Shown here: positions 1 to 64,000 of the stretch, piece by piece
Position numbering within the stretch: the first letter of the stretch is position 1
Layout: every line of letters begins with the position of its first letter
Source of the DNA: Synergistaceae bacterium
GTDB taxonomy: Bacteria > Synergistota > Synergistia > Synergistales > Aminithiophilaceae
Assembly (NCBI GenBank): GCA_016756725.1
Contig: JAESII010000006.1
Location: forward strand, 108,688 to 172,687
Direction: 5' to 3'
DNA: 64,000 bases
Notes under the pieces: model-generated
Seen by the model: the letters and a program-made list of their open reading frames with translations, nothing else
The model's database searches: none
What the model was told of the DNA's origin: nothing
Translations under genes and position numbers: made by a program

Positions 1-31
1 GTGGTGACGTAAAAAGTCCTGTCGCAAGACA

Positions 32-871
32 TCACTGTTCAACCTCCTCGCGGCGCCTCTTTGCGAGCAGGGCCGACTTGATCCGGTTTTTCGGAATACC
101 ATAACCCTCGGCGATGAGATTGACAACATCGCGGAGGCTCTTTCCCTGATCGAGGAGGGTCCTCCCCTCCTCCTGCCAGAGGGCGTCATCGACGGTTCGG
201 GGTGCCCTGCCGGCCACGACGAGGACCATCTCGCCCCTGATCCGGCCTTCCGTCGCCTGCCGGGCCAGTTCTCCCAGAGGGGCCCGGAGGGTCTCCTGAT
301 GGATCTTGCTGATCTCCCGGACCAGAGCCGCCGGACGGTCCTCGCCGAAGGCCCCAGCCAGGTCGGCCAGCTCGTCGGCTAGGCGGTGCGGGGAGACGTA
401 GAAGACGAGAGTCCAGCGGTGATCGGCCAGGTCGGCCAGGACCTTGCGGCGGTCCGTACCCTTCGAGGGGAGGAAGCCCCAGAAGGTGGCGGGGTGGACG
501 GGAAGGCCCGAGAGGATCAGGGCGGGCACAAAGGCCGTCGGACCGGGGAGGACGTCGACATCGTATCCGGCCTCGAGGACTTCGCGGACGACGAGCTCTC
601 CCGGATCGGAAACGGCCGGCGTCCCGGCATCGGATACGAGAGCCACCGTCTTCCCCTCGGCGAGGAGGCCGATGATCTCAGCCGTCCGGGACCGTTCGTT
701 GTGGTCGTGGCAGGAGAGGAGCCGGGCCTTGATGCCGTAGTGATCCAGCAGCAGGCCCGTATGGCGCGTGTCCTCGCAGGCCACGACATCAGCGGTGGCC
801 AGGACCTTGAGCGCCCGGGCCGTGATGTCCTCCCTGTTGCCGACGGGCGTGGGAACGACGATCAGAGTCAT
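32..871 (-). CDS. rsmI: 16S rRNA 2'-O-ribose C1402 methyltransferase RsmI
   Basis: This 279-residue protein matches the RsmI family, which uses S-adenosylmethionine to methylate the ribose of C1402 in the 16S rRNA decoding centre. The N-terminus VVPTPVGNREDI and the block ALVSDAGTPAVSDPG are hallmark tetrapyrrole-methylase-fold segments, and the C-terminal RMKSAL-like tail (KNRIKSALLAKRRR) is also typical. The open frame continues 74 codons further upstream, but that part overlaps htpG, is low-complexity and has no family similarity, so the ATG at 871 is chosen. It starts 13 bases after the htpG stop and is probably the last gene of the smc-trmN6-htpG transcript. Its length is normal for the family. 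Confidence 0.95.
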   Translation of the reverse strand: MTLIVVPTPVGNREDITARALKVLATADVVACEDTRHTGLLLDHYGIKARLLSCHDHNERSRTAEIIGLLAEGKTVALVSDAGTPAVSDPGELVVREVLEAGYDVDVLPGPTAFVPALILSGLPVHPATFWGFLPSKGTDRRKVLADLADHRWTLVFYVSPHRLADELADLAGAFGEDRPAALVREISKIHQETLRAPLGELARQATEGRIRGEMVLVVAGRAPRTVDDALWQEEGRTLLDQGKSLRDVVNLIAEGYGIPKNRIKSALLAKRRREEVEQ

Positions 872-884
872 GAGGGGCGGGCCG

Positions 885-2765
885 TCACGTCCGCAGGCCC
901 TCCCGCCCGACGTCGCGAGCCAGGAGGTCCGCCAGAAGGCGGGCGAAGTGCGCCGGGTCATCCAGCTTGCCCCCTTCGGCCAGAACGGCCTGCCCGTAGA
1001 GGAGACGGGCCTCGTCAGTGAGGTCCCGCTCCTCGCCGTGACGGCGGAGCAGCCCCTCCAGCAGAGGATGGGCGGCGTTGACTTCAAGGACACGCCTGTT
1101 TTTGGGCACCGGCTGCCCCATGGAGCGGAGGAGCTCCTCCATCTGGGGCGTCATGGAATGGGCCTCACCAACGAGACAGGCCGGGGATTGGGTGAGCCGC
1201 CGCGAAAGGCGCACCGCCGAGACCTCTTCGCTCAGCGCCTCGCCGAGAGCCTTGAGAAGCCCCTCGTAGCGGTCCTCCCCCTCTGCCACGTCCGCCTTGA
1301 CCCCGGGAAGATCGTCCAGATCGGCCGCTCCTTTGGCCACGGAGCGCAGCGGCCGGTCGCCGTGGCTTTCGACGACGCCGCTCCAGAAATCGTCGACGGG
1401 ATGGTCGAAAAGGAGCACCTCATAGCCCCTTTCGCGGAAGGCCTCGAGGTGAGGCGACCGCCGGAGCCCCTCGAGAGAGCCGCCGGAGAGGTAGTAGAGG
1501 GCCTTCTGGTCGGGCTTCATGGCCGCGATGTAGTCCTCAAGGCTGATCCATTCCCTCTCCGTCGTCTGAAAGAGGGCCAGGGCGAGAAGGGCCTGGCGGT
1601 TCTTCTCATCGGCGAAGATCCCCTCCTTGAGGACGGGACCGAACTCCTTCCAGAAGGCGAGGTAGGTTTCGGGGTTCTTCTCCTTCAGGCTCTTGAGCTC
1701 CTCCAGGACCTTCCGCGTCAGGCTGCGGCGGATGAGGGCGATCTGACGGTCCTTCTGTAGGATTTCCCGGGAGAGGTTGAGGGGGAGATCGTCGGAGTCG
1801 ACGATGCCCCGCAAGAACCGGAGGTACTCGGGAATGAGCTCCTTGCAGTCCTGCATGATGAAGACACGCTTGACGTAAAGCTGGATGCCCCGGTCTCCCT
1901 CGCGGAGGAAGAGGTCGAGGGAAGCCTTGGAGGGCAGGAAAAGAAGGGCCCGGAAGGTGGTGAGACCTTCGACGCTATAGACGATCCGCTCCAGGGGATC
2001 GGCCCAGTCGTGGCTCAAATGGCGGTAGAACTCGGCATACTCCTCGTCAGTCACTTCCGACTCACTCCGGGACCAGATGGCCTTCATCGAGTTGAGCACC
2101 TCGTCGCCGCCGTCGCCTTTCATCCGGATCGGGTAGGCGACGAAATCGGAGTACCTGCGGACAATGGAACGGATCGTGAGGGGATCGGTAAAGTCCTCCT
2201 CTTCGTCCTCCTCCTGGCCCGGAGCCTTGAGGTGGAGGGTGACCGTCGTGCCCTGACCGTCGCGGTCGGCCTCCTCGATAGTGTAGGTCCCGTCGCCCGA
2301 GGAACGCCAGAGCCAGGCCTGACCGTCTCCGGCCTTTCGGGTCAGAACCTCGACGGCGTCGGCGACCATGAAGGAGGCGTAAAAGCCCACGCCGAACTGG
2401 CCGATCAGTTCGGCCGTGAGGGGTTCGCCGCTTTCGGTGAGGCGACGGAGGAATTCCTTCGTCCCCGATTTGGCGATCGTCCCCAGGTAGGCGACGAGGT
2501 CGTCGCGGTTCATGCCGATGCCATTGTCGGAGACGGAGAGGGTCCGGGCTTCGCCGTCGGCGGCGAGGCGGATGTGGGGATCGGCAAAGAGAGCTCTCAG
2601 GCCCTCGTCGGTGAGGGAGGCCACGCGGAGCTTGTCCAGGCCGTCGGAAGCGTTGGAGATGAGCTCGCGGAGAAAGATCTCCCTGTGGGAATAGACGGAG
2701 TGGATCATGAGGTCCAGCAGCTGTTTTCCCTCGCTCTGGAAGGAAAAGGTCTCTTTCGTCGTCAT
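885..2765 (-). CDS. htpG: Hsp90-family chaperone HtpG
   Basis: The protein (626 residues) is a bacterial Hsp90, an ATP-driven cytosolic dimeric chaperone. The GHKL ATPase domain carries ELISNASDGLDKLR, DNGIGM and GQFGVGFYASF, followed by the middle domain with LNLSREILQ and a C-terminal dimerisation domain. The ATG at 2765 is preceded by a GGAGG ribosome site about 9 bases upstream. A longer in-frame extension of 27 residues has no family match and was discarded. The middle of the charged linker is short, as in most bacterial HtpG proteins. A candidate promoter with two 9-bp direct repeats lies about 70 bases upstream, so it may be separately transcribed from the methyltransferase gene before it. 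Confidence 0.97.
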   Translation of the reverse strand: MTTKETFSFQSEGKQLLDLMIHSVYSHREIFLRELISNASDGLDKLRVASLTDEGLRALFADPHIRLAADGEARTLSVSDNGIGMNRDDLVAYLGTIAKSGTKEFLRRLTESGEPLTAELIGQFGVGFYASFMVADAVEVLTRKAGDGQAWLWRSSGDGTYTIEEADRDGQGTTVTLHLKAPGQEEDEEEDFTDPLTIRSIVRRYSDFVAYPIRMKGDGGDEVLNSMKAIWSRSESEVTDEEYAEFYRHLSHDWADPLERIVYSVEGLTTFRALLFLPSKASLDLFLREGDRGIQLYVKRVFIMQDCKELIPEYLRFLRGIVDSDDLPLNLSREILQKDRQIALIRRSLTRKVLEELKSLKEKNPETYLAFWKEFGPVLKEGIFADEKNRQALLALALFQTTEREWISLEDYIAAMKPDQKALYYLSGGSLEGLRRSPHLEAFRERGYEVLLFDHPVDDFWSGVVESHGDRPLRSVAKGAADLDDLPGVKADVAEGEDRYEGLLKALGEALSEEVSAVRLSRRLTQSPACLVGEAHSMTPQMEELLRSMGQPVPKNRRVLEVNAAHPLLEGLLRRHGEERDLTDEARLLYGQAVLAEGGKLDDPAHFARLLADLLARDVGREGLRT

Positions 2766-2835
2766 GAACGGGCCATGCCTCCTTGCAAAAAACTTCACGT
2801 CAGGGACGGAGCCGGCAGCCCCGTCCGGAAAGGAA

Positions 2836-2856
2836 GTATAGATCAAGATAGATCAA
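2836..2856 (-). promoter_or_regulatory. Candidate htpG promoter with tandem 9-bp repeats
   Basis: Reading the minus strand, a TATACT -10-like hexamer (2836-2841) overlaps two identical 9-bp direct repeats, TTGATCTAT, at 2848-2856 and 2838-2846. They are spaced exactly 10 bases apart. No strong -35 hexamer is present at the usual distance. The repeats sit about 75 bases upstream of the htpG start and could be an operator, but no known binding motif was recognised. Confidence 0.35.
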
Positions 2857-2868
2857 AAAGGAAGACGT

Positions 2869-3603
2869 CTAAAGACAGGGGCCGTCACCGATGACATAGG
2901 CGGCGGCCGTCTCCTCCGTCGTAACGCCCCTTCCGTCGGTGATGAAAAGGGGGGCGCCGATCTTCATCCCCAGCGAGGCGGACCGGACGGCCTCGACGAG
3001 GACGATGGAGGCCTCACGGCCCGGAGCGTGGTGGACGGTGCGGAGCCGCTTGGGCTCCAGGGAAGCCCCTCTCAGCGAGCTCAGGAGCTCGGCGAGCCTG
3101 TCGGCACGGAAGACGAGGGAAAGGCGGCCGCCGTCGCGGAGGAGATAGCGGGCGGCGGCGGCGACGTCCTCAAGGCGGCAGGCGCTCTCCTGCCGTGCCG
3201 TTGCCGCGGCGGCATGGCAGGAGAGGCGGCCTCGGGCAAGATCGTCGTAGGGCGGGTTGGCCACGACGAGGTCGAAGGACTGGCTCCGGTAGAGACGGCG
3301 GTGCTCCTTCAGGTCACCGAGGCGAAAGAAGACGTTCAGGCCGTTGGCTCGCGCGTTTTCCAGGGCCAGGCGGTGGAGGGGCTCCTGGATCTCCAGCCCC
3401 TCCAGGTGGCTCAGGTGGCGGTTGCGGAGGGCCACGATGAGCGTGACGCCGCCGTGGGCGGAGCCTAGCTCGATGGCCCGTCCCCCCTTTTTCGGACGGG
3501 CCCAGGCAGCAAGGAGGACCGAATCGAGGGCGACGCGGGGGCCCCGAAGGGGCTGGCGGAGCGAGAGGGCTCCGTAGAGGAGGGCGTCGACGGTGCTTTC
3601 CAT
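2869..3603 (-). CDS. TrmN6-like N6-adenine tRNA methyltransferase
   Basis: This 244-residue class I SAM methyltransferase has the motif I region AIELGSAHGGVTLIVAL and the N6-amino methylase signature NPPY (VVANPPYDDLARGR). It belongs to the family that includes TrmN6/YfiC, which methylates A37 of tRNA1(Val) in E. coli. The target here is inferred only from family. The ATG at 3603 overlaps the smc stop by one base (TGATG), which suggests translational coupling. A GTG three codons upstream is possible but less likely. The C-terminal 30 residues (GAPLFITDGRGVTTEETAAA) match the usual tail of this family in Firmicutes-like genomes. Confidence 0.8.
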   Translation of the reverse strand: MESTVDALLYGALSLRQPLRGPRVALDSVLLAAWARPKKGGRAIELGSAHGGVTLIVALRNRHLSHLEGLEIQEPLHRLALENARANGLNVFFRLGDLKEHRRLYRSQSFDLVVANPPYDDLARGRLSCHAAAATARQESACRLEDVAAAARYLLRDGGRLSLVFRADRLAELLSSLRGASLEPKRLRTVHHAPGREASIVLVEAVRSASLGMKIGAPLFITDGRGVTTEETAAAYVIGDGPCL

Positions 3604-6600
3604 CAGTCCCACTCGTCGAGACGGACGCCGACGACCTGAGAGAGACCGGGCTCGGAGAGGGTTACGCCGAACATGACGTCGGCCCTTTCCATGGTGATCC
3701 GCCGATGGGTCATGGCGATGAGCTGGAGGCGCTGAGCGTATTCACGGGCCAGCTCGGCGAAGCGCCTCAGGTTGACTTCGTCAAGGGCGGCATCGACCTC
3801 GTCAAGGACGGCAAGGGGAACCTTGGCTACTTCCATGGAGGCGAAGAGAAGGGCGATGGCTGAAAGGGACTGCTCGCCTCCCGAAAGCTGGCGGAGATTC
3901 TGGGGCGACTTCCCCGGCGGGCGGGCGATGACCTCGACGCCGGCGTCCCACGTCGATTGGCCGTCGGCCATCTCGAGGTGGGCCTCGCCGCCGTTGAAAA
4001 GTCTCCGGAAGAGGGCGTTGAAGCCGCCGTCGATGCCCTTGAGGGCCTCAGCGAAGAGGCGCCCGGCCTCCCTGTCGGTGGCTTCGATGAGTTCCCTCAG
4101 TTCGGCCATGGCTCCCTGGACGTCCTTGACCTGGGCACCGAGGAATTCCAGACGGCCCAGAAGGGACTTGTCCTCGGAGAGGACGCCCATGTCGGGATCT
4201 CCAAGACGGCGCAGGGCCCGTTCCAGCTCGCGGACGCGGCGGCGCACCGCATCGAGATCCTCGTCAGGCAAGGCCTCGGCGCCAGGGTAAGGCGACGTCT
4301 CCTCCCACTGCTCGCAGAGGGAGGCCAGCTCGCGCTCCAGGTCCATCCGGCGTAGCCGCAGCTGCTGGAGAGCCTCGTCCTGAAGCCTTTCGGCCTCCCG
4401 GGCGTAACGTGCCCGGTACTGGGCCCGGCTGATTTGGGTCATGAGCCGTTTGCGGCGTAGGCTTTCCTCGTTGCTGCTGCGCTCCAGATCGCAACGTTGC
4501 CGCCAGAGATTCAGATAGCTCTGACCGATCCGCGCAAGCTCGGCCTTGGCCTCCCCCTCGCCTTCGGCAAGAGTCTTTTCCTCGACGTCCAGACGCGAAA
4601 GGCGGGTGGCCAGTTCGGCCGCCTCCCGCTCGGTACGGGCTGCCAGAGCCGCAAGAGAGCGGGTGCGCTCTTCGGCAAGGGCCACCTCGGCCCGGGCCGA
4701 ACCGACTTCGGCTCCGAGATGGTCTTCCTGGGGAAGGTCACCGAAGGCACCGAGCCGTCCGTCCAGATCATCCAGTTCGGCCCGGCCGCTGAAGGCCAGT
4801 TCGTCGAGGGCCTTCAGCTCAGCGACGATCCGGTCCCGGTCGTCGGCCAGGGCCTTCAGCTCCCGGTCTTCGAGGTCGAGGCGGCGGGAGAAGTCGGCAC
4901 ACTGGGTCTCCAGGTCCCTAAGCCGGATCGAGAGACCTTCCTTTTCTGCAGCGGCGGCGAGTTCCCCTTTTTCCTCTTCGGCAAAAGCCTCTTCGAGACG
5001 GGCAAGGCGGTCCGTCTGCTCGTCAAGCCGCGATCGGGCCTCTTCACGGAGACGCCGCAGCTCGAGCGCTCCCGGGCCTTTTCTGGCTCTCCCGCCGCTG
5101 ACGGTGCCGCCGGGCTGGAAGACGTCACCGTCGAGGGTGACCACGGGGGCCCGGAGGCCACCGCGGACGAGATCGGAACCGGTGCGGTAGGTCTCGACGA
5201 CGAGGAGGTCGCCCATGAGATGGTCCCAAGCGGCCTGCCAGCGGGAATCGACGGTGACGAGATCCCGGGCCCAGCCGACGACACCCTCCTTTCCGGCAAG
5301 GGGCGACGGCGTCCTGGGACGGCATCGTTCAAGGGGGAGAAAGGTGGCCCTCCCCTCCTGGCGGCCTTTGAGCTGTTCGATGCAACGCTGAGCCTCTTCG
5401 AAGGTTTCGACGAGGAGCCAGAAGGCTCTGCCGCCGAGGAAGGCCTCGAGAGGAGAGGAGAGGTCCGGGGGACAGGAGAAAACCTCCAGGACAGGCACAG
5501 GGCTGGCCTCGAGGCGGCCCAGACGGGCAGCGGCGATGACGTGCCGGACGGGGCGGGGATAGAGATCGTTTTCGGCCCTTTCGACGAGTTCGTCCAAAGA
5601 CTGGCGGCTGCGGGCGCTCTCGCGGCGCAGCTGCTGGATGGCTGCGCCCAGCTCCTGGCAGCGAGCATAGCTCCTGCCGTGGCTGTCGAGGACCTTTTCA
5701 AAGGCTCGGCGGACCTCATCCAGGTCGGCCTGCAGGGCCTCAAGCCCCGAGGCGAGACGGTCGCGGTGAGTCCCCTTTTCGAGGAGGGCCGCCTCAAGAT
5801 CTCGGCCCTCCCTCTCAAGGGCCTTGCGGCGATGACCGGCACGGTCCAGGGCCGTTTCGATCTCGGCCTTGCGCGAAAGAAGGGCCTCCCTTTCGCGGCG
5901 CCTCGCATCGAGATCGCGGCGGGTCTCTTCCCAGCGCGCCTCCAGGTCGGCGAGACGGGTCTTCCTGTCGGAAAGGAGACTTTCGGCCTCTTCCAGGGAG
6001 GTACGGGAAGCCTGACGCTCCTCGGAAAGGGTCTGCCCTTTCGCCTCGATCTCGTCACGCTCGGCGCCGATTACCCCAAGGCGCCGTCTTTTTTCGAGAC
6101 AGGCCGTGGAGAGGGAAAAGGCCTTCCGGACAAGGGCCTCGATGTCCCGGCTCAGGGCTTCGCGGCGCCGTTCCCCTTCGAGGCGGCTGCCGCCCAAGTC
6201 TTCGGCCCTTTCCTCAAGGCGCCGTCTCAGGCTTTCCCAACGGGCTGTCCAGAGGGCGAGGGCCTCGGTGCGGATCACCTGTTCCTCCTCGGCCTGACGG
6301 GCTTTGCCGAGAGCCGATTCCGTCTCGGCACGACGAAGCCAGTACAGAAGCCTGCGATCGTCGTCGAGGGTGGACAAAAGATCTCGGGCCTGACGGGCCC
6401 GCTCCACTTCAGGAGCGATCTGACGGCGGCGGGTTTCCAGTTCGGCCACAAGGGTCAGCAGGCGGGCCAGCTCGTCGGCGGATCGGACCAGCCTCTCGGC
6501 GGCCTCATCCCGCTTTCTTCGGTAGACATCGATGCCGAAAAGCCCCTCCAGATGGAGGCGGCGCTGGAGAGGCCGCTGCTGGATCACTTCGGCCACCTCT

Positions 6601-7010
6601 CCCTGGCCGATGAAGGCGAAACGGTCCCCCTCGAGATGCCAGTGCCGCTTGAAGCCCTCAAGGTCTTGAAGGCGGATTTTGGCGCCGTCGAGGAGTAGCG
6701 TCCCTCCCCCTTCGGCGTCGAAGCGGCGCCGAAGGACGGCTTTCCTCCGGTCGTCGCGGAGATGAAGGGTCACTTCGGCCTCTCTGGCGGCCCCGAGCGA
6801 GGCGCAGCCCTGGAAAATGAGGTCCTGCTGGCGGGTGACGCGGAGACGGCCGGGGCTGCCCTCGCCCAGGACCCACCGTAGCCCGTCGAGGAGGTTGCTC
6901 TTGCCGCTCCCGTTAGGACCGACGATGGCCGTGAAGCCCGGGGAAAGAGGAAGTTCGTGACCGCCGCCGAAGCTTTTAAAGTCCTTCAGGTTCAGTTGTG
7001 CGATGTACAA
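3603..7010 (-). CDS. smc: Chromosome partition protein Smc
   Basis: This 1135-residue SMC ATPase compacts and segregates the chromosome as a dimer, normally with ScpA and ScpB, which are not in this window. Walker A (GPNGSGKS, residues 31-38) is near the N-terminus, and the LSGGEQS signature (from residue 1042) and Walker B LAVLDEVD are near the C-terminus. Two long coiled-coil arms flank a hinge containing TLDGDVFQPGGTVSGG. The start is TTG at 7010, giving the canonical SMC N-terminus (YIAQLNLKDFKSF). An AAGGAGG site sits 6 bases upstream, inside the 3' end of rng. The longer frame to 7202 is an overlap artefact. The gene overlaps rng by 35 bases. Confidence 0.96.
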   Translation of the reverse strand: MYIAQLNLKDFKSFGGGHELPLSPGFTAIVGPNGSGKSNLLDGLRWVLGEGSPGRLRVTRQQDLIFQGCASLGAAREAEVTLHLRDDRRKAVLRRRFDAEGGGTLLLDGAKIRLQDLEGFKRHWHLEGDRFAFIGQGEVAEVIQQRPLQRRLHLEGLFGIDVYRRKRDEAAERLVRSADELARLLTLVAELETRRRQIAPEVERARQARDLLSTLDDDRRLLYWLRRAETESALGKARQAEEEQVIRTEALALWTARWESLRRRLEERAEDLGGSRLEGERRREALSRDIEALVRKAFSLSTACLEKRRRLGVIGAERDEIEAKGQTLSEERQASRTSLEEAESLLSDRKTRLADLEARWEETRRDLDARRREREALLSRKAEIETALDRAGHRRKALEREGRDLEAALLEKGTHRDRLASGLEALQADLDEVRRAFEKVLDSHGRSYARCQELGAAIQQLRRESARSRQSLDELVERAENDLYPRPVRHVIAAARLGRLEASPVPVLEVFSCPPDLSSPLEAFLGGRAFWLLVETFEEAQRCIEQLKGRQEGRATFLPLERCRPRTPSPLAGKEGVVGWARDLVTVDSRWQAAWDHLMGDLLVVETYRTGSDLVRGGLRAPVVTLDGDVFQPGGTVSGGRARKGPGALELRRLREEARSRLDEQTDRLARLEEAFAEEEKGELAAAAEKEGLSIRLRDLETQCADFSRRLDLEDRELKALADDRDRIVAELKALDELAFSGRAELDDLDGRLGAFGDLPQEDHLGAEVGSARAEVALAEERTRSLAALAARTEREAAELATRLSRLDVEEKTLAEGEGEAKAELARIGQSYLNLWRQRCDLERSSNEESLRRKRLMTQISRAQYRARYAREAERLQDEALQQLRLRRMDLERELASLCEQWEETSPYPGAEALPDEDLDAVRRRVRELERALRRLGDPDMGVLSEDKSLLGRLEFLGAQVKDVQGAMAELRELIEATDREAGRLFAEALKGIDGGFNALFRRLFNGGEAHLEMADGQSTWDAGVEVIARPPGKSPQNLRQLSGGEQSLSAIALLFASMEVAKVPLAVLDEVDAALDEVNLRRFAELAREYAQRLQLIAMTHRRITMERADVMFGVTLSEPGLSQVVGVRLDEWD

Positions 7011-8487
7011 CGGCGGCCTCCTTTTCCATGAGCTGGGCGACGCGGCGTTCGATCTGGGACAGAGGACCCTGGCTGTCAAGACGGTATTTGCTCCAGGCGA
7101 AGTCGGGAACTTCGCGCAGGAAAAGGCGCCGCCCAAGCTCCTCCTCCCAGGAAGTGAGGTAGGTGCCTGCGATGTGACGGGCCACGTCAGGATAGAGTTC
7201 AAGAAGAATCGCCTCGGAGCGGCTCGAGAGAGAGACCTTGCGCAGGAAGCGCTTGATCGATACGGCCAGCGTCTCCTCCTTGAGGACCCACCCCGTACCG
7301 GAGCAGAAGGGGCAACCCCGGGTGAGGGAGGCTCTCAGGTCCAGCCGGGCCCGCTTGCGGGTGATTTCGACGAGACCCAGCTGGGTGACGCCGAAGACGC
7401 GGGCCTTGTAGCGGTCCCCATGGAAGGCCTCGTTGAGGCGGTCCAGAAGCCTCTGACGGTCCTCTTCCTGCTCCATGTCGATGAAGTCGATGACGACGAT
7501 GCCGCCGATGGCCCGGAGCCGGAGCTGGCGGGCAATCTCGTCGGCGGCCTCGAGGTTGGTCTTGAGGACAGTATCGCGCAGATTGGTCTTGCCGACGAAC
7601 TTGCCCGTGTTAACGTCGATGACGGTGAGAGCCTCGGTCTGGTCGATAATGAGGTAGGCCCCGGATTCGAGCCAGTGTTTGCGGTCCAGGAGGCTTTCGA
7701 GCTCCTTCTCGATGCCGTAGAAATCGAAGATGGGAGCATGCCCGCGGTAAAGGTTCATCTCCGGAGGCGTGCCGTGACAGAAACGCTCGACCCAGGGGCG
7801 GATGCGCTCCAGTTCCTCGTCACTGTCGACGACGATTTCCGAGACCTCTTCGGTCAGCTCGTCCCGCAGGACCCGGCCGAGGAGCCCCAGGTCGCGGTAG
7901 AGGAGGCAGGGGGCATTCTGGATGGCGGCGTTGTGCTCCACTTCCCTCCAGATTTCGAGGAGCTCGCCCACGTCCTTGGCCAGCTCCTCGCCGTCGACGC
8001 CTTCGGCGGCGGTCCGGATGATGACGCCGCATCCGTCGGGACGGATCTCACGGGCCAGGCGACGGAGGCGGTGCCGTTCGTCGTCGTCTTCGATGCGCTT
8101 GGAGACGCCCGACTCCCGTCCTCCCGGGACAAGGACGAGGTAGCGCCCGGGGAGGGAGAGCCGGGTCGTGACGCGGGCGCCCTTTCCCTTGCGGGCCGTC
8201 TTCATGACCTGAACGATGACCTCTTCGTTCGGTTTGAGTTTTCTGCCCCTGGCATCGTCAAGATAGAGAAAGGCGTTGCGACCGTCACCGAGGTTGAGGA
8301 AGGCCGAATTCATGCCGGGCAGAACGCTGTCGACACGGGCCTTGTAGATCTCACCGGTCCGCTGGCGTTCCCACATGCGCTCGATGAAGATGTCGTAGAG
8401 ACGGCCCTTTTCGACGATGGCCACGCGGACTTCTTCGTTGTCCAGGGTGTTGGCGATGATCTTGCGATCGGCAGTCAGGACAGTCAC
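6976..8487 (-). CDS. rng: Ribonuclease G/E family endoribonuclease
   Basis: The protein (503 residues) has the RNase E/G architecture: an S1-like domain early on (GEIYKARVDSVLPGMNSAF), the catalytic DNase I-like core with VIDVNTGKFVG and VIDFIDM containing the Mg-binding aspartates, and the zinc-link motif CPFCSGTG. No long C-terminal scaffold of the RNase E type is present, so RNase G is the closer description. It should process rRNA precursors and decay mRNA. The GTG at 8487 overlaps the preceding stop in a GTGA arrangement. An upstream extension in the same frame is an arginine-rich shadow and was dropped. Confidence 0.93.
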   Translation of the reverse strand: MTVLTADRKIIANTLDNEEVRVAIVEKGRLYDIFIERMWERQRTGEIYKARVDSVLPGMNSAFLNLGDGRNAFLYLDDARGRKLKPNEEVIVQVMKTARKGKGARVTTRLSLPGRYLVLVPGGRESGVSKRIEDDDERHRLRRLAREIRPDGCGVIIRTAAEGVDGEELAKDVGELLEIWREVEHNAAIQNAPCLLYRDLGLLGRVLRDELTEEVSEIVVDSDEELERIRPWVERFCHGTPPEMNLYRGHAPIFDFYGIEKELESLLDRKHWLESGAYLIIDQTEALTVIDVNTGKFVGKTNLRDTVLKTNLEAADEIARQLRLRAIGGIVVIDFIDMEQEEDRQRLLDRLNEAFHGDRYKARVFGVTQLGLVEITRKRARLDLRASLTRGCPFCSGTGWVLKEETLAVSIKRFLRKVSLSSRSEAILLELYPDVARHIAGTYLTSWEEELGRRLFLREVPDFAWSKYRLDSQGPLSQIERRVAQLMEKEAAVVHRTTEPEGL

Positions 8488-9086
8488 CTCCCTGCCCAGA
8501 GCGGAACGACCGTCGCGCCGTCGACGGCGCCGACAGCGGTCCGGACGATGAGCAGATCCTGCCATCCCGCGATGAGGCCGGCCCCCGCGAGGGCCTTCAC
8601 GATCGCTCCTGGCCCGAAGCGGTTGGGGTCGGCGAGGATCACTTCAATCTGGTCCTCGACGGGATGAAGACCCAGCAGAGCCTGGCCGCAATGATCCCTC
8701 AGAGCCGCGGCGAGGCGGTCCCGATCGACGGGATGACGCATCAGAAGGCGATGGACGGCACCCTGACAGAGACGGCTCAGAGCGGGGCCGTCACCGATCT
8801 CGTCGACACGGTGAATCGTGAGTCCCTCGGGAAAGGCCCGGCGCCACTTTTCGAGGGCACCTTCAGGGAGATCATCGAACCAGAGGTCGGCAGGCTCATC
8901 GAGGCCGAGGACGCCCATGGGCAGAGGCGGCCCGAGGACGACTCGAGGATGAGGGGAGAGCCCCTCCGTCAGGGACGGGACGAGGCCGGCCCGTCGGGCG
9001 GCACGACAGAAAAGAGGCGGCAGCTCCACATGGGGGACGAAGGCCAGAGGCCCCCGCTTGGCGTAGTGGACGCGGAGACGCTTCAT
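8484..9086 (-). CDS. DUF2344 / TIGR03936 radical-SAM-linked protein
   Basis: This 200-residue protein begins with RLRVHYAKRGPLAFVPHVEL and continues with SPHPRVVLGPPLPMGVLG. These are the conserved features of DUF2344, the family found next to, or fused to, a TIGR03960-type radical SAM protein. The biochemical function is not established. It overlaps the radical SAM gene by 4 bases upstream and rng by 4 bases downstream, so the three products are likely made together. The neighbourhood suggests a role in RNA or ribosome metabolism, which is an inference. Confidence 0.82.
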   Translation of the reverse strand: MKRLRVHYAKRGPLAFVPHVELPPLFCRAARRAGLVPSLTEGLSPHPRVVLGPPLPMGVLGLDEPADLWFDDLPEGALEKWRRAFPEGLTIHRVDEIGDGPALSRLCQGAVHRLLMRHPVDRDRLAAALRDHCGQALLGLHPVEDQIEVILADPNRFGPGAIVKALAGAGLIAGWQDLLIVRTAVGAVDGATVVPLWAGR

Positions 9087-10912
9087 CGGCTTGCCCTCCC
9101 TTCAAGGAGGGGACAGCCCCGGAGTTCCCAGCCGCAGCCGTTGCAGGCGCCGTCACGACAGTCAGCTGTGGTGACGGCCTGGAAGGCCTTCTCCCGTTCG
9201 GCGAGAAGAAAGCCCCGGGAAAGCCCGCTGTCGATGTGATCCCAGGGGAGGCCTTCGTCAAGCCCCCGACGGCGCTGGGTATAGGAGTGGGGATCGACGG
9301 AACAGACCTCGAAGGCCTCCATCCAGGTTCGAAGGTTAAAATGTTCGGACCAGCCGTCAAGACGGGCCCCTCGCCGCCAGGCCTCTTCGACGACGTCGGT
9401 CAGACGGCGGTCACCGCGTGAGAAGACACCTTCGAGAAAGGTCTGTTCGGGATCATGATAACGGAGGGTGAGGTAACGGTCTCTGGCCAGGGAGCGCAGG
9501 AAACGGCCCCGCTCGGTCAGCTCCTCCATCGAGACCTGCGGCTCCCACTGGAAGGGGGTGTGGGCCTTGGGAACAAAGCCGGCCACCGAGGCCGTGACCT
9601 TGACCTTGGCCTTGCGGCTCCGGCCGATTCTGAGGGCCAGATTGCAGATCTCCGCGATCCCCTCCAGATCGGCCCGCGTCTCCGTGGGCAGGCCCATCAT
9701 GAAGTAGAGCTTCACCTGCTGCCAGCCCTTGTCAAAAAGTGCCTCAAGGGTCCCGACGATGTCCTCGTCACTGACACCCTTGTTGATGACGTCCCTCAGT
9801 CTCTGCGATCCGGCCTCGGGGGCAAAGGTGAGGCTGCCGCGACGCGACTCGAGGCGCGAGGCGAGCTCGACGGACGAGGGGTCCATTCGCAGGCTAGGCA
9901 GAGAGAGACGGATCTTCCTGGCCTCAAGGCTAGGAGACAGCTCCTCCATGACCCGGGAGAGACCGCTGTAGTCGCAGGTGGCCAGCGAAACGAGGCCCAC
10001 CTCGTCCCAGCCTGTCTTTTCCAGCAGAGCCTTTGCCTGGGCAACGATCGTCTCGGGACAGCGCTCCCTCAGGGGGCGGTAGAGCATGCCGGCCTGGCAG
10101 AATCGGCATCCCCGGGTGCAACCCCGGAAGACCTCCAGGGGGAGCCGATCATGAACGATAGACGTCGATGGGACGATCAGGTTCGAGGGGAAAAAGGCGC
10201 CGTCAAAGTCGGTGACGACCTGACGTACCCTGGGGAGAGCGAAGGACGAGCTGAAAGCCAGGCCCTCGCCCCTTCGTTCGACGTCGACGAGGAGGGGGAC
10301 GTAGAAGCCGGAGCTTCCGGCCAGAGCCTCGAGACGTTTGCGACGGCTCAGGCCTTCCGTCTCCTTCAGGATGCGGACCAGTTCGGGCAGGAGCACTTCG
10401 CCGTCGCCGAGACAGAGGACGTCGAAAAAGGGGGCGACCGGCTCGGGAGCAAGGGCTCCCGGACCGCCGCCGATGACGAGGGGATCCTCTTCCCGGCGGC
10501 TCTCGGCACGGAGGGGGATTCCGCCGAGGTCGAGGACGGTGAGAATACCTGTTGCCGAGAGCTCGTACTGGAGGGTGAAGGCGACGACGTCGAAATCGCT
10601 GAGAGGGCGGCCCCCTTCGAGGGAACAGAGGCTTTCTCCTCGGCCGCGGAGGGCCTCCTCCATGTCCGGCCAGGGGGCATAGGTCCGTTCGACGGAAACG
10701 CCGTCGAGCTCGCGAAGCAATCCGTAAAGGATCTGGTAGCCGACGAAACTCATGCCCACCTCGTAGACATCGGGAAAGGCCAGGCAGAAGCGCATTGTTC
10801 CCGCCTCGTCGGCGGTGGAGGCGGCGCCCCATTCGCCGCCGATATAACGCGACGGACGCTTGACTCCGTTCCATAGAGTCCAGCGCCGATCGGCAAATTC
10901 GGTGATCTTCAT
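9083..10912 (-). CDS. TIGR03960-family radical SAM protein
   Basis: This 609-residue protein has an N-terminal B12-binding-like Rossmann region (FPDVYEVGMSFVGYQILYGL) followed by a radical SAM core with the [4Fe-4S] motif CTRGCRFC. Downstream are the radical SAM barrel segment FAPEAGSQRLRDVINKG and a cysteine-rich C-terminus (CRDGACNGCGWELRGC) that could bind another metal centre. The substrate of the family is unknown. The ATG at 10912 has AAAGGAG about 8 bases upstream, and the 40-residue extension before it has no similarity. It is the first gene of the rSAM-DUF2344-rng-smc run. Confidence 0.88.
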   Translation of the reverse strand: MKITEFADRRWTLWNGVKRPSRYIGGEWGAASTADEAGTMRFCLAFPDVYEVGMSFVGYQILYGLLRELDGVSVERTYAPWPDMEEALRGRGESLCSLEGGRPLSDFDVVAFTLQYELSATGILTVLDLGGIPLRAESRREEDPLVIGGGPGALAPEPVAPFFDVLCLGDGEVLLPELVRILKETEGLSRRKRLEALAGSSGFYVPLLVDVERRGEGLAFSSSFALPRVRQVVTDFDGAFFPSNLIVPSTSIVHDRLPLEVFRGCTRGCRFCQAGMLYRPLRERCPETIVAQAKALLEKTGWDEVGLVSLATCDYSGLSRVMEELSPSLEARKIRLSLPSLRMDPSSVELASRLESRRGSLTFAPEAGSQRLRDVINKGVSDEDIVGTLEALFDKGWQQVKLYFMMGLPTETRADLEGIAEICNLALRIGRSRKAKVKVTASVAGFVPKAHTPFQWEPQVSMEELTERGRFLRSLARDRYLTLRYHDPEQTFLEGVFSRGDRRLTDVVEEAWRRGARLDGWSEHFNLRTWMEAFEVCSVDPHSYTQRRRGLDEGLPWDHIDSGLSRGFLLAEREKAFQAVTTADCRDGACNGCGWELRGCPLLEGRASR

Positions 10913-10955
10913 GTGGGGGCAACTCCTTTTACGGGCACGAGGCCCATGGTGTTCG

Positions 10956-12065
10956 CTAGACGTAGCTTTTTCGGCTCGCCACGTGAACGCTCTGAACCAG
11001 GGCGAGGCCGACGGAAACCGACAGAAGGGCACTGCCGCCGTAACTGAAAAGGGGCATGGGTATACCCGTCACGGGAGCAAGGCCCACACTCATGGCCATG
11101 ACCTCGAAAAGCTGAAACCAGACCCAACAGGCGACCATGGAAACCATCACCTTGGCCCGTATATCTTTCGTCGCCAGCGCCGTGGACAGGATGCGCCAGA
11201 TCAGAAGGCTGTAGAGGAAGAGGACGACGACGGTGCCGGCGAAGCCGAATTCCTCGGCAAAGACGCTGAAGACGAAGTCCGTGTGGGACTCGGGCAGAAA
11301 ATGAAGCCGGCTCTGGGTCCCCTCAAGGAATCCCTTGCCCCAGATTCCGCCCGATCCGACGGCGATGCGGGACTGGATGACATTGTACCCGGCCCCGAGA
11401 GGATCGACATAGGGATCAAGAAACACCAGAAGCCTCTGACGCTGGTATTCCTTCATGAAGGTCCAGCCTAGGGGAAGTGAGATCAGAGCCAGACCGACGA
11501 GAGAGAAAAGGTATTTCCGTGGCGCCCGGGCCACGTGGAGGGCCGCAAAGGTCATGACGGCATAGACGATGACCGTGCCCAGGTCGGGCTGAAGCATGAC
11601 GGGCAAGGCGATACCCGCCGTGACGGCAAGGCAGATCGTCAGCCCCCGAAGATCGTGAGGCCCGTGAACGACGGCAACGCGGGAGAGAACGACGGCCAGA
11701 GCGATCTTGCCCAGCTCTGCGGGCTGAAGGCGGAAAAAACCCAAGTTGATCCAGCTCTGGGCCCCCTTGGCGCTGTAGCCGACGAGGAGGACCGTCAACA
11801 GGAGAAGGGCGACGGCTCCATAGACGAAATGGCTCCAACGGTAGATTTCCTCGTAGCCGATGCGGACCGTGACGAGAAAAGCCGCAAGGGAAAGACCTCC
11901 CCAGATGGTCTGCCTGAGCGCGTAGTACTGGCCCATCCGAGTCGCTCCCTGGGAGGCGCTGTAGATCGAGACGAGGCCGAGGAGAAAAAGAAGAACCATG
12001 GCCAGGATCATGAGCCCGTCCAGTTCCGGCAAAATCTCACGAAGACTCTTTTTCGGCAGGGTCAT
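10956..12065 (-). CDS. rodA: Rod-shape-determining SEDS glycosyltransferase RodA
   Basis: This 369-residue polytopic membrane protein is a SEDS-family peptidoglycan glycosyltransferase that works with PBP2 in the elongasome. Typical motifs are FFRLQPAELGKIAL, MLQPDLGTVIVY, HFLPESHTDFVFSVFAEEFG and the C-terminal PVTGIPMPLFSYGGSALL. About ten hydrophobic segments can be traced. Its ATG overlaps the minE stop by 4 bases. Because PBP2 is encoded a few genes upstream, RodA is preferred over the division paralogue FtsW. Confidence 0.95.
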   Translation of the reverse strand: MTLPKKSLREILPELDGLMILAMVLLFLLGLVSIYSASQGATRMGQYYALRQTIWGGLSLAAFLVTVRIGYEEIYRWSHFVYGAVALLLLTVLLVGYSAKGAQSWINLGFFRLQPAELGKIALAVVLSRVAVVHGPHDLRGLTICLAVTAGIALPVMLQPDLGTVIVYAVMTFAALHVARAPRKYLFSLVGLALISLPLGWTFMKEYQRQRLLVFLDPYVDPLGAGYNVIQSRIAVGSGGIWGKGFLEGTQSRLHFLPESHTDFVFSVFAEEFGFAGTVVVLFLYSLLIWRILSTALATKDIRAKVMVSMVACWVWFQLFEVMAMSVGLAPVTGIPMPLFSYGGSALLSVSVGLALVQSVHVASRKSYV

Positions 12066-12340
12066 TGTCCTTTATCGGCGACCTTGGCGTTTCTCCGGAC
12101 GTTCCTGATGGGGATACTGGCGACGAGGGCGACGGAACGGTCCTCCCGCTCCAGGTCAAGCTCGATGTTGCTGTCGTCGATCTCCATGTAGGTGCTGATG
12201 ACGGCGATCAGGTCTCGGCGGAGGTTTTCCATGACCTCCGGCGAGATGTCGGCCCTGTCATGGATGAGGACAAGCTGAAGTCTCTCCTTGGCCGTCTGGC
12301 GGCTCTGTCCGACGCCGAAGAGTTTTTTGAAAAAGCTCAT
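12062..12340 (-). CDS. minE: Cell division topological specificity factor MinE
   Basis: This 92-residue protein contains the MinE core: an N-terminal amphipathic region (SFFKKLFG), the MinD-activating helix (AKERLQLVLIHDR) and the C-terminal dimerisation part with the IDDSNIELDLER segment. MinE stimulates MinD ATPase and restricts MinCD to the poles. It lies between minD and rodA with 12-base and -4-base spacing. The presence of MinE, rather than DivIVA alone, implies an oscillating Min system. Confidence 0.95.
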   Translation of the reverse strand: MSFFKKLFGVGQSRQTAKERLQLVLIHDRADISPEVMENLRRDLIAVISTYMEIDDSNIELDLEREDRSVALVASIPIRNVRRNAKVADKGQ

Positions 12341-12352
12341 GACGGCACCACC

Positions 12353-13156
12353 CTATCCCTTCAGACCCAAGGCCCGGCGGATACGGGCCATGAAGCCGCC
12401 TGAAGTCATGTCATCGACTTCGAGGAAAGGAACTTCCTCGCCGACGAGGCGGCGGCTGATGTTGTCGAAGGCCCTCGCTGCCGGCGAAATGGAGTTGAGC
12501 GTCAAGGGCTCGCCCTTGTTGGTGGAGGTGACAACGTTGTCATCTTCGGGAACGACGCCGATGAGGTCGATGGCGAGAATGTCGAGGACGTCGCTCACGT
12601 CGAGCATGTTCCCCTCACGGACCATGTTGGGCCGGAGGCGGTTGACGATGAGGCGGATCGGGTGCTTGTCGAGGGACTCGAGCATGCCGATGATGCGGTC
12701 GGCGTCGCGGACGGCCGACATGTCAGGCGTGGTGACGACAAGGGCCTCATCGGCACCAGAGGCGGCGTTCTGGAACCCCCCTTCGATTCCGGCGGGGCTG
12801 TCGACGAGGACAAAATCAAAATCGGCCCGGAGCTCATCACAGAGGGCCTTCATCTGGTCGGGCCTGACAGCGTCTTTCGTCCGCGTCTGAGCGGCCGGTA
12901 GGAGAAAGAGGTTCTCCACCCGCTTGTCCTTGACGAGGGCCTGTTTGAGACGGCAGGCCCCGTCGACGACATCGACGAGGGAATAGACGATACGGTTTTC
13001 CAGACCGAGAACGACGTCGAGGTTTCTGAGGCCGATATCGGCGTCGATGGCCACGACCTTGTGGCCTGCCCTGGCAAGAGCCATGGCCAGATTGGCCGTC
13101 GTCGTCGTCTTTCCGACGCCGCCCTTGCCCGAGGTGAGCACGATCACCCGCTCCAT
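12353..13156 (-). CDS. minD: Septum site-determining ATPase MinD
   Basis: This 267-residue deviant Walker A ATPase has VLTSGKGGVGKTTTTANLA at the N-terminus, DADIGLRNLDVVLG, the Walker B-type VLVDSPAGIE, and a basic C-terminal amphipathic tail (GFMARIRRALGLKG) that would bind the membrane in the ATP form. It recruits MinC to block FtsZ assembly away from mid-cell. The ATG at 13156 gives the usual MERVIVLTSG start and has AAGGAGG about 10 bases upstream. A 115-base gap without an obvious gene separates it from minC. Confidence 0.96.
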   Translation of the reverse strand: MERVIVLTSGKGGVGKTTTTANLAMALARAGHKVVAIDADIGLRNLDVVLGLENRIVYSLVDVVDGACRLKQALVKDKRVENLFLLPAAQTRTKDAVRPDQMKALCDELRADFDFVLVDSPAGIEGGFQNAASGADEALVVTTPDMSAVRDADRIIGMLESLDKHPIRLIVNRLRPNMVREGNMLDVSDVLDILAIDLIGVVPEDDNVVTSTNKGEPLTLNSISPAARAFDNISRRLVGEEVPFLEVDDMTSGGFMARIRRALGLKG

Positions 13157-13271
13157 CAATTGAAGTCCCTCCTTGAACAACGTAAAGTGAACGGCCCCTC
13201 TCCTTTTTCAAGAGGCGTCATTCTGAACATCCTGAATGGGATCATGGAAAAAGCCCCGTCGATCCCCTTCC

Positions 13272-13937
13272 TTACAGGGAAAAGGCATCGACGAGAACGG
13301 ACTCTCCGTCGACGCTGATCACGACGGGATGTCCCCACCAAGCGGCGCCACGGTCCATGTACCCCACGCGGCGACCAATTCTCACCTGGAGGGCCTCCAT
13401 GTGAGCCACGACTACTCTAGCACCATCATCCCCCTCGTATCCAGCATGGACAAGGCCCTGGAGCCGCCCCCAGACGAAGACATGGCCCAGAGCGAAGACC
13501 TCCGCCCCGTCATTGACATGGCCGACGATGACGACATCTCCTTCATGCTCGACTCTCTGTCCCGAACGGAGGGAGCGGAAAAGCAGAAAAGGTCTGCAGG
13601 CCTTGGGGCGGTTCCCCCTTTCCGTCGGAGGCTCCCCGACGGTAAACCCCGAGCGGCGCAGGAAATTTTGAGAGGCTCCGTCGAGGGTGATCCAGGAAAG
13701 AAGCCGCATGCCCGTGGGCCAGACAAGGCGATTCAGGACCGACTGAAGCAGTGCTTCATCGACGACCCGTCCCTGGAAATCGAGGACGACCCGCGAACCT
13801 TTCAGGACATTCTCCGCTTCTTCGGCGACGCGGACCAGCTCATCGTCCACCCTTTGTCGGGACAATCCCTCGGCGACGACGAGACGTAGATCGGACCCGT
13901 TGCTCTTGAGGATGATCTCATCTTCCGGTAATGGCAC
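13272..13937 (-). CDS. minC: Septum site-determining protein MinC
   Basis: The protein (221 residues) has a MinC N-terminal domain (residues about 8-90) that antagonises FtsZ and a C-terminal beta-helix domain with GQRVEHEGDVVIVGHVNDGA and GRLQGLVHAGYEGD, which binds MinD. The best start is GTG at 13937, preceded by AAAGGAG at 8 bases. A much longer frame (to 14309) overlaps mrdA and is an arginine-rich shadow. The spacing to mrdA is 40 bases, so it is probably co-transcribed with the mre genes. Confidence 0.92.
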   Translation of the reverse strand: MPLPEDEIILKSNGSDLRLVVAEGLSRQRVDDELVRVAEEAENVLKGSRVVLDFQGRVVDEALLQSVLNRLVWPTGMRLLSWITLDGASQNFLRRSGFTVGEPPTERGNRPKACRPFLLFRSLRSGQRVEHEGDVVIVGHVNDGAEVFALGHVFVWGRLQGLVHAGYEGDDGARVVVAHMEALQVRIGRRVGYMDRGAAWWGHPVVISVDGESVLVDAFSL

Positions 13938-13977
13938 GATCGTTTCTCCTTTCCCTGCTGCTCTTGAAAACCTGTCC

Positions 13978-15723
13978 CTAGCGGCTTTGATCGCCGTCAT
14001 GATCGATGAGATAGGCCAGAAGGCGACCGCCGATGGGGGCCGCCGTGGCGCTCCCCTTTTCGCCGGCTTCGACGAGAACAGCGACGGCGTAGCGGGGGTT
14101 CTCGCGGGGACCGTAACCGACAAACCAGGCATGGTCGGCGCCGTGATAGTTCTGGGCCGTTCCCGTCTTCCCCGCCAGGGAGACGCCGAACGTGCCGGCC
14201 TGGCGGCCCGTTCCGGTCGCGACGACGTTCTCCAGTCCCTTGACGACGGGCCGAAGAACAGCCTCCTCGATGTGGAGGTTCTCCTTCGGAGGCGGCGACG
14301 ATTCGTCAAGAAAGGGCATCACCCGATAGCCGCCGTTGGCGATGGCGGCATAGACGACGGCCATCTGAAGAGGTGTGGCAAGGAGAAAACCCTGGCCTAT
14401 GCTGTAGTTGACCGTATCGCCCTGGTACCAGGACTCCTGGAAACGGGCCATCTTCCACTCCGGTCCGGCGACGTTGCCGGAGGCTTCGCCTAAAAGATCG
14501 ATGCCCGTCGGTCGGCCCATACCGAGCAGGGAGGCCCAGGACGAAAGGAGGTCGATGCCCGTCCGAAGACCCACCTGGTAGAAGAAGACGTTGCAGGAGT
14601 CGCGAAGGGCCTCGACGACATTTTCCGTGCCGTGAGCCCTCAGGCAGTGGAAGGTCCGGTTGCCGAGCTTGAAGGTTCTCGAGCAGAAGATCGTCGTGTT
14701 CGGCGTGATCACCTTCTCGCCCAGGGCGGCGAGGGCGACGACGGCCTTGAAGGTTGAAGCCGGAGGATAGGCACCGGCGATGGTCCGGTTCATCATGGGC
14801 CGTTCCGGTGCCTCGATGATGGCCTGCCACTCTCCGGGAGCCATGCCCCAGGAAAGGGGGTTCGTGTCGAAGGAGGGACTCGAATAAAGCACACGGACCG
14901 CTCCCGTTGCGACATCGAGGGCGACTATGCCCCCCCTGCGGTCGGCGAGCATTTCCGCAGCCAGCCTCTGGGCTCCCAGGTCGAGGGTAAGGAAGAGGTC
15001 CTCACCCGCCTCCTGGGGGCGATAGTCAAGGCGCCGCAGCCGCCGCCCTCTGGCATCGACTTCGATGGCCTCCTCGCCGTTTTTGCCCCGGAGGCGTTCC
15101 TCGTAGACGGCCTCAATGCCCATCTTGCCGATGAGGTCACCGCCCTGGTAGCCCCGGTCACGGCGGGCATCGAGCTCCTCCCGGCTGATCTCCCCGACGT
15201 AGCCGACGACGTGAGCCGCCAGCGGGCCGGCGGGATAGACGCGGCGCCAGACCGGATAGGGGAAAAGCTGAGGCGAAAAATCCGGATCCGTCACAAGACC
15301 GGCCACCTGGGCCAGGGTCAGGTTGGACACGACCGTCACGGCCCGGAAGGGGGCCCAGTACTGCCGATCGACGGCCTCGGCGAGTTGATCGGCATCAAGA
15401 GGGATGCCATGTCGCCCCAGGAGGCCCTCCAGGTTTTCGAGAACGCCCTCGCGACGCAGGTAGAGAGGGTACCCCTTGAGGTCAAAGGTTCTCACGTTGA
15501 GCGCCAGCGGGGCTCCGTGGGTGTCAAAGAGCCGCCCTCTCTGTGCGGGGACCTGAAGGGTTCTCAGGCGGTTCTGCACAGCCAACTGGAGATAACGGTC
15601 GAAGCGGAAGACCTGAAAGGAGAAGATGGCGCCTCCCAGCAGAAGCAGCGTCAGCAACAGCCCCCAGCGCAGTAGGGAAAGGCGGAAATCCATCTCGACG
15701 CGACGGTTGATCTCCCTATTCAT
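13978..15723 (-). CDS. mrdA: Penicillin-binding protein 2 (elongation transpeptidase)
   Basis: This 581-residue class B PBP has one N-terminal membrane segment (residues about 12-35), a PBP dimerisation domain (AQRGRLFDTHGAPLA), and a transpeptidase domain with the SxxK active site in PPASTFKAVVAL, the SxN motif SCN and the KTG motif AGKTGTAQN. It crosslinks new peptidoglycan with RodA in side-wall growth. The ATG at 15723 overlaps the mreD frame by 8 bases. Linkage to mreBCD and rodA supports PBP2 over the division enzyme FtsI. Confidence 0.95.
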   Translation of the reverse strand: MNREINRRVEMDFRLSLLRWGLLLTLLLLGGAIFSFQVFRFDRYLQLAVQNRLRTLQVPAQRGRLFDTHGAPLALNVRTFDLKGYPLYLRREGVLENLEGLLGRHGIPLDADQLAEAVDRQYWAPFRAVTVVSNLTLAQVAGLVTDPDFSPQLFPYPVWRRVYPAGPLAAHVVGYVGEISREELDARRDRGYQGGDLIGKMGIEAVYEERLRGKNGEEAIEVDARGRRLRRLDYRPQEAGEDLFLTLDLGAQRLAAEMLADRRGGIVALDVATGAVRVLYSSPSFDTNPLSWGMAPGEWQAIIEAPERPMMNRTIAGAYPPASTFKAVVALAALGEKVITPNTTIFCSRTFKLGNRTFHCLRAHGTENVVEALRDSCNVFFYQVGLRTGIDLLSSWASLLGMGRPTGIDLLGEASGNVAGPEWKMARFQESWYQGDTVNYSIGQGFLLATPLQMAVVYAAIANGGYRVMPFLDESSPPPKENLHIEEAVLRPVVKGLENVVATGTGRQAGTFGVSLAGKTGTAQNYHGADHAWFVGYGPRENPRYAVAVLVEAGEKGSATAAPIGGRLLAYLIDHDGDQSR

Positions 15724-16165
15724 CCGTCTCTCCCCGGCAGCCCCACCATCCGGCAAACAGGGCCAGGGGGAGCCCAAGGATCTGCTGGTTCAGGAAAAGT
15801 CTCTGTACCGGCTCCAGATCACCCCAGGAAAGGAAGTGTCCCAACCCGGCGAAAAGGTGTAGCCCCAAGGCAAAGAGAGAAAGGAGCGGAGCAGACCGGC
15901 CCCCGTGAGGAATGCGGTTCCAGAATTCGAGCAAAAACCAGAGTGCCGCGACATAAAGGAGGGCCGAAAAACCGAGCAGACCCGTCCAGCGGGCATCCCA
16001 GAGAAGGCCGCCGACGAAGGCCCCCCAGAGAAGCGATTGCGGGGTGGCCTGCCCCCTTCCGGCGACGGCGACGAGACTCAAAAGGAAGAGGTCGGGAACG
16101 AGAAGGGTCTCTGTTGCCAAAACCTGCAGGAGATCCTGGATGAGCCAGGCCAGAGCGGGAATCAT
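15716..16165 (-). CDS. mreD: Rod shape-determining membrane protein MreD
   Basis: This 149-residue hydrophobic protein has about four to five membrane segments and sits between mreC and mrdA. Sequence conservation in MreD is low, so position and hydropathy carry most of the assignment. The segment LLWGAFVGGLLWDARW is like the conserved GllxDl region of the family. It overlaps mreC by 4 bases and mrdA by 8 bases. It should help to organise the MreB-MreC-RodA-PBP2 complex in the inner membrane. Confidence 0.85.
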   Translation of the reverse strand: MIPALAWLIQDLLQVLATETLLVPDLFLLSLVAVAGRGQATPQSLLWGAFVGGLLWDARWTGLLGFSALLYVAALWFLLEFWNRIPHGGRSAPLLSLFALGLHLFAGLGHFLSWGDLEPVQRLFLNQQILGLPLALFAGWWGCRGETDE

Positions 16166-16950
16166 GGCTGATCATCCTCGCCGGAAAGCCAGATCTGAAG
16201 ACGGTAAAGCCGGGTCAGATCCGCCCCCAGCCGGACGCGGTAAGGCCGGAAGGCCCCGTCATCGGGCTCCTCATCGGCGATGAAACCGACGGGCAACCCC
16301 GGGGGCACACGCTCACTGACCAGGGCCGTGCTGAGACTCATGCCCTTTTCCAGTCTCCGATCCAGAGGGAGGTAGAGCAGATGGACCTGGCCAACCTCGT
16401 CACCGGTGACGACGCCAAGGTCTCGGGTCTGGTCGACGACGACGGGGACGAGAAGCCCCGAAGAGGTGAGAAGCTCCACCGTCGAAAAACCGTGCTCCAC
16501 CTGAGTGACACGACCGATGAGGAACCCGTCGCTGAGAGCGGGGTCGCCGAGGCGGATGCCGTCCCGGCTTCCTCGATCAATGCGGATCTCCTTCCACCAG
16601 GCCCGGGGCGAGCGGAAAAGAACCCTCGCCATCAGGGCCTTCTCGTCTTTCTCGGTAGGCAGAGGAGGGATCTTTCCCTCCTCAACGCGGCGACGGAGGT
16701 GGAGATTCTCCTCCCTCAACGTTGCCATGGCCTCCAGGAGAGTGGCCCGCTCCTCGACCCACCCTCCAGCTCCGATGATGACATCCAGCAACAGCCTTAT
16801 CGGTCTTTCCGGGTAGTCGAGGACGGCAAGAACAATCCGCTCAAGACCTGCCTTGAAAGGCGTGCCTGCCGAACCGCCCAGAAGCAGGAGGGCCAGGATA
16901 ACGGCGATGACGCCTTGGATTCGGACTTTGCGCGACTCCGTCTCGCTCAT
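16162..16950 (-). CDS. mreC: Rod shape-determining protein MreC
   Basis: This 262-residue protein has one N-terminal membrane anchor (residues about 12-30), a periplasmic coiled coil (LEAMATLREENLHLRRRVEEG), then the MreC beta-sandwich with WWKEIRIDRGSRDGIRLGDPAL and IGRVTQVEHGFSTVELLT. MreC links the cytoplasmic MreB filaments to PBP2 in the periplasm. It begins 24 bases after mreB and overlaps mreD by 4 bases. Confidence 0.93.
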   Translation of the reverse strand: MSETESRKVRIQGVIAVILALLLLGGSAGTPFKAGLERIVLAVLDYPERPIRLLLDVIIGAGGWVEERATLLEAMATLREENLHLRRRVEEGKIPPLPTEKDEKALMARVLFRSPRAWWKEIRIDRGSRDGIRLGDPALSDGFLIGRVTQVEHGFSTVELLTSSGLLVPVVVDQTRDLGVVTGDEVGQVHLLYLPLDRRLEKGMSLSTALVSERVPPGLPVGFIADEEPDDGAFRPYRVRLGADLTRLYRLQIWLSGEDDQP

Positions 16951-16974
16951 GACTGTCGGTCAGTCAGGTCCACC

Positions 16975-18033
16975 CTAGAAGCCGACCTTGTCGTTGACGG
17001 GAACGAGAACGGTTTTCATCCTGTTCAGTTCCTCCAGGACCTTCCCCAGTCCACGAGCCACGCAGAACAGGGGCTCCTCGGCAGTCATGACAGGGATGTT
17101 GAGGGTTTTGGCCAACCGCTCGGGGAGCCCTTTGAGAAGAGCTCCACCGCCGGTGATGATGAAGCCCTGATCGACGATGTCCCTGGAGAGTTCCGGCGGT
17201 GTCTGCTCCAGCGCATCGCGGACCATGTCCTCAATGCGCCCGACGATGGGGTTCAGGGCCTCCCTCACCTCGGCCGAAGTGACGGTGACAGCCTTGGGCA
17301 GGCCGTCCATGAGATCCCGCCCCTTGACCTCCATGGAGAGCTCCTCGTCAAGAGGTGTGGCCGACCCGATGGACATCTTGATCTCTTCGGCCATGCTGTC
17401 GCCAATGGAAAGGGTGTAGTTCTGACGCATGAGGGCGACGATGGCAGCATCGATGTCGTCGCCGGCCGCCCGGAGCGAGTTGGCGACGACGATGCCCCCC
17501 AGGGAGAGAACGGCGACCTCGCTCGTCCCGCCTCCGATATCGAGAACCATGCTACCCCGCGGCTCCTGGATGGGGAGACCGGCACCGAGAGCGGCTGCGA
17601 CAGGCTCCTCGACGATGAAGGCCTCCCTGGCTCCGGCATTGAGGGCGGCGTCAACGACGGCCTTCCGTTCCACCTCGGTGACACAGGCAGGAACACAGAC
17701 GATAACCCGCGGGTGGGAAAAGGGCCCCCTGGAACCGACGGCTTTGCTGACGAAGTGAGCGATCATGGCCTCGGTCATCTCGAAATCGGCGATGACGCCG
17801 TGCTGAAGGGGACGGATGGTGGCGACTCCGCCCGGTGTCTTGCCGACCATGGCCTTGGCTTCTCGGCCGACGGCGATAACCTCCTGTTGCCCCCGCTTGC
17901 CGGCCTTGCGGACGGCGACGACGGAGGGTTCGTTGAGGGTGATGTCCCTCCCCTTGACGTAAACGACGACGTTGGCCGTTCCCAGATCAATGCCGACGTC
18001 GCGGCTGAACAGGCCCGAAAGAAACTTGAACAC
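16975..18033 (-). CDS. mreB: Actin-like rod shape protein MreB
   Basis: This 352-residue actin-family ATPase has the phosphate 1 loop DVGIDLGTANVVVYVKG, the phosphate 2 motif VLDIGGGTSEVAVLSLGG and the adenosine motif ITGGGALLKGL. It forms membrane-associated filaments that direct side-wall synthesis. GTG at 18033 is chosen because GGGGGAG lies 5 bases upstream and the product begins FKFLSGLFSRD, a normal MreB N-terminus with a short amphipathic membrane-binding helix. The extra 25 codons upstream do not match the family. Confidence 0.96.
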   Translation of the reverse strand: MFKFLSGLFSRDVGIDLGTANVVVYVKGRDITLNEPSVVAVRKAGKRGQQEVIAVGREAKAMVGKTPGGVATIRPLQHGVIADFEMTEAMIAHFVSKAVGSRGPFSHPRVIVCVPACVTEVERKAVVDAALNAGAREAFIVEEPVAAALGAGLPIQEPRGSMVLDIGGGTSEVAVLSLGGIVVANSLRAAGDDIDAAIVALMRQNYTLSIGDSMAEEIKMSIGSATPLDEELSMEVKGRDLMDGLPKAVTVTSAEVREALNPIVGRIEDMVRDALEQTPPELSRDIVDQGFIITGGGALLKGLPERLAKTLNIPVMTAEEPLFCVARGLGKVLEELNRMKTVLVPVNDKVGF

Positions 18034-18104
18034 CCGATCTCCCCCGCTTTCAGGATCTCCGAATGACCTGGGACGATTGCCGCCTCGGATTATTCGGAAA
18101 AAAC

Positions 18105-18773
18105 TCAATCCGTCCCGAGGGGACGGTAGGCCCCCCCGGCGACGACGAAATGCTCCAGAAGTTGCATGTCAAGCAAAGCGAGACGCCGCTTTAGTGCCAG
18201 GGTGAGGGCCTGATCGTCGGCGCTCCCCGCCAAACTACCATCAGGATGGTTGTGAAGCAACACCACCCCTTCGGCACCGATGCGGACAGCCCGGCGAAGC
18301 AGAAAGCTCATGTCGACATAGGCGCCGTTGAGCCCGCCGTAGGAGAGGCGCTCTTCGCCCAGAAGGCGCTCCCGGCCGTCAAGGAAGAGGGCGACGACAT
18401 ATTCCCGGCTCTCGTCGGCGAGCTCCGATGCCCACCAGGCAAGACGCCCCCGCCAGGAAGGGCTACCCTCCTCCCGTAGGGCTTCAGCCCGAAGACGACG
18501 GGCCAGCTCAAGAGCCGCCAACAGGGTCGCCGTCTTGGCCTCGCCCAGTCCCTTGACGGCCAGCAGTTCGGCAGCGGTGACCCGGGCGAGCCCCTCAAGA
18601 CCGCCGAAATCGCGGAGAAGCCCTTCGGCGACGGTAAAGACATCACGGTCGCAACAGCCCGTCCGAAGCAGAATGGCCAGAAGTTCCCTCAGAGAAAGGG
18701 CTCCCGGCCCCTGGGAAAGAAGGCGTTCCCTCGGACGTTCCGACTGAGGAATCGCCAGGGGCGCCACGGTCAT
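18105..18773 (-). CDS. radC: RadC/UPF0758 family JAB-domain protein
   Basis: This 222-residue protein has an N-terminal helix-hairpin-helix region (VTAAELLAVKGLGEAKTATL) and a C-terminal JAMM/MPN metal site with LLHNHPDGSLAGSADD. The family is widely called RadC, although a DNA-repair role is not well supported and the biochemical activity is unclear. It lies directly upstream of mreB, an arrangement common in many bacteria, and overlaps the metallo-hydrolase gene by 4 bases. Confidence 0.9.
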   Translation of the reverse strand: MTVAPLAIPQSERPRERLLSQGPGALSLRELLAILLRTGCCDRDVFTVAEGLLRDFGGLEGLARVTAAELLAVKGLGEAKTATLLAALELARRLRAEALREEGSPSWRGRLAWWASELADESREYVVALFLDGRERLLGEERLSYGGLNGAYVDMSFLLRRAVRIGAEGVVLLHNHPDGSLAGSADDQALTLALKRRLALLDMQLLEHFVVAGGAYRPLGTD

Positions 18774-19408
18774 CTCTCCTCGTGAGGCCAGTAGGGGTTT
18801 TCGCGGCGCTCTCTCCCGATCGTCGTCGACGGCCCATGGCCGGGATATACGGGCAGATCGTCGGGGAGGTCGGTAAAGAGACGAAGAGAACGGATCAATT
18901 CAGCGCCGTCGCCACCGGGCAGATCGCTTCTGCCGATGCTGCCGGCGAAAAGGGTGTCTCCCGACAGGAGAAGGTTCTCCTCGCCATGGCGGACGTGATA
19001 GCTGGAACTTCCAGGGCTGTGCCCCGGCGTGTGGATCACCTGGATCTCCATGGAACCGACGGAGAATGCCTCTCCGTGGCGGAGAATTCTGTCGGCGGGT
19101 CGGCAGAGACAGTCCGCACCCATCCAGCGGGACAGGTTGCCCGAAGGGTCAGTCAACGCCGCCGCGTCATCATCGTGAATCGCCACGCCGTCGCGGGCAT
19201 GCTCCCGGAGGGCCTCGACGCCCAGCACGTGATCGGCATGGGCGTGGGTGAGCAGGATCAGCTCCAAGGTAAGGTTTTTCTCCTCCAGAAAGAGAAGGAC
19301 ATCGCCGACATCACCGCCGGGGTCGACAAAAAAGGCACGCCCCTCCTCATCCCAGAGGAGGTAGCCGTTGGTCCAGAGAGGACCAAGGGGAAATCGCTTC
19401 ATCTCCAT
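18770..19408 (-). CDS. Metallo-beta-lactamase-fold hydrolase (glyoxalase II-like)
   Basis: This 212-residue cytosolic hydrolase has the zinc motif THAHADH, a later HTPGHSPG, the bridging aspartate in LLSGDTLFAGSIGRSDLPGG, and a final YPGHGPST. These are the YcbL/GloB-like features. The natural substrate cannot be read from sequence, but a thioester such as S-lactoylglutathione or a related thiol is the usual guess. It is tightly packed between dtd and radC. A GAGGTGAG site precedes the ATG. Confidence 0.88.
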   Translation of the reverse strand: MEMKRFPLGPLWTNGYLLWDEEGRAFFVDPGGDVGDVLLFLEEKNLTLELILLTHAHADHVLGVEALREHARDGVAIHDDDAAALTDPSGNLSRWMGADCLCRPADRILRHGEAFSVGSMEIQVIHTPGHSPGSSSYHVRHGEENLLLSGDTLFAGSIGRSDLPGGDGAELIRSLRLFTDLPDDLPVYPGHGPSTTIGRERRENPYWPHEER

Positions 19409-19414
19409 GAGAAC

Positions 19415-19861
19415 TCACCTCTCGGGGGTATCAAGAATCAACGTCACCGGTCCGTCGTTGACAAGTTCAACGGCCATGTGGGCCTGGAAGACGCCTGAAG
19501 AGACAGGGGGACCAAGCGCCTTGAGGGAATCGACGAATTCTTCATAAAGGAACTTGGCTTTTTCCGGTTCGGCGGCGGCGATGAAGGACGGCCTCCGCCC
19601 CTTGCGGCAGTCTCCGTAAAGGGTGAACTGGGAAACGACGAGGATCTCCCCGCCCGATTCCAGAAGAGATAGATTGAGCTTGCCCGCGTCATCCTCGAAA
19701 AGGCGGAGGTTGACGATCTTTTCGGCAAGCCACCGGGCCTGGGCTTCAGCGTCATCATGGGTGACGCCCAACAGGACCAGGAATCCCCGGCCGATGGCAC
19801 CGACGACCCGGCCGTCGACAGCCACGGAAGCCTTGGTTACGCGTTGAATGACAGCTCGCAT
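19415..19861 (-). CDS. dtd: D-aminoacyl-tRNA deacylase
   Basis: This 148-residue enzyme hydrolyses D-aminoacyl-tRNA and recycles mischarged tRNA. The catalytic SQFTLYGD block and the GPVT cis-proline segment ([11 protein letters not shown]) are present, and the N-terminus [15 protein letters not shown] is canonical. It lies 4 bases after the rel stop and 6 bases before the metallo-hydrolase gene. The rel-dtd pairing is common in bacteria. Its length is standard. Confidence 0.96.
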
Positions 19862-19865
19862 GAGG

Positions 19866-22151
19866 TCACCCCCGTATCACTTCGATGACGTTGTCCAGGG
19901 CGTTGAGACGGGCCATGACCCGATAGAGATGCTCCACGTCCTTGACGGAAAGGTCGATGGTCATCCGAGCCCTCTGGGCACCGACGACGTTGGCCTTGAC
20001 GGCAACCATGGAGGCGTCGAGGTTGCAGAGAACCTGGCTGACGTCGGCAAACAGCCCGGGACGGTCCATGGCCTCGAGACGCAGGCGTGCCGTGTAGCGC
20101 TCCGACCGCTTCCGTCCCCAGGAGACCTCGACGGTCCGGTCTGACGAGGAACCGGTCACGTTGGGGCAATCGGCGCGATGAACGGTGATGCCCCGGGACT
20201 TGGTGACGAAGCCGACGATGGAGTCTCCCGGTACGGGCAGGCAACAGTTGGCCAGGGAGACGAGAACGCCGTCGGCTCCCTCGACGACGATTTCCGAGTC
20301 GCTCTCCTTTTTGGGGGCCACCACGGGCAGGGGCTCCTGGAGGGCCTGAGCTGGCGTCTTCTGTTCCCAGAGGCGGGCGGCCACACCAGCCGGAGCATGA
20401 GATCCGCCTCCCATGGCGATGATGAGTTCCTCCCCCGAGGCATAGCCGAGGTCGCGGGCGATGTAGTTGATGCCGCTCATGAGGGGCTCAAGAGACTGGA
20501 TCTGACTGTCGCGGCGCTGAACCTCGCGAAGGAGGAGTTCCCGTCCCCGTTCGAGGCGGGCCTCCCTCTCGGCCCTTTCGATCTGGCGGAAATAGGCCCT
20601 GATCTTGGCCCTAGCCCGGCCGCTACGGGCCAGCTTGAGCCAGTCTCGGGAGGGCTTGCCCTGAGGTGAGGTGAGGATGCGGACGATATCGCCGTTCTGA
20701 AGTTCATGGTCCATGGGGACAATCCTGCCGTTGATCATGGCCCCGACGCATTTGTGACCGACCTCGGTGTGGACCTCGTAGGCGAAGTCGATGGGCACCG
20801 AGCCCTTGGGCAGGGAGCGGACGTCCCCCTTGGGTGTGAAGACGAAGACCTCCGTCGAGAGCACGTCGGCCTTGAGCTGCTCCAGGAACTCACCCGGCTC
20901 GGAGGATTCGCTCTGTGTCTCCAGGACCTGACGGATCCAGGAGAGCTTGGCGTCCAGGTCGTCCAGTTTCTTGGGCCGTTCCTTGTATCGCCAATGGGCG
21001 GCGATGCCGTACTCGGCGAGCCAGTGCATCTCCCAGGTCCGGATCTGGACCTCCAGGGGTTCTCCGGAGGGGCCGACGACAGTGGTGTGTAGGGACTGGT
21101 ACATGTTGTTTTTCGGGTTGGCGATATAGTCGTCAAACTGCCCCGGGATGGGCTTCCAGATCGTATGGACCAGCCCCAGGACGGTGTAGCATTCGGTCAG
21201 GTTGTTGACGATGACCCTCAGGGCGAGAAGATCATAAAGCTGATCGAGAGAGAGGTTCTTGCGCTGCATCTTCTCGTAGATGCTGTAGAAGTGCTTGGCC
21301 CGCCCCGTGATGAAACTGTCGATGCCCGCATCCTTGAGACGGCCCGAAAGCTCGTCGATGGCCCGCTTAATGATGGCCTCCCGCTCGGGCAGTTTCTTGC
21401 GGACCCGGCGGCGCATCTCGTAGAACATGTCGGGGTCGAGAATCTTGAAGCAGAGATCCTCAAGGTCGCGTTTGATCTGGTAAATCCCCAGCCGATGGGC
21501 CAGAGGAGCGTAAATCTCCAGCGTCTCCCGGGCGATCCGCAGCTGTTTGTCCCGCCTCAGGGCCTGGAGGGTCCGCATGTTATGAAGCCGGTCAGCGAGC
21601 TTGATGAGAACGACGCGGATGTCCTTGGCCATGACGAGGAACATCTTGCGCAGGTTCTCGGCCTGGTAATCCTCAAGGGATTTGAAGGGCAGCTTGCCGA
21701 GCTTTGTCACACCGTCGACGAGGGTCACCACTTCAGAACCGAAACGTTCCCTCAGTGTCTCCGCCGAAAGAGAGGTGTCCTCCAGGACGTCATGCAGGAG
21801 GGCCGCCGTGAGGGTGTCAATGTCGATCTCCATGTCGGCCAGGATGATGGCGACATGGATGACGTGGATGATGTAGGGTTCTCCTGAGGAACGGAACTGG
21901 CCGCTGTGTGCCGTCGACGCGACGACAAGAGCCTCGCCCAGGCGGGAAAGGGCCTCTTTGCCCAGATAGAGGGAGGCCTTGTTCCAGAACTCCTGCCAGG
22001 CCAGCTTGACCGAGGCCACACGCTGATCTTCGGGCAGTCTTCCGATGAAGCTGTCCCGGAGAATGCGGAGGGCCTTGCTGTCCCGTCCCATCGGTTTTTC
22101 AGCGCCCAGAGCCTCGATGGCGGCCCGGTTGTGGTTCGTCTTGTCGGTCAT
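19866..22151 (-). CDS. rel: Bifunctional (p)ppGpp synthetase/hydrolase Rel
   Basis: This 761-residue RelA/SpoT-family protein has an HD hydrolase domain ([34 protein letters not shown]), a synthetase domain ([42 protein letters not shown]), then TGS ([20 protein letters not shown]), a Cys-containing region ([11 protein letters not shown]) and a C-terminal ACT domain. Both catalytic domains look intact, so it should make and degrade (p)ppGpp. It lies 29 bases after recJ. No second long RelA homologue is seen in the window. Confidence 0.95.
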
Positions 22152-22180
22152 CGATTCACCTGCCTCTTTCGTGACCGTCC

Positions 22181-23830
22181 TCAGGGAAGGACGATCCGTT
22201 CGATGAGGAATTGAAGGCGCCGCCTTCCCTGCCAGACGTTCTCCCGAACGCTGTAGAGAAGGCCGGCTGGCCTGATCTGAAGCGACTCGAACGAGCCCGC
22301 GCCGCCGAAGGCCAACAGACTGTGCCCGGATCGTTCAACCTTGACGTGACGGCCATCCTTGCCCAGGGGGATGATCCTTTCCGCGCCCATCCAGGGACAG
22401 AAGAAGAGAGGCGCCTCGTTACCGACGCCGAAAGGCCCCAGGGACTCTATCTCCCGCCAGAGGGACAGGCTGAAATCGCCAGGGTCGGCACGGAAGGCCT
22501 CAAGGGGCTCCCCCTGGCAGGGAACGTCGCGGAGAATGCCGGCTAGGGCCTCCTGGACCTCGGGCCACTGTCTTTTGCGGACGGCGAATCCGGCAGCGAG
22601 ACGATGGCCGCCCCAAGTCTCGAGAGAATCGGCCAGAGAGGAGAGGACCTCGACGGCATTGCCGCCGCCGGGAAGCCTCAGAGTACCCCTCATGAGATCA
22701 CCGACAGGGGCCGCAAGAACGACAGGACACTCCCTCTCGCGGCAGAGACGGCTCGCGACGCCGCTCAGGACGCCCACAGGCCACTCTTCCGAGCTGAGAA
22801 CGAGGGCATCGTCAACTGACGATGACGATGCCTCGTCATGAACCTGGCCCGAAAGGAGCTGGCGCCGTCGGTTCAGGGTGACCAGCTCCTCGGCATCTCC
22901 GTCGTCGCCGCCGAGGAGGACCTTGACGGCCCGGTCAGCCACGTCGAGTCGGCCGGCGGCGTTGAGGCAGGGAATGACTCTCATGACCAGGCTGTTCACG
23001 CTGAGATCGCGCCTGCCGATGGCCAGTTTCTCCAGAAGCGCCTGGAGGCCGGGACGTCTGCCACGGCCGATCTGGTCCATCCCTGCCTTGACGAGAGCCC
23101 TGTTGAGTGGACCGAGAGGCACGCAATCGGCCAGGGTCGCCAGGGCAACCAGGTCGAGCCGATCACGAAGCCAAGCGGGGTTCACCCCCATCTTGGCCAG
23201 AGCCGCCCAGAAGACGGCCGTGGCACAGAGAGTCCGCCCGGCCCCATCGCCGTCGATGTGAGGGTTCACAAGTCCCGAGGGCCTGGCGCGCTCTCCCTCG
23301 TCAAGATGGTGATCGAAGACGACGATGGGAATCGAGGCCTCGCGGACGAGGGAAACGGCCTCGACGGCACGGCTGCCGCAGTCGAGGACGATGAGAAAGT
23401 CGCAGCCGTCGCGGACGATGGTCTGGGCTGCCTTGCGGTGAAATCCGTATCCCTCACGGTGACGGTGAGGAATATAATAGCGCACCCGGGCCCCCTTCAG
23501 AAGGCCGTACTCGACGGCCAAAGCCGTCGAAGCCACGCCGTCGACGTCATAATCGCCGTAGACGACAAGACGCGTTTCCGGGCTTAAGGAATCGAGTTCT
23601 CGGGCGGCATCGGCGAGACCGCTGCCCAGATCGAGACCGGAAAGGGCACCGTCGAGGCTCGGGCGGAACAGCGCCCGAGCCTCGGCCAAGTCCGTTTCCA
23701 GGGTAACCCCTCTCTGGAGAAGAAGAAGGGCCGTCAGAGGAGAACAGCCGATTCGGCGGGCCTGCTGAGCGGACTTTTCATCACAGGAAAGAAGAGAGAG
23801 GGAAGCCAGCCCCTCAACAAAAGGGATCAC
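22181..23830 (-). CDS. recJ: Single-stranded-DNA-specific exonuclease RecJ
   Basis: This 549-residue DHH-family 5'-3' exonuclease acts in recombination and mismatch repair. Visible motifs are DYDVDG (93-98), the DCGSRA block, DHHLDEGE, and the DHHA1-like GGHRLAAGFAV. The length is close to the usual 560-580 residues. It overlaps the preceding small membrane protein gene by 4 bases and is followed by rel. Confidence 0.93.
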   Translation of the reverse strand: MIPFVEGLASLSLLSCDEKSAQQARRIGCSPLTALLLLQRGVTLETDLAEARALFRPSLDGALSGLDLGSGLADAARELDSLSPETRLVVYGDYDVDGVASTALAVEYGLLKGARVRYYIPHRHREGYGFHRKAAQTIVRDGCDFLIVLDCGSRAVEAVSLVREASIPIVVFDHHLDEGERARPSGLVNPHIDGDGAGRTLCATAVFWAALAKMGVNPAWLRDRLDLVALATLADCVPLGPLNRALVKAGMDQIGRGRRPGLQALLEKLAIGRRDLSVNSLVMRVIPCLNAAGRLDVADRAVKVLLGGDDGDAEELVTLNRRRQLLSGQVHDEASSSSVDDALVLSSEEWPVGVLSGVASRLCRERECPVVLAAPVGDLMRGTLRLPGGGNAVEVLSSLADSLETWGGHRLAAGFAVRKRQWPEVQEALAGILRDVPCQGEPLEAFRADPGDFSLSLWREIESLGPFGVGNEAPLFFCPWMGAERIIPLGKDGRHVKVERSGHSLLAFGGAGSFESLQIRPAGLLYSVRENVWQGRRRLQFLIERIVLP

Positions 23831-24186
23831 TGTGCCTGTTCATCCCAGCGGGGCTCAGGCAGGTCGACGTCGGCGGCGGCCTCGACGGGCCCTCTTTCGC
23901 CGGCAAGAGCGGCAAGAAGAGATTGACGCTCCTTTTCCAGTTCGTCGATCCGTCCTTGAAACTCTCTCAGCTTCTTCTTGTGACCGGCCTTCGTCTCAAA
24001 CTGGGCCGCCAGGGCAATGAGCCACATGAGAACGCCTCCGGCGGCGAAAAGGAGGACCTCCCAAAGCCCCTGGGGCACGTCACGGCTCCAGAGAAAAAGG
24101 CGAACGGTGATCTGTCCGTCATTCTGAAAGGCGTAACCTGCGGCAGCGAGCATGGCAAGAGCGACAGCCAAGGCGTAGCTTTTCAT
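23827..24186 (-). CDS. LapA/DUF1049-like small membrane protein
   Basis: This 119-residue protein has two membrane segments (residues about 5-20 and 40-62) separated by the QNDGQITVRLFLW region, which is the LapA/DUF1049 signature. A cytoplasmic coiled coil (KKKLREFQGRIDELEKERQS) and an acidic tail follow. In E. coli, LapA acts with LapB in LPS biosynthesis control, but a LapB partner is not visible here. It is the first gene of the recJ-rel-dtd run, and a weak promoter may lie in the 24187-24320 region. Confidence 0.7.
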   Translation of the reverse strand: MKSYALAVALAMLAAAGYAFQNDGQITVRLFLWSRDVPQGLWEVLLFAAGGVLMWLIALAAQFETKAGHKKKLREFQGRIDELEKERQSLLAALAGERGPVEAAADVDLPEPRWDEQAQ

Positions 24187-24440
24187 CTTCCTTCACGCTC
24201 CCTTGCGTTCATCTCTGACTTCCCCCCGGTCCGCCAGCGGCAGGGCGAAGTGAATCCGAAATGGTCTGGGGGGCAGGATCAGGCTCCCCGGCCACGAAAT
24301 ACTGTCACCATTCTAGTACAAAACGGGCGCACCGGAGGAATGCAGGAAAGGACCTCAGAGCCTGAGGCCTGAAGTCCTTTCTCCGATGGCGTCGCCCCGA
24401 AAAAGCCGCCGCCACCGACGGGAAGGCCGTTCTTGAGGAC

Positions 24441-24470
24441 GGCGCGGCCCACCGGATGGCGGGCCGCGTC
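24441..24470 (-). terminator. GC-rich hairpin after secF
   Basis: A near-perfect inverted repeat with about 10-bp arms (24441-24450 and 24461-24470, one G-T pair) lies 6 bases past the secF stop. There is no T-run after it on the minus strand, so termination would need another factor such as Rho. It may instead protect the 3' end of the message. Confidence 0.5.
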
Positions 24471-24476
24471 AGGACA

Positions 24477-25373
24477 TCAGGAAAGGCGGGGCGATTTCAG
24501 GTGCCATTCGGCGAGAACGGCACCGGATACGAAAATGGAGCTGTAGGTCCCGACGACGATCCCCGCCAGGAAGGCGAAGGAGAAGTTTGCCAGGACCGGG
24601 CCACCCCAGAGGAAGAGGGCCAGTACGGGGAGAAAGGTCGTGAGCGAGGTGTTGATCGTCCGAGAAAGGGTCTGATTGATGGAGAGATTGAGGAGACTGA
24701 CAATGCCCAACCTCTTGGCGTCTTTCCAGTTCTCGCGGACCCGATCAAGAACGACGATGGTGTCATTCAGCGAATAGCCGACGATGGTCAGTATGGCTGC
24801 GATGAAGGGCAAGGAGATCTCCCTGCCGGTGAGGCTGAAGAGCCCCAGCACCAGGATCGAGTCGTGAATCAGGGCCAGGACGCTGGCCACGGCGAAGCGA
24901 AAACGGAAGCGGACGGTGATGTAGACGAGGATACCCACAAGGGCGAGCAGAACGCCGAGGAGGGCCTCCTGGCGCAGCTGCTGACCGACGATGGGACCGA
25001 CCTTTTCGAGACGGAGGACATCCATCTTGGGAAAGGCCTCCTTCAGAGCTCCGAGCGAGGCCCGGCGGCTGGCCTCGCTGTCTTCGCCGTCATCTTCCTG
25101 AAGACGGACAATGACACCCACGTCGCTGTAGGCCTGGATCTGGGAGCCACCCTTGCCGACCGATTCCAGGGCCGTGCGGACCTCTTCAACGGCAACGGCT
25201 TCAGGGAACTCCACCTGAATCAGCGAGCCGCCTGTGAAATCGATGCCGAGGTTGAGTCCCTTCGTCGCCAGCAGTCCGAGGCTGGCAAGGACGGCGACGA
25301 GGCTCAGGATGAGAGCTCCCCGGCGAAGGCGCATGAAGTCGATGTTCCACGTTCTTTTCTTCGTAAAGGCCAT
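24477..25373 (-). CDS. secF: Protein translocase subunit SecF
   Basis: This 298-residue polytopic membrane protein uses the proton motive force with SecD to pull preproteins through SecYEG. It has the SecF N-terminal NLGIDFTGGSLIQVEF, a periplasmic domain with the LRLEKVGPIVGQQLR segment, and the membrane motif VGYSLNDTIVVLDRVREN. Six hydrophobic segments can be traced. It follows secD by 21 bases. Confidence 0.96.
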   Translation of the reverse strand: MAFTKKRTWNIDFMRLRRGALILSLVAVLASLGLLATKGLNLGIDFTGGSLIQVEFPEAVAVEEVRTALESVGKGGSQIQAYSDVGVIVRLQEDDGEDSEASRRASLGALKEAFPKMDVLRLEKVGPIVGQQLRQEALLGVLLALVGILVYITVRFRFRFAVASVLALIHDSILVLGLFSLTGREISLPFIAAILTIVGYSLNDTIVVLDRVRENWKDAKRLGIVSLLNLSINQTLSRTINTSLTTFLPVLALFLWGGPVLANFSFAFLAGIVVGTYSSIFVSGAVLAEWHLKSPRLS

Positions 25374-25394
25374 TTCCCTTTCCTCCTTGGCGGC

Positions 25395-26774
25395 TCAGGA
25401 ACGTGCCGTACTGCGGGGCATGAGCAGCTGGATGAGGGCCCGCGTGACAACGACGGCGGCAAAGACGCTGGCGACGATGCCGATACTAAGTGTCACGGCA
25501 AAACCCCGGATGGGACCGCTGCCGAAGTAGTAGAGGACTCCCGCGGCGATGAGGGTCGTCACGTTGGCGTCAAGGATCGTCGTCAGTGCCTTTCGGAAAC
25601 CGGCCTCGACAGAAGCCATGCGCGTCTTGCCCGAGGCCAGTTCCTCCCGAATCCGCTCGTAGATGAGGATATTCCCGTCGACGGCCATGCCGATGGTGAG
25701 GATGATGCCGGCGATACCCGGCAGGGTGAGCGTCGCCCGGAGGCTGATCAGTCCGGCGAAGACGAGGAGAAGAGTCACGGCCAGGGAGACGTCGGCGGCG
25801 AGACCGAGGAAACGGTAATAGAGGAGCATGAAGACGACGACGAGGCCGGCTCCGATTAGCCCGGCCCGGAGTCCGGCCTGGATGGTGTCGACGCCCAAGG
25901 TGGGACCGACGGAACGGTTTTCAAGGATCTCGACAGGAACCGGCAGAGCGCCAGCGCGGAGCATGATGGCCAGACGCTGGGCCTCGGCGACGGAGAAGGA
26001 ACCCGAAATCTGGGCCTCTCCACCGGAGATGCGCTGCTGCACGACAGGAGCGGAGACGACGGCCCCGTCGAGGACGATGGCCAGCTGATGGCCGACGCTT
26101 TCGGCCGTGGCGGCGTCAAAGAGCTTTGTTCCTTCGGCGTTGAACTTGAGAGTGACGATGGGCCGTCCCAGGTTGTCGTAGGCGGTCTTGGCATCGACGA
26201 GGTCTCTGCCGCCGACGCTTACGGACGCGAGAAGATAGGTCCGGCCGAAATCGTCGGTGGCGGCAAGAAGACCTTCTTCCTCGGCCATCCGCTCCTGGAA
26301 GGCCTGGCCCATCTCGTCGATCTGAGCCTTGGCGGCCTGCCAGCGTTCGAGAGCCCGCTGGTAAGCCTCGTCACTTTCATAATTGGCCCGCTGCGGACCA
26401 GGAGGGACTTCAGGAGTGACGGCAAGGACGCGACGGAACTCGAGGAGAGCCGTCTTGCCGATGAGCTCCAAGGCCGCCTCGGGATCCTCCACGCCAGGCA
26501 GGTCGACGATGACCCGGTCGGTGCCGCTCCTCTGGATCACGGGCTCGGTCACTCCATACTGGTCGACGCGGTTGCGCAGCACGGCCAGCAGGCGCTCGAC
26601 ACTGTCATCGGTCAAGGGGTTATCGGCCGTTCCCTTGGCCTGGAGGACGATATGGGCGCCCCCCTTGAGGTCAAGACCGAGTCGGATCTTTCCCTCGATG
26701 GGGAAAACCGAGACAAGGGCGGCGACGACGACGACGATCACCAGAAGCAGCCGCCAACGTTCCCTTCTGAACAT
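25395..26774 (-). CDS. secD: Protein translocase subunit SecD
   Basis: This 459-residue SecD has the N-terminal LGLDLKGGAHIVLQAKG motif, the P1 periplasmic domain with RVIVDLPGVEDPEAAL, and the membrane block GIAGIILTIGMAVDGNILIYERIREEL. The family is often longer (about 600 residues in E. coli), but this compact size is normal for many other bacteria. It lies downstream of yajC behind a good intrinsic terminator, so its expression may depend on read-through or on a promoter not recognised here. Confidence 0.95.
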   Translation of the reverse strand: MFRRERWRLLLVIVVVVAALVSVFPIEGKIRLGLDLKGGAHIVLQAKGTADNPLTDDSVERLLAVLRNRVDQYGVTEPVIQRSGTDRVIVDLPGVEDPEAALELIGKTALLEFRRVLAVTPEVPPGPQRANYESDEAYQRALERWQAAKAQIDEMGQAFQERMAEEEGLLAATDDFGRTYLLASVSVGGRDLVDAKTAYDNLGRPIVTLKFNAEGTKLFDAATAESVGHQLAIVLDGAVVSAPVVQQRISGGEAQISGSFSVAEAQRLAIMLRAGALPVPVEILENRSVGPTLGVDTIQAGLRAGLIGAGLVVVFMLLYYRFLGLAADVSLAVTLLLVFAGLISLRATLTLPGIAGIILTIGMAVDGNILIYERIREELASGKTRMASVEAGFRKALTTILDANVTTLIAAGVLYYFGSGPIRGFAVTLSIGIVASVFAAVVVTRALIQLLMPRSTARS

Positions 26775-26837
26775 AGAGACAGGACCTCCTTCACGTTACA
26801 GGACTTTATCAGGCAGCCTGATCGACTGAGGGACACA

Positions 26838-26871
26838 AAAACGGAGCGGATGCGACGGCATCCACTCCGTC
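26838..26871 (-). terminator. Intrinsic terminator between yajC and secD
   Basis: On the minus strand a 13-bp stem (arms at 26859-26871 and 26842-26854, one U-G pair) is followed by a run of five T. The U-G pair is a C-A mismatch on the opposite strand, so the structure is meant to form in minus-strand RNA. It sits 22 bases past the yajC stop and about 60 bases before secD. Confidence 0.8.
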
Positions 26872-26892
26872 AGAGCGAGGCTGAAAAGCCGA

Positions 26893-27204
26893 TCAGCTCT
26901 CGACGGGAGTCTCCGGTTGCGAGACCTCCGCGGCCGAGCTCCTCTTTCCCGAAATGGCCCCCTTGAGGATGCGGACTTTCACGCCGTCGGCGATCTCAAG
27001 GATGAAGCTGTCCTCCTTGACTTCACGGACGGTGCCGTAGAAGCCACCGGCCGTGACGACCTGATCGCCCCGGGTGATGGAGTTGAGCATGTCCTGCTGC
27101 TGCTTCTGCCGCTTCTTCTGAGGCCTGAGAATGAGAAAATAGAAGATGACGCCGAAGAGCACGATGGGCAATAGCATGCCCATAAGACTTCCCTGTTGCT
27201 GCAA
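26893..27204 (-). CDS. yajC: Preprotein translocase accessory subunit YajC
   Basis: This 103-residue inner-membrane protein has one hydrophobic segment (LLPIVLFGVIFYFLILRPQ) and the YajC core RPQKKRQKQQQDMLNSI followed by GDQVVTAGGFYGTVREV. YajC associates with SecDF and, in E. coli, also with AcrB. It has its own promoter upstream and a terminator before secD. Confidence 0.95.
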   Translation of the reverse strand: MQQQGSLMGMLLPIVLFGVIFYFLILRPQKKRQKQQQDMLNSITRGDQVVTAGGFYGTVREVKEDSFILEIADGVKVRILKGAISGKRSSAAEVSQPETPVES

Positions 27205-27248
27205 AGAAACCGCCTCCCGAAATGAGGTGTCTTGTAGAACCGCTGCTC

Positions 27249-27277
27249 ATTGTAGCACGGTCGCCAAGGGCTGTGAA
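27249..27277 (-). promoter_or_regulatory. Sigma-70 promoter for yajC
   Basis: On the minus strand, TTCACA (27272-27277) and TACAAT (27249-27254) are separated by exactly 17 bases, close to the sigma-70 consensus. The predicted transcript starts near 27242, about 38 bases before the yajC start. Confidence 0.65.
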
Positions 27278-27286
27278 CCGTCCCGA

Positions 27287-27919
27287 TCAGAGTTCGCCGT
27301 GCTTGAGGTAGAAGAGGAGCTTTTCGAGCTCCACCGAAATGTCGACGCCGTAGATGAGAACGCCTTCAGGAGCGACGAGCGTTGTCGGCGCGAAGGTGAG
27401 GACACCCTTGAGGGTCCCGGCCTTCGCGGCGAGGTCAACGACGGCCTGCGCCGCCGAGGCGGGAATGGTCAGGATCAGAACCTCGATGTTCTTCTCCTTC
27501 AGAACCTGTGGAAGAGAGTCAGGATGATAGCAGGGGATCCCGGCGACGGTCGTCCCTGTCTTATCGGGGTCGACGTCGAAAACGGCCTCGATGTTGAACT
27601 TGTCGCTTTTGAAGGCCTTGTAGCCCAGAAGGGCCTCACCCAGCCTCCCGGCCCCGACGAGGGCGATCTTCCAGTGATGGGGCGGCGAAAGGATGCTGCG
27701 GATATGCTCGAAGAGGCGGTCAACGTGATAACCGACGCCCCGCTTGCCGATCTCCCCGAAATAGGAGAGATCCTTTCGGACCTGACTCGCCTTGAGACCC
27801 AGCATGTCACCGATCTCCTGGGAGGAGACGACCCGTCGTCCCTCGTCGTGGAGCTGCTCCAGGAGACGGCAATACTGAACCAGGCGTTCGACTGTGGGTT
27901 CGGCAACTTTCATCGTCAC
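27287..27919 (-). CDS. rex: Redox-sensing transcriptional repressor Rex
   Basis: This 210-residue repressor has an N-terminal winged helix (LLEQLHDEGRRVVSSQEIGD, GLKASQVRKDLSYFGEIGKRGVGY) and a Rossmann NADH-binding domain (ALVGAGRLGEALLGY, AVFDVDPDKTG). Rex senses the NADH/NAD+ ratio and represses fermentation and anaerobic metabolism genes. The GTG at 27919 has AGGAG 9 bases upstream. The ATG two codons later is an alternative. It follows eno across a strong hairpin. I saw no clear Rex operator in the intergenic regions of this window. Confidence 0.93.
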   Translation of the reverse strand: MTMKVAEPTVERLVQYCRLLEQLHDEGRRVVSSQEIGDMLGLKASQVRKDLSYFGEIGKRGVGYHVDRLFEHIRSILSPPHHWKIALVGAGRLGEALLGYKAFKSDKFNIEAVFDVDPDKTGTTVAGIPCYHPDSLPQVLKEKNIEVLILTIPASAAQAVVDLAAKAGTLKGVLTFAPTTLVAPEGVLIYGVDISVELEKLLFYLKHGEL

Positions 27920-27950
27920 TCGTCTCGACTCCTGTCCCTTGGGCACGGAC

Positions 27951-27979
27951 AGGGCGGCCTCACCAGATGAGGCCGCCCT
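27951..27979 (-). terminator. Perfect 12-bp hairpin after eno
   Basis: A perfect 12-bp inverted repeat (27951-27962 and 27968-27979, 5-base loop) lies 6 bases past the eno stop. No T-run follows it on the minus strand. It may partly terminate or stabilise the eno message ahead of rex. Confidence 0.55.
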
Positions 27980-27985
27980 GCCGAC

Positions 27986-29595
<1,610 letters not shown>

Positions 29596-29626
29596 GACTT
29601 GATCCTCCAAGCACAAATCGTTGAAC

Positions 29627-29656
29627 AGTATATCAAAGAAAGGGTCAAAGCAGCAA
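29627..29656 (-). promoter_or_regulatory. Extended -10 promoter for S4 gene and eno
   Basis: In an AT-rich gap the minus strand has TATACT (29627-29632) preceded by TGA, an extended -10 arrangement. TTGCTG (29651-29656) lies 18 bases upstream as a possible -35. The predicted start lies near 29620, about 25 bases before the S4-gene ATG. Confidence 0.6.
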
Positions 29657-29677
29657 CGCACAATATTTTAAAACAAT

Positions 29678-30802
29678 TTAAGGAACAAAGCGCAGGAGAG
29701 CGCCGATTCCCTCCCACTCCCGGAGAAGCGAGGGACGGCCCAGGACGAGGGCCTCGCCGTCTTTCTCGAAAACCTGCTGGACGAGGGCCTCGAGAAGGTC
29801 GGGCTCCTCATCCGTCTCGTGGCCGCAGAGGGGACAGGTCGCCTCGTCGATGCCCAACGACCCGCAGCTGGGGCAGCGGACACCCCGTCGCCGTTCATAT
29901 TCCTCGACGACGAGCTGATGGACTCCGCCCCGGTTGGAGGCGGCCAAGACGGCCCGGAGGCCTGCAGCAGCGGGGCCTCCTTTGGGTGCCTCCGAGAGGA
30001 TTCTCACGACGAGGCCCTCTCCCTCCTGCCAGAAACGGGACTGAGCCCACTGATCAAGAAGGGACTGAAGGGCGCCTTCTCCCTTTTCGGGCGATTCGGG
30101 AAGGAGGTCGATCTCTTCGGTGGGGAGCATCTCATGGAGGCGTTCCAGGAGGGGCTGAGTCAGTTCCCGGGCTCCGAAGACGAGAAGCCGCCTGAAGGTC
30201 CCTTCGCCGTAGAGTCTTTTCGCTTCCGCCGCCGCCTCCCGAAGGAGACGGGCCGTCTCCTCGTCGCCATGACGTTCGATGCGCCGTTCCTCCATACCGT
30301 AGCGCCCCCCCGCTTTGATCCTCGGGGGAAACTCGACGTCACGGCGCGTCATGAGGGTCAGCTCGGCACCGTAGCGGCGGAAGAAGAGGATCGCCTTGCT
30401 TTCGACGACGACAACGAGGGTCTCCCGGAAGGGCGAGAGAGCCTGGATGAGGGGAAAGAGGCGCGGTCTCGGGCCGAGGCTGGCCTCTGCGGCCACCGAG
30501 GCAGGGAGCGGCAGGGTAAAGGGTGGCGACTGGGGACTCACGAAAAACGACCATCCCCTGGGTAGATCTTTCGAGAGATCTTCGACGCGGGGAAAAACCT
30601 TTTCCAGAAGGTCCCGCATCGCCTCCTGGTCCTCCCGGGACCAGTCCTCGACGAGGCGAAGGGCATCGCGGTTGAGGTTCTTGAGGGCAATGACGATCTC
30701 CTTGGCCGTACGACGTCCCCTGTCGGTGTCGCTGTAGAGGGAAAGGACAGCGGAAGCCGGGGCAAACTGATCCAATACCTCTCTGACCACGGTCTTTCTC
30801 AT
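29678..30802 (-). CDS. Bacterial eRF1-like (baeRF) protein with zinc ribbon
   Basis: This 374-residue protein resembles the bacterial archaeo-eukaryotic release-factor (baeRF) group. Residues 1-125 form an N-terminal alpha-beta domain. Residues about 128-235 match eRF1 domains 2 and 3, with VVVVESKAILFFRRYGAEL and the loop RIKAGGRYGMEERR, where eRF1 has its GGQ motif. Here the third position is arginine (GGR, 165-167). A zinc ribbon follows at 310-326 (CPSC...CPLC). The role may be in ribosome rescue or hibernation, which is inference. It sits 42 bases after rpoD and just before the S4-domain gene, with GGAGGTGA upstream of its ATG. Confidence 0.72.
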   Translation of the reverse strand: MRKTVVREVLDQFAPASAVLSLYSDTDRGRRTAKEIVIALKNLNRDALRLVEDWSREDQEAMRDLLEKVFPRVEDLSKDLPRGWSFFVSPQSPPFTLPLPASVAAEASLGPRPRLFPLIQALSPFRETLVVVVESKAILFFRRYGAELTLMTRRDVEFPPRIKAGGRYGMEERRIERHGDEETARLLREAAAEAKRLYGEGTFRRLLVFGARELTQPLLERLHEMLPTEEIDLLPESPEKGEGALQSLLDQWAQSRFWQEGEGLVVRILSEAPKGGPAAAGLRAVLAASNRGGVHQLVVEEYERRRGVRCPSCGSLGIDEATCPLCGHETDEEPDLLEALVQQVFEKDGEALVLGRPSLLREWEGIGALLRFVP

Positions 30803-30844
30803 AGCCTGTCACCTCCTGTGAACTTTACCCCTGAAGGGCTGGGG

Positions 30845-32008
30845 TCAATCGAGAAAATCGCGCAGCTTCTTGCTGCGGCTCGGGTGACGCAACTTGCGAA
30901 GCGCCTTGGCCTCGATCTGACGAATCCGTTCTCGGGTGACACCGAAGCGCTTGCCCACCTCCTCGAGAGTGTAGGCGTGACCGTCCTCAAGGCCGAAACG
31001 GAGCCGGAGGACCTGCTTCTCCCTGTCTGTGAGATCTTCCAGCATCGTCTCGAGCTGCTCCCGAAGGAGCTGCCCCGCAGCGGCATCTTCCGGACTGGGC
31101 AGATCCTTGTCCTCGAGAAAATCACCGAGCTGGCTGTCCTCCTCTTCCCCGATGGGCGTCTCCAAAGAGACGGGTTCCTGGGCGATGCGCTGGATCTCCT
31201 CGACCCGGTCCGGGTTGATCTCCATCTCCCGAGCGATCTCATCGGCCGTCGGTTCCCGACCGAGGCGTTGGACGAGCTGACGGGAGATGCGGATGAGCTT
31301 GTTGATCGTCTCCACCATGTGGACGGGGATGCGGATCGTCCGCGCCTGATCGGCGATGGCCCGGGTGATGGCCTGGCGAATCCACCACGTCGCATAGGTG
31401 CTGAACTTGAAGCCCTTGCGGTAGTCGAACTTCTCGACGGCCCGGATGAGCCCCAGATTGCCCTCCTGAATGAGGTCGAGAAAGAGCATGCCCCGTCCGA
31501 TGTATTTCTTGGCGATGCTCACGACGAGCCGCAGATTGGCCTCGACGAGAGCCATCTTCGCCTGGGGATCACCCTCTTCGACGCGTTTGGCCAAAGAGAC
31601 CTCCTGTTCCGAGGTGAGGAGGTCGATCTTGCCGATCTCCCTCAGATACATGCGCACCGGATCGGAAAGGGGCAGGTCCTCCAGGTCCCCCACCTCGTCA
31701 TCGGGGCCGGTGGCCTGGACGATCTCCTCGCCGGCAACGGCGGGCTTGCGGTTCTCGTCGACGACCTGAATCTGAAGCTCAGCCAGTTCCGAGTAAAGGT
31801 TATCCAAGGTCTCCTCGGTGAGGAACTCAGCGGGGAAATGCTTCTCGATCTCCTCGTAGGTGACGAAACCCTTCTCCCGCCCCATCTGAAGGAGCTCCTT
31901 GATCTTGTCGATGTACGAGAGGACTTCCTCCCGTGTCGGCTGCTTCGTCGCCTCCGCCTCTTTGGTGGACGCCTTTGTCGTTTTGGGCGACGCCTTCTTC
32001 TTGGCCAT
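30845..32008 (-). CDS. rpoD: Primary sigma factor RpoD (sigma-70/sigma-A)
   Basis: This 387-residue protein is the housekeeping sigma factor. Region 1.2 ([21 protein letters not shown]), region 2 ([37 protein letters not shown]), region 3 ([10 protein letters not shown]) and region 4 ([29 protein letters not shown]) are all present. The length is that of sigma-A-type proteins with a short region 1.1, as in Firmicutes, rather than the 613 residues of E. coli sigma-70. Its ATG overlaps the dnaG stop by one base (TAATG). The promoters predicted in this window fit its consensus. Confidence 0.97.
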
Positions 32009-33792
32009 TAAGTGACTTTTCCTCCCTTCAGCTTTCCCGCCAGTTCGTAGTAACGAACCACGTCCGAGGCGGAGGCCTCGTTCGCGGTCATCCGTATCTT
32101 CAGGCGTTCATACTCTTCCTTCAGCCGCCGCGACTCCAGCTCCCGAAGGGCCAATGTCCAGAGTGATCCATCCCGGGGAAGACGCTCGCACCGGTCGCCT
32201 CCGGAGGCAAGGAGCGCCTGAGCCCGCGTCTCTCCCGCCTGGAGCCACCGGACAGTCAGCTCGTCCGGCGTCTCCCCTCCGAGGAGGGCGCAGATAATCG
32301 ATGAGGCCAGGGGATCGCGCAGGAGAGGGAGCACCGTCGAGAGATCCGCCCGTTCACGGAGGCTCTCATCATTCCAGAGCAGCCAGCAAAGGATCTCCTC
32401 CCAAGGGTCGGCTCTCTTCTGATCCCCCTCATGGATAGGTACGTCAGAAAGGGGGCAAATGCCTTCCTCCCTTCCGGGAAAAGAAAGGGATCCGATTTCT
32501 CTGCCTCCCCGCTCCCGAGACGTCTCGACAAGAGACAGCGATTTCCGCCTCTTCTCAAGGACCTCCTGGAGCTGCCGTGGGGTAACGGCCATGGCCGAGG
32601 CGATCTCGGGAAGGTAGGAGGCGATTTCGAGGAGAGGCAGGGAGAGAAGCCCCTCAAGCAGTTCCTCGACAGCACCTCTCCGCCTCTGTCTGTCCCGGAA
32701 GGCCTTCCGCCGAAGAGCAAGGTGGTAGGCAAGAAGAGGTTTTGCCTCGGCCAGGGCTTTGCCGAAGGCTTCGAGACCGTCCTCCTGCTGGAGAAACTCG
32801 TCAGGGTCCTTCGCCGAAGGAAGGGTGACGACGTGAACGTCCAGTCCCGATCGCTGAAGAAGGTACATTCCCTTGAGGGTCGCCTCCTGGCCGGAGAGGT
32901 CGGCATCGTAACAGATGTAGCACCGGTCGGCGAGACGGCCCAGGATAGCTGCCTGATCCTCCGTCAGGGCCGTCCCCAGGGAGGCCACCGTTTCGGTGAA
33001 ACCGGCCAGGTGAAGCCGGATGGCATCCATGTAACCTTCGACGAGGATGGACCGTCGCCGTTCGACGATGGCACGACGGGCCTTGTCGATGAGGTAGAGG
33101 GAACGACGCTTGCTGTAGAGCTCGTTTTCGGGACTGTTGATGTACTTGGCCCCTTCGCCGTCAACAAGGCGGCCGCCAAAGGCGATGAGTTTGCCCGTCA
33201 CGTCCCTGATGGGAAAGATCACCCGGCCTCGGAAGCGGTCATAACGCCCCTTCTTCCCCTCGACAGTGACGCCGCTTTCGTCGAGCAGGCGGGCGGCGAA
33301 CTGCTTTTTCTCGAGATGACGGGTCAGGCCGTCCCAGGAGCGTGGCGCCCAGCCGAGCTCGAAGGCCTCCCACTGAGTCGGGCCGAGATTACGCCGCTTC
33401 AGGTAGGCCCGCCCGACTTCGCCCGAAGGAAGAGCCAGGGCCGATCGGAAGAAGGCCAGACTCTCGTCGAGGACATCGCGCAGTCCCACCTTGCGTCTTG
33501 AGTCTCTCTGCGGCACGATGACGCCGACGCGATGGGCCAGCTGCTCAAGGGCTTCAGGAAAGGTTAGCCCCTCCACCTCCATGACAAAGGAGAAGGCGTC
33601 ACCGCCCTTGCCGCAGCCGAAGCAGTGGTAGGTCTGGCGCTCGGGGGAGACGTGGAAGGACGGGGTCTTTTCGCTGTGGAAGGGACAGAGGCCGAGATAG
33701 TTCTTCCCGGCCTTGCGGAGGGGGACATAGCCTCCGATGAGATCGACGATGTCGATACGTGACTTGACTTCGGCCACGACGTCATCGGCCAT
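32008..33792 (-). CDS. dnaG: DNA primase DnaG
   Basis: This 594-residue primase has the CHC2 zinc finger (C36, H39, C57, C60), the RNA polymerase core with [22 protein letters not shown], and a TOPRIM domain with [11 protein letters not shown] and [10 protein letters not shown]. It synthesises primers at the replication fork with the replicative helicase. The ATG at 33792 has GGGAGG 8 bases upstream. Synteny dnaG-rpoD matches the macromolecular synthesis operon. The C-terminal helicase-binding part is divergent, as usual. Confidence 0.96.
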
Positions 33793-33819
33793 GAGACGCA
33801 CCTCCCTGCAGGTAGGGGA

Positions 33820-33855
33820 GCAAACAAGGGAGAGAGCCCGGCTCTCTCCCTTGTT
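33820..33855 (-). terminator. Hairpin terminator after hppA
   Basis: A long perfect inverted repeat with 16-base arms (33823-33838 and 33840-33855) lies about 40 bases past the hppA stop. On the minus strand it is followed by a short TTTG. It should end the hppA message before dnaG. Confidence 0.7.
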
Positions 33856-33895
33856 CCGAAAGAAACGTTGTCTGCTGTCGCGACGGTCTGATGTT

Positions 33896-35860
<1,965 letters not shown>

Positions 35861-35945
35861 CCGATGAAACCTCCTTTACGTCTTGCGACGAATTCTTGAC
35901 AAAGCCACAGAGCAACGAGCCCCCTTTGGGCCCGAAGCGAACCTC

Positions 35946-35974
35946 ATTATAGACATGACCTTAAGCGATGACAA
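35946..35974 (-). promoter_or_regulatory. Strong sigma-70 promoter for hppA
   Basis: On the minus strand, TTGTCA (35969-35974) and a perfect TATAAT (35946-35951) are 17 bases apart. The predicted start is near 35939, giving a 5' leader of about 78 bases before the hppA ATG. Confidence 0.8.
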
Positions 35975-36006
35975 GAAAGAACGGGAAAAAAGGCCGTTCC
36001 CTCGTT

Positions 36007-36663
36007 TCAGGCGTCGCTCCCCTCCTCCTTTTTGGATCTGATGAAGAGAGAGAACCCATCACGGGTCCATTGTGCCCCTTTGAGGGCGCTCACCATGCCG
36101 AGAACGCCTCCGGCGATGAAGTCGGCCACGAAGGATTTGGCCGGGATGCGCCGCCTGCCTCCGTAGAGGGCCACACCTGTCGATTCAGCCTTGCGGCAGA
36201 GATCGATGATGCGCTGGGCAAGCAGTCCTTCGTCTCCGCCGCCGTAGAGGTTCCTTGAAAGATCGCCGGAGGTCCGGTGGTCGTAGCGGGCGAAGATGCC
36301 CTTCACCTCCCCGGGAGGATCGGCGGGGCCGACCCAGACACGGGGCAGGGGAAGAAACTTGGCCCCCTCGACGACGACGACATCAACGGCGGGGAAGAAA
36401 CGGAAGAGAATCTCTTCGATGTCGAAGGAACGGGCCTCTTCGAGACGGACCCCTTCGTCGGTCCAAAGAAGGGAAGGTATGGCGGCGCCTGCCCCCTTTC
36501 CGCTGTCCCCATCGGCGGCGATCAGAGGTCCTCCGTGGCAGCCGGCGCTGTGTTTGACAAATCCCACCGTCAGGCCTGCCTGACGGAACCGGTCGAGAAG
36601 ATCGAGGCAGAGGGTGGTCTTGCCGCTCTCCTTGAAACCGGAAACGGCCACGACAAAGGGCAT
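36007..36663 (-). CDS. mobB: Molybdopterin-guanine dinucleotide biosynthesis protein MobB
   Basis: This 218-residue P-loop GTPase-like protein has the Walker A SGFKESGKTTLCLDLLDRF and VDVVVVEGAKFLPLPR, which define MobB. It is an accessory factor in the last step of molybdenum or tungsten cofactor maturation. No other cofactor-synthesis gene lies nearby. The C-terminal 70 residues extend beyond the minimal MobB core and include CRKAESTGVALYGGRRRIP, a segment I do not recognise. Confidence 0.85.
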   Translation of the reverse strand: MPFVVAVSGFKESGKTTLCLDLLDRFRQAGLTVGFVKHSAGCHGGPLIAADGDSGKGAGAAIPSLLWTDEGVRLEEARSFDIEEILFRFFPAVDVVVVEGAKFLPLPRVWVGPADPPGEVKGIFARYDHRTSGDLSRNLYGGGDEGLLAQRIIDLCRKAESTGVALYGGRRRIPAKSFVADFIAGGVLGMVSALKGAQWTRDGFSLFIRSKKEEGSDA

Positions 36664-36706
36664 GATGACGTCAACTCCTTCCTCCCCTCAAGGGGAATCG
36701 CACACC

Positions 36707-37810
36707 TCAACCTTCCCGGGCATCACGCCAGGCAAGCCGGTAGGTGTCGAGAAGAAAGACGAACATGGTGAGAATGATGGGCCCCAGAAAGAGACCGAGA
36801 AAGCCCCAGGCAGAAAGGCCCCCGACGACGCCGGTGAAGACGATGAGGATGTGAACCTTGCTGCCCTCAGAGATGAAGATCGGCCGGATCAGGTTATCGA
36901 TGGTGCTGACGACGACGATGCCCCAGATGAGAAGGATAATGCCATCCCGGACCTGGCCGGCAAGAATGAGATAGAGCGCCGCCGGTCCCCAGACGAGAGG
37001 TGTGCCCACGAAGGGGATCATGGCGAGAATGAACATCATCAACCCGAAGATGGCCGGGTTCGGCAGCCCAACGAAAAGCCAGCCGGCAATGCCCAAGGCC
37101 GCCTGAAGACCGGCCGTCAGGGTGACGCCATAGATCATGGCCACCATCATCCGGCGAATCCGCCCGAAGAAGGCGTCCCGTTGGTCCGACGACAGGGGCG
37201 TGATGTCTTTGACGAACTGGAGGATCAGATGACCGTCCTTGAGCAAAAAGAAGGAGGCGACGGCGATGACGATAAGCTGGTAGCCCAAACGGAAGGCGTT
37301 TTCCAGAAAGCCCCGCGATGCCGTCGCCAGGGAGGAACCCAGCCACGTCGCCGCCTGGCGCAGCGTGCCGCTGAGAAAGGACAGCTGCTCCAGCAGGGGG
37401 TTCAGTCTTGCGACCCACCCCTCGGGAAGGAGGGCCTCGAGATCCGCCAGGGGGTTTGTCCCCAGGCGGAGGAAATGGTCGGCCAGATAGCCGTAGAGGC
37501 GGATCCCTTCACGGGCGATGGAGAGACCGACGAAAAGGGCCGGAATCACCAGAAGGAGGACGATGGCCGCCGTCGTCAACGCTGCGGCGATGATGGGAAA
37601 GCGGCCGCGGAAGAGGCGATCCTTAAGAAGGCGGAAGAGGGGATAGGCGAAAAAGGAGAGCAGCGTCGACCAGGCCAAGGGACGGAGCAGCGGCTGGGCA
37701 ACGAGATAGCTCAAGACGGCCGTCAGGGCAAAGACGGTGATGAAGGGATAGAGTGCGGCCCGGCTTTTGGCGCTGACATGAAAGAGACCTTTGTTATCCA
37801 GCAAGGACAC
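36707..37810 (-). CDS. AI-2E family transporter (PerM/YdiK-like)
   Basis: This 367-residue protein has about eight membrane segments, with the family signatures LGIAGWLFVGLPNPAIFGLM, FVGTPLVWGPAALYLI and NLIRPIFISEGSKVH. Members have been described as exporters of autoinducer-2 or as Na+(Li+)/H+ antiporters, and the substrate here is unknown. The start is GTG at 37810 with AAGGAAGG upstream. The divergent HD-GYP gene begins about 60 bases away. Confidence 0.88.
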   Translation of the reverse strand: MSLLDNKGLFHVSAKSRAALYPFITVFALTAVLSYLVAQPLLRPLAWSTLLSFFAYPLFRLLKDRLFRGRFPIIAAALTTAAIVLLLVIPALFVGLSIAREGIRLYGYLADHFLRLGTNPLADLEALLPEGWVARLNPLLEQLSFLSGTLRQAATWLGSSLATASRGFLENAFRLGYQLIVIAVASFFLLKDGHLILQFVKDITPLSSDQRDAFFGRIRRMMVAMIYGVTLTAGLQAALGIAGWLFVGLPNPAIFGLMMFILAMIPFVGTPLVWGPAALYLILAGQVRDGIILLIWGIVVVSTIDNLIRPIFISEGSKVHILIVFTGVVGGLSAWGFLGLFLGPIILTMFVFLLDTYRLAWRDAREG

Positions 37811-37839
37811 CTTCCTTCCTGATTGTTCAGGTCCACCTT

Positions 37840-37868
37840 TTGCGACTTCATCCTGAAACGGCTACAAT
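37840..37868 (+). promoter_or_regulatory. Sigma-70-like promoter for HD-GYP gene
   Basis: TTGCGA (37840-37845) and TACAAT (37863-37868) are 17 bases apart on the plus strand. The -10 overlaps the ATG at 37867, so a transcript from this site would start near 37875 and could not use that ATG. Confidence 0.5.
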
Positions 37869-39066
37869 GGCATTGGAAAAGCTTTTCATTATCTCAGCCA
37901 TCGGGGTGAGGCTTTTGGAAAATGTCTTTGCCGTTCCCGTAGAGGAGCTTTTCGACACCCCCGGCATCGTCGCCGAAGACATCGTCGACGATGGGGGAAG
38001 CATTCTTCTGCCCCTGGGAACGCAGCTGTCATGGCTCGAGAAAAGGGCCGGCCAGATCATCGACCGTCTGAAACAGAGCGGGATCAAGGCTGTCCTGGTC
38101 CGACGGGAGAAGGGGCTGACGACAGAAGAGCTGCGGGAACTCTTGGCCCAGGCCAAACTGCCGGTGCGGACCATCGGGAAAAAACTGGCGGGAGGCGTCG
38201 TCGACGCTATCGGCAAGGTCTATCGGTCCATCGCCTCAGGACAGGGCCGGGAAGAACTTCTTTCCCCTCTCCTCGCCTACGGGAAAACCCTTTCCAGGGA
38301 GATCGGCCGCAACCCCTCCATTCTCTTCTCCCTCCTCAAGGTGCGGGAACGGGACGAGTACACCTTCATTCATTCTCTCAACGTCTCTCTCGTCGCCGGG
38401 AGCCTGGCCGGCTCCATCAGGCCGGGGAATGACCCCTTTCTCGAACAGATCGTCACGGCCGCCCTCCTCCACGACCTCGGCAAGGCCCACATCGCCCCAG
38501 CGATCCTCAACAAGCCGGAGAGATTGACTGAAGAGGAGTTCGACCAGATCAGAAGACACCCCGAGGCCGGCGAAAGGCTGGCCCGTCAGGCCGGCATCAT
38601 CGAACCGGCAATCCTCCAGGCCATCCGGTGGCACCACGAAAAATGGGAGGGCACAGGCTACCCCGACCGACTCAGGGCCGAGGTTATCCCCCTGCCGGCA
38701 CGGATCACCGCCGTCGCCGACGTTTTTGACGCCCTGACGGCTGAGAGGGCCTATAAAGGGGCCATGCCGCCCCGGGAGGCCCTCTCCCTCATCATCGAAG
38801 CCTCAGGGGTGCATTTCGATCCGGCCGTCAGCGGTCATCTTCTGAGATCCATGGGCCTTTTCCCGCCGGGAACGATCGTCGAGCTGAGCGATGACTCCCT
38901 GGCCGTTGTCGTCTCGCTGACCCGGGGAGACCTCATGAGACCGACCGTCCTGGTCCAGCTGGACGGCAGGGGCAAACCCCTTCAGGACATCCGCCTCATC
39001 GACTTGAGGCGGTCCCCCCACTTCATACGCAAAGCCCTGAGCCACCTGGGCAAGGCCGCCGTCTGA
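37867..39066 (+). CDS. HD-GYP domain phosphodiesterase
   Basis: This is one of only three plus-strand genes. The N-terminal part holds a short conserved region (LFDTPGIVAEDIVDDGG, SILLPLGTQLS) often found before HD-GYP domains. The HD-GYP catalytic core has HSLNVS, LLHDLGKAHIAPAILNKPE, RRHPEAGE, IRWHHEKWEGTGYPDRL and VADVFDALTAERAYKG. All metal ligands and the GYP triplet are present, so cyclic-di-GMP hydrolysis is expected. The start is uncertain: ATG 37867 lacks a ribosome site and lies inside a predicted -10, and GTG 37906 is a good alternative. It converges on guaA with a 12-base gap. Confidence 0.87.
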   Translation: MALEKLFIISAIGVRLLENVFAVPVEELFDTPGIVAEDIVDDGGSILLPLGTQLSWLEKRAGQIIDRLKQSGIKAVLVRREKGLTTEELRELLAQAKLPVRTIGKKLAGGVVDAIGKVYRSIASGQGREELLSPLLAYGKTLSREIGRNPSILFSLLKVRERDEYTFIHSLNVSLVAGSLAGSIRPGNDPFLEQIVTAALLHDLGKAHIAPAILNKPERLTEEEFDQIRRHPEAGERLARQAGIIEPAILQAIRWHHEKWEGTGYPDRLRAEVIPLPARITAVADVFDALTAERAYKGAMPPREALSLIIEASGVHFDPAVSGHLLRSMGLFPPGTIVELSDDSLAVVVSLTRGDLMRPTVLVQLDGRGKPLQDIRLIDLRRSPHFIRKALSHLGKAAV

Positions 39067-39078
39067 ACCTGACGAAGA

Positions 39079-40626
39079 TCACTCCCACTCGATCGTTGCC
39101 GGCGGCTTGCTCGTCACGTCAAGGACAACACGGTTAACCCCTTCGATCTCGTTGCAGATCCTCCGGGCCACGCGGTCGAGCAGCTCCGGCGGCAGCCGGA
39201 CCCAGTCGGCTGTCATCCCGTCCTGAGACCCGATCGCCCTCAGGGCGACCGCCTCGGCATAGGTTCGGACATCGCCCATGACGCCGACGGTCTTGACGGG
39301 CAGGAGGACGGCGAAGGCCTGCCACATGCTGTCATAGAGCCCGGCGCGGGCAATCTCCTCGAGAAAGACGGCGTCAGCCTCGCGGAGGACCTGAAGTCGC
39401 TCGGTCGTGATCTCTCCCAGGCAGCGCACCGCCAGCCCCGGTCCCGGGAAGGGATGGCGCCCCAGGATCTCCCTGGGCACATCGAGAAGGGCGCCGATGG
39501 CGCGGACCTCATCCTTGAAGAGGTCTCGGAGCGGTTCGAGGAGGCCGAAGGCGATGTCTTCGGGCAGGCCACCCACATTGTGATGAGTCTTGATTACGGA
39601 GGCTCCCTTGCCCTTGAAACCGCTTTCGATCACATCGGGATAGAGGGTCCCCTGAAGAAGCCACTGGGCTCCGCCGATCTCGGCCGCCTTGGCCTCGAAG
39701 ACGCGAACAAAGGTCTCGCCGATGATCTTCCGTTTCCGCTCCGGATCAGAGACTCCGGAAAGGCGGGAGAGGAAGGTCGCTGAAGCATCGACGTAGTGGA
39801 CCTTGAGCCGGAGCTTCTCCCGGTAGAGAGAAAGGACCGAATCGGCCTCGTTTTTGCGGAGCAGACCGGTATTGACGAAGATGCACTCCAGACTGTCGCC
39901 GATGGCCCGGCTGGTGAGGACGGCGGCCACCGTGGAATCGACGCCGCCCGAAAGACCGCAGACGACGCGGCCGTCACCGACCTGCGTCTTGATCTCGGCC
40001 GTCATCTGATCGATCCAGCTCGAAAGATCCCAGCTCTCTTCACAGCGGCAGACGTCGAAGAGGAAATTTCTCAGGATTTCCCGGCCCCCCTCGGTGTGGG
40101 CCACCTCGGGATGGAACTGAAGAGCCAGGATGCGGTTGGAAGGTCCCGAAAAGGCCGCCGGAGCGCCCGATTCGCTCTCGGCCTGGACGGTAAAACCGTC
40201 GGGGACGCGGACGACCTCGTCCCAATGGCTCATCCAGGCCTGAAAGGCGCCGGGAAGGCCCTTAAAGAGGGGATTGCCCGAAGCGGTGACGCGCACCGTC
40301 GAGGCCCCGTACTCGGCCCGAGACCCCTTTCCCACCTGACCTCCCAAGGCATGGGCGAGAAGCTGCATGCCGTAGCAGATCCCCAAAAGGGGGATGGATC
40401 CGTCAAGAAGAGCCCGATCCACCGTCGGCGCGTCGGGTGCCGCGGCGCTCGCGGGGCCTCCGGAGAGAATGATCCCCTTCGGCTGCCTGGCGCGCACCTC
40501 CTCGGCCTCCGTATCCCAGGGCAGAATCTCGCTGTGAACCTTCAGCTCCCTCACCCTTCTGGCGATGAGCTGGGTGTACTGGGAGCCAAAGTCGAGAATC
40601 ACGATGTTATCCATTTTTTTCATCAT
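39079..40626 (-). CDS. guaA: GMP synthase (glutamine-hydrolysing)
   Basis: This 515-residue enzyme converts XMP to GMP. The class I glutamine amidotransferase domain carries GICYGMQ with the catalytic cysteine and the LQFHPEV histidine and glutamate. The ATP-pyrophosphatase domain has GLSGGVDSTVAA, and the C-terminal dimerisation domain has HPFPGPGLAVR and ends in the canonical PPATIEWE. The ATG at 40626 lacks a strong ribosome site, and starts at 40623 or 40614 are possible. No purine riboswitch was seen upstream. Confidence 0.96.
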   Translation of the reverse strand: MMKKMDNIVILDFGSQYTQLIARRVRELKVHSEILPWDTEAEEVRARQPKGIILSGGPASAAAPDAPTVDRALLDGSIPLLGICYGMQLLAHALGGQVGKGSRAEYGASTVRVTASGNPLFKGLPGAFQAWMSHWDEVVRVPDGFTVQAESESGAPAAFSGPSNRILALQFHPEVAHTEGGREILRNFLFDVCRCEESWDLSSWIDQMTAEIKTQVGDGRVVCGLSGGVDSTVAAVLTSRAIGDSLECIFVNTGLLRKNEADSVLSLYREKLRLKVHYVDASATFLSRLSGVSDPERKRKIIGETFVRVFEAKAAEIGGAQWLLQGTLYPDVIESGFKGKGASVIKTHHNVGGLPEDIAFGLLEPLRDLFKDEVRAIGALLDVPREILGRHPFPGPGLAVRCLGEITTERLQVLREADAVFLEEIARAGLYDSMWQAFAVLLPVKTVGVMGDVRTYAEAVALRAIGSQDGMTADWVRLPPELLDRVARRICNEIEGVNRVVLDVTSKPPATIEWE

Positions 40627-40713
40627 CCGCTGGGCCGCGGCCCGCCACCTCCGTCTGATCGTTTATCCCAATGGTAGCAGAAGAGCCCCCCCCAAGACAG
40701 GGGAGAAGGGACC

Positions 40714-40744
40714 AAAAAGGCCCCCGTTCCGGAGAACGGAGGCC
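40714..40744 (-). terminator. groL intrinsic terminator
   Basis: On the minus strand an 11-bp stem with one U-G pair is closed by a UCCG tetraloop (UNCG class) on a C-G pair and followed by TTTTT. It begins 18 bases past the groL stop and is a textbook Rho-independent terminator. Confidence 0.88.
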
Positions 40745-40761
40745 TTGACGGCAACTGACTT

Positions 40762-42695
<1,934 letters not shown>

Positions 42696-42732
42696 TGTCT
42701 ATCCCTCCTTGTGCTCTTTTGCTTTTGTCATG

Positions 42733-42759
42733 TTAGCACTCATTCGACCTGAGTGCTAG
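42733..42759 (-). promoter_or_regulatory. CIRCE operator upstream of groS
   Basis: The inverted repeat TTAGCACTC-N9-GAGTGCTAG matches the CIRCE consensus with one terminal mismatch. It is located just downstream of the predicted transcription start and about 40 bases before groS, the usual position for HrcA repression. Confidence 0.95.
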
Positions 42760-42771
42760 CGATCGAGATTG

Positions 42772-42800
42772 ATATTAACGTCAACAGCGCCTGACCTCAA
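42772..42800 (-). promoter_or_regulatory. Sigma-70 promoter for groS-groL
   Basis: On the minus strand, TTGAGG (42795-42800) and TAATAT (42772-42777) are 17 bases apart. The predicted start near 42765 places CIRCE at about +6 to +32. Confidence 0.75.
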
Positions 42801-42913
42801 CTCCCCTGAAAGCTGATAGGAGGCAAATAAGGTCGATTTTAGCCTCTGATCTCTTTTTTTCTTCTTTTAGGACCGCCTGGGGCCCTCCTTTCTGCTTTCG
42901 GCCTGCTCCAAAG

Positions 42914-42969
42914 TGAGGGTATGACGAAGAGGCCGCGCCTCCCGGCGCGACCTCTTCGTCATACCCTCA
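42914..42969 (-). terminator. 26-bp hairpin with GNRA loop after tsaD
   Basis: Arms at 42914-42939 and 42944-42969 pair over 26 bp on the minus strand with a single G-U pair, which would be a C-A mismatch on the plus strand. The 4-base loop reads GGGA, a GNRA-type tetraloop. It begins 9 bases after the tsaD stop. No T-run follows, so it may act as a Rho-dependent boundary or a 3'-stabilising structure rather than an intrinsic terminator. Confidence 0.65.
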
Positions 42970-42978
42970 GCGCTGACT

Positions 42979-43995
42979 TCACTGCGGAGCCAGAGGCCAG
43001 GACGGATCGGGACTGAGGAGCAGATCGGAGCGGATACCCCGCTTCCAGTTGCTGTAGCCGGCGGCAGCGATCATGACGGCGTTGTCCGTGCAGAGATCGC
43101 GGGGAGGGATGTAGCTCTTCCACTCACGGGAAGCGGTCATGCGGGCCCGCAGGCCGCTGTTGGCCGCCACCCCCCCTGAAAGGGCTACGGAGCGGATGCC
43201 CGTGGCCATGACGGCGAGGCGTACCTTGACCATGAGGGCATTCAGGGCCGCCTCCTGGAAGGAAGCGCAGATATCCTCCAGAGGCAGAGGCTCACCCTCC
43301 CTGAATCGCTTCAGAAGGTGAAGGACAGCCGTCTTGAGGCCACTGAAGCTGAATTCGACAGCATCGCTCTCCCTGAGGGGAACAGGAAGGGGGAAGGCCC
43401 TGGGGTTTCCCTGGGAGGCCAGGGCATCGACGGCGGGACCGCCCGGGTAGGGCAGCCCCAGGAGTTTGGCCACCTTGTCGTAGGCCTCGCCGACGGCGTC
43501 GTCACGGGTCATGCCGAGCATGCGGTAGTCTCCGAAGGCCCGGACATGGACGATTTCGGTGTGGCCTCCGGAGACGATGAGACAGAGGAAGGGAGGCGCC
43601 AGGTCGTCATGAACGACAACGTTGGCGAAAAGATGCCCCTCCAGGTGATTGACGCCGACGAGAGGGAGCTCCCAGGCCTGTGAGAGGGCCTTGGCGGCCA
43701 TGACGCCGACAAGGAGCGAGCCCATCAGTCCCGGTCCGGCCGTGACGGCCAGCAGGGACAGCTCCCGGGCGGGGTTGGCGATGCCGCCCCGGCTGAGGAC
43801 CTCCCTCAGGAGGGGAATGAGTACCCGCTGGTGCTCCCGCGAGGCCACCTCGGGGATGACGCCGCCCCAAGGGGCATGGAGGTCGGCCTGGCTGGAGAGG
43901 ACTGTGGCGACGACCTTTCTCTGTCCCTCAAGGAGGGCGATGGAGGTGTCGTCGCAGCTGCTCTCGATGGCCAGAGTGAGAAAGGGGCGAGACAC
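42979..43995 (-). CDS. tsaD: tRNA threonylcarbamoyladenosine transferase TsaD
   Basis: This 338-residue ASKHA-fold enzyme transfers threonylcarbamoyl to A37 of ANN-decoding tRNAs together with TsaB and TsaE, which are not in this window. The motif LAIESSCDDTSIALL, the Fe-binding NHLEGHLFA and IVSGGHTEIV, and the C-terminal SGGVAANSGLR with CTDNAVMIA are present. The GTG at 43995 follows the zinc-ribbon stop by 2 bases and has a GGGGGG run upstream. The ATG-less 12-codon extension was rejected. Confidence 0.94.
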   Translation of the reverse strand: MSRPFLTLAIESSCDDTSIALLEGQRKVVATVLSSQADLHAPWGGVIPEVASREHQRVLIPLLREVLSRGGIANPARELSLLAVTAGPGLMGSLLVGVMAAKALSQAWELPLVGVNHLEGHLFANVVVHDDLAPPFLCLIVSGGHTEIVHVRAFGDYRMLGMTRDDAVGEAYDKVAKLLGLPYPGGPAVDALASQGNPRAFPLPVPLRESDAVEFSFSGLKTAVLHLLKRFREGEPLPLEDICASFQEAALNALMVKVRLAVMATGIRSVALSGGVAANSGLRARMTASREWKSYIPPRDLCTDNAVMIAAAGYSNWKRGIRSDLLLSPDPSWPLAPQ

Positions 43996-43997
43996 CG

Positions 43998-44177
43998 TCA
44001 GTGCCCCCCGCAGCCGCTGCAGCCCCGACAATCTCCGCTGCAGGAACGAAAGCGGCGACGCTCTCCTTCAAGGTGGACGAGGACCCTGCCGCGGCAGTGG
44101 GGACATTTGGAGGCATGGCTCTCGGAGGCGAAGACGGCCCCGCAGGAGGAGCAGCGATAGCGGTGCACGGGGCTCAC
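43998..44177 (-). CDS. FmdB-like small zinc-ribbon protein
   Basis: This 59-residue protein starts SPVHRYRCSSCGAVF and has a second CPHC pair (cysteines 9, 12, 25 and 28), followed by a cysteine-glycine tail CSGDCRGCSGCGGH. That layout matches the FmdB/YflB-like regulatory zinc-ribbon family. GTG at 44177 overlaps the preceding stop by 4 bases (GTGA), and the gene ends 2 bases before tsaD. An ATG five codons upstream is an alternative start. Its function is unknown. Confidence 0.72.
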   Translation of the reverse strand: MSPVHRYRCSSCGAVFASESHASKCPHCRGRVLVHLEGERRRFRSCSGDCRGCSGCGGH

Positions 44178-44683
44178 CGGGGGGCAGTCCATTCCATGCC
44201 CCAGTCACCGTAGCCGAGAGGGATGGGCCCCTTCTTCGGGATAGCCGTCGTCGGGATGCGCAGGGCCAGCGTTCCCTCCAGTCCGCTGGGCAGGTCGCCC
44301 TGGGGGAGGAAGTGCTGACGGGTCAGGACGTCGTCCATCGTCACCTGGTGGTCGCCGACGTGAAGGAGCGTCGGGTCGAAGGCCATGGGTTTGAGGGTCT
44401 TGAGGCGGACGATGAAGAGGGTCTTGCCCTTGGCCCCGTAGTGCTGGCCGTGCCAGCTGAGCCACTCCGGCGCTTCGGGATTCCCTGAAAGATCTCGGGC
44501 CAGGGTGGCATCGACGAGGACGAAGGAAAGGCGGGCCCTGGCGCCGAGAACCATGTCACCCAGGGCCTGGCCCTCGATCCAGAAAGTGGCCGTCCGGGCC
44601 TGAAGGCGCTCCTGAAAGGGTGAGACGGCCCAGGCCGGGACAGCGAGAGAGAGGGCAAGGACGAGCAGGATCAACTTTTTCAT
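44174..44683 (-). CDS. Exported protein of unknown function
   Basis: This 169-residue protein has a clear signal peptide (KKLILLVLALSLAVPAWA, cleavage after residue 19) and no recognised domain in the mature part. Visible segments are FWIEGQALGDMVLGARARL and HGQHYGAKGKTLFIVRL, which suggest a small beta-rich periplasmic domain. It overlaps hslO upstream and the zinc-ribbon gene downstream by 4 bases each. The 25 residues before the chosen ATG have no signal-peptide character. The context does not settle its role. Confidence 0.72.
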   Translation of the reverse strand: MKKLILLVLALSLAVPAWAVSPFQERLQARTATFWIEGQALGDMVLGARARLSFVLVDATLARDLSGNPEAPEWLSWHGQHYGAKGKTLFIVRLKTLKPMAFDPTLLHVGDHQVTMDDVLTRQHFLPQGDLPSGLEGTLALRIPTTAIPKKGPIPLGYGDWGMEWTAPR

Positions 44684-45579
44684 GACCGTCGCTCCTTCCG
44701 AAGTGTCTCGATTTCCTGCGGCGAGAAGAGGTAGGAGGTGTTGCAGAAATGACAGCACACTTCCTGGCTTTCGGCGACGGCTTCGGAGCCGAGGGCGGCC
44801 AGCAGGCCGTCGGCGGCGACGGCTCGGTCGCAGCGGCAGCCGAAACGATAGTCCTGACTGCCGAGCCAGAAGACCTCAAGGCCGGAGGCGAATCTCTCGA
44901 CGACGGTCATGGCCTCGCCCTCCTCGAAGAAGAGGGTGCTCACAGGAGGCATCTCGCGGAAACGCCGCTCCACCTCGTCGGCGAAGGCATCGGTGGTGTC
45001 GGGAAAGAGCTGGACCATGATTCCCCCGGCGGCGACGACCTCTCCCTCGTGTTCGAGCACCCCCAGGGCAAGAGCCGTCCGGATCTGTTCGGACCGGACG
45101 TAGTAGGCCGCCACGTCTTCGGCGATTTCGCCCGAGAGGAGAGGAACTTGTCCCGTGACGGGCTCCCTGAGGCCCAGGTCCCTGATAACCGTCAGCGTCC
45201 CCGTCGAGCCGACGGCGGCGGCAACGTCCCATTTGCCCGGTCCTTTCGGCTCCGGCTCGACGTGGGGGTTCTGGACGAACCCCCGCATCTGGCCCGAGGA
45301 CTCGGCGTCGGCAACGATCCTGCCCAGAGGGCCGCCTCCGTCAACGGCGAGGGTAACGCGGGCACGGCCCGTCTTCTTCATGTCGTCGGCCATGAGGAGA
45401 GAAGCCATCGACAGCCGGCCCAGGGCGGCGGTGGCCGTTCCCGAAAGGCCGTGGAGTTTCTTGAGGACAGTGACGAGGCTACGGGCCTCGACGGCCAGGA
45501 GCCGGGCCTGTTCACCGCCGATGAGGGCCCTGACGACGAGGGCCTGGGAGTCGCTGTTGCGGGTCGTTTCGTTTTTCAT
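44680..45579 (-). CDS. hslO: Redox-regulated chaperone Hsp33
   Basis: This 299-residue cytosolic holdase is activated by oxidation. The C-terminal zinc site CRC...CHFC is intact, and the N-terminal domain shows SGTATAALGRLSMASLLMADDMK and LTVIRDLGLREPVTGQVPLL, both typical of Hsp33. The ATG at 45579 overlaps murJ by 4 bases. The 74-residue upstream extension is a shadow of murJ. Its length is normal. Confidence 0.95.
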   Translation of the reverse strand: MKNETTRNSDSQALVVRALIGGEQARLLAVEARSLVTVLKKLHGLSGTATAALGRLSMASLLMADDMKKTGRARVTLAVDGGGPLGRIVADAESSGQMRGFVQNPHVEPEPKGPGKWDVAAAVGSTGTLTVIRDLGLREPVTGQVPLLSGEIAEDVAAYYVRSEQIRTALALGVLEHEGEVVAAGGIMVQLFPDTTDAFADEVERRFREMPPVSTLFFEEGEAMTVVERFASGLEVFWLGSQDYRFGCRCDRAVAADGLLAALGSEAVAESQEVCCHFCNTSYLFSPQEIETLRKERRS

Positions 45580-47132
45580 GAAGAACCGTCCTTCCTGCAG
45601 GCATTGATGAGCCAGTTCCATTCCTGGCATCGGAGGGCCGCCGTCACGAGGCCATAGGCGCCGCCTCCGGCGGCGGTCACGCCGAGAACCCAGGCGGCAC
45701 GAAGCGCAAGGCGGGCCGTCGGCCCGTAGGGCAGAAGAAGCTTGACCAGCGAGACGACGACGACCAGGGCCACCAGGCCCATGAGGGGTTTGAAGAGCCA
45801 CCGGTCCCGAAAAAGCCCCAGCGGCCGCTTGAGATTCCGACCGAGACGATGGTACCCCACCAGGGCCGATCCTGAAAAGGCCAGCGACGAGGCCAGGGCG
45901 ATCCCCCTGTAGGAGAGGGGGCCCATGAGGAGGAGGCAGAAGACCAGATTGGCCCCCACCGTCGAGAGGGTGACCCGCAGGGCCTCTCGTGGGAGACTGC
46001 GGGCGTAGAGAGCCCTCATGAGAACCGTTGTGAGAGCCATGCCAGGCAGCCCGAGACCGTACATGGCGAGGGCCTGGGAGGTGGCCATCCAGGCCCAGTC
46101 GTCGAAGGCGCCCCGACGGAAGAGGAGATGGACCATCTCTTCGGAGATCAGGAAAAGACCGGCCGCTACGGGCAGGACGACGAAGAGGGCGAAGCGGAGG
46201 GCGTCGCGGGTGACTTCGGCGAAAAGAGCCTCGCCGTCGAGGACATGACGGGAGAGCAGAGGCAGCACGGCCTGGGAAATGGCAATGACGAAGAGCCCCA
46301 GCGGAAGCTGGAGGACCCGATCGGCGTAGTTGAGCACGGAGATGGCCCCCTCCTCGAGAAAGGAGCCGAGGACGCGGCTGACGATGGGGTTAACCTGATT
46401 CAGCGAGAGACCGGCGGCATAGGGCAGGAAGAGAAGAAACATGCGCCGCAGCTCCCGATCGTGCCGGTCCGGTCTGGCCGGCACAAGCAGAAGGCCCTGC
46501 CGCCCGGCCCAGAGCCACTGGACCAGAAACTGGAGGAGCCCTCCGGCGAGGACGGCGACGGGCAAAGCTGCGATGTCCCACCGCCGCGCCAGCAGGAGGA
46601 CGATGACGATATAGAGAGCATTGCTCAAGGCCGGAGCCAGGGAGGAGACGAAGAATCGGTCCATGCTGTTGAGGACGCCCATGGCCAGGGCTGAAAGGGA
46701 CATGAGCAGGAGAAAGGGCAGGATGCGCCGCGTCAGTGCCAGAGCGAGAGCGGCTTCTTCGCTGGAGAATCCCGGCGCCATGAGCCGGACAAGAAGAGGC
46801 GCCGCCAGGAAGGCGACGGCCACGACGACGACGCCGGCGACGAAGAGGACCGTCATGGCCTGTCGCGCCAGGGCCTTCGCCCGGTCCGTGCCGTCTCTGG
46901 CCAGGGCCTGGGAGAAGACGGGCACGAAGGCCGCCGAGAGGGCCCCCTCGGCCAGAAGCTGACGGGAGAGGTTGGCCAGCGTGTAGGCGACGAAGAAGGC
47001 ATCCAGGCGCCGCGTCGCCCCGAAGAGTGCGGCCGTCAGGATCTCTCTGGCCAACCCCAGGAAGCGGCTGGCCAGGGTACCGACCATCATGGTCAGGGCA
47101 TGGCGCACCATTCTTGCAAGCGAGGACGACAT
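45576..47132 (-). CDS. murJ: Lipid II flippase MurJ
   Basis: This 518-residue protein with about 14 membrane segments belongs to the MurJ/MviN branch of the MOP superfamily. It flips lipid II across the inner membrane. Conserved features are TLASRFLGLAREILTAALFG, AYTLANLSRQLLAEGALSAAFVPVFS and NYADRVLQLPLGLFVIAISQAVLPLLS. The ATG at 47132 has AGGAGG 13 bases upstream, a long spacing. It is the first of five genes that overlap or nearly touch, ending with tsaD. It is divergent from the HycI-like gene. Confidence 0.92.
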   Translation of the reverse strand: MSSSLARMVRHALTMMVGTLASRFLGLAREILTAALFGATRRLDAFFVAYTLANLSRQLLAEGALSAAFVPVFSQALARDGTDRAKALARQAMTVLFVAGVVVVAVAFLAAPLLVRLMAPGFSSEEAALALALTRRILPFLLLMSLSALAMGVLNSMDRFFVSSLAPALSNALYIVIVLLLARRWDIAALPVAVLAGGLLQFLVQWLWAGRQGLLLVPARPDRHDRELRRMFLLFLPYAAGLSLNQVNPIVSRVLGSFLEEGAISVLNYADRVLQLPLGLFVIAISQAVLPLLSRHVLDGEALFAEVTRDALRFALFVVLPVAAGLFLISEEMVHLLFRRGAFDDWAWMATSQALAMYGLGLPGMALTTVLMRALYARSLPREALRVTLSTVGANLVFCLLLMGPLSYRGIALASSLAFSGSALVGYHRLGRNLKRPLGLFRDRWLFKPLMGLVALVVVVSLVKLLLPYGPTARLALRAAWVLGVTAAGGGAYGLVTAALRCQEWNWLINACRKDGSS

Positions 47133-47178
47133 TCTTTTATGATGACCTCCTGGACAGGAACTCGGAAAAGGCGGGGAG

Positions 47179-47661
47179 GTGACGGCCCTGAAAGGAACGG
47201 TTCTGCTGTTCGGGGTGGGCAACCGCCTCAGAGGGGACGACGGGGTCGGTCCTGCCGTGGTCGAGGCCCTGAAAGCCAGAGGACTCCTCTGGCTTCAGGC
47301 CGTCGACTGCGGCGTTTCTCCTGAAAACTGGCTCGCCGTCGCCGCAGCGGCAAAACCCCGAGAGGTCATCGTCGTCGACGCGGCCCTCATGGGCCTGCCT
47401 CCGGGGACGGTACGCCGGCTTTCCGTCGCCGATCTGGACGACAGCCCATCCCTGGGACGACTGCCGACGGTCTGGCTTCTGTCGTCCTGCGTCGAGGCGA
47501 AGAAGACGGTCATCGCCATCGAGCCAGAGCGATGTCATCTGTCTCTCGCCCTCTCGGAGACCGTCGCTGGGGCCGTCGAGATCGTCGTCCAAGCCATGAC
47601 GACAGGGACCTGGGATAAAATCCCCCTCCTGGCTCACCAGGTGAAACGCTCGCCGAGGTAG
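47179..47661 (+). CDS. HycI-like hydrogenase maturation peptidase, divergent
   Basis: This 160-residue plus-strand protein matches the HycI group of [NiFe]-hydrogenase maturation peptidases, with FGVGNRLRGDDGVGPAVVEAL, CGVSPENWLA, VIVVDAALMGLPPGTVRRL and a VIAIEP segment. D21 and D67 fit two of the three nickel ligands. The third, a histidine before the IQP-like motif, is absent: no histidine occurs between residue 21 and residue 119. No hydrogenase gene is in the window. The start is GTG 47179 with GGGGAG directly before it. Its last 28 bases overlap the convergent lptB end. Confidence 0.75.
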   Translation: MTALKGTVLLFGVGNRLRGDDGVGPAVVEALKARGLLWLQAVDCGVSPENWLAVAAAAKPREVIVVDAALMGLPPGTVRRLSVADLDDSPSLGRLPTVWLLSSCVEAKKTVIAIEPERCHLSLALSETVAGAVEIVVQAMTTGTWDKIPLLAHQVKRSPR

Positions 47662-48359
47662 AACTTGCGGGCCACATCGCTTTCGGCGACGACGGAGGGC
47701 GTCCCCTCGATGAGGATCTGACCCTGATGGATCAGGTAGGCTCTGTCGGTGATAGCCAGCGTCTCCCTCACGTTGTGATCGGTGAGGAGGATGCCGTATC
47801 CCTTGCGGCGCAGGCCGATGATGAGCTGCTGGATGTCGTAGACGGCGATGGGGTCGATCCCGCTGAAGGGTTCGTCGAGAAGGACGAACTGAGGCATGAT
47901 CGCCAGGGCCCTGGCGATCTCGACGCGACGGCGTTCGCCGCCGCTGAGGGCATAGCCGGGCACGTCGACGATCTTGTGAAGCCCGAAGTCCTCGACGAGC
48001 TGATCCACCGTCCTTTCCCGCTCCTCAGGGGAACTGCCCATCTCCTCAAGGACGAGGAGAAGGTTCTCTTCCACCGTCAGGTTGCGGAAGACCGACGGTT
48101 CCTGAGGAAGATAGCCTAAGCCCAGCCGGGCGCGGCGATACATCTCGAGGCCGGCCAACTCCCGGCCTCCGATGGACAGACTGCCCCCATCGGGAGCGAT
48201 GAGGCCGACGATCATGTAGAAGGTCGTCGTTTTGCCCGCGCCGTTCGGCCCCAGGAGGCCGACGACCTCGCCCTGGGCGACGGAAAGGGAGACGCCCTGG
48301 ACGACCTTGCGGCCCTTGAAGCTCTTCGTCAAACCCCGGGCCTGAAGACGGCGATCCAT
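47634..48359 (-). CDS. lptB: LPS export ABC transporter ATP-binding protein LptB
   Basis: This 241-residue ATPase powers LPS extraction with LptF and LptG, which are not in this window. Walker A GPNGAGKTTTFYMIVGL, the Q-loop YLPQEPSVF, the signature YALSGGERRRVEIARALA, Walker B FVLLDEPFSGIDPIAV and the H-loop TDHNVRETL are present. The two LptB-specific blocks GLGYLPQEPSVFRNLTVEEN and RAYLIHQG are clear. Its ATG overlaps the lptA stop by one base. Confidence 0.96.
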   Translation of the reverse strand: MDRRLQARGLTKSFKGRKVVQGVSLSVAQGEVVGLLGPNGAGKTTTFYMIVGLIAPDGGSLSIGGRELAGLEMYRRARLGLGYLPQEPSVFRNLTVEENLLLVLEEMGSSPEERERTVDQLVEDFGLHKIVDVPGYALSGGERRRVEIARALAIMPQFVLLDEPFSGIDPIAVYDIQQLIIGLRRKGYGILLTDHNVRETLAITDRAYLIHQGQILIEGTPSVVAESDVARKFYLGERFTW

Positions 48360-49183
48360 CAGGGAGTTCCCCGGTCGGGAAGGATGAAGGTGATCTTGGG
48401 CGAACCCACGGCCTCGATGCGGCGTGAGGCCAGATGGAGGACAAGGCTGTCGGCCTCGAGGGTCCGGTCGCCCTGGCGGGCCCGAGTCGATCCGCTTAAC
48501 ACCAGCGTCCCCCTGGCCTCGGAATAGAGGGCCCGGGAACCGGAAAGGCGCATGGGCGTTCCGTCGGCCCCGATGAACTCAGCCTCGACACCGCCCAGAG
48601 CGGTGGCTTCGGCGACACGCCCACCTTCGAGACGTCCCTCAATGCGATCGGCGTGAAGGACAAAACCTGCCTCAACGTCCTCAAAACGCTTCAATCCGAG
48701 GATCTTAAAGACCTTGCCTTCGACGACAGCCTCTTCGGCCTCGACAGTGCGGGACCCGGAAAAGGCGGAAAAACCTCCGGAAAGGTGCAGAAAACCCGAT
48801 TCCCTCCAGGTGACATGGGCGCAGTAGAGTTCGTCGTCACCGCGGCGCAGGAGGACATCGCCGTCGGCGACGACTTCGACACCCTCCTCCTCGGCATAGC
48901 GGAGACTGGAAGCCTCGATGTCGATATTGCGCTCCTCCCAGCGGCCGGTCACACCCCCCCAGAGGCGGAAACGCCCCTCGGCGAGGAAGGCCTCGGCCTC
49001 GTCGGACCGGAAGGAGAGCCCTTCCCGCTGGAGGGAAACTTCTCCCTTGGCCCGGATCTGCTGAAAGGTCGGGTCATATCGGAGTTCGTCGGCCCGGAGC
49101 GAGGCCTCCTCGGCAAAGGCGGCAACGGAAGAAGCCAGGATCGTCAGGATCAGGACCAGAACGAGAGACGCTCTCCCTCTCAT
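48359..49183 (-). CDS. lptA: LptA/OstA-like periplasmic LPS transport protein
   Basis: This 274-residue exported protein has a signal peptide (RGRASLVLVLILTILASSVAAFA) and OstA-like beta-jellyroll repeats (LRADELRYDPTFQQIRAKGEV, IDIEASSLRYAEEEGVEVVADGDV, GSRALYSEARGTLVLSG). LptA bridges LPS from LptC to the outer membrane LptD. At 274 residues it is longer than E. coli LptA (185), with an additional OstA-like part. The ATG at 49183 has GGAAGG 8 bases upstream. It is directly coupled to lptB. Confidence 0.85.
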   Translation of the reverse strand: MRGRASLVLVLILTILASSVAAFAEEASLRADELRYDPTFQQIRAKGEVSLQREGLSFRSDEAEAFLAEGRFRLWGGVTGRWEERNIDIEASSLRYAEEEGVEVVADGDVLLRRGDDELYCAHVTWRESGFLHLSGGFSAFSGSRTVEAEEAVVEGKVFKILGLKRFEDVEAGFVLHADRIEGRLEGGRVAEATALGGVEAEFIGADGTPMRLSGSRALYSEARGTLVLSGSTRARQGDRTLEADSLVLHLASRRIEAVGSPKITFILPDRGTP

Positions 49184-49205
49184 GGGCACACCTTCCTCGA
49201 TGACA

Positions 49206-49232
49206 GAAAATGGCGGCGCGAATGGCGCCGCC
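49206..49232 (-). terminator. asd terminator hairpin
   Basis: On the minus strand a perfect 8-bp GC stem (49212-49219 with 49225-49232) is followed by ATTTTC. It lies about 33 bases past the asd stop and about 30 bases before lptA. A TACAAT just upstream could be a weak -10 for lptA, but no -35 was found. Confidence 0.6.
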
Positions 49233-49264
49233 GCTATTGTACCTTATTGACGCCCGGTGCGCCC

Positions 49265-50275
49265 TCAGGGACGCAGCGCCCCTCCTTCGAGGAGCGTCTC
49301 GCAGATCTGGACGGCGTTCAGGGCCGCTCCCTTGCGCAGATTATCGGAGACGACCCAGAGGGCAAGAGTCTTTTCCCGCCCCGTGTCGCGACGGATACGC
49401 CCCACATAGACCGGATCGGTCCCGGCCGTCTCGCGGGCCAGAGGATAGCGGGCCAGCGCCGGCTCGTCGACGACGACGACGCCGGGAGCGGCACAGAGGA
49501 TCTCCCGGGCCCTCTGGGGCGAAAGATCGCTGGAAAACTGAAGCAGAAGGGCCTCGGAGTGACCACGGAAGACGGGAACGCGGACGGTGGTGCAGCTCAC
49601 GGCCAAGTCGGGCAGGTCCATGATCTTTCGTGATTCGCGGACCATCTTCCACTCCTCTTCGGAGACGCCGTCGTCGTCGAAGGTGCCGATGTGGGGCAAG
49701 GCATTGAAGGCGATGGGATGGGGGTAGATGGAAGAGACCGGCTCTTCCCCGGAAAGGACGGCCCTTGCGCCTCCTTCGAGCTCTTCCAGAGCGTCACGGC
49801 CCGTACCGGAGACGGACTGAAAGGTGACAGCACCCAGGTAGGAGAGGGAGGCCTCCCGATGGAGGGGCCAGGCGGCGACGACAGCCTGGATGGTGGCACA
49901 GTTGGGGTTGGCGATGATGCCCCGATGACGGAGGGCCGCCTTGCCGTTCACTTCAGGAACAACGAGGGGCGTTTGGGGATCCATCCGCCAGGCCGAACTG
50001 TTGTCGACGACGACGGCACCGGAGCGGGCCGCCAAGGGCGCCCACAGGCGGGACGGCCCCGAACCGGCCGAGAAGAGAGCCAGGTCGACGCCCTCGAAGG
50101 ACTGCTCCGTCACGGCCTGAATCTTCCAGGGACGCCCGCGGAAGAGGACCTCCGCTCCGGCCGAACGGGGAGAGGCCAGAGGCAACAACTCGTCGACGGG
50201 AAAATCCCGCTCTTCGAGGAGACCGATCATCTCCCTGCCGACAAGCCCCGTTGCGCCTAATACGGCGACACGCAT
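49265..50275 (-). CDS. asd: Aspartate-semialdehyde dehydrogenase
   Basis: This 336-residue enzyme makes aspartate semialdehyde, the branch point for lysine/diaminopimelate, threonine and methionine. It has the NADP-binding AVLGATGLVGREMIGLL, the catalytic cysteine in IIANPNCATIQ, SVSGTGRDALEELEGG and the later FRGHSEALLLQ. It lies 3 bases after lysC and ends the thrC-thrB-lysC-asd operon. Confidence 0.96.
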   Translation of the reverse strand: MRVAVLGATGLVGREMIGLLEERDFPVDELLPLASPRSAGAEVLFRGRPWKIQAVTEQSFEGVDLALFSAGSGPSRLWAPLAARSGAVVVDNSSAWRMDPQTPLVVPEVNGKAALRHRGIIANPNCATIQAVVAAWPLHREASLSYLGAVTFQSVSGTGRDALEELEGGARAVLSGEEPVSSIYPHPIAFNALPHIGTFDDDGVSEEEWKMVRESRKIMDLPDLAVSCTTVRVPVFRGHSEALLLQFSSDLSPQRAREILCAAPGVVVVDEPALARYPLARETAGTDPVYVGRIRRDTGREKTLALWVVSDNLRKGAALNAVQICETLLEGGALRP

Positions 50276-50278
50276 GGC

Positions 50279-51493
50279 CTAGTCCTCATCGGGAACGAAG
50301 TGCCCGTGGAGGGCCTGGACGGCCTGATCCATCTTGGGAGCCGCCACGACGCAGGTGATGGCCATGGAGGTGGCGGCAATCATGTCGAGGTTGATCCCCT
50401 CGGCGGCGAGGATCGAGAACATCTGCGACGGGATTTCGGGATGGTTGGCGATACCGGCGCCGATGACGGAGACGCGGGCGATTTCCGTGTCGTACGTCAC
50501 GCCCTGGGCCCCGATGTCGCGGACCAGATCGCGGCAGACTTCGATGGCGTCGCCGAGAAGGGATTTCTTGACGAGAAAGCCGATGTCGTTAACCTGCCCT
50601 CTCATGACGCTCTGGATGATCATTTCGGCGCCGACACCCCGGTCAGCCAGGGCCGAAAAAAGCCGGGCCGCTACGCCGGGCACGTCGGGCACACCCAGGA
50701 CGGCGACCTTCGCCGTCTCCCGGTCGGAGACGACGGCTTTGACGACGAGCCCTTCATTGACATCAAAATTCATGACCCATGTTCCCTCCTCGTTGCTGAA
50801 TGTGGACGCCACGTAAACAGGAAGCTCCATCCGCGCAGCCAGCTCGACGCTCCGCGACTGAAGCACCTTGGAGCCGGCGACGGCCATTTCCAGGCACTCC
50901 TGGTAGGAGATGTGGTCGAGCTTCCTCGCCTCGGGGACGACGCGGGGATCGGCGCTGTAGATGCCGTCCACGTCGGTGTAGATATGGCAGGAATCGGCTT
51001 CGAGTGAGGCGGCCAGGGCAATGGCGGAGAGGTCGGACCCTCCCCGCCCCAAGGTGATCGTATCCCCGTTGGGCAGAGCGCCCTGGAAACCGGCCACGAC
51101 TGCCACCTCTCCCGCTGCAAGGGAACGCTCGACGAGCTGAGGCTCCATACGGCGGATTCTTCCTTCGCTGTAATGGCCTTCGACAAGGAATCCGGCCTGC
51201 GATCCCGTGAAGGATCGGGAACGGATCCCCTCCCCCTCCAGAGCCAGGGCAAGGAGGGCGATGGTCTGCTGCTCCCCCGTGGCCAGAAGCTGGTCCATCT
51301 CGCGACGGTTGAGACTCGGCGCCACCTCCATGGCCAGGCGGATGAGGCCGTCGGTGGTCTTACCCATGGCCGAGACGACGACGACGATGGAATCTCCCTG
51401 ACGGACATAGGCCGCGACCTTACGGGCCACGGCGCGGATCTTGTCGGCCGTCGCCACCGAACTTCCTCCGAACTTGAAGACCCGTTTGGCCAT
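50279..51493 (-). CDS. lysC: Aspartokinase LysC
   Basis: This 404-residue kinase phosphorylates aspartate. The kinase domain has VFKFGGSSVATADKIRAVA and LGRGGSDLSAIALA, and two ACT domains follow (VAVLGVPDVPGVAARLFSAL, VSVIGAGIANHPEIPSQMF), so feedback by lysine and threonine is expected. The ATG at 51493 is 4 bases from the thrB end. A long N-terminal extension in the same frame is a shadow of thrB. Confidence 0.96.
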   Translation of the reverse strand: MAKRVFKFGGSSVATADKIRAVARKVAAYVRQGDSIVVVVSAMGKTTDGLIRLAMEVAPSLNRREMDQLLATGEQQTIALLALALEGEGIRSRSFTGSQAGFLVEGHYSEGRIRRMEPQLVERSLAAGEVAVVAGFQGALPNGDTITLGRGGSDLSAIALAASLEADSCHIYTDVDGIYSADPRVVPEARKLDHISYQECLEMAVAGSKVLQSRSVELAARMELPVYVASTFSNEEGTWVMNFDVNEGLVVKAVVSDRETAKVAVLGVPDVPGVAARLFSALADRGVGAEMIIQSVMRGQVNDIGFLVKKSLLGDAIEVCRDLVRDIGAQGVTYDTEIARVSVIGAGIANHPEIPSQMFSILAAEGINLDMIAATSMAITCVVAAPKMDQAVQALHGHFVPDED

Positions 51494-51497
51494 CGCC

Positions 51498-52433
51498 TCA
51501 GACCTCCTCCGGCACGAGGGAGACGACGCGGGCCCCATCGTCGTCCACGTCAAGGACGAAGAAACGGGACCGTACGCCGTGATCGGAAAAGACGCGGCAC
51601 ATCGTCGAGGCCACGGCCTGGGGGTTACCCTTGACAAAGGCGAGGACGCTGGGCCCCGATCCGCTGATTGCCACGCCGAGGCACTCCCGGTGGAGGCGGA
51701 CCTTTTCGAGGATCGTCTCGCCGCCGGGAAAGAGCTTGGCTCGGAACTGTTGGTGAAGCCGGTCATCCATGGCCCAGGGCAGCTCCTCCCACCGTCCTGT
51801 GGCCCAGGAGGCGGCGAAGAGGGCGACGCGGCCCACGTTGAAGACGGCATCCTGAAGGCTGACCTGCTCGGGAAGGGCCTCGCGGGCCTTGGAGGTGCTC
51901 ACCCGGACCTCGGGAACGGCCACGACGGTGACGATCTCCCTGGGAAGGGCTTGAAGCCGGACGTGCCTCAGATCCTTGCCGTCCCAGCAGCTGACCACCA
52001 TCCCTCCGACGCAGCAGGGAACGACATTATCGGGATGACCCTCGATGGCCGTCATGAGGGGAAGGAGCTCTTCCCGGGGCAGGGGGCGTTTGCGCAGGGC
52101 ATTGGCGATGAGGACGCCGCCGACGACGGCCCCCGCCGAGCTCCCCAGGCCTCGACAGAGGGGAATGGCGTTGACGGACCGAAGATGAAGTCCGGAAGGG
52201 GTGATGCCCCACTCGGCACAGGCCTTCTCGTAGCTTTTGATAACCAGGTTGGCCGAGGGGTCCTGCAGTTCGCCGCTGCCTTCGCCAATGACGTCGATGG
52301 AGTACTCCCCTTCCGACAAGAGATCGACGACTTCGTAATCGTTGTAGAGGGCCAGCCCCAGCCCTATGGTGTCGAATCCGGAGCCGAGGTTGGCACTTGA
52401 AGCCGGCACGCGGACACGAAAGGGCACGTTCAT
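51498..52433 (-). CDS. thrB: Homoserine kinase
   Basis: This 311-residue GHMP kinase has VRVPASSANLGSGFDTIGLG, the ATP-binding PLCRGLGSSAGAVVGG and the C-terminal LGVAISGSGPSVLAF. It phosphorylates homoserine for threonine synthase. Its ATG overlaps the thrC stop by 4 bases. Confidence 0.96.
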   Translation of the reverse strand: MNVPFRVRVPASSANLGSGFDTIGLGLALYNDYEVVDLLSEGEYSIDVIGEGSGELQDPSANLVIKSYEKACAEWGITPSGLHLRSVNAIPLCRGLGSSAGAVVGGVLIANALRKRPLPREELLPLMTAIEGHPDNVVPCCVGGMVVSCWDGKDLRHVRLQALPREIVTVVAVPEVRVSTSKAREALPEQVSLQDAVFNVGRVALFAASWATGRWEELPWAMDDRLHQQFRAKLFPGGETILEKVRLHRECLGVAISGSGPSVLAFVKGNPQAVASTMCRVFSDHGVRSRFFVLDVDDDGARVVSLVPEEV

Positions 52434-53473
52434 CGCGAAAGCACCTCCCGAAGGGACTGCCAGCAGTCGTCGATCTCGACCATCGTCGACGACTGCCCCA
52501 TGGCGGCATCGGGGTCCTTCAGCCCGTTGCCCGTCAGGACGGCCGTGATGATCTGACCCTGAGGGAGACCCTCCCCTTCGTGGATCTTGAGAAGGCCCGC
52601 CAGGGAGGCACAGGAGGCCGGTTCGGCGAAGATTCCCTCGCGCGAGGCAAGGAGCCTCTGGGCAGCGAGGATCTCCTCGTCGGTGACGGAAAGGAAGCGG
52701 CCGCCGCTTTCACCGACGGCACCGCGGGCCTTCTCGGCGTTGACGGGACGGCCGATGCGGATCGCCGTGGCCACCGTCTCGGGCTCGTCGAAAGGCCTCC
52801 CCTCGACAAGAGGCGCGGCACCGGAAGCCTGAACGCCGATCATCTCGGGCAGTCTCGTCGTTTGGCCCAGTTCCCCGTATTTCTTGAACCCCGCCCAGTA
52901 GGCGGAGATGTTCCCAGCATTGCCTACGGGAATGACGAGCCTTTCCGGGGCATCGCCCAGTTCGTCACAGATCTCCCAGGCCGCCGACTGCTGTCCCAGG
53001 AGACGGTAGGGGTTGACGGAGTTGACAATGGCCAGCCCCAGCTCCTCCGAGGCCTGCTTGGCCAGATCCAGGGCCCTGTCGAAATTACCGCGGACGGACA
53101 CGACCCTGGCACCGTAGATCAAAGCCTGAGCCAGCTTGCCTCGGGCAACCTTGCCTGCAGGGAGGAGGACGAAACAGGGGAGACCTGCCCGTGCCGCATA
53201 GGCGGCAGCAGCGGCCGAGGTGTTTCCCGTCGAGGCACAGACGACGGCTTTGGCGCCACTTTCGATGGCCTTGGCAACGGCAAGCACCATCCCTCTGTCC
53301 TTGAAGGAACCTGTCGGGTTGGCCCCCTCGAATTTGACGCGTAAGTCGACGCCGAGCTCGGAACCGAGATTCGTCAGGGGAATGAGGGGCGTTTGCCCTT
53401 CACAGAGGGACAGACGGGGCGTCGCCTCCGTCAGAGGCAGCAGATCACCGTAGCGATGCAGGATTCCTCTCAT
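52430..53473 (-). CDS. thrC: Threonine synthase
   Basis: This 347-residue PLP enzyme converts O-phosphohomoserine to threonine. The PLP lysine lies in NPTGSFKDRGM, the phosphate-binding ASTGNTSAAAAAYAARAGL follows, and the GNAGNI loop is present. It is the first gene behind a T-box leader. No homoserine dehydrogenase gene lies in the operon, so that step must be encoded elsewhere. Confidence 0.96.
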   Translation of the reverse strand: MRGILHRYGDLLPLTEATPRLSLCEGQTPLIPLTNLGSELGVDLRVKFEGANPTGSFKDRGMVLAVAKAIESGAKAVVCASTGNTSAAAAAYAARAGLPCFVLLPAGKVARGKLAQALIYGARVVSVRGNFDRALDLAKQASEELGLAIVNSVNPYRLLGQQSAAWEICDELGDAPERLVIPVGNAGNISAYWAGFKKYGELGQTTRLPEMIGVQASGAAPLVEGRPFDEPETVATAIRIGRPVNAEKARGAVGESGGRFLSVTDEEILAAQRLLASREGIFAEPASCASLAGLLKIHEGEGLPQGQIITAVLTGNGLKDPDAAMGQSSTMVEIDDCWQSLREVLSR

Positions 53474-53525
53474 CAGTTCTACCTCCCAGCTTTATCGTTC
53501 CCCAGCCGCAAGCGGCCGAAAGGAC

Positions 53526-53560
53526 AAAAAAGCCCGTCCCCTCTGCCAAGGAGACGGGCT
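53526..53560 (-). terminator. T-box intrinsic terminator
   Basis: On the minus strand a GC-rich stem (about 10-11 bp, arms at 53550-53560 and 53531-53541) is followed by TTTTTT. It begins 2 bases after the T-box sequence, and it would be displaced when the antiterminator forms. Confidence 0.88.
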
Positions 53561-53797
53561 GACCCGCGGTTCCACTCCATTTCCGGCCCTAGCCGGCACT
53601 CTTTCCGCGTTAAGGGGCGGACCCCGGCGGCTTATCGGCTGAAGGCCGCTTCACCGTCTGCTCAGGGGCGGTGTTCACCAGCGTCCGATCGCGGGGCTCT
53701 CTCAGCCTTTGGAGTCCCCTCTCTGTCCGAAGACGGCGGCTACTCTTCCCTTCGTCGCAATTCCTTTCCTTCCGGTCATCGACTGGCCTGAAGGTTT
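53526..53797 (-). ncRNA. T-box leader controlling thrC-thrB-lysC-asd
   Basis: The leader carries the T-box sequence GTGGAACCGCGGG (minus strand, 53563-53574 with flanks), followed by the terminator with a T-run. Upstream lie an AGTA-containing Stem I start and a large GC-rich structured region. Uncharged tRNA-Thr should stabilise the antiterminator and switch on the operon. An ACC codon (53670-53672), a threonine codon, is in the likely specifier loop, but the folding has not been computed. T-box control of threonine genes is known in Firmicutes and here appears in a diderm. Confidence 0.85.
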
Positions 53798-53803
53798 CCG
53801 TAG

Positions 53804-53832
53804 TTTTTACGCCTTCCCGATGAAATTGTCAA
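53804..53832 (-). promoter_or_regulatory. Promoter of thrC T-box operon
   Basis: On the minus strand a perfect TTGACA (53827-53832) is 17 bases from TAAAAA (53804-53809). The transcript should start near 53797, matching the 5' end of the T-box structure. Confidence 0.75.
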
Positions 53833-53836
53833 GTCA

Positions 53837-53865
53837 TTGCTCAAAGCGAGAGAGTCTGATAGAAT
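53837..53865 (+). promoter_or_regulatory. Extended -10 promoter for greA
   Basis: TTGCTC (53837-53842) and TAGAAT (53860-53865) are 17 bases apart, and TGA precedes the -10 as an extended -10. The -35 lies just 4 bases from the -35 of the divergent thrC promoter. The predicted start is near 53872, about 46 bases before greA. Confidence 0.72.
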
Positions 53866-53917
53866 GATCGACCGACATAGAGGGATACCCTCCAGCCAGT
53901 CCAAGGAGGCTGATGCC

Positions 53918-54418
53918 ATGGCTCCCAGTACCCGTTCCTCCGACGACGTCATCGTCATGACGCGCAGCGGCTATGAAAAGCTCAAGGAAGAACTGATTCA
54001 CCTGCGTAGCTCCGGAAGGACCGAGATCGCCCGTCAGCTTGAGGAGGCCCGCGGTTTCGGCGATCTGAGCGAAAATGCCGAGTATCAGGCCGCCAAGGAC
54101 GAACAGGCCAAACTTGAAAGTCGCGTGCAGTGGCTCGAGTATCAGCTCAGTAAGGCCAAGGTGATCGATGCCGAGGACATCGACGGCAGCAGGGTCACCT
54201 TGGGAACGAAGGTGACCTTCGTCGATCTCGACAGCAAGCGTGAATTCGCCTACACCATCGTCGGCTCCGAGGAATCGGACCCCAAGGCCCTGAAGCTTTC
54301 CGCGGCGAGCCCCGTCGGTCAGGCTCTGATGGGCCGCGAAGTCGGCGAAGAAGTTCTGGCCAGGGTACCTAAGGGAACACGGAAACTGCGCATTCTCGAC
54401 ATCGTCGTCGAAGCCTGA
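53918..54418 (+). CDS. greA: Transcription elongation factor GreA
   Basis: This 166-residue plus-strand protein has the coiled-coil finger with RQLEEARGFGDLSENAEYQA, including the acidic tip needed for RNA cleavage by backtracked RNA polymerase. The C-terminal FKBP-like domain carries VTLGTKVTFVDLDS and SPVGQALMGREVGEEV. The ATG at 53918 has AAGGAGG 8 bases upstream. A frame extending 27 codons further overlaps the promoter and was not used. Confidence 0.96.
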   Translation: MAPSTRSSDDVIVMTRSGYEKLKEELIHLRSSGRTEIARQLEEARGFGDLSENAEYQAAKDEQAKLESRVQWLEYQLSKAKVIDAEDIDGSRVTLGTKVTFVDLDSKREFAYTIVGSEESDPKALKLSAASPVGQALMGREVGEEVLARVPKGTRKLRILDIVVEA

Positions 54419-54448
54419 CCCGCTCTCTTTCGCAAGGCAAACAGACAG

Positions 54449-54493
54449 GAAGCCACGAGACGCCCCGCTCCATCCGGGACGGCTAGTGGCTTC
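54449..54493. terminator. Hairpin between convergent greA and ddl
   Basis: GAAGCCAC (54449-54456) pairs with GTGGCTTC (54486-54493) around an inner CCCG/CGGG stem. It lies between the two convergent stops and may terminate both transcripts. T-runs are weak on both sides. Confidence 0.5.
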
Positions 54494-54504
54494 TTACCTT
54501 ATCA

Positions 54505-55446
54505 TCAGAACCTTTCCAGGGAGGCCCTCACGATCCGGGCAAGAAGCTCGGCGAAGGAAAGACCAGCTGCCTGGGCCGCCTTGGGGACAAGGCTCGTCTC
54601 CGTCATCCCCGGAGCCGTGTTGACTTCCAGGACACAGGGACGACCGTCGCCGTCAAGGCGGAGATCGACACGGCTGTAGACCCCGCAATCCAGGGCACGA
54701 TGGGCGGCCAGGGCGGCAGCGACGACGGCATCCTCCTCACGGACCGTCAGCGCCGCCGGGGCGACATAGCGGCTGGCTCCGGGGGTGTATTTGGCCTCAT
54801 AGGTGTAAAAACCCTCGGGCGGAACGATCTCGACGACGGGCAGTGCCGTCAAGTGATCCTTCTCGTCGAGGACGGTGACGGTCAATTCCCTGCCGTCAAT
54901 GTAGCTTTCAATGATCACCTTCCGGTCGTACTTCCGGGCCGCCTCGACGGCACGGACCAAACTCTCTCCATCGTTGACGATAGAGATGCCGACGGTGCTC
55001 CCGCAGCCTGCTGGCTTGACGACAAGACGTCCTGAAAGGGCAAAGAGCTTCTCCGTTTCTTCGTTCCTCTCTGCGGAGAGGCTCATGGCTCCGGTGCAGA
55101 CCAGCCCGGGAGCGACAGGAATGTTTCTCTCCCGAAAGAGGGCCCTGCTCACCTCCTTGTCCATGGCGGCAAAGCAGGCAGCCGGACCTGATCCCGAGTA
55201 AGGCAGACCGGCCATATCCAGCAGGGCCTGAAGTCTCCCGTCCTCACCCCAGCCGCCATGGAGGGCGACGAAGACAAACTCCCGCCACCCCCCCTCGAGG
55301 AGGGCCAGAACGTCTCTAGCTCCCCCCACCGGAAGAGGGTGAACGTCGAAGCCTGCCTCTTCCATCGCGGCCGTGACGGCGGGGCCGCTTTTCAGTGAGA
55401 CCTCCCTCTCCGGGGAGTCGCCTCCGTAAAGAACACCGACTTTCAT
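54505..55446 (-). CDS. ddl: D-alanine-D-alanine ligase
   Basis: This 313-residue ATP-grasp enzyme makes the D-Ala-D-Ala end of the peptidoglycan stem. It has VLYGGDSPEREVSLKSG, LHGGWGEDGRLQALLDMAGLPYSGSGP, KPAGCGSTVGIS and the C-terminal VLEVNTAPGMTETSLVPKAA. The length is normal. A strong intrinsic terminator ends only 18 bases upstream of its ATG and leaves no room for a promoter, so transcription must read through from lptD or start inside it. Confidence 0.96.
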   Translation of the reverse strand: MKVGVLYGGDSPEREVSLKSGPAVTAAMEEAGFDVHPLPVGGARDVLALLEGGWREFVFVALHGGWGEDGRLQALLDMAGLPYSGSGPAACFAAMDKEVSRALFRERNIPVAPGLVCTGAMSLSAERNEETEKLFALSGRLVVKPAGCGSTVGISIVNDGESLVRAVEAARKYDRKVIIESYIDGRELTVTVLDEKDHLTALPVVEIVPPEGFYTYEAKYTPGASRYVAPAALTVREEDAVVAAALAAHRALDCGVYSRVDLRLDGDGRPCVLEVNTAPGMTETSLVPKAAQAAGLSFAELLARIVRASLERF

Positions 55447-55464
55447 GACAGATCGCCTCCAGAC

Positions 55465-55493
55465 AAAAAACGCGAGGTCCGAGGGACCTCGCG
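55465..55493 (-). terminator. Intrinsic terminator after lptD, before ddl
   Basis: On the minus strand a perfect 10-bp stem (55484-55493 with 55471-55480, 3-base loop) is followed by TTTTTT. The T-run ends 18 bases before the ddl ATG and only about 8 bases before its GGAGG. Confidence 0.9.
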
Positions 55494-55509
55494 CGGGAAC
55501 GACAAGGTC

Positions 55510-57156
55510 TCAGGGGATCGGCGGAAGCCCTCCAGGCCGCTCGCCCGGCTCTTCCAGTTCCTTTTCCCTGAACTGGAGAGGGCTGTCCGGGTAGGCCTTG
55601 ATGATGAGGCGCAGACCGGCCCAGTCGTCATCTCCGGCTCGGTCATCACGGACCGTCAGCTCCCAGGCCAGGCAGTCCACCTCGTAGCGGAGCTGGTAGA
55701 CCATCTCGTCCAGGTAATCTTCCCGAAGATCCCAGCCGCCGCGGAGGGAAAGCTCCCATTCGTCGCCGAAGGGAACGGAAAGGCGCTGAAAGACCCGTTC
55801 CGTTTCGTTGTACCGATCCCAGAGCATCGGCGACGTGCCGTCGACCCAGCGTCGTACGTAGGTGGACCGGAGACGCAAGGACCCTGCCGACCAATTGAAG
55901 CCGAAAGCCAGATCGGTCGTCTTCTGGCTGTCTGCGTCGGGCACGTCATAATCGTAATACCAGTAGGTAGCCCGCCAGAAAGGCTGGAGGGTACCCAGAG
56001 GGGCACCTTCGCCGTAGTAGTCGATGGCGCCGCCCCGCCGCTGTGCCTCCACCTGCTCTTCGCTGTAGCTTCCCCAGGTGCCGAGGAGGCGCCACCAGCC
56101 GCCGCTGGCGGGGTCACTCCACCAGGGCCCTTCGACGGTGAGCTGAGGCTCCCGCCAGAGTGTTCCCGAATAGCGCTTCACTCCGGCCACGTCGTCGATC
56201 TCGACAGACTCCCGCTGACTCCAGAGAAGTTCCGTCGTCCACCCCGAACGCTCGTCACGGAACCCCCAGCGCGGGCGCCAACGATTTTCGTCGTCCACAT
56301 CGCTGTAGATGTAACCGCTTTCGAGGAAAAAGGTCGTATGGTCGCCTAAGCGTTGCGTGACGGAGAGCCTTCCTTCGGGATCGATTTTCGACCAGGCCAC
56401 GACAGAAAGTTCGGCCTGCCCTGTCGACCAGGTCAGGGGACCGGAGATACCCAGTCCCGCTCCCTTCTTCCCGTCATAGCGCGGCATGGGAAGGAAGACG
56501 CCGGAACTTTCTCTGGCTTTGACGACGTAATCGAAGGGATAGGTGAAGATGAGCGTCTCCCCCAGGTAGACCCGGGGCTGCTTGATGATGACCCGTTCTC
56601 CGGGGACAACGACCATTTTTTTCGTCGTCAGCCTGTAGTGAGGGTGCGGCTCCTGGCAGGTCGTGACAGAGACGAGCTGCCACCAGCCAACGACTTCGCC
56701 CTCTTCAAGGCCCCGAACCTCCTTGGCCGTCACGATGCCCCGTTCAAGAGCGTCCTGAAGGGGAAGGACCTCGAGGTCCTCACCGGCGACGACGAGCTGG
56801 TCGACCTTGCCCGATGCGTTCCGGACAAAGCCCCGCTGAGCCACAAAGTCGTATTCCATCGACTCCCCCTGAAAGGTCTGTCCCCTCCAGTAGAGGGTCA
56901 CGGGACGGGTCCCGTCGGATGTGGCCCGGACAAGCTGTCTTTCCGTATCCAACTCCAGGTAGGGCGTGCTCATCGTCAGGTCCTCGTAAGAGAGGGTCAC
57001 CTCCCCTTCGGCACTGGCTCGCCCATGGGCCTCGTCATAGATGAGATGCTCGCCTTCGACGGTCACAGCCGTTCCCTCACCGGCTTTAGCCGGTGAGGCC
57101 GGAAGAACGAGGAGGAGGAGGAGAAGGAGGAACAGGATCTTCAGGGCCTTTGCCAA
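55510..57156 (-). CDS. lptD: LptD/OstA-like outer-membrane LPS assembly protein
   Basis: This 548-residue protein has a signal peptide (ALKILFLLLLLLLVLPASPAKA), an N-terminal OstA-like jellyroll (residues about 27-110; VTVEGEHLIYDEAHGRASAEG) and a C-terminal beta-barrel-like part rich in alternating aromatic residues (YWYYDYDVPDADSQKTTDL). It is much shorter than E. coli LptD (about 784 residues), which suggests a reduced barrel. Three cysteines (CQEP, DCLAW and one more region) are fewer than the E. coli disulfide set, so an LptE-dependent disulfide step is uncertain. It overlaps the lptC-like gene by 16 bases. Confidence 0.82.
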   Translation of the reverse strand: MAKALKILFLLLLLLLVLPASPAKAGEGTAVTVEGEHLIYDEAHGRASAEGEVTLSYEDLTMSTPYLELDTERQLVRATSDGTRPVTLYWRGQTFQGESMEYDFVAQRGFVRNASGKVDQLVVAGEDLEVLPLQDALERGIVTAKEVRGLEEGEVVGWWQLVSVTTCQEPHPHYRLTTKKMVVVPGERVIIKQPRVYLGETLIFTYPFDYVVKARESSGVFLPMPRYDGKKGAGLGISGPLTWSTGQAELSVVAWSKIDPEGRLSVTQRLGDHTTFFLESGYIYSDVDDENRWRPRWGFRDERSGWTTELLWSQRESVEIDDVAGVKRYSGTLWREPQLTVEGPWWSDPASGGWWRLLGTWGSYSEEQVEAQRRGGAIDYYGEGAPLGTLQPFWRATYWYYDYDVPDADSQKTTDLAFGFNWSAGSLRLRSTYVRRWVDGTSPMLWDRYNETERVFQRLSVPFGDEWELSLRGGWDLREDYLDEMVYQLRYEVDCLAWELTVRDDRAGDDDWAGLRLIIKAYPDSPLQFREKELEEPGERPGGLPPIP

Positions 57157-57716
57157 AACAGTTGAGCCTCCTCTCTGAGGACGACGACGCCATTGATGTC
57201 GAAGAAACCCTGCTGGCCTTCCAGGCGGATCCCGCGGAGAGAATCCTCAATGGCCAATCCTCTCGAGAGGGTCCAGCCCTGATCTCCCTGAATCCAGTTG
57301 GCCTCTCCTGCAGCCCAGGTCAGGGCATAGCCCTCACCGTCGACGGACCCCTCCGGTGATTGGAGGCGGATCTCCCCCAGATCGTCACGATAGTCGGCAA
57401 CGGGAGAGGAAAAGGTCCAGCGGCGGCCTTCCTCGTCGGCAAGGGTAATGTCCACCTGATGCCCCTTGGCCCAGGCCTGGGACCGCTCGAGGCGTTCCGC
57501 CGAAAGGTGCCAGAGGCGACCGTCCATCTCCCGCTCCACGTCGATCCTTTCGACGGTGACGAGGATCTCCTCCTCGCCGTCGACGCTGATCGCGGCCTGA
57601 GGCCGCTGAAGAGCCAGATCCTGCCGGACCATCCAGACGAAACCCCCTCCAAGGGACAGGATCACCACGATGAGAAGGATCGGCAGGAAAAGACGCCTCT
57701 CGATCTTACCAGACAA
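57141..57716 (-). CDS. LptC-like membrane-anchored protein
   Basis: This 191-residue protein has one N-terminal membrane segment (FLPILLIVVILSLGGGFVW), followed by an OstA/LptC-like beta domain (VERIDVEREMDGRLWHLSAERLE, ADYRDDLGEIRLQSPEGSVDG). LptC takes LPS from LptBFG to LptA. The start is TTG at 57716, with AGGGAGG 8 bases upstream and an 11-base overlap with the preceding gene; an upstream frame to 57758 is possible. Similarity is modest and the gene's position next to lptD is the main support. Confidence 0.68.
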   Translation of the reverse strand: MSGKIERRLFLPILLIVVILSLGGGFVWMVRQDLALQRPQAAISVDGEEEILVTVERIDVEREMDGRLWHLSAERLERSQAWAKGHQVDITLADEEGRRWTFSSPVADYRDDLGEIRLQSPEGSVDGEGYALTWAAGEANWIQGDQGWTLSRGLAIEDSLRGIRLEGQQGFFDINGVVVLREEAQLFWQRP

Positions 57717-58848
57717 CCCTCCAGCCTCCCTCCTGACGGACGAGGCTGAGGACCTCACTCTGCAGGACCCGGATGAAGACGAGCTTCTGGGCTGCCGTGA
57801 CTTTGACGCGATCTCCGTCGAGCCAGGTCGTCCTGTAGCCGTCGCGCAGGTTCAGGCGAAACGTGCGGTTCAAGGCCTCCTGCCGGAAATCCTCGGGAGA
57901 AAGGCGGCTTTTTGTCTCGTCACTGACCATGCCGTAGAGCTCTTCCGTCCTTCCCTCGCTCCAGAGAGCGAGGAAGCGTTCCAGGAAATCCTCTCTGGTC
58001 TCGGGCAGAAGCCTGCCGTTTTCCGCCGAAATCGAGAGTTCTTCGGCAGCCGACGGAGGTGTTTCGGCAGCGGGAACGGCGACTTCCGGTGCCGGCGGTG
58101 AAACGGGCCGGACGGGAAGGGGATCGCTGGGTAAAAGGAGGAACGGCGGGGGGGGGGCAAAATCCGGCGACGCCGGTTCCGGAGCTGACGGTCCCTCTGG
58201 GGTGGAGACGGGAGGCGGCACGACAGGGCTCTGCGGCACAGAGGGAGGCTCAGGCTCCTCCCGAGAAGGCCTCTCGACGGGAGGAAGCTCGACGAGGACC
58301 TCTTCGACGGGCCCATCCGCAAGACCGGTTCCGACGAAGGTAAAGCGGGTTTCCGGGCCGGGGCCGAGGCCAGAGACGAGAAAAGAAAAAGGCCCTTCCT
58401 GACGGGGAAAGAACACCAGCCCCTGAACGAGGCCCGAAATGGGTTCGCCCAAACGTTCCTCGAAGGATAGCGGCGCCACCCTCCTGCCGTCAGCGAGCTC
58501 GAGCATCAGCCTCCGTTCGACGGGCTTCAGCGAAAGGGGGCGACCGCCGAAGTTGTAGACGGAAACGAGAAAGGCCTCGGCCTCGGCCATGCGGAGGCTC
58601 TTGCGGAAGGCCTGAGCCGACGTCTCCATCTCGTGAGGCGTCAATCCCTGCCTGGCTCCGTCGACGCGAACCCAGGGATCGACGAGCTCTTCCGGATAAT
58701 GGACAACCCAGACGAGGCAGTCCTGCCCCCAGCGAAAAGAGGTCCAGCCATCGAGGATGCGGGCCACCTCGACGGCTGGATCACTGGCTTCGGCGGTAAC
58801 CGGCCCGAAAAGGAAAAGGGCCAGAAGGACCAGGACAAAACGCTTCAC
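57706..58848 (-). CDS. Exported proline-rich protein of unknown function
   Basis: This 380-residue protein has a signal peptide (RFVLVLLALFLFGPVTAEA), an unassigned domain (about 24-187), a low-complexity proline-rich linker (about 188-268) and a C-terminal domain (about 283-380) with FLERFLALWSEGRTEELYGMV, which looks NTF2-like or similar. The linker could span the periplasm or peptidoglycan. It is the third exported protein between pyrG and the Lpt genes and overlaps lptC by 11 bases. No function can be assigned. Confidence 0.7.
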   Translation of the reverse strand: MKRFVLVLLALFLFGPVTAEASDPAVEVARILDGWTSFRWGQDCLVWVVHYPEELVDPWVRVDGARQGLTPHEMETSAQAFRKSLRMAEAEAFLVSVYNFGGRPLSLKPVERRLMLELADGRRVAPLSFEERLGEPISGLVQGLVFFPRQEGPFSFLVSGLGPGPETRFTFVGTGLADGPVEEVLVELPPVERPSREEPEPPSVPQSPVVPPPVSTPEGPSAPEPASPDFAPPPPFLLLPSDPLPVRPVSPPAPEVAVPAAETPPSAAEELSISAENGRLLPETREDFLERFLALWSEGRTEELYGMVSDETKSRLSPEDFRQEALNRTFRLNLRDGYRTTWLDGDRVKVTAAQKLVFIRVLQSEVLSLVRQEGGWRVVW

Positions 58849-58857
58849 GGTGCTCCT

Positions 58858-59292
58858 CTAAAGGCGGTAATCGATGATAGCCGCGACGCCGACGCCCTGG
58901 ACACGGCGGAAGCGCTGGAGCGGATTCTCCGAGTCAATGGGAACGAGGATCTTGACGCCGATGCGATCCTGGAAGGAGACATCCAACTGGGCCACGGCCT
59001 TCGTTGTCTCGACAACTCCCTTGGGACCAGCCACCTGGGCGGCACCGATGCTCGTGCCACTTCCGACGGAGACGATGGGAACCACCTTGGTGTGTCCCTC
59101 AGCCTTGACACCCCGATTGAGGGTGACGGTGTTGATGAAATCATTGATCGGTCCGGCGATGGTCTTCACGAGCAGTCCTCCGCCGACGACGCCGATGAGG
59201 TCACCGAGGTCGAAGGCCTGGGCGGGAGCGAGAGAGGAAAGGGAAAGGGTGAGAGCAAGCAGCAGAGCCGGAAGAGACTTGAATCGCTTCAT
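58858..59292 (-). CDS. Small exported protein of unknown function
   Basis: This 144-residue protein has a signal peptide (RFKSLPALLLALTLSLSSLAPAQA) and a glycine-rich mature part (DLGDLIGVVGGGLLVKTIAG, VVPIVSVGSGTSIGAAQVAG). The end, GVGVAAIIDYRL, looks like a final beta strand. It does not match any family I know. It begins 19 bases after the upstream exported protein and ends 9 bases before the next. Confidence 0.65.
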   Translation of the reverse strand: MKRFKSLPALLLALTLSLSSLAPAQAFDLGDLIGVVGGGLLVKTIAGPINDFINTVTLNRGVKAEGHTKVVPIVSVGSGTSIGAAQVAGPKGVVETTKAVAQLDVSFQDRIGVKILVPIDSENPLQRFRRVQGVGVAAIIDYRL

Positions 59293-59311
59293 GGCGAATC
59301 GCTCCTTTCGT

Positions 59312-60328
59312 CTAGTTCAGCGGGGCGTTTCCATCGCCCCGTTCCTGGACCTCGAGAGACTCCCTGTCCGGTGACAGAGGTTGAAGCAGTCCCTGAAGAC
59401 CCATGGGGACCGGGAAGGCCTTAACGGTCGTTTCTGACGTCGACTCGAGGTAAAAGAGGGTACCTGCGGCAAGATCCTTTTCTCCGCCACGGACGAGAAA
59501 ACCTGTGGCGAGACCGACGGGGCCGAGGACGACGAGACCGAGAAAGCTCGCTCCGGCAGCAGCCAGAACCTCGTTATCCGTTTTGGTCGCCTCTTTTGCC
59601 CTTTCACCCAGGAAGAGACCTATCTTCTCCGGCCCCAGGGGCAGGAGGTGATCGAAGGCAAGGTTGACTTCGGCGGCTCGGCCGAAGCTGCGGGGCGGCT
59701 TGACGTCGGCCACATGACCGACGACGATGCTCCCCCGGGGAGCGACAAGACGCCCGTCCGATACGAGGTCATCGCGCAGGGCCATGGCTACGGACTGGCC
59801 TTTCTCAGCCGTTCTGGGCGATAGAGGCTCCATGAGTTCGACCTTGACAAGCGTCCCTGGGGGGAGGTCCCTGTCCTCCCAGGCGATGCCCTCGGCCAGG
59901 AGAAGACCGATGAGGCGCTCGAGACGCATGGCAAGCGGGCGGTCCTCGCCAGCCTGCCCCTCCAGGAGGCGTTCAAGATCAGCGATCCGCTCCTTCGCCG
60001 ACCGGGCGGGGAAGGTCTTCTGAGAGACGGCCCATTCGGCGACGCCGAGCTTGAAGAGGAAAGAGGGCTGCTCCTGCGTTCCTTCTTCGATGTAGGCCAG
60101 AAGGGCCTGCTGCCTTTCGGCAATGCTTCCCGGCAGTTCGCGGCCGAAGAGATCCTGTTCGACCGTTCCGAGCCTGACGATAAGCCCTCCCGTCTGGGGA
60201 CCGCCGTAGACGACCTGTTCCACTCGGCCCAGGAGCTGGAAGGGGGTCTCCTCTTCGGCACCGGCAGCGGCAAGAAGGGTCAGAGAGCCGAGAAAGGCGA
60301 TCAGGGAAAAGAGGACAAGACGCTTCAT
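59312..60328 (-). CDS. Exported protein with TrbI-like beta domain
   Basis: This 338-residue protein has a signal peptide (RLVLFSLIAFLGSLTLLAAAGA). The N-terminal half (about 24-150) is unassigned. The region around 155-250 has LPPGTLVKVELMEPLSPRTA, VAPRGSIVVGHVADVKPPRS, which resembles a beta-sandwich found in TrbI/VirB10-like and many outer-envelope proteins; the likeness is weak. A hydrophobic stretch near 270-285 (AAGASFLGLVVLGPVGLATGF) could be a second membrane segment. The third of three consecutive ATG codons (60328) has the best GGAGG spacing. Confidence 0.68.
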   Translation of the reverse strand: MKRLVLFSLIAFLGSLTLLAAAGAEEETPFQLLGRVEQVVYGGPQTGGLIVRLGTVEQDLFGRELPGSIAERQQALLAYIEEGTQEQPSFLFKLGVAEWAVSQKTFPARSAKERIADLERLLEGQAGEDRPLAMRLERLIGLLLAEGIAWEDRDLPPGTLVKVELMEPLSPRTAEKGQSVAMALRDDLVSDGRLVAPRGSIVVGHVADVKPPRSFGRAAEVNLAFDHLLPLGPEKIGLFLGERAKEATKTDNEVLAAAGASFLGLVVLGPVGLATGFLVRGGEKDLAAGTLFYLESTSETTVKAFPVPMGLQGLLQPLSPDRESLEVQERGDGNAPLN

Positions 60329-60372
60329 CATCATACCTCCTCTGGCGGTTCTTCGTTTATGTCCCACAGCAG

Positions 60373-62034
<1,662 letters not shown>

Positions 62035-62084
62035 CTAAAGAAAAGATACTACCACAGAGGCCAACCGGCGAGAGGGAAATGGCC

Positions 62085-62122
62085 TAAAAAAAGAACTGGA
62101 CCAGAGACGGCTCCGGTCCAGT
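62085..62122 (-). terminator. Intrinsic terminator after the M23 gene
   Basis: On the minus strand an 8-bp stem (62115-62122 with 62095-62102), extended by inner pairs, is followed by TCTTTTTTT. It lies 34 bases past the stop of the LysM/M23 gene and ahead of pyrG. Confidence 0.88.
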
Positions 62123-62155
62123 GGATCACGTGATCCCTCTCCGTCGCGACAAGAC

Positions 62156-63517
62156 CTAGCGGAGGACTTTGAGGGGGTTCGTCGCCGAGTTGTTGAGACG
62201 GACCTCGAAGTGGAGGTGAGGCCCCGTGCTCCTTCCCGACGATCCGACGCGGGCGATGGCCTGACCGGCCGAGACCTTCCTTCCCTTGGCGACGAGGAGC
62301 TTGCTGCAGTGGGCATAGAGGGTCGTGTAGCCTCCGCCATGGTTGATGACGATCACTCGTCCATAGCCGCCCATCCAGCCCGAGTAGACGACGGTACCCG
62401 CCTTGGCGGCAACGATGGTCCTTCCTGAGGGAGCGCGGATATCAAGCCCCGTGTGGAAGTCGCGGCGACCGCTGAAGGGATCGCGACGCCAGCCGAAGGG
62501 GCTGCTTATCCGTCCCGCCACGGGCCAGCGGAAGCCGCTGAGAGCCGCCGAGGAACCTCCCCGGCTGCTGGACATCGCCACGAGGGGCTTGCCCCCGGGC
62601 ATGAAGAGCTCCTGCCCCGCCGTCAGGCCGCCGCCGGCAAAGCCGTTGGCCGAGGCGACGGCCTCGGGATGGACACCGAACTTCTTGGACAGAGCCTCCA
62701 GGGTCTCGCCCTTCTGGATCTTGTGGAAGACGCCGTCCTGGTTAGGCACACGGAGTTTTGTTCCCGGAGCCAGGACATCGGGGTTTTTGAGGGTGTTGCA
62801 GCCGAAGAGGGTGTTGATGTCGAGGTTGAAGTTGTTGGCCACGCTCCAGAGCGTGTCTCCCTGCTGGACGACATATTCCTTCAGCTCGAGAGGCGCGGCC
62901 TCGCGCTGCTTCGCCTCCTCGTCGGCCCGGCGACGGTTGACCTCTTCAAGCACGGCATCGACGTCGCCCGGCTCGCGGGGAAGAAGAAGAAGCTGCCCTT
63001 CGACGAGACGGTGCAGGCTCTTGAGGTCGTTGGCCTTGGCCACGTCCTGAGGCGTGATCGAGCGACCTCCACAGATGGCGCTGAGGGTCTGGCCGGCGGT
63101 GACGACGTGCTCCTCCCAACAGGCGGAGAGAACATCCTCAGAGGCGATCTCTTCGAGATCGGAAGGTTCCTTGTCCGTCGGCTTCAGTTCCTTGAGGATC
63201 AGTTCTTCATCGAAGAGAGAGGGCCCTTCGGGAAGGGGCCCGATGCCGAGGGAACGGGGCGTTTTCGCCTGGGCCACGAAGACGTCTCCCTCAAGGGGGA
63301 GAGCCGTAGCCGACATGTCGACGACGATAAATCCGGAAGGTAAGGCGGAGGCGGAGGCATGGAAACTCTCGGGAAGGTCGCTCCAGAGGCCGCCTCCTGC
63401 CCTTTCACTGGCAGCCACGGAGAGATAGACGGTTCCACTGATCATGACGACCAGAAGGAGAATGAAACCCAGTCGGCCCGCTCTTCGGCGGGAGGTGGAG
63501 GTTCTCTTCCAACCCAA
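62156..63517 (-). CDS. LysM-domain M23 metallo-endopeptidase
   Basis: This 453-residue membrane-anchored envelope protein has a hydrophobic segment (17-33), three LysM peptidoglycan-binding domains (about 136-180, 213-258, 265-307) and a C-terminal M23 endopeptidase domain. The zinc ligands H355 and D359 (HTGLD) and H436 (HLHFEV) and the catalytic H403 (YAH) are present, so it should cleave peptide crosslinks rather than serve only as a NlpD/EnvC-type activator. TTG 63517 is chosen, with GGGGTGAG upstream. A strong promoter and a terminator mark it as a single-gene unit. Confidence 0.9.
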   Translation of the reverse strand: MGWKRTSTSRRRAGRLGFILLLVVMISGTVYLSVAASERAGGGLWSDLPESFHASASALPSGFIVVDMSATALPLEGDVFVAQAKTPRSLGIGPLPEGPSLFDEELILKELKPTDKEPSDLEEIASEDVLSACWEEHVVTAGQTLSAICGGRSITPQDVAKANDLKSLHRLVEGQLLLLPREPGDVDAVLEEVNRRRADEEAKQREAAPLELKEYVVQQGDTLWSVANNFNLDINTLFGCNTLKNPDVLAPGTKLRVPNQDGVFHKIQKGETLEALSKKFGVHPEAVASANGFAGGGLTAGQELFMPGGKPLVAMSSSRGGSSAALSGFRWPVAGRISSPFGWRRDPFSGRRDFHTGLDIRAPSGRTIVAAKAGTVVYSGWMGGYGRVIVINHGGGYTTLYAHCSKLLVAKGRKVSAGQAIARVGSSGRSTGPHLHFEVRLNNSATNPLKVLR

Positions 63518-63575
63518 ACGTTCTCACCCCTTTGAAGGCAACGGCAGTCGACGGTGACGAGAGGTCACCTTCGCC

Positions 63576-63604
63576 ATTATAAAACGACAAGAGGAGAAGG
63601 GCAA
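63576..63604 (-). promoter_or_regulatory. Sigma-70 promoter for the M23 gene
   Basis: On the minus strand, TTGCCC (63599-63604) is 17 bases from a perfect TATAAT (63576-63581). The 5' leader holds a perfect 6-bp hairpin (63553-63569) before the start. The -35 begins only 5 bases after the rho stop. Confidence 0.75.
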
Positions 63605-63608
63605 TTCA

Positions 63609-64000
63609 TTATGTAATCTTGATTGTCTTCAAAAATTCCGCGTTCGTCGCCGTGTGCTTGATCTTGCCGATGATCAGGTTGAGCACTTCGGCTTCGTCGA
63701 GACTGGCGATGCGCCGGCGGAGGAACCAGATTCGGGAGAGTTCCTCCTCGCTGAGAAGAAGTTCTTCACGGCGGGTTCCGGACCGTCCGATGTCAACGGC
63801 GGGGAAGATCCGCTGTTCGGCCAGTTTGCGTGAGAGGTGGACCTCCATGTTGCCCGTCCCCTTGAATTCCTCGTAGATGACCTCGTCCATACGGCTTCCC
63901 GTATCGACAAGAGCTGTGCCGATGATGGTGAGGCTCCCCCCCTGCTCGATGTTGCGGGCCGCCCCGAAGAAGCGCTTGGGGAAATAGAGGGCCGCCGGAT
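63609..64000 (-). CDS. rho: Transcription termination factor Rho (C-terminal part, cut by window edge)
   Basis: The last 130 residues of Rho are visible, running off the right edge. They include [58 protein letters not shown] and [12 protein letters not shown], which are the Q-loop/R-loop and C-terminal parts of the hexameric RNA helicase. The C-terminus ends in KTIKIT, near the usual length. The N-terminal RNA-binding domain is outside the window. No terminator separates it from the next gene. Confidence 0.96.

Follow-up and report, generated by a model that had tools for sequence, protein, structure and literature searches.

The hairpin of 26 base pairs downstream of tsaD in this Synergistaceae genome is probably a U-poor intrinsic terminator, which would end the tsaD transcript before the CIRCE-controlled groESL promoter and would thereby insulate the two; we assign a probability of about 0.58 to this reading. 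In its favour speak the placement of similar hairpins in the same genome, the occurrence of the class in two other genomes of the genus (G001 and G003), a pyrimidine bias of the 3' arms, weak RNA-DNA hybrids, U-tailed hairpins in the corresponding spacers of other genomes, and the hairpin TtsaD of Mycobacterium tuberculosis. The tsaD hairpin is a genuine structure and one member of a genus-wide class of long gene-end hairpins. Its position and its class point to RNA 3' ends, and the hairpins of the class most likely end transcripts without the usual U-run. The probable U-poor terminator would be a variant of an already known kind; further attention is deserved by the pyrimidine tract hidden in the stems of the class and by the way in which perfect palindromes are replaced from species to species. 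Stopping of bacterial polymerases at hairpins without a U-run is disputed, and the evidence considered here comes from mycobacteria and Streptomyces. A second, unrelated phylum, which seemingly relies on very long hairpins with a hidden C/U tract, would be a fresh test set, and there are two complete genomes in the genus, which has been little studied. A literature search of limited depth found no paper on terminators of Synergistota, which is weak evidence of absence.

The hairpin and its genomic context

The source assembly comprises 2.31 Mb and is 83% complete; the nearest relatives of its TsaD are Synergistota. In the window, i.e. the whole stretch of 64,000 nucleotides that was analysed, the argument concerns the following features:

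42979..44031, minus strand: tsaD (family model), with its stop codon 9 nt upstream of the hairpin
42914..42969, minus strand: 26-pair hairpin (inverted-repeat listing, RNA fold)
42923..42932, minus strand: pyrimidine-rich stretch in the 3' arm, positions 8-17 from the loop (hybrid and composition calculation)
42909..42917, minus strand: second minimum of hybrid strength, -8.3 kcal/mol, positions 23-31 from the loop (calculated)
42772..42800, minus strand: sigma-A-type promoter, probably of groESL (alignment, and read from the sequence)
42733..42759, no strand: CIRCE operator (HrcA-type heat-shock control); pattern match, 0 expected by chance
42405..42695, minus strand: groES (family model)
40762..42393, minus strand: groEL (family model)

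The two arms of the hairpin (42914-42939 and 42944-42969) form 26 positions, 25 of which are Watson-Crick pairs. The odd pair is C42933/A42950 on the plus strand, which corresponds to G-U in the minus-strand RNA. In the minus-strand reading, the 5' arm (42969-42944) is followed by the loop GGGA (42943-42940) and the 3' arm (42939-42914). The inverted-repeat listing and the fold agree with the original prediction, which had described a 26-bp hairpin with a GGGA loop on the minus strand and a single G-U pair equivalent to C/A on the other strand. The minus-strand RNA folds with -58.8 kcal/mol (z -9.6), and the plus-strand fold (-51.8 kcal/mol, z -7.7) is also strong, being 7 kcal/mol weaker; in both cases, none of 200 shuffles was as good. 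Among the 12 inverted repeats of the window the hairpin ranks first: Longer arms (28 nt) occur in a single repeat, which overlaps itself and has 71% complementarity; the near-perfect repeat that comes next has 16 bp. The second near-perfect hairpin of the window (33823-33855) has a stem of 15-16 bp, is located between two minus-strand ORFs and has no T-run.

With respect to canonical terminators, a stable GC-rich stem-loop is found shortly after the stop codon, but the U-run directly after the stem is missing. The 8 nt 3' of the stem on the minus strand, CTTTGGAG, contain three T. The earlier statement that the hairpin has no proper U-run, unlike U-tailed terminators nearby, is correct; U-tailed terminators with short stems are present in the window, three of them after minus-strand genes. 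The terminator scan of the window, which needs 5 T in 8 nt, does not list the tsaD hairpin, and this suggests that terminator finders requiring a U-run miss such sites. For well-studied polymerases, three U in 8 nt are a weak signal. By the definition given in the accessible part of PMC8269248, where sequences are U-rich from 3 U, the hairpin is a borderline case of a U-less end; in an excerpt of PMC13289151 the limit is fewer than 4 U in 8 nt, reckoned backwards from where the RNA end was mapped. Work cited in the available section of PMC5335608 reports that a mycobacterial polymerase needed a U-tract in vitro, which counts against the terminator reading.

The groESL promoter is TTGAGG-17-TAATAT, with the -35 box at 42800-42795 and the -10 box at 42777-42772, and 113 nt separate the end of the hairpin from the -35 box. 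According to the alignment, TTGAG and TAATAT are unchanged in two genomes of the same genus. The CIRCE operator follows directly after the promoter, which does not appear in the list produced by the scan of the window. At the right end of the window, a rho gene on the minus strand (about 63618-64000) crosses the border.

A similarity search with E-values up to 10 found one copy of the hairpin in its genome. Hairpin form and intergenic place would suit a repeated mobile element of REP or MITE type, but such a repeat family should offer several similar copies. Moreover, the hairpin has no match among the phage records, and the hairpins of the class share their composition, whereas no common sequence was recognised by eye. 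We regard a mobile element as highly improbable. Short matches of at most 42 nt were found in 23 of 100 relatives besides the own genome. At the curated threshold, Rfam gave no match in the window; a relaxed run at the hairpin produced sub-threshold matches, mostly to microRNA models, which were discarded as a generic effect of long stems.

Long hairpins at gene ends in the genus

In 464 kb of the own genome, in stretches which share 88 bases with the window, 20 inverted repeats of score 16 or more were found, compared with 0, 0, and 0 repeats in three Markov resamples of the same length. Two of them are inside predicted genes. The other 18 are intergenic, and each of these lies within 38 nt of a stop codon; 11 are located between co-directional genes, 7 between convergent and none between divergent ones. 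For this census, genes were called by a custom codon-usage caller and not by a standard program; repeats were searched ungapped, which misses bulged stems such as the hairpin after tsaD in G002 and G003. A sample of 400 kb from G001 gave 18 repeats (12 at gene ends, 5 elsewhere between genes, 1 inside a gene), and 400 kb from G003 gave 21 (9 at gene ends, 5 elsewhere between genes, 7 inside predicted genes). Both samples contain one divergent case; that of G003, the only one in its sample, is an imperfect palindrome of 33 positions (L212:1762-1831). If the three genomes are pooled, 39 of 59 repeats, or 39 of the 49 intergenic ones, are placed at gene ends; G002 was left out of the three-genome pools, because it is 99.3% identical to G003 over the sampled part. 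Thus, the gene-end pattern has no exception among the intergenic repeats of the own genome, and it is weaker in G001 and G003, where the gene caller may also err. One repeat of G003 (L214:3253), called intragenic, sits 30 nt after the stop of an ortholog. The longest stem of the class has 31 pairs.

Repeats of score 18 or more number 15 in the 464 kb of the own genome and 13 in 400 kb each of G001 and G003. Pooled sequence from five other genera of the order contains 3 such repeats in 400 kb, and none was present in 404 kb around tsaD from outside the phylum, where the loci are a non-random sample. To judge from parts of the literature, repeats with short spacers and arms of at least 13 bp are scarce in E. 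coli (PMC6060812), and across bacteria perfect repeats are most frequent 50-80 bp downstream of stop codons (PMC13155455); the main text of the latter study makes no mention of Synergistota.

The perfection of the arms could also originate at the DNA level: Template switching during replication would perfect imperfect repeats and make length and perfection a by-product, or the palindromes might act as cruciforms. In agreement with this view, 37 of the 49 intergenic repeats are perfect, mismatches affect 16 of 1045 pairs, and G-U pairs appear to be fewer than selection on RNA alone would give. In addition, 10 of the 59 long repeats lie inside predicted genes, and in none of the four genus genomes does an SbcD exceed the family cut-off; SbcCD is a palindrome nuclease. 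However, the position of all 18 intergenic repeats of the own genome just after stop codons indicates a transcript-related function, the hairpins of G002 and G003 differ mostly by single changes, and in genome G016, which also has no SbcD over the cut-off, repeats of score 16 or more are absent from the 80 kb examined. These findings make a DNA-level origin quite unlikely. An SbcD over the cut-off is present in several other genera of the order. Loss of SbcD is an uncertain explanation for the long palindromes.

The mismatches within the stems have a bearing on a further claim, namely that the single G-U pair indicates selection for RNA structure on the minus strand. Among intergenic stems of known direction (three genomes pooled), we counted 5 G-U, 3 A-C, and 1 other mismatch. 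Neither type clearly prevails, and the plus strand folds strongly as well, so that the G-U pair has little weight as evidence and the claim could not be upheld. The loop had been assigned to the GNRA type, which holds for GGGA, and the hairpin at this site in G002 and G003 also possesses a GNRA loop (GAAA). GNRA loops do not characterise the class: Among 13 stems with four-base loops and known direction, the tsaD hairpin is the only one with such a loop, and between convergent genes it occurs on one strand in 2 of 9 four-base-loop stems.

A perfect duplex of more than 20 bp is a plausible substrate of RNase III, and a cut in the 26-pair duplex would part tsaD from the downstream RNA. The enzyme is present in the three other genus genomes but was not found in the source assembly, which is only 83% complete. 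As 7 of the 18 hairpins lie between convergent genes, where there is nothing to part within one transcript, and as cleavage needs no pyrimidine bias on one side of the stem, such a processing site is even less probable than the DNA-level origin.

The hidden pyrimidine tract

In the own genome, 5 or more T in the next 8 nt were found at none of 18 gene ends with stems of at least 20 pairs, versus 9 of 30 with stems of 10-12 pairs. The corresponding numbers are 2 of 18 versus 3 of 18 for G001, and 0 of 10 versus 2 of 16 for G003. Pooling the three genomes gave 2 of 46 versus 14 of 64 (Fisher p 0.012), where a hairpin between convergent genes is counted twice. Long stems go with missing U-runs, yet the short stems of the genus are often without them, too.

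Instead of following the stem, pyrimidines are concentrated in its 3' arm. At positions 8-17 of this arm, they form the majority in 33 of the 35 gene-end stems with at least 18 pairs, and the remaining 2 tie (own genome 15/15, G001 11/11, G003 7/9; sign test 4e-8). As a control, long repeats not assigned to a gene end were analysed: 10 of 15 also have a pyrimidine majority. The bias is hence not exclusive to gene ends, although some controls may be gene ends missed by the caller. In the 12 U-tailed short-stem terminators of the own genome, most T occur from about position 11 on. For RNA-DNA hybrids in the own genome, the mean calculated strength reaches its minimum (-10.4) in 9-mers that begin at positions 9-11, compared to -13.5 (sd 2.4) as the background of random 9-mers. 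Two minima are present in the tsaD hairpin. The first one (-8.4 kcal/mol) covers positions 12-20 and starts within the pyrimidine-rich stretch; the second one spans the stem base and the short CTTTG behind it.

We infer that polymerase stops at the hairpin, at one of these two places. After polymerase has left tsaD, the GC-rich inner 8-10 pairs would fold, while the RNA-DNA hybrid covers the pyrimidine-rich CCUCUUCGUC inside the 3' arm; this hybrid would be weak, and the transcript might be released there. If polymerase continues, release could take place at the second weak hybrid, at the stem base, once all 26 pairs have formed. Being an almost perfect palindrome, the element may also act on polymerases arriving from the other side. 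A stop inside the 3' arm leaves the outer pairs without partners; therefore, that half of the model does not explain their perfection. The pyrimidine side bias fits a release signal better than a nuclease barrier, an RNase III site or a cruciform; alternatively, it could be a relic of older U-tailed terminators.

The main rival to the terminator reading is trimming of Rho-ended transcripts. In this case, Rho would end transcription further downstream, and 3'-to-5' exonucleases would shorten the RNA as far as the hairpin, by which the tsaD mRNA would be protected. The missing U-run and the extreme stability fit such a barrier, Rho is present in all four genus genomes, and Rho-ended transcripts of E. 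coli have GC-rich hairpins without a U-tract, as described in excerpts of PMC13289151 and PMC8269248. A barrier needs no pyrimidines in the 3' arm, however, and nearly all gene-end stems have them. The sequence downstream was also inspected: Behind the tsaD hairpin, the next 100 nt are rich in A (A 0.36, C 0.22, G 0.26) and not C-rich and G-poor, and 16 hairpins pooled show no clear downstream excess of C (C 0.31, G 0.29; 2 more had too little sequence to be scored). In favour of trimming, one of these 16, L179:6814, precedes C-rich, G-poor sequence (C 0.58, G 0.14). We consider trimming unlikely, though the least unlikely of the alternatives.

The terminator reading can be compared with several known systems. 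In M. tuberculosis, the I-shaped, U-less hairpin TtsaD is situated between tsaD and groES and lowers reporter expression in vivo, as stated in the available part of PMC5335608. The hairpin studied here is likewise downstream of tsaD and upstream of groES, and its three U in 8 nt place it at the border of lacking a U-trail; its function is predicted. Two differences emerge from the same part of PMC5335608: TtsaD is inactive in reverse orientation, and that text describes for it neither a hidden pyrimidine tract nor perfect stems of 20-30 bp, which are features here. In Streptomyces, structured ends lacking U are numerous (PMC8269248), and its hairpins are the longest of the species compared (PMC12207403), both according to portions of these papers. 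The very stable, U-poor hairpins at mapped 3' ends of S. clavuligerus (excerpts of PMC8269248) and the long stable ones of Streptomyces (excerpts of PMC12207403), likewise in a GC-rich genome, resemble those of the genus, whereas the ends were measured there and are predicted here. Moreover, the part of PMC8269248 considered describes its U-lacking class as devoid of A- and U-tracts; here, the folded stem itself contains a C/U tract. Bidirectional intrinsic terminators, which consist of an A-tract, a GC stem and a U-tract, share with the class the purine tract on one side, the pyrimidine tract on the other and the position between convergent genes, but here both tracts are inside the stem, which pairs up to another 14 bp. 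Canonical terminators of the same genome have in common with the class the place after stop codons and a similar distance from loop to pyrimidine tract; they differ by their shorter stem and a true U-run outside of it.

tsaD-groES spacers and replacement of hairpins between species

From 61 genomes, 58 tsaD loci of the order were collected; G009 (no match), G032 (weak match), and G013 (tsaD cut by a contig end) were dropped. In 42 of the 58 loci, groES or CIRCE is found just downstream of tsaD, and the neighbourhood of tsaD and groES is thus common. The order tsaD-CIRCE-groES is widely kept in Synergistota, though some genomes have groES without a CIRCE recognised by the pattern used. An ungapped scan detected a hairpin in 14 of these 42 spacers, among which G002 and G003 are both counted. 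Six of these hairpins count as U-tailed, with at least 5 T among 8 nt at or behind the stem base, and eight do not; 5 of the 6 U-tailed ones lie within 50 nt of the tsaD stop. The same scan found no hairpin in 28 of the 42 spacers, and these include the closest relative G001, whose spacer folds with a z of -0.88. In general, therefore, the site can do without a terminator, which counts against the terminator reading. The spacers of G002 and G003 contain a long, slightly bulged hairpin with the GAAA loop further down the spacer, which is not alignable with the tsaD hairpin of the source genome. As bulged stems escape ungapped scans, only another, shorter hairpin was scored for these two genomes.

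For 8 hairpins of the own genome, the ortholog of the neighbouring gene lies within the sampled stretches of other genus genomes, so that a comparison was possible. In 4 of the 8 cases, another species has a stem of 16 or more pairs and different sequence close behind the ortholog; at L183:5431, all species possess perfect stems of 21 to 24 pairs, whose sequences differ. The tsaD hairpin is the fifth case, owing to the bulged hairpin of G002 and G003, and has no counterpart in G001. The remaining three offer a shorter hairpin, no hairpin, or, in one genome, a hairpin at a distance of 144 nt. Orthologous hairpins have no sequence in common that could be aligned, which precludes a base-by-base comparison of the arms for covariation. 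For intrinsic terminators of Bacillus cereus, compensatory change has been published, according to the available part of PMC5381666.

Based on these observations, a more general proposal can be put forward tentatively, and we rate it as rather doubtful: The genus might end many transcripts by "palindrome-buried" terminators, in which a mixed C/U release tract is contained in the 3' arm of a perfect palindrome of 18-31 bp. Release would occur within the palindrome, and the outer arms would be kept perfect by a separate force, either a bidirectional function or palindrome-perfecting DNA repair. Between species, such elements would be replaced wholesale, while place and perfection persist.

Of 21 hairpins compared between G002 and G003, 5 differ: four by one base, and one by two outer bases plus a one-base gap; an arm-wide replacement was not seen among the 21. 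G002 and G003, which are treated as different species, have 99.3% identity across 380 kb aligned.
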